This document shows, in pieces, positions 1 to 37,980 of a stretch of 37,980 nucleotides of DNA. The notes under the pieces were generated by a model, which saw nothing but the letters and a program-made list of their open reading frames with translations, did not search any database and was not told the origin of the DNA. The stretch comes from Candidatus Omnitrophota bacterium (GTDB lineage Bacteria > Omnitrophota > Gorgyraeia > JABMRN01 > RBG-13-46-9), in the NCBI GenBank assembly GCA_030605095.1, contig JAUWBJ010000005.1, positions 1-37,980 on the forward strand, in the 5' to 3' direction. Every line of letters begins with the position of its first letter. Position 1 is the stretch's first letter. Position numbers and translations under genes: made by a program.

Positions 1-89
1 AATTTCTATCTTTATCTCCATTTTTATCAAACCACTTATGTTTTTCATTACAATATCTACTTCAATTCTCTTAGGAAGGGCGGGGTTCA
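1..89. repeat. Family C element C1, partial at window edge (after panC)
   Basis: 79/90 identity by eye with C2; GGAAGGGCGGGGTTCA end; 87-89 is the panC stop codon. Confidence 0.88.
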
Positions 90-959
90 TGTCTTTTGTT
101 CGCATAATAATGATGACGGGGATAAAATAATATTATCTATCAATCTTGTCTTTCCGATAAATACGGCAATGGCTATTAAAACTTCACCTTCTACGGTAGT
201 GACCTCTCTCAAAGATTTCGTATCAACTATCGATATGTAGTCAATCTTAAGAGAGGGCTTTTCCGACAGTAAATCTCGCATCTTTTTTATAATCTTTTTC
301 GGGCTGATCTCTCCGGAACCGATTAATCCTTCCGCTAATTTAAGCGACTCATATAGAAGGGGCGTGTCTTTTCTTTCGGGCTTGGTAAGGTAAATATTTC
401 GAGAACTCATGGCGAGGCCGTCTTCTTCTCTTATTATAGGCATAATCTTCATGGTTATATCCATATTCAAATCTTCAATCATCTTCTTAACTACATACGC
501 CTGTTGCGCATCCTTCTGCCCGAAATATGCTATGTCCGGTTTAATAATCTCAAATAATTTCATCACCACTGTCGTAACGCCTCTAAAGTGGCCCGGCCTT
601 GACTTACCGCATAGATTCTCCGTCATTTTTTCCACGTCCACATAAGTGGAGAAACCCTCGGGATACATATCCTCTTTTTTCGGATAAAATATAATATCGA
701 CACCGCACTCTTTTAGCAGTTCCTCGTCTTTCTTTATATCACGCGGGTATTTTTCAAAATCCTCGTCCGGCCCAAACTGAACAGGATTGACAAAAATGCT
801 TACGATAACAATATCTGACTGATTTCGGGCAGCCCTGATAATGCTTAAGTGCCCTTCGTGCAGATAACCCATTGTCGGAACGAGGCCTACGAGTTTATTC
901 TCTTTCTTCATAATTCTGGCGTAGGTCTTCATCTTGTCTATATCGTTGATTATCTTCAT
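87..959 (-). CDS. panC: Pantothenate synthetase
   Basis: ORF with PTMGYLHEGHLSII, FVNPVQFGPDEDFEKYPRD and MSSRNIYL motifs typical of PanC; start overlaps folK stop (ATGA). Confidence 0.96.
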   Translation of the reverse strand: MKIINDIDKMKTYARIMKKENKLVGLVPTMGYLHEGHLSIIRAARNQSDIVIVSIFVNPVQFGPDEDFEKYPRDIKKDEELLKECGVDIIFYPKKEDMYPEGFSTYVDVEKMTENLCGKSRPGHFRGVTTVVMKLFEIIKPDIAYFGQKDAQQAYVVKKMIEDLNMDITMKIMPIIREEDGLAMSSRNIYLTKPERKDTPLLYESLKLAEGLIGSGEISPKKIIKKMRDLLSEKPSLKIDYISIVDTKSLREVTTVEGEVLIAIAVFIGKTRLIDNIILSPSSLLCEQKT

Positions 960-1363
960 AGCATTAATTCTCTCAATCCGCGTAAAACAAACTCTCTCTT
1001 ATGCATTCTCGGATGCGGAACCTTTAAACTTTTAGTATCTATCTTTTTCTTGCCGAAAAGGAGAATATCCAAATCTATCGCACGAGGGCCGTTTTTTATC
1101 CTTCTTTTTCTGCCGAGATGCTTTTCAATCTCCCGGAGTTCTCCTAAAAGCTTAAACGGATTAATAGTTGTCTTTATTTTCAATACGCCGTTCAAAAATT
1201 TCCCCTGCGGAGGCCCGCCCACCGGTTCTGTCTCGTAAACTGAAGAGGCCCTCTCCATTTTCACCCCTTTTATCAGCTTTACAAGCTCTATCGCCTTCTC
1301 GATATTGGCCTTTCTATCGCCCAGATTCGAGCCTACGCCGATATAAACCGGTAAACTACTCAA
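956..1363 (-). CDS. folK: 2-amino-4-hydroxy-6-hydroxymethyldihydropteridine pyrophosphokinase
   Basis: YIGVGSNLGDR, YETEPVGGPPQGKFLNGV and GPRAIDLDILLFG motifs; apparent TTG start overlapping dapL stop. Confidence 0.95.
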   Translation of the reverse strand: MSSLPVYIGVGSNLGDRKANIEKAIELVKLIKGVKMERASSVYETEPVGGPPQGKFLNGVLKIKTTINPFKLLGELREIEKHLGRKRRIKNGPRAIDLDILLFGKKKIDTKSLKVPHPRMHKREFVLRGLRELML

Positions 1364-2523
1364 ATTACCTTCCTAATCCTATCTACCGCTTCCCTTAAAC
1401 GTCGCTCGCCAACAGTGAGCGCCATCCTCACATAACCCTCGCCGCTTGAGCCAAACCCATTACCCGGCGTAACAACTACGTCTGCTTTATCCAAAAGTTC
1501 TTTCGCAAGGCTCGCGGATGTATACCTTCCAAGAACAGGGGCCCACACATAAAAGGTTGCCCTGGGCTTTGTGACCTTCCAGCCGATTTTATTCAATCCG
1601 TCTACGAAAACGTTTCTTCGTCTCTGGTAAAGCCCTTTTATGCTTTTCGAAACCCTATCAACCCTTTTTATCGCCTCGACGCCGGAGGCTTGAATAGCGT
1701 TAAAAACGCCGGAATCGATATTCGATTTCACTTTGGTAAGCGCTTCTATGACTTTTGGGTTTCCGCTGACAAAGCCAAGCCGCCAGCCTGTCATGTTAAA
1801 TATTTTCGAAAATGAATGAAATTCTACGCCTACCCCTTTTGCGCCGTCGGTTTCAAGAAAACTCAGGACCTTCAATCCGTCGAAAGAAAGCTCGCTGTAA
1901 GCAGCGTCGTGACAAACAATAATGTTGTGCCTTTCGGCAAATTTCACGACATCCTTAAAAAATGACTTATCGCATACCGCCGCAGTAGGGTTATTCGGGT
2001 AATTCAAAAATAACATTTTCGCCTTATTTAATATATGCGGTTTCATATGATGCAAGTTGGGTAAAAATGAGTTTTTCTCTAAGAGGGGCATCTTACAAGG
2101 TTGGCCCCCCGCAAAGATTATACTTGAATTGTACGGCGGATAGCATGGGTCCGGTACAAGACCTATATCGCCTTGATTAATAAAAGCAAGTGGAATATGC
2201 GAAATACCTTCTTTTGAACCTATGAGAGGAAGGATTTCTCTGTCAGGGTCTAAATCAACATTGAATCTTGATTTATACCACCTGGCAATTTCTATTCTGA
2301 GTTGGGGAAGCCCCCTGTCAAGGGCATACCTGTGCGTCTCGGGATTCAGGGTTGCTCTGTGCAGGGCATCAATTATAAATCGAGGGGTCGGCTGGTCAGG
2401 GTCACCAACGCCTAAGTCTATAATATCCCTTCCCCCCTGGCGTGCCTCCTTTTTAGCCCTGTCTATTTCCACAAAAAGGTACGGCGGTAATTTCTTTAAC
2501 CTATCCGATAAGTTTATATTCAT
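1360..2523 (-). CDS. dapL: LL-diaminopimelate aminotransferase (PLP class I/II aminotransferase)
   Basis: RLKKLPPYLFVEIDRAKKEARQGGRDIIDLGVGDPDQPTP, SFSKIFNMTGWRLGF; located next to dapB/dapA/dapF, with no dapC/D/E genes seen. Confidence 0.88.
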   Translation of the reverse strand: MNINLSDRLKKLPPYLFVEIDRAKKEARQGGRDIIDLGVGDPDQPTPRFIIDALHRATLNPETHRYALDRGLPQLRIEIARWYKSRFNVDLDPDREILPLIGSKEGISHIPLAFINQGDIGLVPDPCYPPYNSSIIFAGGQPCKMPLLEKNSFLPNLHHMKPHILNKAKMLFLNYPNNPTAAVCDKSFFKDVVKFAERHNIIVCHDAAYSELSFDGLKVLSFLETDGAKGVGVEFHSFSKIFNMTGWRLGFVSGNPKVIEALTKVKSNIDSGVFNAIQASGVEAIKRVDRVSKSIKGLYQRRRNVFVDGLNKIGWKVTKPRATFYVWAPVLGRYTSASLAKELLDKADVVVTPGNGFGSSGEGYVRMALTVGERRLREAVDRIRKVI

Positions 2524-2548
2524 TTCTTAATCCTTAATTCTTAATCCT
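2524..2548 (-). repeat. Short tandem ATTAAG repeat between dapB and dapL
   Basis: Minus strand GGATTAAGAATTAAGGATTAAGAAATG ahead of the neighbouring gene. Confidence 0.6.
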
Positions 2549-2551
2549 ACA

Positions 2552-3274
2552 CTACAATCCTAATACATCCGACATCGAAAAGAGACCCTTATTCTTTTTA
2601 GCGACAAATCTCGCTGCTTTTAACGCTCCGAGCGCGAATATATCCCTTGTCTTGGCGCTATGCGAAATCTTTAACGTATCCACTTTGCTTTCAAAGGTTA
2701 TATCGTGGTCTCCGACGATTTCGCCTTCCCGCATGGATTCTATAGGTATATCCGTATCACCGAGTTTTTCTTTAACAATATTTGCCATCAATTTCGCTGT
2801 TCCGCTCGGTTTATCTTTTTTATGAGTATGGTGCGCCTCCTTTATGCTTACGCTATAGTCCTTTCTCAGTGTTTTAGCGACTTTTTCTATAAGGCTGAAA
2901 AACACGTTAACAGCCACTGACATATTCGGAGAAAGGACAATCGGTATAACCTTGGAGGCCTCTTCTATAACAGCCCTCTCTTCACTGGATAAGCCAGTGG
3001 TGCCAATCACCATAGCCTTTTTACGCTCTTTTGCTATCTTAACATGCTCGATTGTTGCCTTCGGGCTCGTAAATTCTATTATACAATCGTATTCGGCTTT
3101 AATTTGATTTAAATCGCTTACGATGTCAACCTCTGAAGCTGTTTCTATACGTGTATTTACGCGTGAAACAGCTTCAACCCCTGCCACAACTTTAAAATCA
3201 GCATCCTTCCGGGCAAGCTCTGTAATTCGCTTCCCCATTCTACCTGATGCGCCGCTAACCACTATTTTTATCAT
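2552..3274 (-). CDS. dapB: 4-hydroxy-tetrahydrodipicolinate reductase, containing an in-frame palindromic insert
   Basis: GASGRMGKRI, IGTTGLSSEE, EAHHTHKKDKPSGTA motifs; residues EAVSRVNTRIETAS are encoded by the palindrome at 3134-3176. Confidence 0.95.
   Translation of the reverse strand: MIKIVVSGASGRMGKRITELARKDADFKVVAGVEAVSRVNTRIETASEVDIVSDLNQIKAEYDCIIEFTSPKATIEHVKIAKERKKAMVIGTTGLSSEERAVIEEASKVIPIVLSPNMSVAVNVFFSLIEKVAKTLRKDYSVSIKEAHHTHKKDKPSGTAKLMANIVKEKLGDTDIPIESMREGEIVGDHDITFESKVDTLKISHSAKTRDIFALGALKAARFVAKKNKGLFSMSDVLGL
3134..3176. repeat. Family B element B3, in frame within dapB
   Basis: tgaagctgtttc tatacgtgtatttacgcgt gaaacagcttca (43 bp), the same arms as the element at 17048-17089. 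Confidence 0.93.
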
Positions 3275-3285
3275 TTTTTTCCTTC

Positions 3286-3361
3286 TGAACCGTTTGCGAT
3301 TTTCCGTTCAACCTGTCCCCCTTGCGGGGACAGGTTGAATTGAAATATCACAAACGGTTCA
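3286..3361. repeat. Family A palindromic element A1 (dapA/dapB junction)
   Basis: 76 bp, TGAACCGTTTG...CAAACGGTTCA; 3359-3361 is the dapA stop codon. Confidence 0.95.
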
Positions 3362-4222
3362 CCTGAAGTAGGTCCTTAACGCCTCCTTTAATTTCGCTTC
3401 ATTCTCTTTTTCCATTTCGCAAAGCGGTAATCTTAATTCCCCGTTTAGCCTTTTAAGCATTCTCATTGAGGTCTTAACAGGTATCGGATTTGTTTCAATA
3501 AACATCGCCTTGCAGAGCGGAAGTATATGATAATGTAGTTTTCTTGCTTTTTCGGTGTCTCCTTGTAAAAAAGCGGATACCATATCACGCACTTCTTTTG
3601 GGACAATATTAGCCACAACGCTTACAACGCCTTTTGCACCAACTGCCATCATAGGCAGAGTAAGCGAGTCGTCACCGCTCAATACCGTTATGTCGCACAA
3701 AGACAGAATCCGGCTTACCTGGTCGAGGCTTCCCGAGGCTTCCTTAATAGCGACAATACTATCGATTCTGGAAAGTCGCGCTACTGTCTCCGGCTTGAGA
3801 GATATACCTGTCCGGGAGGGAACGTTATAAACCATAACAGGTATATCCGTACTTTTAGCGATTGCCTCATAATGCCTGTATTGGCCTTCGGGTGTGGGCT
3901 TATTATAATAGGGCGTAATCGATAATACGCCGTCACAGCCTGCTCTTTTGGCATATTTCGTAAGGGCAATCGCTTCTTCGGTGCTGTTTGAGCCCGCTCC
4001 CGCAACGACAGGGACCCTCTTATGTACTATCTCACAGGTAAGCTTCATAAGGCGTTTCTGCTCCTGGTGAGCAAGAGTCGCCGACTCTCCCGTGCAGCCG
4101 GCGGGAACAATTCCGTTAGTTCCGTTTTTTATCTGGAATTCTACCAGTTCCTTAAATTTTTTCTCATCTACCTTACCGTTTTTAAACGGTGTAACAATCG
4201 CGACAAATGAACCTTTAAACAT
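3359..4222 (-). CDS. dapA: 4-hydroxy-tetrahydrodipicolinate synthase
   Basis: GTNGIVPAGCTGESATLAHQEQ, YYNKPTPEGQYRHYEAIA, YNVPSRTG motifs. Confidence 0.96.
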   Translation of the reverse strand: MFKGSFVAIVTPFKNGKVDEKKFKELVEFQIKNGTNGIVPAGCTGESATLAHQEQKRLMKLTCEIVHKRVPVVAGAGSNSTEEAIALTKYAKRAGCDGVLSITPYYNKPTPEGQYRHYEAIAKSTDIPVMVYNVPSRTGISLKPETVARLSRIDSIVAIKEASGSLDQVSRILSLCDITVLSGDDSLTLPMMAVGAKGVVSVVANIVPKEVRDMVSAFLQGDTEKARKLHYHILPLCKAMFIETNPIPVKTSMRMLKRLNGELRLPLCEMEKENEAKLKEALRTYFR

Positions 4223-5033
4223 AATTTATTCCTCCTTCAAAAACAATATGCGCTCCTCCTTCAAGATAGACATCGTGAAAGCGGTTGAGTTCTTTCCTGA
4301 AATAAACCTTCAAAACATCTTTACTTCTGGTAATGGCGTTGATGGGCTGTTGTGCACCGTTTACTAAATGTGAAATAATAGCTGAGGCGACAACGCCCGT
4401 ACCGCAGGAATGCGTTTCATCTTCAACGCCTCTTTCGTAAGTCCGTAGCGAGATGGTTGATTTATCTATCGGCTTTACAAAATCTGCGTTTGTTCCTTCC
4501 GGTTCAAACAATCTGTGATACCTTATCTTTTTCCCCATTTCTTTGACAGGATAATTCTCTATATTTTCGACAAAGTGGATAACATGCGGAACCCCTGTAT
4601 TCACCGTATGAATATTCATAATTGTTTTTCCGATGCCGATATTCTGCTCGAGTTTAATGTCCCTGGGTGGTGTCATCTTTATCCTGACAACCTTATCTTT
4701 TATCTCCGCTTCTATTATCCCTGAGCCTGTCTCAATCTTAATAGAAGAACCGCACCACTTCTTTTGATAAGCATATAAGGCGCTCGCCCTCGCGCCGTTT
4801 GCGCACATCGTTACTTCCGAGCCGTCAGGGTTAAAAATTCTCATTTTGAAATCTGCCTTTTTAGAATCCTCCAGAACAAGAAGCCCGTCGGCTCCGGCAG
4901 AATATTTTCTCCTCGAGGAGAATCTTGCAAAATCGCCCAAATCGGATACCCTGTCTCTCAGCCTCTTTTCTCTGTTGTCAACGATTATAAAATCGTTTCC
5001 GCTGGCAACGGCCTTTGTGAAATTTACCTTCAT
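4215..5033 (-). CDS. dapF: Diaminopimelate epimerase
   Basis: GNDFIIVDNR, MCANGARASALYAY, ETHSCGTGVVASA motifs. Confidence 0.95.
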   Translation of the reverse strand: MKVNFTKAVASGNDFIIVDNREKRLRDRVSDLGDFARFSSRRKYSAGADGLLVLEDSKKADFKMRIFNPDGSEVTMCANGARASALYAYQKKWCGSSIKIETGSGIIEAEIKDKVVRIKMTPPRDIKLEQNIGIGKTIMNIHTVNTGVPHVIHFVENIENYPVKEMGKKIRYHRLFEPEGTNADFVKPIDKSTISLRTYERGVEDETHSCGTGVVASAIISHLVNGAQQPINAITRSKDVLKVYFRKELNRFHDVYLEGGAHIVFEGGINYV

Positions 5034-5140
5034 CCCGTTACAAATCCTTCCATTTTTTGCTTAATTTTCCAAAATACATATATGCAGACGTCGCCATTAT
5101 AATTATTCCAGATTTGTATATTTAAGATTTGTAACGGGAT
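5032..5140. repeat. Inverted repeat filling the lysA/dapF spacer
   Basis: atcccgttacaaatc (5032-5046) and gatttgtaacgggat (5126-5140) are exact reverse complements. Confidence 0.88.
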
Positions 5141-6385
5141 TCATCCTCTAAAGAGCTCCCCCTTAACAAGGTCTTTGTAAGTCTCTCTCTTTTTGACAAC
5201 AAGGAATTTCTTTCTATCTACCATTACCTCCGAGGCGCGGGGCCGTGAATTGTAGTTACTGGACATGGTATAACCGTACGCGCCTGCGCCCATTATAGCA
5301 AGTAAATCACCCTGTTTTAAAGCCGGCAAAGCCCTCCCTTTGGCAAGAAAATCGCCGCTTTCGCATATTGGCCCGACTATATCGTATCTCGTTTTTTTCA
5401 GCCTCCCTCGAGATTTAGTAACAGGGCGAACCGTATGATATGCTTCGTAAAGACTCGGCCTGATAAAATCATTCATGCCGCTGTCTACTATGATGAAATT
5501 TTTTTGTCCGGTTTTCTTTCTAAATAAAACCTTTGTAACCATTATCCCGCTATTGCCGGAGATGAATCTCCCCGGTTCGAGAATAAGCTTTAATTTCGAT
5601 TTTCTGACTAAAGGCAATATCTTCTTCGCAAAGCTCAATGCCGTCTGGGGCTTCTCTAACGAATACACAATGCCCAGGCCCCCTCCTATATTAAGGTATT
5701 CCACAAATATCTTATTGGTCTCTAAAAACCTCAATACCTTCTTTATGGCGCTCTGAAAGGGGCGCGCGTCCAGGATCTGGGAACCTATATGTATATGCAC
5801 CCCTCGTATTTTTGCATTCCTGTATTTCCAACTCGAACGGAATATGGCCTTTGCTGTTTTAAAATCAACGCCGAACTTTGTCCCACCCATTCCGGTCGTT
5901 ATATAGCCATGGGTTGAAACCTGGACATCCGGATTTATCCTGATGGCAATATTCACTTTTCTTTTCATTTCTCTGGCGCATCTATTTATTAACGCGAGCT
6001 CTTCATGAGATTCTATATTGAAAAAGAGTATTCCATAGCGGATAGCATCCATAATCTCGTCTCTTTTTTTGCCGACACCAGCGTAAACAATTTTTCTGGG
6101 GTCTACCTTGACTAACTTTGCCCTGTAAAGCTCGCCGCCGGAGACAATATCCAGTCCGGCGCCGGCATTGACAAGCGTCTTTAAGACAGCTAGATTAGAA
6201 TTGCTCTTTACGGAAAAACAGATAAGCGGCGAGGCCTCCCGAAGAGCATCTCTTATCTTCCTGTAGTGGTCAAGAAGCGTATTCTTACTATAAATATAAA
6301 GAGGCGTGCCTACCTCTCTGGCTATTCTGGCGACCTTTACGTCCTCGCAATAAAGCGAGCGGGCTCTGTATTTAAAACGATGCAT
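5141..6385 (-). CDS. lysA: Diaminopimelate decarboxylase
   Basis: CFSVKSNSNLAVLKTL, GAGLDIVSGGELYRA, HIHIGSQI, EPGRFISGNSG, GAYGYTMSSNYNSRPRASEV motifs. Confidence 0.96.
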   Translation of the reverse strand: MHRFKYRARSLYCEDVKVARIAREVGTPLYIYSKNTLLDHYRKIRDALREASPLICFSVKSNSNLAVLKTLVNAGAGLDIVSGGELYRAKLVKVDPRKIVYAGVGKKRDEIMDAIRYGILFFNIESHEELALINRCAREMKRKVNIAIRINPDVQVSTHGYITTGMGGTKFGVDFKTAKAIFRSSWKYRNAKIRGVHIHIGSQILDARPFQSAIKKVLRFLETNKIFVEYLNIGGGLGIVYSLEKPQTALSFAKKILPLVRKSKLKLILEPGRFISGNSGIMVTKVLFRKKTGQKNFIIVDSGMNDFIRPSLYEAYHTVRPVTKSRGRLKKTRYDIVGPICESGDFLAKGRALPALKQGDLLAIMGAGAYGYTMSSNYNSRPRASEVMVDRKKFLVVKKRETYKDLVKGELFRG

Positions 6386-6386
6386 G

Positions 6387-7766
6387 TTAACCTCTTAAAA
6401 TTTTATTCCATTTCTTTATTTCTTTTTTTACAAACAAAGGGTTCGTACTACCGATAGACTTTTTAAACTTCACGGAAGAAGTCGGGTTCAAAATGGCGAA
6501 TATATTTTTTTCAAAAGATTTAGAAAATTTCTTAAGTTCTTTTAAACTAAGTTGAGAGATACTTTTTTTATTTTTTTCACTATGTTTTATAAGTCTTCCG
6601 GTAATATCGTGCGCTTTTCTAAAAGATATTCCTTTCTTTACAAGATACTCAGCTATATCAGTAGCAAAAATAGATTCATCCTTAAACACAGATGCTACTT
6701 TATTCTCGCTTATTTTTACACTCTTAAAAATGCCCCCTAACAATTTAAGCTCTTCATTTACTATTTCAACCGAATTAAATAAAGGCTCTTTATCCAGTTG
6801 CATGTCTCTATTATAAGATAAAGGTAAACCTTTGAGCATACCGGCTACACTTACCAGATTACTGTAAATCTGACTGGCCCTACCTCTTATGAGCTCCAGC
6901 ACATCCGGATTCTTCTTCTGCGGCATAAGAGAACTGCCCGTGCAATACCTTTCGTCTATCTCGACAAATCCGAATTCCTTCGTTCCATAAAGAATGAGAT
7001 CCTCCGAAATCCTGGAAAGATGCATTGACATAATAGAAAGAACACTCAAGAATTCCACAATAAAGTCTCTGTCACTTACGGCATCTATACTGTTTTTCGA
7101 AATAGCTTTAAATCCCAAGAGTTTCTTCAGATAAACCCTATCTATCGGAAGCGTAGTACCGCTTAAAGCACCGCTTCCTGAAACCAAAAGGTCTGTTCTT
7201 TTCTTGGTATCGCAGAGTCTCGCCTTATCCCTTTCGAGCATTTCAATATACGCCAGTAGAATATGCGAGAAGAGGATTGGCTGGGCATGTTCCAGATGAG
7301 TATACCCAGGAATAATGAACCCGAAGTATCTCTTTGCGGCGCCTAAAATCGACTTCTGTAAAAGCGCCGCTGATTTAAAAAGCATATCTATCTTATCCTT
7401 ACAATACATTCTTGTATCATTTACAACCTGGTCATTTCTTGATCTGGCGGCATGGAGTTTATTTGCCACTCTTCCCACCTTCTTTTCCAGCGCAAACTGG
7501 ATATTAGAGTGAATATCCTCAAAGTCCTTGTCTATCCTGAAAGTGCCTTTTTTAACCGACCTCAAAATAGAGTTAAGACCTTTTGCGATAGTTCTTGCTT
7601 CTTCCGGCTTTATAATTTTTGTTTTACCCAGCATTTTAGCGTGAGCCATAGAGCCTAAGCAGTCGTAAATCGCAAGTTCCTTATCTACATCAATGCTCGA
7701 TGTGAAAGAAAGAACCTCTTTCTTCATTTTCTTACTGAATCTACCGCCCCACATCTTCTTCGCCAT
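6387..7766 (-). CDS. argH: Argininosuccinate lyase
   Basis: MWGGRFSKK, HAARSRNDQV, GYTHLEHAQPI, GSSLMPQKKNPD motifs. Confidence 0.97.
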   Translation of the reverse strand: MAKKMWGGRFSKKMKKEVLSFTSSIDVDKELAIYDCLGSMAHAKMLGKTKIIKPEEARTIAKGLNSILRSVKKGTFRIDKDFEDIHSNIQFALEKKVGRVANKLHAARSRNDQVVNDTRMYCKDKIDMLFKSAALLQKSILGAAKRYFGFIIPGYTHLEHAQPILFSHILLAYIEMLERDKARLCDTKKRTDLLVSGSGALSGTTLPIDRVYLKKLLGFKAISKNSIDAVSDRDFIVEFLSVLSIMSMHLSRISEDLILYGTKEFGFVEIDERYCTGSSLMPQKKNPDVLELIRGRASQIYSNLVSVAGMLKGLPLSYNRDMQLDKEPLFNSVEIVNEELKLLGGIFKSVKISENKVASVFKDESIFATDIAEYLVKKGISFRKAHDITGRLIKHSEKNKKSISQLSLKELKKFSKSFEKNIFAILNPTSSVKFKKSIGSTNPLFVKKEIKKWNKILRG

Positions 7767-7778
7767 TTTTCCTCCAGC

Positions 7779-8954
7779 TTAATGCTTCTTGTAAGGGAGA
7801 CCCCAGAGTTCGATAAAACCCTTCGCTAAAGACTGGTCGAACTTATCCCCTTTGCCGTAAGTCGCCAGTTCCTTCTTGTAAAGCGAGTTAGGTGACTTCC
7901 TACCAACTATAGAGACATTTCCCTTCAGCAGTTTTATATTCACCGTACCCTCTACTTTCCCTTGCGTATAATCCACAAATTTATCTATCGCCTCTTTTAG
8001 CGGCGTGTACCAAAGACCATCATATATGAGCCTTGAATATCTTAAAGAGGTGATTTCCTTAAAATAGAGGGTTTCCCTATCCAGCACTAAGCCCTCCAGC
8101 GCCTTATGCGCCTCGAGAAGTATATTCGCGGCAGGCGCCTCATAAAGTTCCCTTGACTTGATTCCAACAAGTCTATCTTCAATAAGGTCTGACCTTCCTA
8201 TCGAATACCTTCCGCCTATTTCGTTCAATTTATTTATAAGCTTTACCCCATCGAGGTTCTTGCCGTTTATCTTTTTCGGAATGCCTTTTTTGAAATATAT
8301 CTTAAGATAACACGGCTTATTCGGCGATTTGTTAATCGGTTTTGTTATCTGATAAGCGTTCTCTTCAGGCTCAAGCCAGGGGTCTTCAAGTTTGCCGCTT
8401 TCAATACTTACGCCCCAGAGATTTTTATCGATGCTATATGGTTTTTTCTTTGTAACATCTATCGGGATTTTATGGACCTTCGCATATCTCATTTCCGCTT
8501 CCCTTGTCGGGAGGTCCCATTCCCTCACAGGCGCTATTACCTTGAGCTTCGAATCCAAAACGCCTACGGAAACCTCAAATCTTACCTGGTCATTGCCTTT
8601 GCCGGTGCACCCGTGCGCTACGAATTTGGCGCCTTCTTTATGGGCTACTTCTACAAGTTTCTTAGCAATAAGAGGCCTCGAAAGGGCTGTGGCGAGAAAG
8701 TATTTTGACTCATAGACAGCGTTTGCTTTCATGCTTGGCCAGATGAATTCTTCCACGAATTCCTTCTTTAGATCGCCGATAATCATTTTGTTCGCGCCGG
8801 CGCTCTTTGCTCTTTTTTTCGCAATTTGAAAATTCTGCCCCTGCCCCACCTCCGCCAGGTAACATATAACATTGAAGCCCTTTTCTTTTAGCCATTTAAC
8901 CGCGACTGATGTATCCAACCCGCCGGAATACGCCAATATTACCTTTTTTGCCAT
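7779..8954 (-). CDS. argG: Argininosuccinate synthase
   Basis: VILAYSGGLDTSVAVKWL, HGCTGKGNDQVRFE, REWDLPTREAEMRYA motifs. Confidence 0.97.
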   Translation of the reverse strand: MAKKVILAYSGGLDTSVAVKWLKEKGFNVICYLAEVGQGQNFQIAKKRAKSAGANKMIIGDLKKEFVEEFIWPSMKANAVYESKYFLATALSRPLIAKKLVEVAHKEGAKFVAHGCTGKGNDQVRFEVSVGVLDSKLKVIAPVREWDLPTREAEMRYAKVHKIPIDVTKKKPYSIDKNLWGVSIESGKLEDPWLEPEENAYQITKPINKSPNKPCYLKIYFKKGIPKKINGKNLDGVKLINKLNEIGGRYSIGRSDLIEDRLVGIKSRELYEAPAANILLEAHKALEGLVLDRETLYFKEITSLRYSRLIYDGLWYTPLKEAIDKFVDYTQGKVEGTVNIKLLKGNVSIVGRKSPNSLYKKELATYGKGDKFDQSLAKGFIELWGLPYKKH

Positions 8955-8968
8955 AATATTATCCTCTC

Positions 8969-10144
8969 CTAGCTTAAAGCTTTGTTTAATATAGCTAACG
9001 CCTTATCGATCTGAGCCTTAGTAACTGTAAGCGGAGGCATTATTCTTAAAACATTCTTTTGAGCGCAATTTATCAGTAGGCCGTTTTCAAGGCTCCTCTT
9101 ATATATCTCTTCTCCGTCTATATTCAATTCAACGCCAACTGTAAGCGCAATGCCTCTTACCTCTTTTATAATTTTGCATTTCTCCTTAAGGGAGGAGAGC
9201 TTCTTTAATAAATACCTTCCTTGCTTTGCTGCATTCTGCAATAATTTCTCCTCTTCAATGGCTTCGAAAACACCCAATGCTGCCGCGCATACAAGAGGGC
9301 TACCGCCGAAAGTTGAAGCGTGAGAGCCGGGTGTTAATACGCCTGAAAACCTGGCGCTCGCTACCATCGCCCCTATCGGAAGACCTCCCCCCAGAGATTT
9401 TGCCAGTGTCATAACATCCGGCGCTATCCCATAATTTTGATAACAAAACATCTTGCCTGTTCTTCCTAACCCAGTCTGAACCTCGTCAAAAATAAGGACT
9501 ATATCATTTTTGTCGCATATTTCTCTTAACTTTTCTACATATTCTTTTGGCGCAATATTTATGCCGCCTTCGCATTGAATTAGTTCAAGCATAACTGCCG
9601 CTGTTTTCTCATTTATAGTTTTTTCCAAAGCTTCTATATCGCCAAATGGGATATGTATAAAACCCTCCGGTAAAGGCTCGAATCCTTGTTTAACCTTATC
9701 CTGGCCCGTTGCGGCTATCATAGCAAGGGTTCTTCCGTGAAAGGATTTATTCATCGTAATAACTTCGAATCTCTTCCTATCATGCCCATATTTCCTGGCA
9801 AGCTTAACTGCCCCTTCATTGGCTTCCGCACCGGAGTTCGAGAAGAATACCTTACCCGGAAAAGAATGTTCGATAATCTTTTTTGCCAATTTTCCCTGAA
9901 GCGCGCTGTAATAATTATTAGAAACATGAATAAGTTTTTGTACTTGATTAGAGACACCTCGAGCGACTTTTTTATGGCAATGCCCTATTCCGCTTACTGC
10001 CCATCCCGGAAAGAAATCGAGGTATTTCTTGCCATCGATATCTTCCACCAGGGCGCCCTTTGCTTTCTCGAAACATAGCGGAACCCTTGTGTAGGTTTTC
10101 ATTACATATTCGTTATACAGGTTTACTACGTCGTTAGTATTCAT
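8969..10144 (-). CDS. argD: Acetylornithine aminotransferase
   Basis: NSGAEANEGAVKLARKYG, DEVQTGLGRTGK, LAKSLGGGLPIGA, HASTFGGSPLVCAAA; located within an arg cluster. Confidence 0.93.
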   Translation of the reverse strand: MNTNDVVNLYNEYVMKTYTRVPLCFEKAKGALVEDIDGKKYLDFFPGWAVSGIGHCHKKVARGVSNQVQKLIHVSNNYYSALQGKLAKKIIEHSFPGKVFFSNSGAEANEGAVKLARKYGHDRKRFEVITMNKSFHGRTLAMIAATGQDKVKQGFEPLPEGFIHIPFGDIEALEKTINEKTAAVMLELIQCEGGINIAPKEYVEKLREICDKNDIVLIFDEVQTGLGRTGKMFCYQNYGIAPDVMTLAKSLGGGLPIGAMVASARFSGVLTPGSHASTFGGSPLVCAAALGVFEAIEEEKLLQNAAKQGRYLLKKLSSLKEKCKIIKEVRGIALTVGVELNIDGEEIYKRSLENGLLINCAQKNVLRIMPPLTVTKAQIDKALAILNKALS

Positions 10145-10152
10145 TTCGTTCC

Positions 10153-10194
10153 TGAACCAGGTTCATGCGTAAACATACGTATGAACCTGGTTCA
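10153..10194. repeat. Family B element B1 (argB/argD junction)
   Basis: tgaaccaggttcatgcgtaaacatacgtatgaacctggttca; 10192-10194 is the argB stop codon. Confidence 0.95.
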
Positions 10195-11085
10195 TAGCCC
10201 CTCAGTCGCTTTAGTTCTTCTTCCGAGTTTTATAATCTCCGTTCCTATTCCTTTATCGGTAAAAATTTCCAAAAGTAAAGCGTGTGGCAGATTGCTATCG
10301 ATAATATGCGCTTTTTTCACCTTTCCTTCTAAAGCATTCATACACGCTCTTGTCTTCGGAATCATGCCCTCGGCTATAATCCTCTTCTTAACCAATAGCT
10401 CCGCGTCGGCAAGGCTTAATGACCTGTAAAGCGTATCTAGATTATCCCTCTCTCCCATGATCCCTCTTACATTTGTAAGTATAAAAAGTTTTTCTGCTTT
10501 CAATGCCATAGCTAAGTGGCTCGCAGCCTCGTCAGCGTTGACATTATAGAGTTCACCGCCGTTTCCGAGGGCAACCGGCGAAACCACAGGAACTATATTG
10601 GCTTCTATTAATCTCTCCATGACGGTTGTGTCTACGGATTCGACTGTGCCGACAAAACCGATATCTTCTTCTTTGTGCTCTATCCTCTTGGCCATAATAA
10701 GTTTATTTTCTTTACCGCTTAATCCAAATGCCTCGGCGCCCAATTTTTTTATCTCTTCGACCAGGATTCCGTTCAGTTCCGTAAGGGCGCTATCCACAAT
10801 CTCCATTGTCCTCTTATCGGTAACCCTGAGGCCGTCAACGAATCTGGGTTTTTTATGGGCATCTTTCATCTTCATATTTATAAATGGGCCTCCGCCGTGA
10901 ACTAAGATGGGCTTCATTCCCGCATAATTCATAAACACGATGTCTTCCAGGACACTTCGTCTTGTATTTTCATCGGATAATGCGGAACCGCCGAACTTGA
11001 TTACAAATATCCTATGAAAAAACTTTTTTATATAAGGCAGCGCCTCTATTAAAACAGTGCTTTTCTTTATAGCGTCTTCCATCAT
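10192..11085 (-). CDS. argB: Acetylglutamate kinase
   Basis: FVIKFGGSAL, KPILVHGGGPFIN, NVNADEAASHLAMALKAEKLFILTNVRG motifs. Confidence 0.96.
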   Translation of the reverse strand: MMEDAIKKSTVLIEALPYIKKFFHRIFVIKFGGSALSDENTRRSVLEDIVFMNYAGMKPILVHGGGPFINMKMKDAHKKPRFVDGLRVTDKRTMEIVDSALTELNGILVEEIKKLGAEAFGLSGKENKLIMAKRIEHKEEDIGFVGTVESVDTTVMERLIEANIVPVVSPVALGNGGELYNVNADEAASHLAMALKAEKLFILTNVRGIMGERDNLDTLYRSLSLADAELLVKKRIIAEGMIPKTRACMNALEGKVKKAHIIDSNLPHALLLEIFTDKGIGTEIIKLGRRTKATEGL

Positions 11086-11095
11086 TGTCTCGTCC

Positions 11096-12286
11096 CTACG
11101 TCATATAATGCGAATTTATCTCAACATACTTCTTCGATAAATCGCATGTCCAGATTACGGCCTCTTTCCTGCCTAAGTTGAGATTTACCGCTATCTCGAC
11201 TTTTTTCCTCTTATATATCTTATAAAATTTCTCTTTCGACGGCATGGTAAACTTGCCACCTTTAAAAACACAGATTCCGTCTAAATAAATTTCAAGCCTT
11301 TTCGGTTTTATTCCGGATATGCCGCTTGAGCCGACACTGGCGGCAATCCTGCCCCAATTCGGGTTCTCACCGTGTATGCTCGTTTTAACCAAACACGAAT
11401 TTGCGATGGACCTTGCTACTTTATACGCATCGCTGGTTTTTCTGGCGTTTTCTACATATATGGTTACAAATTTTGTCGCCCCTTCCCCATCCTCAATAAT
11501 ACTTCTGGCCAATTTGAAAGTCACGTTTCCGAGCGCCTTCAAAAAAGTCTTATATTCTTTTGTCTTTTTCTTAATTGTCGCATTGTTCGCTAAGCCGTTG
11601 GCTAAAAGTATGACCATATCATTCGTGCTCGTATCTCCGTCAATAGTTATGGAATTAAAAGACCTGTTGCACGCCTCCTTCAGGGCAAGTTTCAACGCGT
11701 CTTTGCCTATCATGGCGTCTGTCATTATAAAAGAGAGCATGGTGCCCATATTCGGTTGTATCATACCGGCGCCTTTTGCTATGCCGCTTATGGTAATTTG
11801 CTTTCTGCCGATATTAAATCTTTCGATATTAACCTTGACCTTTCTGTCCGTAGTCATTATAGCCTTCGCCGCGCTAATGAGGCCCTTTTCGGAAAGCAAT
11901 TTAACCAATTTCGGCGTAGCCTCTTCTATCGAATCTATAGGAAGCCTCTTTCCTATTATTCCTGTTGACGATACAAGCACATTGTTAAATTTTAATTTGA
12001 GATTCCCGCACACAGCATTAATCATTCTCTTGGCATCCCTTACGCCATACCAGCCCGTGCAGCAATTGGCGTTTCCGCTGTTCACTATAACGGCCCTTAT
12101 CGGTTTACCCTTTTTCAATATCTCTTTTGAAACAACGAGAGGGGCGGCTTTAACCTTATTTTTGGTAAAGATACCGACTGCCTTGCAACCTGCCCTTGAA
12201 TATATAAGGGCGAGGTCTTTTTTAAAGGTCTTTATCCCGCAGTAAACTCCGCTCGCTAAAAATCCTTTTGGCAACATGTACTTCAT
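11096..12286 (-). CDS. argJ: Glutamate N-acetyltransferase / amino-acid acetyltransferase
   Basis: VNSGNANCCTG, GIAKGAGMIQPNMGTMLSFIMTDA, TIDGDTSTND, HGENPNWGRIAASVG motifs. Confidence 0.96.
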   Translation of the reverse strand: MKYMLPKGFLASGVYCGIKTFKKDLALIYSRAGCKAVGIFTKNKVKAAPLVVSKEILKKGKPIRAVIVNSGNANCCTGWYGVRDAKRMINAVCGNLKLKFNNVLVSSTGIIGKRLPIDSIEEATPKLVKLLSEKGLISAAKAIMTTDRKVKVNIERFNIGRKQITISGIAKGAGMIQPNMGTMLSFIMTDAMIGKDALKLALKEACNRSFNSITIDGDTSTNDMVILLANGLANNATIKKKTKEYKTFLKALGNVTFKLARSIIEDGEGATKFVTIYVENARKTSDAYKVARSIANSCLVKTSIHGENPNWGRIAASVGSSGISGIKPKRLEIYLDGICVFKGGKFTMPSKEKFYKIYKRKKVEIAVNLNLGRKEAVIWTCDLSKKYVEINSHYMT

Positions 12287-12292
12287 CGCTTT

Positions 12293-12334
12293 TGAACCAG
12301 GTTCAGGCGTAAATATGCGTGTGAACCTGGTTCA
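12293..12334. repeat. Family B element B2 (argC/argJ junction)
   Basis: tgaaccaggttcaggcgtaaatatgcgtgtgaacctggttca; 12332-12334 is the argC stop codon. Confidence 0.95.
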
Positions 12335-13348
12335 TAATCCCTCGGTTTCATCGAAGCCATACATTATATTCATATTCTGCACGGCCTGGCCGGCTGCGCC
12401 TTTTAAGAGATTATCAATAGCGCCGACTACAACTACTACTTTCCTATTTATATCTACTGCCAGGCCTATATCAAAAAAATTTGTCAAAGCCACTTCTTTC
12501 AATTGGGGAAATTTCCCTTGCGATTTTACTCTTACGAACGGACAATTCTCATATTTTTCTTTATAGACTTTAATGATTTCTTCGTATCCCAGCTCATTTT
12601 TTACTCTCATATATATCGTAGAAAGAATACCTCTTTCTATGGGTAAAAGATGAGGAACAAATATAACATGCACATCTTTTTTGCAAAAACACTTAAGTAC
12701 TTGCTCCATCTCCGGTAAATGCTGATGGCTATTTACCTTATATGCCTTAAAATTATCCTTTATATCGGGATTTTCCAAATTCCATCCCGGTTTCCTGCCC
12801 GCTCCGGTGATTCCACTTTTTGAATCGCATATTATATAATCCGAATGAATTAAATCCTTTTCCAAAAGTGGCGCGACGCCGAGTATCACTGAAGTCGGAT
12901 AACAACCCGGATTTGCTATTAATTTTGCTTTTTCGATCTTGTCCTTAAAAAGCTCGGGCAAACCGTATACGGCTTCTTTAATATTGGCCTTATCCTTATG
13001 CTTTGTGCCATACCACTTTTCGTATTCGTCGGCATCCAGCCTGTAATCCGCGCTTAAATCTATAACGGTTTTTCCCGCCTTAAGAAGCGTCGGAGCCACC
13101 GCCATGGAAACGGTATGCGGAAGCGATAGAAAAAAGACATCCGCTCTCTTCTTTGCTTCTTCCAGGTCAGGCTTTTTACAAACAAGGTCAATTTTTCCCG
13201 AAAGATGCGGAAAAATTTCCGATATGGGCGCTTCTTTTTCTACAACGGCCTGTAAAACGGTTATTTTAACCTTTTTATGTCCTGCCAAAATCTTTACAAG
13301 CTCTTCGCCCGTATATCCGGTCGCGCCGATTATCCCTACTTTTAACAT
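12332..13348 (-). CDS. argC: N-acetyl-gamma-glutamyl-phosphate reductase
   Basis: MLKVGIIGATGYTGEELV, ANPGCYPTSVILG, HLPEMEQ motifs; start moved to 13348 relative to the ORF track. Confidence 0.95.
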   Translation of the reverse strand: MLKVGIIGATGYTGEELVKILAGHKKVKITVLQAVVEKEAPISEIFPHLSGKIDLVCKKPDLEEAKKRADVFFLSLPHTVSMAVAPTLLKAGKTVIDLSADYRLDADEYEKWYGTKHKDKANIKEAVYGLPELFKDKIEKAKLIANPGCYPTSVILGVAPLLEKDLIHSDYIICDSKSGITGAGRKPGWNLENPDIKDNFKAYKVNSHQHLPEMEQVLKCFCKKDVHVIFVPHLLPIERGILSTIYMRVKNELGYEEIIKVYKEKYENCPFVRVKSQGKFPQLKEVALTNFFDIGLAVDINRKVVVVVGAIDNLLKGAAGQAVQNMNIMYGFDETEGL

Positions 13349-13367
13349 TGGTTCTCTTTCTCCCATT

Positions 13368-13396
13368 AGTATAAACAAAAAAACCTACCCTGTCAA
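13368..13396 (-). promoter_or_regulatory. Sigma70-like promoter for the argC operon
   Basis: Minus strand TTGACA - 17 nt - TATACT, upstream of argC ATG at 13348. Confidence 0.75.
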
Positions 13397-13432
13397 TATA
13401 TTTTCTCGTCGAGAAATCACACAGAGTAGGTT
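13382..13432 (-). terminator. Hairpin with T-run downstream of rpsI, overlapping the argC promoter
   Basis: Minus strand AACCTACTCTGT ... ACAGGGTAGGTT followed by TTTTT; the descending arm overlaps the -35 box. Confidence 0.6.
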
Positions 13433-13433
13433 T

Positions 13434-13463
13434 ACCCAGCCCTTGCGTGCAAGGGCTGGGTTA
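13434..13463. repeat. Perfect GC-rich hairpin after rpsI
   Basis: acccagcccttgcgtgcaagggctgggt is a near-perfect palindrome immediately downstream of the rpsI stop. Confidence 0.7.
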
Positions 13464-13472
13464 ATGTAAAAA

Positions 13473-13877
13473 TTAGCGTTTGGAGTATTGGAATCTTTTC
13501 CTTGCGCGCTTCCTTCCGTATTTCTTTCTTTCTTTCTCCCTGGGGTCTCTTGTAAGAAAGCCTTCTTTTTTTATAATAGAACGCTTTGTTTCGTCAAGCT
13601 TGACAATCGCTCTTGAAATTCCATGCCTAAGCGCCTGTGCCTGGCCGCTAATGCCGCCGCCTTTTATCGTAGCGAAAATATCCAATTTATTTTCGAAATC
13701 GGCTGTTTTAATCGGCTGATTTATGACTAACCTATGAGATTCTCGCGGAAAATAATTCTCGAAAGAGCGTTTATTTACCCGAATTTTTCCTGTTCCTTCA
13801 CGTAAATAAACGCGCACCGTGGATTCTTTCCGTCGGCCGATTGTCGTTATATATTTTTGTTCTTTTTGTTCTGCCAT
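13473..13877 (-). CDS. rpsI: 30S ribosomal protein S9 (uS9)
   Basis: TIGRRKESTVRVYL, GGGISGQAQALRHGISRAI, KKYGRKRARKRFQYSKR C-terminus. Confidence 0.98.
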   Translation of the reverse strand: MAEQKEQKYITTIGRRKESTVRVYLREGTGKIRVNKRSFENYFPRESHRLVINQPIKTADFENKLDIFATIKGGGISGQAQALRHGISRAIVKLDETKRSIIKKEGFLTRDPREKERKKYGRKRARKRFQYSKR

Positions 13878-13900
13878 GATTTTTCCTTATAATCTAAAGC

Positions 13901-14329
13901 TTACAGCTTTATCTCCTTCGGCTTCTGTGCTATATGTTGATGCTTATCTCCTACATAAATTTTTAATCTCTTAATCATCTTTCTTCCAAGTTTATTCTTC
14001 GGCAACATGCCCTTTACAGCGTGCCTCAACACCTCATGCGGCCTTCTCTTAAGAAGGCTTTCCATGTTTTCCAGTTTCAGGCCGCCCGGATAGCCGGAAA
14101 ACTTCTTATACATCTTCTGTTGCAGCTTTTTGCCGGTAACCCTTACCTTTTCAGAGTTTATGACAACTACGCCGGAGCCCATATCTACATGGGGAGAATA
14201 GGATACCTCCTGCTTTCCCTTGAGCAAGGATGCTATTTTTGTAGCAAGCCTTCCCAGTATCTTATCTTTTGCATCAACAAGATACCATACCCTCTTTACG
14301 TCTTCCTGTCTTACATATGTAGTCTTCAT
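13901..14329 (-). CDS. rplM: 50S ribosomal protein L13 (uL13)
   Basis: WYLVDAKDKILGRLATKIASLLKGK, YKKFSGYPGGLK, AVKGMLPKNKLG motifs; adjacent to rpsI as is typical. Confidence 0.98.
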   Translation of the reverse strand: MKTTYVRQEDVKRVWYLVDAKDKILGRLATKIASLLKGKQEVSYSPHVDMGSGVVVINSEKVRVTGKKLQQKMYKKFSGYPGGLKLENMESLLKRRPHEVLRHAVKGMLPKNKLGRKMIKRLKIYVGDKHQHIAQKPKEIKL

Positions 14330-14351
14330 ATCGACCTTGTGTAAACTCGTA

Positions 14352-14380
14352 AATGTACCACATTACCGACGGATTGTCAA
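14352..14380 (-). promoter_or_regulatory. Sigma70-like promoter for rplM-rpsI
   Basis: Minus strand TTGACA - 17 nt - TACATT, 23 bp or more upstream of rplM ATG. Confidence 0.7.
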
Positions 14381-14398
14381 GCGAAAATTTCGTTGCCT

Positions 14399-15142
14399 TT
14401 AGCCATATAGAACCTTCATCAGTGTAAGTCCTTTTGCGGGGGCAGTCGGGCCGACTTTTCGGCGATCTTTTGAGCGTAATATCTTTCTCATGCTGCCCTG
14501 AGGCAGATATCCCCTTCCGATTTCAATAAGAGTGCCTGCGATATTGCGGACCATGTTGTGTAAAAAGCCATTGGCTTCGGTATCGATATATATGAATTCC
14601 TTCTCTCTTTTTATGCTTATTCGCTTTATTGTCCTCACTGTGTTTTTCAGTGATGAGAAAGCGCTTCTGGCCTGAAACGACTTAAAATCGTGCTTCCCCA
14701 GTAAAGTGTTAGCCTCTTTCCTCATCAAAGCGGCATCCAACTTATATGGGACTTTGTAATAATAATTCAGCAAAAATGGGTCTTCTACCCGGCCATTTAA
14801 TATCGTATATCTGTAAACCTTGCTTTTAGCATCGTATTGGGAATGAAATTTCGAAGTAACTTTCTTAATATTAATGACGGAAATATCTTTCGGGAGGTTG
14901 GAATTTAACGCAGCTTGAAGTTTCGTGAGTGGTAAATCTTTTTTCGTTCTGAAATTCGCTACCTGCGCTTTAGCGTGAACGCCGGAATCTGTTCTTCCTG
15001 CTCCGATTATGCGTACTTTTTCTTTAAGTATCTTCTTTAAAGCTTTTTCAACCTCTCCTTGGATTGTATTAGCGTTTTTTTGAATTTGCCATCCTGCGTA
15101 GCGGGTGCCATCGTAAGAAATGGTAATTTGAATGTTATGCAT
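14399..15142 (-). CDS. truA: tRNA pseudouridine(38-40) synthase
   Basis: ISYDGTRYAGWQIQ, GAGRTDSGVHAKAQVANF, FLHNMVRNIAGTLIEIGRG motifs. Confidence 0.96.
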   Translation of the reverse strand: MHNIQITISYDGTRYAGWQIQKNANTIQGEVEKALKKILKEKVRIIGAGRTDSGVHAKAQVANFRTKKDLPLTKLQAALNSNLPKDISVINIKKVTSKFHSQYDAKSKVYRYTILNGRVEDPFLLNYYYKVPYKLDAALMRKEANTLLGKHDFKSFQARSAFSSLKNTVRTIKRISIKREKEFIYIDTEANGFLHNMVRNIAGTLIEIGRGYLPQGSMRKILRSKDRRKVGPTAPAKGLTLMKVLYG

Positions 15143-15709
15143 TCAACTTTTTAATAATCTGTTGAACAATTTACAAAGATGCGATTTTTTATTTGCTTTA
15201 TCGATTTTCTTTAGCCACTGCCGAATATACTTAATATCCAATTTGCCTTTCCGGCGAATTAAAATGCCTTTTAGGTCTTCGCTGTCCCGTGGCCGCGAAC
15301 TGGCTATTTTATGAATTATTAAATCTTCTGGACTTATAATTCTTGCTTTAGTGGAAGCTATCTTTTTCAGCCGGCCCCTCTTAATAGCCATATACTCAAG
15401 AATGTTCTCAGCTATAATAATATCAAATTTGCCATCTATTTTTCTCTTTCTAAAACTCATCGGGATAACGCCGGTTTTTTCTACAATTTTCCTAGTGTGC
15501 GGCAAGGACGGATAAAAACCATATTTTCTTGCCCTTTTCAAAAATTCATTTATTTTTCGTTTGTCAAAAATGATGTTCACATCTATATCAGCAGTTAACC
15601 GGGGCTCGCCATAAATCGAGACCGCAATACCGCCAAGTATAATATATTTTATTCTTTGCGCCATCAGGCACTTTACCAAAGCTTGTAATTGGCACTCTAC
15701 TGGATTCAT
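15143..15709 (-). CDS. Small nucleotidyltransferase-fold protein (AbiEii/MNT-like)
   Basis: YIILGGIAVSIYGEPRLTADIDVNI resembles the GG..x..R.T.DIDV nucleotidyltransferase motif. Confidence 0.7.
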   Translation of the reverse strand: MNPVECQLQALVKCLMAQRIKYIILGGIAVSIYGEPRLTADIDVNIIFDKRKINEFLKRARKYGFYPSLPHTRKIVEKTGVIPMSFRKRKIDGKFDIIIAENILEYMAIKRGRLKKIASTKARIISPEDLIIHKIASSRPRDSEDLKGILIRRKGKLDIKYIRQWLKKIDKANKKSHLCKLFNRLLKS

Positions 15710-15945
15710 GTTTTAATTCTGCCAAAAATAGAATGTATCTCAGCAAGTGTGTTGATTTTATCCATATCTAATATATTAAAAGTTGACCTTGTTTTCGAAT
15801 TGCATACAAATTTGTAGAGATCTTGGAACATTTTAAAGCCAGCGCGTTCTGATAATTTTCTTAAAGAACGCTTTTTGCTGTTTACTTCATATTTATGAAC
15901 TAAACTCCATTGCCTTGGTCTATTTTTTAGATTCAATTCTGTCAT
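15706..15945 (-). CDS. Small hypothetical protein overlapping the nucleotidyltransferase gene
   Basis: 79-aa ORF with a 4-bp ATGA overlap with the downstream nucleotidyltransferase; no family recognised. Confidence 0.55.
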   Translation of the reverse strand: MTELNLKNRPRQWSLVHKYEVNSKKRSLRKLSERAGFKMFQDLYKFVCNSKTRSTFNILDMDKINTLAEIHSIFGRIKT

Positions 15946-15955
15946 TTTAATTCCT

Positions 15956-17008
15956 TTATGCGTGCTTGATTAAAAGTTCCGCAATTTGGATCGCGTTAAG
16001 GGCAGCGCCTTTTCGGAGATTATCGCTCACAACCCATAGATTCAAGCCGTTCTCAACCGATTCGTCTTCGCGGATGCGGCCGACGAATACCTCATTTTTG
16101 CCTTCGGCATTAAGGGGCATGGGGTATTTCCCTCTTTTGGGGTCATCTATAACAATAACGCCCGGTGCTTTTGAAAGAATCTTTCTTGCCTCTTCTGGCT
16201 TAAGTTTCTTCTCGGTCTCTATGTTTATGCTCTCTGAATGGGCAAAATATACGGGCACACGGATACAGGTAGACGTGATTTTGATAGAGTCGTCTTCCAT
16301 AATTTTACGGGTTTCGTTTACGAGCTTCATCTCCTCTTTGGTGTAGGCATTGTCCAGGAATACATCTATCTGCGGAATCAGATTAAATGCGATTTGATAC
16401 GGAAATTCCTTTATCAGAAATTTATCCACGTTGTGGCTGCCGACTATCCAGCTATCAACAATTTTATCAATAACTTCTGCTTGTTTTTCAAGCTCCAGAA
16501 TCTTTTGCTGGCCGGCGCCGGAGACAGATTGATAGGTTGAGGCAACTATTCTCTTTATTTTAGCAGCCTTATGCAAAGGCCAAAGCGCTACGACGGCCTG
16601 TATGGTCGAACAATTCGGGTTAGCTATTATACCCTTGTGATTTTCGGTCTGGTGAGGATTTACCTCGGGAACAACCAGGGGAACGTCTTTTTCCATCCTG
16701 AAAGCGCTTGAATTGTCAACGCACACCGCTCCGGCTTTAACGGCGCTCGGCAGAAACTGGAGGCTTCTCGAAGCGCCTGCGCTCGATAGAACAATGTCTA
16801 TCGCCTTAAATGACTTATGCTCAAGGGGTTCCACCGGATACAGCTTATTCTTAAATTTAAGCTTTTTTCCTTTTGACCTTTCCGATGCTAAAAGTCTGAT
16901 TTCTTTAACCGGGAAATCTCTTTCTTCCAGCATGGACAGAAACTGCCCGCCTACGGCGCCGGTTGCGCCAACTATTGCTACATTGTATTTGTCTTTTTTC
17001 TTTAACAT
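15956..17008 (-). CDS. asd: Aspartate-semialdehyde dehydrogenase
   Basis: VAIVGATGAVGGQFLSMLEERDFPVKEIRLLASERSKGKKL, NPNCSTIQAVVALWPLHK, TYQSVSGAGQ; start trimmed to MLKKKDK, preceded by AAGGAG. Confidence 0.95.
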   Translation of the reverse strand: MLKKKDKYNVAIVGATGAVGGQFLSMLEERDFPVKEIRLLASERSKGKKLKFKNKLYPVEPLEHKSFKAIDIVLSSAGASRSLQFLPSAVKAGAVCVDNSSAFRMEKDVPLVVPEVNPHQTENHKGIIANPNCSTIQAVVALWPLHKAAKIKRIVASTYQSVSGAGQQKILELEKQAEVIDKIVDSWIVGSHNVDKFLIKEFPYQIAFNLIPQIDVFLDNAYTKEEMKLVNETRKIMEDDSIKITSTCIRVPVYFAHSESINIETEKKLKPEEARKILSKAPGVIVIDDPKRGKYPMPLNAEGKNEVFVGRIREDESVENGLNLWVVSDNLRKGAALNAIQIAELLIKHA

Positions 17009-17020
17009 TGTACTCCTTTG

Positions 17021-17121
17021 TGAAGCGTTTGCAATTTTCCGCGTTTTTGAAGCTGTTTCAGGCGTAAATATACGCATGAAACAGCTTCAGAAGAAAAGAA
17101 CGGAAAATTGCAGACGCTTCA
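17021..17121. repeat. Composite element: diverged family A outer arms with a nested family B element (leuB/asd junction)
   Basis: Outer tgaagcgtttgcaattttccg / cggaaaattgcagacgcttca; inner palindrome at 17048-17089; 17119-17121 is the leuB stop codon. Confidence 0.92.
17048..17089. repeat. Family B element nested in the outer palindrome
   Basis: tgaagctgtttc aggcgtaaatatacgcat gaaacagcttca (42 bp). Confidence 0.93.
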
Positions 17122-18183
17122 AAGGTTCTTCACTACCAAATCCCCTACTTCGCTTGTAGAATATCCCATTCTTCCTGCTGCGAGAGATTTAAGCTTAGTG
17201 GTTACTTTCATTACTGAATCTTCGACCATTTTCGATGAGGTGCTTTCCCCTATCTCATCCAGAAGCATCGAAAGCGCGCATATGGCTGCGAGAGGGTTTA
17301 TAACGTTTTTACCGGTGTATTTCGGGGCGGAACCGCCTATGGGCTCAAACATGGAAACGCCTTCCGGATTGAGATTCCCGCCGGCAGCAATGCCCATGCC
17401 TCCCTGTATCATTGCGCCCAAATCTGTAATAATGTCTCCGAACATATTATCCGTTACGATCACGTCAAACCACTCGGGATTCTTCAGCATCCACATGCAG
17501 CAAGCATCGACATGGGTGTAATCCGTTTTTATACCTGAGTATTTCTTTGCGACTTCATAAAATGTTCTCTCCCACAAATCCCACGCATATGTAAGAACGT
17601 TTGTCTTGCCGCAAAGAGTAAGCTTCTTCTCTTTATTTCTCTTTTTCGTGTATTCAAAGGCAAATTTTACACACCTCTCTACTCCACGGCGCGTATTACG
17701 GGAAACCTGAAGAGCGGTTTCATCTTTTGTCCCTTTTTTGATAAATTCCCCTTCGCCTACGTAAAGCCCTTCGTTATTTTCCCGCACTACGACAAAATCT
17801 ATATCATCCGGCCCCTTATCTTTAAGAGGCGTCCACACCCCCGGATACAGCTTAACAGGCCTTAAATTTATGTACTGTTCCAGGCTAAATCTAATCTTCA
17901 AAAGAAGCCCATTCTCCAGGATTCCGGGTTTTACATCCGGGTGTCCTACGGCGCCGAGATAGATTGCATCCATTGACTTCATCTCTTCCAGCGCGGAATC
18001 AGGCAGGACCTCGCCTGTCTTCTTGTATCTTTCCGCACCGAAATCGTACATTACTTTCTCGTATTTGAAACCGGTTTCTTTTGAGACTGCTTCCAGGACT
18101 TTTAGGCCTTCTCTTACAACTTCCGGGCCTGTTCCGTCACCCGGTATTACCGCTATCCTGTATTTCTTACCGCTTGATGGCAT
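17119..18183 (-). CDS. leuB: 3-isopropylmalate dehydrogenase (isocitrate/isopropylmalate dehydrogenase family)
   Basis: IPGDGTGPEVV, VVRENNEGLYVGEGE, TDNMFGDIITDLGAMIQGGMG, EPIGGSAPKYTGKN; adjacent to leuCD-like genes. Confidence 0.88.
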   Translation of the reverse strand: MPSSGKKYRIAVIPGDGTGPEVVREGLKVLEAVSKETGFKYEKVMYDFGAERYKKTGEVLPDSALEEMKSMDAIYLGAVGHPDVKPGILENGLLLKIRFSLEQYINLRPVKLYPGVWTPLKDKGPDDIDFVVVRENNEGLYVGEGEFIKKGTKDETALQVSRNTRRGVERCVKFAFEYTKKRNKEKKLTLCGKTNVLTYAWDLWERTFYEVAKKYSGIKTDYTHVDACCMWMLKNPEWFDVIVTDNMFGDIITDLGAMIQGGMGIAAGGNLNPEGVSMFEPIGGSAPKYTGKNVINPLAAICALSMLLDEIGESTSSKMVEDSVMKVTTKLKSLAAGRMGYSTSEVGDLVVKNL

Positions 18184-18649
18184 TCAGTAATCCGCCTTTC
18201 TTTATTATTTTTTGCAGGAATGGAGGGTATGTTTCCGATTTATATTGTTTTTTTCCGGATACATCCCTTATTATACCATTTCCTGTATCCACCTCTATCT
18301 TATTCTTATCTTTTATGCCTTTTGCGGCGTCTTCGGAAGTAACAATCGGAAGCCCTGTATTTATGGCATTTCTATAAAAGATTCTCGCAAAACTTTCAGC
18401 TATAATGCATGAGATACCCGAGGCTTGAATCGCAATCGGGGCATGTTCTCTCGATGAGCCGCACCCGAAATTTCTGCCTGCTACAATTATATCACCTTTA
18501 TTTACTTTTTTTACGAAATTCTGAAGAGCGCCTTCCATGCAATGCCTGCCGAGTTCGGCCGGGTCCTTGGTATTGAGATACCTTGCCGGAATAATTTCGT
18601 CGGTATTTATATTATCCCCGAATTTATGAGCTTTACCTCTGTATTTCAC
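18167..18649 (-). CDS. leuD: 3-isopropylmalate dehydratase small subunit
   Basis: KFGDNINTDEIIPARYL, GRNFGCGSSREHAPIAI motifs; GTG start at 18649 lies inside the repeat C2. Confidence 0.92.
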   Translation of the reverse strand: MKYRGKAHKFGDNINTDEIIPARYLNTKDPAELGRHCMEGALQNFVKKVNKGDIIVAGRNFGCGSSREHAPIAIQASGISCIIAESFARIFYRNAINTGLPIVTSEDAAKGIKDKNKIEVDTGNGIIRDVSGKKQYKSETYPPFLQKIIKKGGLLNAIKR

Positions 18650-18758
18650 CCCGCCCTTCCTTTTCTTTCAATTCCTATCTTTATCTTTATTTTTATCATA
18701 CTACATATGTTTTTCATTGCGATATTTACTTTAATTCTTTTAGGAAGGGCGGGGTTCA
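18646..18758. repeat. Family C element C2 (leuC/leuD junction)
   Basis: 113 bp; terminal inverted repeats around GGAAGGGCGGGGT; starts directly after the leuC TAG and contains the leuD GTG. Confidence 0.93.
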
Positions 18759-20039
18759 CTACATAACCTCTTTCGGGTGCGCTATCCTTCCGCGCACCGC
18801 GCTTGCCGCTGCGACAGCAGGCGAAGCAAGATACACCTCGCTTTTCGGGTGGCCCATACGTCCTACAAAATTTCTGTTTGTCGTCGCGATACATCGCTCG
18901 CCTTCAGCGAGTATTCCGAGATGCCCCCCTAAACAGGGGCCACAACTCGGCGTTGAAAAGACAGCCCCTGCCTCAACGAAAATCCTGGCAAGGCCCTGCC
19001 TCACCGCCTCTAAGTAAACTGCTTGCGTTGCCGGTATAACTATCAATCTTACCCCGTGCCTTACCTTTTTTCCTTTCAGAATCTTGGCAGCTATCTCTAA
19101 GTCGCTTATTCTACCATTCGTGCATGAGCCGATAACTACTTGGTCAATATGCACATTCTTCACCTTATTCACGGGCTTTGTATTGCTCGGAAGGTGCGGA
19201 AGGCTCACCTGTGGCTCGATTTTCGAAGCATCATATTCTTTTATGGCCGCGTATTGGGCATCTTTATCGCTCTTATATAATTTAAAACTCTTTCTTCTCG
19301 GTTTATTCCTTCTTATGGCGGCTTTGACATACCTTACGGCAGTTTGATCGGGTTCGATAATTCCGCATTTAGCGCCTGCTTCTATGGCCATATTGCAAAT
19401 GCTGAACCTATCGTCCATAGAAAGGTTCTTAATCGCGCTCCCTGAAAATTCCATCGCCTTATAAAGCGCGCCGTCTACGCCTATGTCACCAATGGTATGG
19501 AGAATAAGGTCTTTTCCGCTAACCCATTTCTTTAGCTTGCCGTGATAAACGAACTTAATCGACTCGGGAACCTTAAACCAGCACTCGCCTCTTATGAATG
19601 CGGCTGCTAAATCTGTCGAGCCGACGCCGCATGAGAAACAGCCGAGCGCCCCGTAAGTGCACGTATGCGAATCGGCGCCGATAACGAGATTTCCCGGTAA
19701 AACCAGCCCCAACTCCGGAAGTAGGGCGTGCTCTATGCCCATTCTTCCGACTTCGTAATAGTGCTCTATGCCGTGTTTTTTAGAAAATTCATACAGCACC
19801 TTCGCCTGATTGGCACTCTTCATATCCTTTGCAGGCGTGAAGTGGTCGGGTATAAGGGCTATTCTTGACCTGTCAAAGACCTTCTTGGTGCCGGTTCTTT
19901 CGAACTGGTCAATCGCAATCGGAGCAGTTATGTCGTTTCCGAGGCAAAAGTCTATGCGGGCATTAATAAAATCACCCGGCTTTATCGATTTTGCCTTGCT
20001 ATGAGCCCGCAGAATCTTTTCCGTTATAGTATATCCCAT
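18759..20039 (-). CDS. leuC: 3-isopropylmalate dehydratase large subunit
   Basis: [66 protein letters not shown] motifs; start MGYTITEK. Confidence 0.93.
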
Positions 20040-20048
20040 TAGGTTGTA

Positions 20049-20076
20049 ATTGTACCACTTCGTACCAAAAATGCAA
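20049..20076 (-). promoter_or_regulatory. Possible sigma70-like promoter for leuC
   Basis: Minus strand TTGCAT - 16 nt - TACAAT; very close to the chosen leuC ATG, so tentative. Confidence 0.4.
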
Positions 20077-20259
20077 TCGTTTTTTATCAAGGGGGAAGTG
20101 CGGCCGTAAGCCCTTTTGAGGAAATTTTTACTTAAGTTCGAAACTCCCTACACCGGTTCTATCTTCTCTGTTGTGTTTATCATAGACAGAGAGCTGGTAG
20201 TAGATTGTTTGTCCGTTTATCCGTTTATTTGTTTGTTGATTTGTTAATAGGAGATCTAT

Positions 20260-20715
20260 TTAATGCTTGCGTTTTTTGGAGGTTTTTCTCAATCGAAGTA
20301 AATACTTTAAATCTTGTAGGTCTTGTGCCCGGCCGGCAGCCTGTTTCATCTTAATAAGGTCTTCCAGTGAAGCAAAATTAACAAAAATATCGCCAAATTT
20401 AGCTTTTACTTTATTCTTCCAGACTTTTTCAAATGTTGCCCCTTTTACAAATGGATGTATATCTGTCTCTACTGCATATTGACGAATCAAGAGTTTCTTC
20501 GTAAGGAGCTCCTCCACGGTAACGTCAGTCATATCATATCCAAACTCTTTCAAGGATTTCCATGTCTTTTCTGCATTAGGCCTGTCGGGTTTTATAAAAA
20601 TGTCTATGTCTAATGTGGCGCGGGAATAGCCGTGAACAGGAAAGGCGGTTGCTCCGATTACAACAAAATAAACCTTATGCTCTTTTAATAATTTGAGAAG
20701 TTTTTCTGTATCCAC
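20260..20715 (-). CDS. Small nucleotidyltransferase-fold protein
   Basis: YFVVIGATAFPVHGYSRATLDIDIFIKP resembles a minimal nucleotidyltransferase motif. Confidence 0.68.
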   Translation of the reverse strand: MDTEKLLKLLKEHKVYFVVIGATAFPVHGYSRATLDIDIFIKPDRPNAEKTWKSLKEFGYDMTDVTVEELLTKKLLIRQYAVETDIHPFVKGATFEKVWKNKVKAKFGDIFVNFASLEDLIKMKQAAGRAQDLQDLKYLLRLRKTSKKRKH

Positions 20716-20857
20716 GGTTTTTTAGGATGTTACAAATCTCTTGGGTCTTTTTAAGCATCATCTCAAATCTTTGTTTTGTCGTTAAAGATTTGAGATAATT
20801 TAACTCAAATTCGATTTCTTTATTCGGATTAGACTTGCTCAATTTCAAGATAGGCAT
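20675..20857 (-). CDS. 60-aa hypothetical protein overlapping the nucleotidyltransferase
   Basis: Short lysine-rich ORF overlapping the next gene by about 41 bp; no family recognised. Confidence 0.5.
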   Translation of the reverse strand: MPILKLSKSNPNKEIEFELNYLKSLTTKQRFEMMLKKTQEICNILKNRGYRKTSQIIKRA

Positions 20858-20933
20858 TTTTAACTCTTCCTCACTCCATTTTCATATATTATACCATTAC
20901 TTAACAACAAATTCAAAAAAATCTTCATTTGTA

Positions 20934-22151
20934 CTACAAGTAAATAATATCCTCGGGATTGTATAAGTAGAGGAAGAGGAGCATGTAGTCGCGTAAGTGG
21001 CGGGTGGATAAGAAGTTGCGTCGGACGTGCTCTTTGCCGTTTCTTCCAAGGCGTTTTGCATATTCGGGATTATTGAGTAGCTCCCGTATCCAGAGCGCTG
21101 CTCCCCCGACAGTGTAACATAGAAGGCCGCTATACCTGTGGTTTATCTGTAATGGGATTCCACCGACAGCAGAAGCGACAACAGGTTTCGCTTTCCAGAG
21201 TGCCTCTGTTACGGTCAGGGCAAACCCTTCTCTTATGGACTTTTGAATGATTACATCGGAGGCTCGCTGAATGGCGTTTACATCAAAATCATTACTTTCG
21301 GGCTCTATCAGCAAAACATGTATATTGGGGTCATCGCCTTTCTTTTCCATAACCTCATTCAGGACCACGTCTGTTTCGGGGTCATCGGCTGCCCTGTTTC
21401 CGGCTAATATAAGCTGGCAATCTATGTATTTCTTGACGAGTTTATAGGCCTCGATTACGCCTATAGGGTCTTTGAGATGATCAAATCTTGAAATCTGAGA
21501 TATGATGGGTTTATTCTTTTCAATGCCGTATTTCTTTAGGACGCTCGCTATCTCTGTGGCGGTAAGCTCCCGGTTCTTTTCACTAAAGGGGTCGATAGAT
21601 GGTGTAACGAGAAATTGCGAAATCTTCAGTTCTCGCGCAAATTTAGGGCTTGAAAAAATTGATATGTCGTATTGTTCTATAAAGCGGCGTAAAAATTCCC
21701 ATACCTCCATATATGGATTTGAGACATCGACATGGCAACGCCAAATCCATTTATTTCCTTTGCTTTTTTTATCAACCAGCATGATAGGCTGCGGGTCGTG
21801 AACAAAAACAATATCGCCGTATATTTTGGTATCCTTTAAAATGCTTTTACCTGTCGATAAAAACTTGTCGAACATGCCTTGAGTAATTTCAATTTTCCTT
21901 CCGTGCAATGCGTTGTGAAAAGCCTTTGTCACGTTGAAATAATCAGGGGTAGCTGTTATTGTGTCCCAGCTGGCGTCGATTCCTAAATCGTTCAAAAGCG
22001 GAATGAGCCTTGAAAGTATCTCGGCAACACCCCCGCCAGTTTTTGTAGAATTTATGCACTGGATTTTCTTCTTTTTAAGCTTTTTGCTTATAAGCACAAG
22101 CTCGTGAATGATGTCTTTGCCGACTATTTTTTCGTAATCAGCTATTCTCAT
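20934..22151 (-). CDS. GT4 glycosyltransferase, trehalose synthase (TreT)-like
   Basis: INSTKTGGGVAEILSRLIPLLNDLGIDASWDTI, FVHDPQPI, WRCHVDVSNP, QISRFDHLKDPIGVIEAYK, SIREGFALTVTEALWKAKPVVASAVGGIPLQI. Confidence 0.85.
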   Translation of the reverse strand: MRIADYEKIVGKDIIHELVLISKKLKKKKIQCINSTKTGGGVAEILSRLIPLLNDLGIDASWDTITATPDYFNVTKAFHNALHGRKIEITQGMFDKFLSTGKSILKDTKIYGDIVFVHDPQPIMLVDKKSKGNKWIWRCHVDVSNPYMEVWEFLRRFIEQYDISIFSSPKFARELKISQFLVTPSIDPFSEKNRELTATEIASVLKKYGIEKNKPIISQISRFDHLKDPIGVIEAYKLVKKYIDCQLILAGNRAADDPETDVVLNEVMEKKGDDPNIHVLLIEPESNDFDVNAIQRASDVIIQKSIREGFALTVTEALWKAKPVVASAVGGIPLQINHRYSGLLCYTVGGAALWIRELLNNPEYAKRLGRNGKEHVRRNFLSTRHLRDYMLLFLYLYNPEDIIYL

Positions 22152-22842
22152 GCTTCTCTCTACTCTCTACTTTTTTCGTGCAATATTCTTTTATAACGTC
22201 TGTCAATTTTCGTCTTAATCCTTCCATTGTAAAAGTATAAGGGTCTAAGCTAGCTATAACGTTTGCCAGCTCGGGGGCGCCGGCTGAGGTGCCTATCCAG
22301 AAGGAAAAATCATTTATTCCCTTTTCCAATCTCAGACGCGCTTCAAATATATGGAAATATATGGAGTGAATAGTAATTTTATTTAAAATCATCTGAAATT
22401 CCTTAAGATTGTGCGCTGCAAAACCTGTCGGAATAACAAAGCTATGGGCTTTTATAAACTCAAATTCCCTGCCCTGCGGCGCGTACCTCAGAGGGCTCTT
22501 GTTCTCGAACAGGTGATTTTCGATAACATTTATTATCCTTTCTCTTAGCTCCCTGATAGTGCTGAACTGGCATATATCTATACTCGCCAGCTCTTCCCCT
22601 AACTTGTATTCCCCTAAAACGCGCGATACCCAATATGCGAAGTCATTGGGCGGTTCGGGCGAAAGGGTTTGATGTCGCTGGAGGAAAACGTGGGTATGGT
22701 AATATATAACGGAACCGGAAACCTCTTTAATTATCTCCACAAGTCCCTTAAGGTTTCTGGCGTGTTTACCGGTAAGCTCTCGAAGCTTAACGCTTGTATA
22801 AAATTGGAACGGATTTTTAGCCTTTTTAGTCCACAAACTCAT
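22138..22842 (-). CDS. DUF5752-like conserved protein of unknown function
   Basis: FQFYTSVKLRELTGKHARNLKGLVEIIKEVSGSVIYYHTHVFLQRH; sits between otsB and treT-like genes. Family assigned from memory only. Confidence 0.6.
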   Translation of the reverse strand: MSLWTKKAKNPFQFYTSVKLRELTGKHARNLKGLVEIIKEVSGSVIYYHTHVFLQRHQTLSPEPPNDFAYWVSRVLGEYKLGEELASIDICQFSTIRELRERIINVIENHLFENKSPLRYAPQGREFEFIKAHSFVIPTGFAAHNLKEFQMILNKITIHSIYFHIFEARLRLEKGINDFSFWIGTSAGAPELANVIASLDPYTFTMEGLRRKLTDVIKEYCTKKVESREKHENS

Positions 22843-23608
22843 AAAGAAACTTAATTACCTCTTTCGGTGAATTCAATCTGTATTGCGCAAACGTCTTTTT
22901 TCTATTCTTCGAGACGAGGATGCTGATTCCCCTTTTGCCAAGCGCTTTAAAAGCATCTTCGTCTGTCCTGTCATCGCCTATGCAGATTGGTATGGCTCTT
23001 CTCGATTTTAACCTTCGGAGAACCCAGTTTACAATATCGCCTTTATTCCATTTTATATTCGGGTGAAGCTCCAGAACCTTTTTGCCTTCTGTAATCTTTA
23101 TTTTTCCTCGTTTCAGTAAATCTTTTATCGTATTTTTGAATACCCTTTTGAGGATTGGAACTTTATCAGAATTAACCAATCTGTAATGCAAGCTCAGAGT
23201 ATAAGTTTTACTCTCTAAAATTACCCCTTTAAACCGTAGTTTTTTCTTCAGGATATTATAGGATTTCTGTATAAACGGTTTCAGCGCTTTTGCGCTTCGA
23301 TTTATATATTTAAGTCCGGGCCCGACAAGCTCTATGCCATGATTGCCGATATAGTAAAGTGATTTTACTCCGATTAAATTCTTAACATCTTTCAAAGAGC
23401 GGCCACTTATGATAAAAACTTTCGACGATGCCCTCTTTGCCAGTTTTTTCAAAAGAGTTTTTGTATCTCTGTCGAGCCTGGCAAGGCCCGGCTTTTTTTT
23501 AATAGGCGTCAAGGTGCCGTCATAATCCAGAAAAAATATTATTTTCTTAGCGCGCTCTATTTTCTCTGCTATATCTTTTTCAATTCTTCTAAGAATTTTC
23601 CCGCCCAT
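22826..23608 (-). CDS. otsB: Trehalose-6-phosphate phosphatase
   Basis: IIFFLDYDGTLTPIKKKPGLA, VFIISGRSL, CIGDDRTDEDAFKAL motifs (HAD family). Confidence 0.94.
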   Translation of the reverse strand: MGGKILRRIEKDIAEKIERAKKIIFFLDYDGTLTPIKKKPGLARLDRDTKTLLKKLAKRASSKVFIISGRSLKDVKNLIGVKSLYYIGNHGIELVGPGLKYINRSAKALKPFIQKSYNILKKKLRFKGVILESKTYTLSLHYRLVNSDKVPILKRVFKNTIKDLLKRGKIKITEGKKVLELHPNIKWNKGDIVNWVLRRLKSRRAIPICIGDDRTDEDAFKALGKRGISILVSKNRKKTFAQYRLNSPKEVIKFLYEFVD

Positions 23609-25047
23609 TTATAAATATTATTTTCCTTCACCACCGCTCTCAAACGCTTCATTCTTTTTTCTTTTTTCTCCCGGGGGAGTTCTATGGCCTTTTTTATCGC
23701 TTTAGCGAAGTTTTCCCTGTCGTATGGATTTACGAACATCGCACCGCCCAGTTCCCTCGCGGCGCCTGTAAACTGGCTCAAAAGAAGCACGCCGTCTAAG
23801 TCATTTCTCGCTGCAATAAACTCCTTGCAAACGAGATTCATGCCGTCGTGCAAAGGGGTTACGATGCATGCGTCGGCTATTTTATAAAGCGCGATGACTT
23901 CTTTTCTCGACATGTGTTTTTTGATAAATAGTATCGGAAACCATTTTTCAGTCGAGTGCTTCCAATTCACCTCTTCCACCAGGTTGCTAAGCCTGTCGTT
24001 CAGCGCTTTATATTCCGGTATATGCATTCGGCTCAAGCCGCCCTTCTGGATAAATACGACCTTGCCTTTGTATTGGGGGAATTTTTCGAAGAAGCGGTCT
24101 ATTCCCTGAATTTTCTCAACCAGGCCCTTTGTGTAATCTATCCTGTCCAATCCGACCATCACGAAGGTGCCGTCCTTTATGGCGAATTCTTCCCTTAATT
24201 TCGTCATTGCGTTTTTTATTTCTTTCGAATCCGCGGCTTTCGACGTTTCCTCAAAATCTACGCTAATGGGAAACGCCCTTATAAGCGTTTCGTGTCCGCC
24301 GTAAGTAACGGAGTTCCTTTCTCTGTCTATCCTCGCTTCCATTTCCAGCCTTAACGTCTCCACAAAATTGTTGCAATGGTATCTTATATGAAACCCTAAA
24401 AGGTCATTTGCCAAAAGCCCTTCCAATATTTCAATCTTCTGGGGGCATATTCTGAATGCTTCGGGGTTCGGCCACGGTATATGAAGAAAATGGGCGGTGA
24501 GCAGATTCTTATTCTTTTCTTTCAACAATTTGCTGAGAAGCATCAGGTGGTAATCCTGAATCCACACAAATGCCTTTTTATCCTTTACGATATCGAGTAT
24601 GGTGTCGGCAAATTTCTGGTTTACTATTTTATAGTAAGCCCAGTCTACTGCGTCGAAACTTGGGCCGGTATATGCCATGTGGCACAGCGGCCATATACCC
24701 TTATTCGAATATCCGTAGTAATAGCCGTTTTCCTCGTCCTTGGTAAGCCATATTCTTCTCAGTTTATACTTGGGGGCTTCCGGAGGAACCTTTATCTCAT
24801 TATTTTTATCGACAACTTCCCTATCGGCGCTTCCGCTTCCGTATGCTACCCATGTGCCTCTACACACTCTCATTATAGGGTCCAATGCCGTAACGGCTCC
24901 GCCAACAGGCCTTATATATTCGATTTTGCCTTCTTTATAAACGTGTAGATAAGGCTCCCGATTGGAGGCAATAATCAGTAATCGATTACCTATTATTTTC
25001 TTTATTGTTCTATTAAGCTGACTTTTTGTCCAAGGCATGTATTGCAC
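23569..25047 (-). CDS. otsA: Alpha,alpha-trehalose-6-phosphate synthase
   Basis: VWIQDYHLMLL, HFLHIPWPNPEAFRICP, GLDRIDYTKGLVEKI, TPLHDGMNLVCKEFIAAR motifs. Confidence 0.94.
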   Translation of the reverse strand: MQYMPWTKSQLNRTIKKIIGNRLLIIASNREPYLHVYKEGKIEYIRPVGGAVTALDPIMRVCRGTWVAYGSGSADREVVDKNNEIKVPPEAPKYKLRRIWLTKDEENGYYYGYSNKGIWPLCHMAYTGPSFDAVDWAYYKIVNQKFADTILDIVKDKKAFVWIQDYHLMLLSKLLKEKNKNLLTAHFLHIPWPNPEAFRICPQKIEILEGLLANDLLGFHIRYHCNNFVETLRLEMEARIDRERNSVTYGGHETLIRAFPISVDFEETSKAADSKEIKNAMTKLREEFAIKDGTFVMVGLDRIDYTKGLVEKIQGIDRFFEKFPQYKGKVVFIQKGGLSRMHIPEYKALNDRLSNLVEEVNWKHSTEKWFPILFIKKHMSRKEVIALYKIADACIVTPLHDGMNLVCKEFIAARNDLDGVLLLSQFTGAARELGGAMFVNPYDRENFAKAIKKAIELPREKKEKRMKRLRAVVKENNIYKWAGKFLEELKKI

Positions 25048-25064
25048 CTTTTTATAATATAATT

Positions 25065-25093
25065 AGTATATATGAGATTGCGAAAGTTTGCAA
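25065..25093 (-). promoter_or_regulatory. Sigma70-like promoter for the trehalose cluster
   Basis: Minus strand TTGCAA - 17 nt - TATACT upstream of otsA. Confidence 0.55.
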
Positions 25094-25099
25094 GGTTAA

Positions 25100-26650
25100 T
25101 TATATGGACAGGATGCTGGAGAGGAGGCGTTTTGTATAAGGGTGTTTGGGGGCTCGGTAGATTTGGTCTCGGCCGGCAAGCTCTACGATTTCGCCTTTAT
25201 ACATTACGGCGACGTCATCTGCCATGTATTCTACGACGCGAAGATCGTGAGAAATGAATATATAGGTTAAAGAGAGCTCTTTCTGAAGGTCCTTTAATAA
25301 ATTCAGGAGCTCCAATTGAATTATCACATCCAGGCTCGAAACAGGCTCATCGAGTATGAGAATGCGCGGGTTGACGGCGAGGGCTCTCGCAATTGCAATC
25401 CTCTGCCTCTGTCCCCCTGAAAACTGGTGAGGATATTTTAACCTATCTTTATAATTTAGATGCGCCTTGAAAAGCACATCTCTTAGAACCTTCTCTTTCT
25501 CATCCTTGCTTATACCATGAATGGTAGGGCCTTCCAAAACAATATCCTGCATTTTCATGCGAGGGTCCAGGGAACTATACGGGTCCTGGAATACAATCTG
25601 TATCGATTTTTGTGTCCCCACTGAGCCCGAGTCAGGTTCCAAGAGTCCTATAATAAGTTTTCCCAGCGTTGTCTTGCCCGAGCCTGACTCACCGACCAGG
25701 CCGAGTGTTTTTCCTTCTTTTATTTGCAAACTTATATTACGAACAGCCTGAATTTTCTCTTTTTCTTTTTTAAAAATACCTTTTTCGACTGGAAATGATT
25801 TATTCAGATTTTTAACCGTAATAATACTTTTATGGTTTAAACCTATTTCAGACCTCCTAGGTCTGGAATAGGTTTTTGCCCCCAACGAGGCTGCATCAAG
25901 AAGCTGTTTGGTATAGTCCTGTTTAGGCCGAGAAAGAATCTCGCGCTTTTCACCACCTTCCACAATTTTTCCATCTTTCATAACCAAAACTCTATCCGCA
26001 ACTTTATTGATAATCCCGAAATCATGCGTAATAAAAAGAACGGACATATCTAAATCTTTCTTTAAGCCGAGGATGAGTTCCAGAATCCCGGCCTGAATTG
26101 TAACATCCAACGAAGTTGTGGGTTCGTCTGCGATTAAAAATTTCGGATTTAGCGCAATTGCCATCGCAATCATCGCCCTTTGCCTTTCTCCGCCGGATAG
26201 CATGTGAGGATAGGAGTCATAGATCCTCTCGGGATCGCTGATCTTTACTTTTTCTAAAAGATTTAAGGTTTCGTTCTGAACCGTTTGCGATTTTCCGTTC
26301 AACCTGTACCCCTTGTGGGTACAGGTTGAATTGAAAGATCGCAAACGGTTCACCAGCACTGCCTCGTCAATCTGCTCGCCTACCCGTAAAACAGGATTTA
26401 AAGAGGTGGCGGGCTCCTGAAAGACTATCGCCGGCTTACCCTCGCATATGATCTCGCCACTCTGGAAACAACCTCTTTCCGGGAGAAGTTTCATTATCGA
26501 AAGCGCGGTAACCGTTTTTCCGCTGCCGGATTCCCCCACTAATCCCAGTACTTCATTTTCATTGAGAGCGAAATCAATTCCATCAACAGCTTTCACAACT
26601 TCGTTTTCATGCTTGAAGTGTACTTTTAAGTTTTTTACTGTTAGTAGCAT
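25100..26650 (-). CDS. Fused oligopeptide ABC transporter ATPase (OppD-OppF / YejF type) with two in-frame palindromic inserts
   Basis: Two Walker A (GLVGESGSGKT) and two signature motifs (LSGGERQR, FSGGQRQR); inserts encoded by 26277-26352 and 25839-25875. Confidence 0.93.
   Translation of the reverse strand: MLLTVKNLKVHFKHENEVVKAVDGIDFALNENEVLGLVGESGSGKTVTALSIMKLLPERGCFQSGEIICEGKPAIVFQEPATSLNPVLRVGEQIDEAVLVNRLRSFNSTCTHKGYRLNGKSQTVQNETLNLLEKVKISDPERIYDSYPHMLSGGERQRAMIAMAIALNPKFLIADEPTTSLDVTIQAGILELILGLKKDLDMSVLFITHDFGIINKVADRVLVMKDGKIVEGGEKREILSRPKQDYTKQLLDAASLGAKTYSRPRRSEIGLNHKSIITVKNLNKSFPVEKGIFKKEKEKIQAVRNISLQIKEGKTLGLVGESGSGKTTLGKLIIGLLEPDSGSVGTQKSIQIVFQDPYSSLDPRMKMQDIVLEGPTIHGISKDEKEKVLRDVLFKAHLNYKDRLKYPHQFSGGQRQRIAIARALAVNPRILILDEPVSSLDVIIQLELLNLLKDLQKELSLTYIFISHDLRVVEYMADDVAVMYKGEIVELAGRDQIYRAPKHPYTKRLLSSILSI
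25839..25875. repeat. Family D palindrome, in frame in the OppD-OppF linker
   Basis: aaacctatttcagacctcctaggtctggaataggttt; encodes KTYSRPRRSEIGL. Confidence 0.85.
26277..26352. repeat. Family A element A2, in frame within the OppDF gene
   Basis: 76 bp, 71/76 identical to A1 by eye; translated as [25 protein letters not shown]. Confidence 0.95.
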
Positions 26651-26652
26651 AG

Positions 26653-27471
26653 TTACTTTTCGATCCTCGGATTAAGCATGTCTCTCAAACCTTCACCCAA
26701 TAAATTAAACGCAAGCACCGTAATTAAAATCGCGAGCCCCGGAAACAGAATTACCCACCAGCCAACGCCTAAAACCGCTTTCCCCTCCATTAAGATATTC
26801 CCCCAGCTCGGATTCGGTGGCTGGACTCCGAGCCCGAGGAAACTCAAACCCGCTTCCGTAAGAATCGCTCCCGCAACGCCGAATACAAAACTTACTAAAA
26901 CCGGCCCTATGGCGTTCGGTATAAGATGTCTTGTTATTATGAAAAAGTGGCTTGCGTCCAGCATTTTTGAAGCTGAAATGTAATCCCTCGTCTTTAAACT
27001 CAAAATCTCCGCCCTTATAAGCCGTGCCATACCCATCCAGCCTGTCAGGCCGATAATCACCATTACATTAAATATACTCGGCCCGACTACTGCGATAACA
27101 GCCAGTATCAAGAAAAATCGCGGGAAACAGAGCATTATATCCGCAAATCGCATTATAAAAGAATCCATTTTACCGCCGAAATAACCCGCTATCGAGCCAA
27201 GAAAAACCCCTATAACGCAAGCCAGGCCCACAGCGATAAGTCCTATTAAAAGCGCTATGCGTGCGGCGTATATCATTCTTGAAAAAAGGTCTCTTCCGAG
27301 ACTATCCGTGCCCAAGAGGTGTTTCATGGAGGGGGTTGACAACGCATCTTTTATGTTAATGTAAGTCGGGTCGTACGGTGTGATTTGCGGCGCAAAGATT
27401 GCAAGGAGCATAAGTAAAAGTATTATGCTTGCCCCAAATACTGCTAATTTATTCTGAAAGAGTTTTCGCAT
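26653..27471 (-). CDS. Peptide ABC transporter permease (OppC/DppC type)
   Basis: HLLGTDSLGRDLFSRMIYAARIAL, EAGLSFLGLGVQPPNPSWGNIL motifs; start MRKLFQNK chosen because the longer ORF start lies in repeat B4. Confidence 0.92.
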   Translation of the reverse strand: MRKLFQNKLAVFGASIILLLMLLAIFAPQITPYDPTYINIKDALSTPSMKHLLGTDSLGRDLFSRMIYAARIALLIGLIAVGLACVIGVFLGSIAGYFGGKMDSFIMRFADIMLCFPRFFLILAVIAVVGPSIFNVMVIIGLTGWMGMARLIRAEILSLKTRDYISASKMLDASHFFIITRHLIPNAIGPVLVSFVFGVAGAILTEAGLSFLGLGVQPPNPSWGNILMEGKAVLGVGWWVILFPGLAILITVLAFNLLGEGLRDMLNPRIEK

Positions 27472-27484
27472 ATGACCTACTTTT

Positions 27485-27526
27485 TGAACCTGTTTCACAC
27501 GTTTATTTTCGCCTGAAACAGGTTCA
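27485..27526. repeat. Family B element B4 (oppB/oppC junction)
   Basis: tgaacctgtttcacacgtttattttcgcctgaaacaggttca; 27524-27526 is the oppB stop codon. Confidence 0.92.
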
Positions 27527-28495
27527 CCTATATCGTATCCTCGGGTCAGCGTAAACGTAAGCTATATCAGCCATCAAGTTCCCTAAAAGTGTAAGAAGCG
27601 CGCTTATAACAAGGCCCGCCATTATCACGTTGTAATCCCGCGCAAAAACCGACTCCACCATAAGCCGGCCTATTCCGGGTATGCTGAAAATTGTCTCCAA
27701 AATTACGCTCCCGCTTATAAGCCCCGGAATTGAAAGACCCAGAATCGTAATTATGGGTAAAAGCGCATTTCTTAAGGCGTGTTTATATATAACAGCTCTC
27801 TCGGGGAGGCCCTTTGCCCTTGCGGTCCTTATATAATCCTGAGAAATTACATTGAGCATGCTCTGGCGCATATATCGAGAAACACCTGCCAGTCCTCCTA
27901 CGCTTGCGACCGTGACAGGTAATATTAAGTGGCGTAAAATATCTACTACTTTATCGAGAAGTGCGTAATTCTCAAAATCTAAAGAAACTATTCCTGACAC
28001 CGGTAAAATTCCCAATCTTACTCCAAAAAAGAACATAAGAAGAAGGCCGAGCCAGAAACTCGGCGCCGCAAAGCCCAAAAAGACAAAGACTGTCGTTGTC
28101 TTGTCAAAAATAGAACCGCGCTTTACGGCACTTTTTATGCCGATAGGTATCGCAAAGAGAAAAATTATTGTCATCGCCAGGACATTAATCAATATTGTTA
28201 TAGGAAGCCTTTCCAAAATCTTCTCCATAACAGGCCTATTATCGATGAAACTCCTTCCGAAATCGAATCGGGCAAGTTTCTTTAGCCAACTTATATATTG
28301 AATATGCAAAGGCTTGTCGAGTCCGTAAATCTGGTTTAACTTCTCCCGCGCTTCAAAATCGACCTTTGGGTTTAGCTGAACCATTAAATCTGTGGGCTTG
28401 CCGGGCGCGAGGTGTATAACGATAAATGAGATAATGGTAATACCCAGGAGTATCGGAATTATGTGTGTTAAACGGCGAATTATGTAGCTTAACAT
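27524..28495 (-). CDS. Peptide ABC transporter permease (OppB/DppB type)
   Basis: [67 protein letters not shown] motifs. Confidence 0.94.
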
Positions 28496-28510
28496 ATCGT
28501 ACCTCGTTGT

Positions 28511-28585
28511 TGAACCGTTTGCGATTTCCCGTTCAACCTGTCCCCCTTACGGGGACAGGTTGAACGGGAAATCGCAAACGGTTCA
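28511..28585. repeat. Family A element A3 (SBP/oppB junction)
   Basis: 75 bp palindrome of family A; 28583-28585 is the SBP stop codon. Confidence 0.95.
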
Positions 28586-30259
28586 GTAGGTATACCTCTG
28601 CTTATTCTTCGGAACCCACCAGTCAATAAAATTATATCCTATTCCGATTGGCGATAGCTCTATGCCCTTGAATCGGCGCTCTACCGCTACTAATGAATCG
28701 GCTATATACAAAAACATATAGGGTTGCTCATCATAAAGGGTTTCGTGAATTTTATGATAAATCTTCTTTCTCTTTTCTCTATCGAATGTCCTCCTGCCCT
28801 CAATGAGAAGCCGGTCGATTTCAGGATTTGTGTAACTTATGAAATTAAATTCACCCGGGCGTGTCTTTGACGAATGAAATATATCGTAACAATCCGGTTC
28901 CCTGCCGAGCCCCCACCCGAGTATTATGGCCTCGAATCTCTTCTTATTTACAAATTCATCTATAAAAACCGACCACTCCAAAATCCTTATGTTTACCTTT
29001 ATGCCTATATCTTTGAGACGGCGTTGTATAATTTCTGCTGTCATTCGGCGACTTTCATTACCCTGGTTTGTGAGTAGCGTAAATTCAAATCGCTTTCCTT
29101 CTTTGTCGAGCCATCCGTCACGGTCTCTATCTTGCCAGCCGGCTTCACTTAGCATAGCCTTTGCTTTTTCAGGGTCAAAGGGGTATGCTCTTACATCCTT
29201 GTTGAAAGCCCACGATTCCGGAACGAACTGGCCTGTCGAGATTCTGCCCTGACCCAATAAAACCCCATCAATTATCTCTTTCTTATCTACGGCGTAGTTT
29301 AATGCCTGGCGGACTCTTTTGTCTATGAATTTATCGTCTTTAAGATTATAAGCCATATAACTATAGCCAAATGAGGGGTATTTAAATTTTTGAAATTTAC
29401 TTTTAAAAAAGGATGCCTCTGTCTGTTTTGTAAATTGTAGCGGCGTAAGGCCCATAGAATCGATTCCCAGGGTTTGTAATTCCAAAAACATTGTTGCGGT
29501 GTCAGGTATTACCCTATAGATATACCTGTCAATATAAGGACGGTGCTCAAAATATTCGTGATTAGACACAAGGTCGATTCTTTCGCCGGTCTTCCATCGC
29601 TTGAATTTGTAAGGGCCTGTGCCGATGGGGCTTCGTCGAAAGTCCGTGGTGAGAAGATTTTCCCCCTTTAAGATATGTTTCGGCATTATCGGCATAATCC
29701 AGCTCGATATACCCGGCGCGAAAGGTTCCCTGTAAATGATCTTTACTGTATAATCGTCCACTACCTCAAGGTGCTTAACCATTTTAAAATCGCCGCTGTA
29801 GGGAGTGGGAACATTTGGGTCTATAATGGACTCGTATGTAAATTTGACGTCTTCTGCCCGGAAAGGATGGCCGTCATGCCACTTAACATTCTTTCTTAAA
29901 TGGAAGACTATTGTCAAACCGTCATCTTCTACATCCCATGATTCTGCCAGGTCGCCTTCGAGTTCAACATCCCTGTTGTACTTGACCAGGCCATTAAAAA
30001 CTAAAAACACTATATAGGAAGATGGGCTATCCGAGGCAAGTATTGGAACGAGGGTGCGGGCATCCCCTATTTGACCGGTTACGAAGGTGCCGCCATATGG
30101 ATGGGGACAGGTCTCATTATCGGTTTTAGTGTCATGAAGAGACCTGTCCCCATATGTGCTTCTCACCGATAAAAAAAATACCACTATTATGGTAAATAGC
30201 GGTATAAAAAAAATTATCTTCCTATTGAGGAAGTTTTTCAGGTTTCGCAAGAGGAACAT
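28583..30259 (-). CDS. Peptide ABC transporter substrate-binding protein (family 5)
   Basis: N-terminal hydrophobic segment; LVKYNRDVELEGDLAESWDVEDDGLTIVFHLRKNVKWHDGHPFRAEDVKFTYE is typical of the family. Confidence 0.93.
   Translation of the reverse strand: MFLLRNLKNFLNRKIIFFIPLFTIIVVFFLSVRSTYGDRSLHDTKTDNETCPHPYGGTFVTGQIGDARTLVPILASDSPSSYIVFLVFNGLVKYNRDVELEGDLAESWDVEDDGLTIVFHLRKNVKWHDGHPFRAEDVKFTYESIIDPNVPTPYSGDFKMVKHLEVVDDYTVKIIYREPFAPGISSWIMPIMPKHILKGENLLTTDFRRSPIGTGPYKFKRWKTGERIDLVSNHEYFEHRPYIDRYIYRVIPDTATMFLELQTLGIDSMGLTPLQFTKQTEASFFKSKFQKFKYPSFGYSYMAYNLKDDKFIDKRVRQALNYAVDKKEIIDGVLLGQGRISTGQFVPESWAFNKDVRAYPFDPEKAKAMLSEAGWQDRDRDGWLDKEGKRFEFTLLTNQGNESRRMTAEIIQRRLKDIGIKVNIRILEWSVFIDEFVNKKRFEAIILGWGLGREPDCYDIFHSSKTRPGEFNFISYTNPEIDRLLIEGRRTFDREKRKKIYHKIHETLYDEQPYMFLYIADSLVAVERRFKGIELSPIGIGYNFIDWWVPKNKQRYTY
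30094..30156. repeat. Family E palindrome, in frame near the N-terminus of the SBP
   Basis: catatggatggggacaggtctc ... gagacctgtccccatatg; encodes YGDRSLHDTKTDNETCPHPYG. Confidence 0.85.
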
Positions 30260-30545
30260 TCTCTTCTGACACCGGCGGAACTTCTCTTCCTTGAAATCTG
30301 ATTAAGCTCCTGCCCCGTCTTGAGGTCATTATGCCCAGAACCAGGCATGTAATGAGATACAGGCATGCCGCGACAACTGTCGCCTTTGTTAAAAAAACGG
30401 ACATCTTCGTGCCAAAAATGGTCTGGCTTGAATCGCCTCCGAAGGTCTCGCTCAATCCTCCACCCCGGCCTGCCTGCAGAAGTATCATGACAATTAAAAT
30501 AATACAGGCACTTATGTGAATTGCTATGACTAAACCGTATAACAT
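30222..30545 (-). CDS. secG: Preprotein translocase subunit SecG
   Basis: ILLQAGRGGGLSETFGGDSSQTIFGTKMSVFLTKATVVAACLYLIT; adjacent to tpiA. Confidence 0.93.
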   Translation of the reverse strand: MLYGLVIAIHISACIILIVMILLQAGRGGGLSETFGGDSSQTIFGTKMSVFLTKATVVAACLYLITCLVLGIMTSRRGRSLIRFQGREVPPVSEENVPLAKPEKLPQ

Positions 30546-30546
30546 A

Positions 30547-31320
30547 CTATTTCTCCTTTACAACTCGTGAAGCCTTCTTAACTATATCTACAAAAGATTC
30601 TTCTTTAAGCGAAGCCCCTCCCACTAATGCACCGTCTATGTCTTTTTCTTTAATAAGAGATTCTATACTATCGGGCTTCACGCTTCCTCCGTATTGAATG
30701 CGGATACTTTCTGAAATTTCCCTGTCATATTTTTTTGCTAAGAGATTTCTAATAAATTTATGAACCTCTTCTGCCTGCTCGGCAGTCGCATTTTTGCCGG
30801 TTCCTATAGCCCATACCGGCTCATAGGCAATAACTATGTTCAGAATTTCTTTTTTATCCACATTTAAAAGTCCTTTTTCAACATGGAGAGATACTACATC
30901 AAATGTTTTACCGCTTTCTCTCTCTTCTAATTTCTCGCCCACGCACATTATCGGAAATAGGCCTTCGGTTATCGCGGATTTGACTTTTTTGTTTACCGTC
31001 TCATTGGTCTCGCCAAAATATGTCCTTCTTTCAGAGTGGCCTATTATTACGTATTTGCATCCGAGAGTTTTAAGCATCTTCGCAGAAACTTCTCCTGTAA
31101 ACGCACCCTCTTTTTCCCAGTGCATATTCTGCGCCCCTAAAATGATATTGGTATCTAAAACTACATCTTTGACATCGCTTAAAGAAGTAACCGGCGGGCA
31201 GAGAACGACTTCTAGATTATTTATATTAAATAGATTTCTCTTAATCCCATTGGAGAGAGCGATTGACTCCTCAACGGTTTTATTCATTTTCCAGTTGCCG
31301 GCTATTATGGGTTTGCGCAT
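30547..31320 (-). CDS. tpiA: Triose-phosphate isomerase
   Basis: IAGNWKMNKT, IIGHSERRTYFGET, IAYEPVWAIGTGKNAT, IQYGGSVKPDS motifs. Confidence 0.97.
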   Translation of the reverse strand: MRKPIIAGNWKMNKTVEESIALSNGIKRNLFNINNLEVVLCPPVTSLSDVKDVVLDTNIILGAQNMHWEKEGAFTGEVSAKMLKTLGCKYVIIGHSERRTYFGETNETVNKKVKSAITEGLFPIMCVGEKLEERESGKTFDVVSLHVEKGLLNVDKKEILNIVIAYEPVWAIGTGKNATAEQAEEVHKFIRNLLAKKYDREISESIRIQYGGSVKPDSIESLIKEKDIDGALVGGASLKEESFVDIVKKASRVVKEK

Positions 31321-31330
31321 TGTTCGTTTC

Positions 31331-31405
31331 TGAACCGTTTGCGATTTTTATTTCAACCTGTCCCCGTAATGGGGACAGGTTGAACGGAAAATCGCAAACG
31401 GTTCA
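31331..31405. repeat. Family A element A4 (pgk/tpiA junction)
   Basis: 75 bp palindrome of family A; 31403-31405 is the pgk stop codon. Confidence 0.95.
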
Positions 31406-32581
31406 TTTCTCCTGTAACGCTGCAATACCGGGAAGCTCTTTACCTTCTAAATACTCCAATGATGCGCCGCCGCCGGTTGAGATGTGGCTCATCTTTCTGG
31501 CCAACCCCAGCGCGTTTATTGCAGCGGCTGTATCGCCGCCGCCTATTACAGTCGTAGCATTGAGCCGGGATATGAATTTTGCAATATCGGTGGTGCCTTT
31601 CCTGAAAGGCCTTAGTTCAAAATAGCCCAGAGGCCCGTTCCAGAGTATGGTCTTTGCATCCTTGATGGCATCTTTGTATTTTTTAATCGTCCTTGGGCCT
31701 ATATCCAAACCTATCCATCCGTCGGGTATGTGTTCTCTTACCACCCTGACTCTTGTATGGGCTGTTATCGTTCTGGCGATAACGTGGTCTTCGGGAAGAA
31801 ATACGCTTACGTTACTGTTTCTTGCCTTGCTAAAAATCTCTGACGCCATATTAATCTTATCTTCCTCTAATCTGGAACTTCCGGTTCCTTTCAGCCGCGA
31901 TTTCAAAAATATATAAGCCATTGCCCCGCCGATTAAAAGATAATCTATTTTCTTAAGCATATTTTCAATAACAGCGATTTTGTCTGAAACCTTTGCTCCA
32001 CCGAGAAGAAGGGCGACCGGCTCTTCAGGGCTATGGAGAACCTTCTCAAAGTAGTTTACTTCTTTCTCTACTAAAAATCCCATCGCACTCGGCAAAAATT
32101 TTGTAATCCCTTCTGTGGAAGCGTGGGCCCTGTGGCAGGTTCCAAAAGCATCGTTAATAAAGATATCTCCTGACCTTGCGAGCGCGCCGGCAAATTCCGG
32201 GTCATTCTTTGTCTCTCCTTTATGGAACCTCAGATTTTCCAGAAGTACCACGTTGCCGTCCCGCATATTTCCGACAGCATTTTCTACCTCGGGACCAACA
32301 CAATCTCCCAGCATCTTCACATTTTTACCAAGCAATTTAGAAAGCCGTTTAGCGCATGGCGCAAGGCTCATCCGGGTATTAACTTCGCCTTTTGGACGGC
32401 CGAGGTGGCTCATCAATATAACCTTCGACGGGGATTTTACGGCGTATTTTATGGTGGGAAGCGCGCTTTTAATTCGCGTGTCGTCGGTGATGCGCCCTCT
32501 TTCATCCAGCGGAACATTGAAATCTACACGCATAAGGACCTTCTTACCCTTTATATCAAAGTCCCTTATTGTTTTTTTCAC
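31403..32581 (-). CDS. pgk: Phosphoglycerate kinase
   Basis: VLMRVDFNVPLDERG, LMSHLGRPKG, LLGGAKVSDKI, GGGDTAAAI; probable GTG start at 32581 (VKKTIRDFDIKGKKV) inside repeat C3. Confidence 0.95.
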   Translation of the reverse strand: MKKTIRDFDIKGKKVLMRVDFNVPLDERGRITDDTRIKSALPTIKYAVKSPSKVILMSHLGRPKGEVNTRMSLAPCAKRLSKLLGKNVKMLGDCVGPEVENAVGNMRDGNVVLLENLRFHKGETKNDPEFAGALARSGDIFINDAFGTCHRAHASTEGITKFLPSAMGFLVEKEVNYFEKVLHSPEEPVALLLGGAKVSDKIAVIENMLKKIDYLLIGGAMAYIFLKSRLKGTGSSRLEEDKINMASEIFSKARNSNVSVFLPEDHVIARTITAHTRVRVVREHIPDGWIGLDIGPRTIKKYKDAIKDAKTILWNGPLGYFELRPFRKGTTDIAKFISRLNATTVIGGGDTAAAINALGLARKMSHISTGGGASLEYLEGKELPGIAALQEK

Positions 32582-32690
32582 CCAGCCCTTCCTTCCTTTT
32601 TTATTTCTGTATTTATTTTCATTATCATCATTCACCCGCTCTTCTTTGCACTCTTTGGTGTAATTCTTTTCTTAGGAAGGGCGGGGTCCA
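32578..32690. repeat. Family C element C3 (pgk start)
   Basis: 113 bp; GGAAGGGCGGGGTCCA / GGAAGGGCTGGGTGAA ends; interior diverged; contains the pgk GTG. Confidence 0.85.
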
Positions 32691-32715
32691 TAGAAAAACC
32701 TCCTTCAATAAGACC

Positions 32716-32750
32716 TGAATTTATGAAAATCTCTGATTTTCATAAATTCA
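32716..32750. repeat. Family H hairpin H1 in pgk leader
   Basis: tgaatttatgaaaatc tct gattttcataaattca. Confidence 0.88.
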
Positions 32751-32786
32751 TCTCCTTTGATGTTCTACGTTGAAAGGTCGAATTGA

Positions 32787-32894
32787 ACCCAGCACTAATT
32801 TCTAATAGAAACATTTCTCCAAAATTAAGGCTTTTAATCTGCATTATTCTCATTATTCACAGCTTACAGTATAGTATAGAAATTAGTGCTGGGT
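32787..32894. repeat. Inverted repeat with 18-bp arms in pgk leader
   Basis: acccagcactaatttcta (32787-32804) and tagaaattagtgctgggt (32877-32894). Confidence 0.9.
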
Positions 32895-32906
32895 AAATTC
32901 AACCAG

Positions 32907-32941
32907 ACAACTTACGGAAATCAGAGATTTCCGTAAGTTGT
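32907..32941. repeat. Family H hairpin H2 in pgk leader
   Basis: acaacttacggaaatc aga gatttccgtaagttgt. Confidence 0.88.
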
Positions 32942-32952
32942 GGTTTCATTTA

Positions 32953-32981
32953 AGTATACTTGTATTTTTTGCTAAAGTCAA
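32953..32981 (-). promoter_or_regulatory. Sigma70-like promoter for the pgk operon
   Basis: Minus strand TTGACT - 17 nt - TATACT, about 370 nt upstream of the pgk GTG. Confidence 0.65.
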
Positions 32982-32999
32982 TGTAGCCTACTTTGAGAA

Positions 33000-33087
33000 G
33001 GCAGCTGACAGTAGGTGCTTCTGCGAGTGGGAGGATCCGCACCGGGCGGAGGGGCCCACGCAGAGAGGCACCCGCTGGCAACTGGCA
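33000..33087. other. GC-rich extended hairpin between glgA and the pgk promoter
   Basis: Nested complementary blocks (GGGTGC/GCACCT, TCTGCG/CGCAGA, TGGG/CCCA, TCCGC/GCGGA on the minus strand) in otherwise AT-rich spacer. Confidence 0.6.
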
Positions 33088-33099
33088 ATCGAATTCACG

Positions 33100-34497
33100 T
33101 TACCTCAGGAGTTTCTCGTAAAGCTCTTTATAATGTAAAGCTGATGCTTTCCATGAAAAATCTAAACCCATAATCCTCTTCTGAATCTTTTGCCATTTTT
33201 CTTTGTCCTTGTAAAGTTCTACGGCTTGGGATACGGCCTTTATTAAATCTTTTTTCGTCGCCTCGGAAAATTTTATTCCGTTTCCGCGTTCTTCATCCGT
33301 ATATACATCGATTATTGTGTCATTTAAACCGCCTGTTGACCTCACCACGGGCAGCGTTCCATACTTCAAACTATATAGCTGGTTTAAACCGCAGGGTTCG
33401 TATCTGGACGGCATTATAAAAATATCGCTGCCTGCCTCGACCTTATGTGCGAGGCGGTTATCAAATTTTATATGGCTCGATATATACAGTGGGTATTCTG
33501 TGGCTATGCGCTTGCAGAGTGAGTTGTATTTCTCATCTCCGGTGCCAAGAATAATAATACTGGCTCCCAAATCTATTATCTCCCTTGCCGCCTCGACAAT
33601 GAGGTCTATTCCCTTCTGATGGGCAAGCCTTGATATTACGCCGATGAGAGGCCTTTCTAAAGTGTCCGGGGGCAGATTAGCGCTCTTTATGAGGTCTTTC
33701 TTGCACTCAAGCTTTTTGTCAATGGTCTCTCTATCATAATTCTCGGCTATGTGCTTATCTAATTTAGGGTCCCACTCGCTATAATCGACGCCGTTAACTA
33801 TGCCGTAAACTTGAGAAGCGCGCGTCCTTAAAATTCCGTCCATACCGCAACCAAATTCCGGAGTAAGAATCTCCTCGCTATATCCCTTGCTAACAGTGCT
33901 GATAGCCGAAGAATACACAATGCCTGCTTTCAAAAATGAGAGCTTGCCGTAATACTCTATACCGTTAATGTTATAAAACCTTCGTGGTATGCCTATGCTA
34001 TAAAGCGAGTCCTTCTTAAATAATCCCTGATAGCCGATGTTGTGTATGGTAAAAAGTGTTTTTATATCTACGCCGTGAATCTTCAAATAGAGCGGCACCA
34101 GGCCCGTTTGCCATTCGTTGCAGTGAACGATATCAAACCCCCGGGCCGGCTCGATGGCGACTACCGCAATCGCTCTCGCAAAATAGGAAAAACGCAAGGA
34201 ATTATCTTTGTAATCGCCTGTCGGTTCCGAATAGAGATTGTCCCTATCGTAATATTTATCATTGACGACAAAGATATATTCTATGCCACCCTCTTTGTAT
34301 GTAAGGAAATCGAATTGCCCGATTGAAAAATGGCTGAGATTTAACCTCATGTTCTTCACGCTCTTATAAAAAGGCAGGATAACGCTTGCGCGACAGGAAA
34401 TTTCGTTTAAGGCTCTGGGTAGGCTTCCGCTTACATCAGCCAGGCCCCCTGTCTTGGCAAAAGGAGCGACTTCCGGCGAGGCAAAAAGAATATTCAT
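33100..34497 (-). CDS. glgA: Glycogen synthase
   Basis: FASPEVAPFAKTGGLADVSGSLPRAL, TIHNIGYQG, NGVDYSEWDP, SRYEPCGLNQLYSLKYGTLPVVRSTGGL motifs. Confidence 0.96.
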   Translation of the reverse strand: MNILFASPEVAPFAKTGGLADVSGSLPRALNEISCRASVILPFYKSVKNMRLNLSHFSIGQFDFLTYKEGGIEYIFVVNDKYYDRDNLYSEPTGDYKDNSLRFSYFARAIAVVAIEPARGFDIVHCNEWQTGLVPLYLKIHGVDIKTLFTIHNIGYQGLFKKDSLYSIGIPRRFYNINGIEYYGKLSFLKAGIVYSSAISTVSKGYSEEILTPEFGCGMDGILRTRASQVYGIVNGVDYSEWDPKLDKHIAENYDRETIDKKLECKKDLIKSANLPPDTLERPLIGVISRLAHQKGIDLIVEAAREIIDLGASIIILGTGDEKYNSLCKRIATEYPLYISSHIKFDNRLAHKVEAGSDIFIMPSRYEPCGLNQLYSLKYGTLPVVRSTGGLNDTIIDVYTDEERGNGIKFSEATKKDLIKAVSQAVELYKDKEKWQKIQKRIMGLDFSWKASALHYKELYEKLLR

Positions 34498-34504
34498 ATA
34501 AAGA

Positions 34505-35588
<1,084 letters not shown>

Positions 35589-35591
<3 letters not shown>

Positions 35592-36581
35592 CTTCATCAA
35601 ATTCCTCGCTGCTACTTCGGGGGGAACGGGATTTACATAAAAGCCGCTGCCCCACTCAAAGCCAGCCACATTGACCAGTTTCGGCATAATCTCTATATGC
35701 CAGTGATAATATTCCTTCTCAAAGCCGCTTATCGGCGAGGTATGGATTATGTAATTGTACGGCGGATCGTTCAATAACTTTTTCAATTTTTTCATGCTAT
35801 TTCTCAATATGGTGCCCAGAGGTTTTACCTCCTCTTTTTGAAGGCTTGTAAAATGCGATTCGTGCTTTTTTGGCATTATCCACATTTCATAAGGAAATCT
35901 CGAGACAAACGGCGAGAAGCAGATGAAAAAATCATTCTCCTCGACAATACGCTCTCTATCGCTCAATTCCTGGACCAATATATCGCAGAAGACGCATCTA
36001 TCCTTATAGTTGTAATATGCGAGGGAAGAATTAAGCTCTTCATTAACGCGTTTCGGCACGATGGGAAGCGCTATCAATTGCGAATGGGGGTGTTCCAGAG
36101 ACGCGCCCGCCGATTTTCCGTAATTTCTGAAGATAAGAATGTATTTAAATCTTTCGTCCTTTCTTAAATCGGTGCTCCTTGAGACATATGACCAGATTAT
36201 CTCTTCTGCCTGGTCATCCGATATATCTGCGACATCGCGCATATGATGCGGAATATCTACAATAACCTCGTGGGCGCCGATACCATCCATTCTGTCAAAA
36301 ACACCTATGCCTTGTTTTTTCAAGTCACCTTTGGCTTCAAGGGCAGGATATTTGTTCGGCACCACCCTTATTGTCCATCCAGGCGTATTTGGCGCTCCGA
36401 TGCTTCTGTGGGCAACAATCTCAGGAGGCGTCAGATGTTCGTTTCCGGGGCAAAAAGGGCAATTTTCAGTATCGTTACTTTTTACGATTTTCTCGAACGA
36501 GAATTCCTCCGGTTCTATAACCTTTTCATAATTTACGATTATCCATCTGCCTGTTATAGGGTCTCTTCTTAACTGTGACAT
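35589..36581 (-). CDS. galT: Galactose-1-phosphate uridylyltransferase-like protein (copy 1)
   Basis: LRRDPITGRWIIV, CPFCPGNEHLTPPEI, GASLEHPHSQLIALPIVP, YHWHIEIMPKLVNVAGFEWGSGFYVNPVPPE. Confidence 0.9.
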
Positions 36582-36587
36582 TCTATA

Positions 36588-36613
36588 CTCTCGCTACTCG
36601 CTACTCTCTACTT
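36588..36613 (-). repeat. Short tandem GTAGCGA repeat over the galT copy 2 stop codon
   Basis: Minus strand AAGTAGAGAGTAGCGAGTAGCGAGAG; encodes VESSE-stop. Confidence 0.7.
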
Positions 36614-37634
36614 CCCTAAGATATTTACATGCCTCTTCCGGCGGTGTGGGATTGATATAAAAACCGCTTCCCCATTCAAACCCCGCAACTTGAGTCAAAC
36701 GGGGCATAATCTCTATATGCCAGTGATAGTCGTTCTCTATCGTTTCCCAATAGCCTTTCTTCTTTCTTCTCCTGAAAGGCGCTGTATGCAAAATTATATT
36801 GTATGGAAAATTGCCGAGTGTCTTTATCATTCCATCCATGGTTAACTGGAAAATCTTGGAGAAACCTTTTATTTCATCTTTTGTCATGGTATCAAAATCG
36901 CAGGAGTGTTTCCTGGGCAGAATCCATGTCTCAAACGGAAATCTGGAACAATAAGGATTAAGCGCGAGAAAATTATCCACTTCCAAAAATACCCTTTCAT
37001 TCTGGTCCAGTTCCTGCCTTATCATATCGCAGAATATACATCTATCCTTATAGTCGAAATAACGTTTCGAACCGACCAGTTCCTCTTTAACGCGCTTGGG
37101 CGTAACCGGTGTTGCTATTAGCTGAAGGTGCTCGTGAGGGATATTGCCGCCGCCGGCAACCTTTCCATAGTTTTTGAAAATTAGAACATATTTTAACCGC
37201 TGGTCTTTTTTTAATTCTCGCATCCTTTTTATAATTACTTCGGTGAGTTTTTCAATCTGGGGTAGGTCTTTTATAAATGCATCCGGGCCATGATGAGGCG
37301 TTGCGATTAAGACCTCATGGCTGCCTATGCCGTTCATAAGGTCATACATACGTTTTCCGTGTCTGTCTAAATCGCCCAGTATGTTCAAAAAAGGAGAAAT
37401 GGAAGGAACAACGCGTATCTTCCACCCTGGAGCATTAGGCCGGGTGCGGCTTTTTCGCCATGCATAAATTTCAGGAGGGGTAAGGGATTCGTTGCCTTCG
37501 CAGAAAGGGCATTTTTTATGCGGTGATAAGGAATCTTTTTCTTTTTCAAAAGAAAAATCAGTCGGCCTCTTCGCCCTTTCAGTCGCAATAATAACCCATC
37601 TTCCTATTATAGGATCTTTCCTTAATTCTGGCAT
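36594..37634 (-). CDS. galT: Galactose-1-phosphate uridylyltransferase-like protein (copy 2)
   Basis: LRKDPIIGRWVIIATERAKRP, CPFCEGNESLTPPEI, IPHEHLQLIATPVTP, YHWHIEIMPRLTQVAGFEWGSGFYINPTPPE. Confidence 0.9.
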   Translation of the reverse strand: MPELRKDPIIGRWVIIATERAKRPTDFSFEKEKDSLSPHKKCPFCEGNESLTPPEIYAWRKSRTRPNAPGWKIRVVPSISPFLNILGDLDRHGKRMYDLMNGIGSHEVLIATPHHGPDAFIKDLPQIEKLTEVIIKRMRELKKDQRLKYVLIFKNYGKVAGGGNIPHEHLQLIATPVTPKRVKEELVGSKRYFDYKDRCIFCDMIRQELDQNERVFLEVDNFLALNPYCSRFPFETWILPRKHSCDFDTMTKDEIKGFSKIFQLTMDGMIKTLGNFPYNIILHTAPFRRRKKKGYWETIENDYHWHIEIMPRLTQVAGFEWGSGFYINPTPPEEACKYLREVESSE

Positions 37635-37657
37635 AATATTTCGTTCAGCTCGCAGTG

Positions 37658-37685
37658 ATTATAGCATAATAGACATTTTATTCAA
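37658..37685 (-). promoter_or_regulatory. Sigma70-like promoter for galT copy 2
   Basis: Minus strand TTGAAT - 16 nt - TATAAT upstream of galT at 37634. Confidence 0.5.
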
Positions 37686-37710
37686 ATATAATAAACAAAA
37701 TAAAATAAAA

Positions 37711-37880
37711 AGGGACGGGGCTGATGCTGAACTTAGGCCTGTCCCTAGACTGAACTTACGTCTGTCCCCAAATCCACACATAATATACAATTCCCCGAGC
37801 ACATACGTACTCTTAGTTTGAGATTTTCTGTTTTTTTATAAAAAGGGGACAGGCCTAAGTTCAGCATCAGCCCCGTCCCT
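37711..37880. repeat. Large inverted repeat, perfect 35-bp arms
   Basis: agggacggggctgatgctgaacttaggcctgtccc (37711-37745) is the exact reverse complement of 37846-37880. Confidence 0.95.
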
Positions 37881-37901
37881 AATCTTATAATCTTACTAAT
37901 C

Positions 37902-37980
37902 TTACTGCTTTCCAAGAAACATCCCTTTCTTAACCTTATGCCCTCTTATAAAGCTTGCCGCGTCCATCATCTTTGCACCT
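37902..37980 (-). CDS. Partial CDS, C-terminal end only
   Basis: Open frame ...GAKMMDAASFIRGHKVKKGMFLGKQ-stop running off the window end; product not identifiable. Confidence 0.45.
   Translation of the reverse strand, partial: GAKMMDAASFIRGHKVKKGMFLGKQ

Follow-up and report, generated by a model that had tools for sequence, protein, structure and literature searches.

Palindromic repeats in frame in dapB and other genes of a Candidatus Omnitrophota bacterium and its sister species

Introduction

The best-known cases of palindromic repeats that code for protein come from Rickettsia and Wolbachia. The RPEs (Ogata et al. 2000) are dispersed palindromic repeats that lie in frame in conserved housekeeping genes of Rickettsia; they measure 105-146 bp, were described from that genus and have similar counterparts in Wolbachia (PMC2229807, PMC10969869), and the R. 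conorii guanylate kinase that carries one of them is an active enzyme with an altered substrate affinity (PMC2229807). The REPs of the GTAG and CGTC types, which include intragenic copies and are found in several phyla, are palindromes of 20-40 bp with the respective tag at one end; they are mostly intergenic and close to 3' gene ends, although some are in frame, and their ends supply stop codons (Di Nocera et al. 2013, PMC3733652). The RAYT/TIRYT Y1 transposases are their presumed movers, and different REPs occupy about the same place of recB in two Xanthomonas species (PMC3733652).

Here we describe a 43-nt palindrome within dapB of a Candidatus Omnitrophota bacterium, a member of an uncultured phylum unrelated to the hosts named above. 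The repeat family to which it belongs, designated family B, resembles the RPEs in being palindromic, hairpin-forming, dispersed and in frame in a conserved protein gene (dapB; palindromes of other families in OppD, RmlD and PilM), but it differs from them in the size of the element (42-43 nt) and in its Omnitrophota host, and no RPE model was found among the NCBIfam matches of DapB up to E=1. It resembles the REPs in being made of short palindromes, 16 of the 17 listed copies being intergenic or at a gene end, and in that the argB and argC stop codons lie inside elements; unlike REPs, its ends lack a GTAG or CGTC tag. Among the Y1_Tnp loci of this genome and its family relatives none was seen with family-B ends, whereas one in genome G002 has the ends of a second family, D1. 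At the level of sequence the D1 hairpins, which match the inverted ends of that Y1 locus, are also similar to MITEs and other ends-only Y1 derivatives; no consistent target-site duplication was seen in the strongly diverged spacers, and no parent element was found for family B. Because there are neither REP tags nor a match to an RPE model, these repeats appear to represent the same kind of phenomenon without belonging to those families.

In-frame palindromes are thus of an already known kind (Rickettsia RPEs, intragenic REPs), and what is new here is the phylum, the families, the two conserved proteins with a same-site exchange of family, and the Y1 transposase bearing D1 ends; a literature search on Omnitrophota and palindromic returned nothing relevant at the title and abstract level. 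Palindromic repeats appear to add peptides to housekeeping proteins in these bacteria, and to turn over at the same spots. The in-frame inserts in DapB, OppD, RmlD, PilM and DnaX, some of which differ in family between the sister species at identical codons, form a natural series in which the tolerance of such inserts, and a possible targeting of one palindrome by another, can be studied; the Y1 transposase with D1 ends suggests a candidate enzyme.

Results and Discussion

The window, i.e. the whole stretch of 37,980 nucleotides that was analysed (contig JAUWBJ010000005.1), carries dapB at positions 2552-3274 of the minus strand. The 240-residue product scores 196 bits against TIGR00036, above the cut-off of 122 for this DapB equivalog, and contains both DapB Pfam domains (PF01113 and PF05173); no second copy was found in the 1.37-Mb genome, so that this is the sole dapB found. 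The initial annotation had claimed a palindrome at 3134-3176 inside the gene, and this was confirmed at exactly these coordinates and in frame. On the minus strand, the 43-nt family-B hairpin consists of 12-bp perfect arms and a 19-nt middle (TGAAGCTGTTTC-19 nt-GAAACAGCTTCA) and encodes residues 34-47, EAVSRVNTRIETAS. The codons across the element (GTT GAA GCT GTT TCA CGC GTA AAT ACA CGT ATA GAA ACA GCT TCA GAG GTT GAC) translate as V-E-A-V-S-R-V-N-T-R-I-E-T-A-S-E-V-D, and EAVSRVNTRIETAS comes right after VVAGV, as had also been claimed, in the loop past the second Rossmann strand. Elsewhere in dapB the longest perfect inverted repeat has 7 bp, and an inverted repeat of at least 12 bp appeared in only 1 of 300 codon-shuffled versions of the gene. 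The palindrome had also been described as nearly the same as that at 17048-17089; the arms of the two are indeed identical, but the dapB copy has 43 nt and the other one 42 nt.

The exact arms of the dapB palindrome occur at 8 places in the genome, against none for a reversed-letter control. When genomes were searched with a covariance model built from 11 copies, with 150 candidates scored per genome and counts that are lower bounds, at least 17 copies of family B were detected here, at least 6 in the sister species, at least 3 in genome G007 and at least 1 in G003, and none was among the matches listed in the ten other genomes searched. The arms covary, with 96% of the cells paired and an observed score that was reached by 0 of 500 shuffles; no match to Rfam was obtained within the window. 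Besides the dapB copy, the window contains 42-nt family-B hairpins in the argB-argD spacer (10153-10194), in the argC-argJ spacer (12293-12334), in the leuB-asd spacer (17048-17089) and, with GAACCTGTTTC arms, in the opp permease spacer (27485-27526). The first two supply the stop codons of argB and argC, respectively, in each case the TGA with which the element begins when read on the coding strand, and they occur in both species with arms that are altered yet still complementary: the sister copy at argB-argD shows compensated arm changes, and the sister hairpin at argC-argJ has different arms. The orthologous sister sites of the opp spacer copy and of the copies at C3:287, C5:8562, C107:5009 and C39:7510 are without the element, which indicates that gains or losses of family B at individual sites followed the split of the two species.

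Whereas 16 of the 17 listed copies in this genome are intergenic or overlap just a gene end, the dapB copy is the only one lying fully within a gene, and family B therefore appears to survive rarely in genes. Among the copies compared, its closest relative is a 43-nt copy of the sister genome (L098), and it is identical to no other. No consistent target-site duplication was observed at family-B copies, whose spacers are strongly diverged between the species; the GTAG/CGTC tag was absent from the ends of 23 copies, and scattered tetramers of these types in their 25-nt flanks were not above chance. The dapB insert is flanked by a possible 9-bp imperfect direct repeat (AGGGGTTGA / AGAGGTTGA), which was not accepted as a target-site duplication, because the residues that it encodes have aligned counterparts in the outgroups and no such repeat accompanies other copies.

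Comparison with related proteins showed that the DapB loop is short in five orthologues of the same family from outside the genus (for example GVE-LKANPEEN-IVSDLN after VVAGVE), its length being 8-10 residues in family members outside the genus and variable across orthologues. In this genome the loop reads GVE-AVSRVNTRIETAS-EVDIVSDLN, a net gain of 8 residues (about +24 nt). Since the net gain is of just 8 residues, the insertion was apparently accompanied by the loss of about five residues of the ancestral loop (LKANP), a replacement rather than a clean insertion. The claim of an insert stood when orthologues were compared, the refutation test proposed in the initial annotation itself, for none of the aligned Omnitrophota orthologues has these residues. 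This result bears on the alternative that the insert is an ancestral functional feature, for example an mRNA-regulating hairpin or a cofactor-specificity loop, and not a mobile element. Such a feature would agree with a hairpin that folds well as RNA (-19.7 kcal/mol, z -6.8) and with a loop that follows a strand whose conserved glutamate aligns with the cofactor end of solved DapBs; but the residues are shared by no aligned orthologue, the same sequence family is present at 16 or more other sites, and the dapB hairpin is the least stable among the five family-B copies folded as RNA, all of which makes this alternative very improbable.

The sister species (CP070780.1, genome G001), which belongs to the same genus, also carries an insert in the DapB loop, of an unrelated sequence. 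Its loop reads GVELKA-PSPKPSPQRGEGRVRG-MEMTSDLN, and the DNA is a palindrome of a different family (CCCCCTCACCC..CCCTCTCCCC-AAA-GGGGAGAGGG..GGGTGAGGGGG), designated CCCTC, whose core was found as an exact pattern 18 times in the sister genome and once in genome G010, with no occurrence in this genome or in eight other genomes searched. About 14.3 kb around dapB are collinear between the two species at 88-89% identity, and the flanks are conserved close up to the loop, where the sequence is swapped wholesale between well-conserved flanks. The genome is a metagenome-assembled one in 109 contigs, and an assembly or binning artefact at the repeat might be considered; however, these collinear and conserved flanks argue against it, as both are dapB and the collinearity continues over kilobases in both directions, a misjoin at a repeat of 43 nt would not reunite the two parts of dapB, the dapB copy is identical to no other copy compared, and OppD shows the same in-frame pattern (see below). 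We therefore regard an artefact as extremely improbable. In genome G006 (L009) the DapB loop contains a weak inverted repeat, which was examined as a third inserted palindrome and dropped, because its arm is not dispersed (9 matches with up to 2 mismatches versus 17 for the reversed control).

The initial annotation expected dapB to be essential and the insert, consequently, to be tolerated. Essentiality can be presumed from the adjacent diaminopimelate pathway genes. Outside the loop, the comparison of DapB with that of the sister species gave dN 0.067 and dS 0.41 (dN/dS about 0.16, NG86), a ratio by which dapB is under purifying selection, and the sister protein, insert included, likewise still scores as DapB. 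The AlphaFold model (pLDDT 90.7, pTM 0.86) matches solved DapBs with TMq values up to 0.94, and in both species the low-confidence part of the predicted fold is the insert, with a block mean of 59 in this genome. The insert thus looks tolerated, given the sole dapB found, the score of 196 versus 122 bits, the purifying selection and a low-confidence loop in an otherwise confident fold; the claim needs one correction, in that about five loop residues were apparently replaced and the insertion was not a clean one. The region around the insert-bearing loop contacts the cofactor in known DapB structures, and for this reason the NADH/NADPH preference of this DapB might be altered. In the DapBs of family relatives a basic residue is located within two positions after the conserved glutamate (ELK, EIR, EKE, EKV), and in this genome the first basic residue is four positions after it.

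The family is dispersed, the dapB copy is in frame and specific to this lineage, the gene is intact and evolves under purifying selection, and the sister sites of some other copies are free of an element. On these observations we consider it highly probable that the palindrome in dapB belongs to a dispersed set of non-autonomous hairpins of the REP/RPE-like type, one copy of which landed in frame in a tolerant loop, most likely after the split from the sister species. According to this proposal, a family-B copy would have entered dapB, most likely after that split, and come to rest in the exposed, length-variable loop following the second Rossmann strand, where a stop-free frame and a net gain of about 24 nt, a multiple of three, would have given DapB an additional surface peptide with the enzyme predicted still to work. 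An insertion in a gene would survive only under such circumstances, i.e. a stop-free frame, a net length that is a multiple of three and a peptide placed in a tolerant loop, and the DapB insert peptide would itself be neutral. The mover would be a transposase acting in trans, the best candidate being a Y1/HUH enzyme, a role that is supported for D1 and not for family B.

How two unrelated palindromes came to occupy the same loop is a separate question, on which OppD also bears. A 76-nt D1 palindrome lies in frame in the OppD gene (26277-26352, minus strand), where it encodes 26 residues; the corresponding codons of the sister species hold a CCCTC-type palindrome, and in eight outgroups the loop is short, uninterrupted and palindrome-free. 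The two mobile palindromes may have hit the DapB loop by chance after the split, and both may have survived because this loop tolerates any peptide. To such a double hit we assign nearly an even chance: the loop varies in length across orthologues and is predicted to be flexible, the REP insertions at about the same recB site of two Xanthomonas species provide a precedent (PMC3733652), and this genome gave no match to the CCCTC core, which indicates that at least the CCCTC insertion probably postdates the species split. Against it, OppD repeats the same-site coincidence, and at two further sites the species differ in the palindrome or in its core. At one of them, the leuB-asd spacer, the family-B hairpin is nested in D1-type outer arms (TGAAGCGTTTGCAATTTTCCG ... 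CGGAAAATTGCAGACGCTTCA) in a composite at 17021-17121 (inverted repeat 17030-17112), and the sister species has a third palindrome; at the other, the murD 5' site, the D1 outer arms are common to both species and the cores differ. A rough count also expects well under one coincidence. Of the five in-frame sites examined here, two have a CCCTC counterpart that is likewise in frame in the sister species, which makes plain coincidence unlikely when set against perhaps 7 in-frame CCCTC inserts in about 1,200 genes, both figures being estimates, with tolerance uneven across sites and sites that were not blindly chosen.

Alternatively, the presence of a palindrome may make a site prone to a further insertion or to an exchange, which would explain the unrelated palindrome in the same DapB loop of the sister species. 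We put forward tentatively, at somewhat less than an even chance, that palindromes preferentially enter palindrome-occupied sites, in which case the coding site would be inherited and the family exchanged, leaving unrelated peptides in essential proteins of sister species. One route by which elements might replace elements is that an occupied site attracts a nested insertion in its hairpin loop, the older arms being later decayed or deleted with the frame kept; this route, too, falls short of being probable. It is in agreement with the same-site swaps at DapB and OppD, with the nesting of family B in D1 arms at 17021-17121 and also at C76, and with the shared outer arms and differing cores of the murD 5' site. 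Nevertheless, neither of the dapB inserts is surrounded by visible traces of an older palindrome, and the PilM, RmlD and L133 sites are filled in one species and palindrome-free in the other. PilM lacks here 63 nt (21 codons) with respect to the sister species and the RmlD site has no palindrome in the sister species; the DUF6701 site differs by 57 nt.

As to the mover, no transposase with family-B ends was detected among the Y1_Tnp loci of this genome and of family relatives, and the two Y1 genes of this genome (L068 and L069) have neither family-B nor D1 ends. In genome G002, a Y1_Tnp gene (L174, G002:C9:12667-13002; L190) is bounded by inverted ends that match the D1 hairpin arms: TGTACCGTTTGCGATTT on one side and, on the other, the same sequence inverted with the GGGGACAGGTTGAA core arm behind it, 32 of 35 bases matching one half of a D1 element of the window. 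As the ends of this locus match D1, D1 looks like an ends-only derivative, and the Y1 (HUH) transposase locus of G002 is likely to be the parent of the D1 palindromes, as judged from these matches. Two other Y1 transposase genes of G002 (L187 and L188) are flanked by other palindromes (AATAAGTTGACARAATCGG; ACCACCCCAACCTCGTAGGTTGG).

About 16 copies of D1 are present in each of the two species. In the window, a nested D1 palindrome of 75-76 nt occupies the dapA-dapB spacer (3286-3361), with one in the same place in the sister species, and intergenic copies are located at 28511-28585 (35-bp perfect arms), 31331-31405 and 35516-35591. An RmlD-like protein, a glycosyltransferase-9 protein and a BioH/BioC-like fusion also contain D1 copies in frame; the in-frame CCCTC palindromes of the sister species are located in PilM, a DUF6701 protein and DnaX. 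A third palindrome type, with GGGGACAGGTCTC arms, lies in frame near the N-terminus of an oligopeptide-binding protein (30101-30153, minus strand), just past a signal-peptide-like start, and the Opp4A-type match of this protein begins only at residue 69.

Several minor observations concern these repeats. In the BioH/BioC-like case (L139 1210-2775, G000:C56), the D1 palindrome joins a BioH-like hydrolase and a BioC-like methyltransferase in one open frame, and the junction has in the sister species a longer spacer and other palindromes. The glycosyltransferase-9 insert is a D1-type palindrome of greater length, in frame and equally placed in the proteins of both species (L146 1874-1963 and L155 894-983), and the DnaX linker of the sister species (L130 1440-1545, G001) reads several repeats in frame, the CCCTC palindrome included. 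Near the counterpart of position 13366 the sister species carries one additional D1 copy, and it lacks the spacer palindromes found here at 5032-5140 and 13434-13461. Finally, an A/T-rich repeat with a AGGAAGGGCGGGGT end has two or three intergenic occurrences in the window (1-89, 18670-18758 and 32667-32706).
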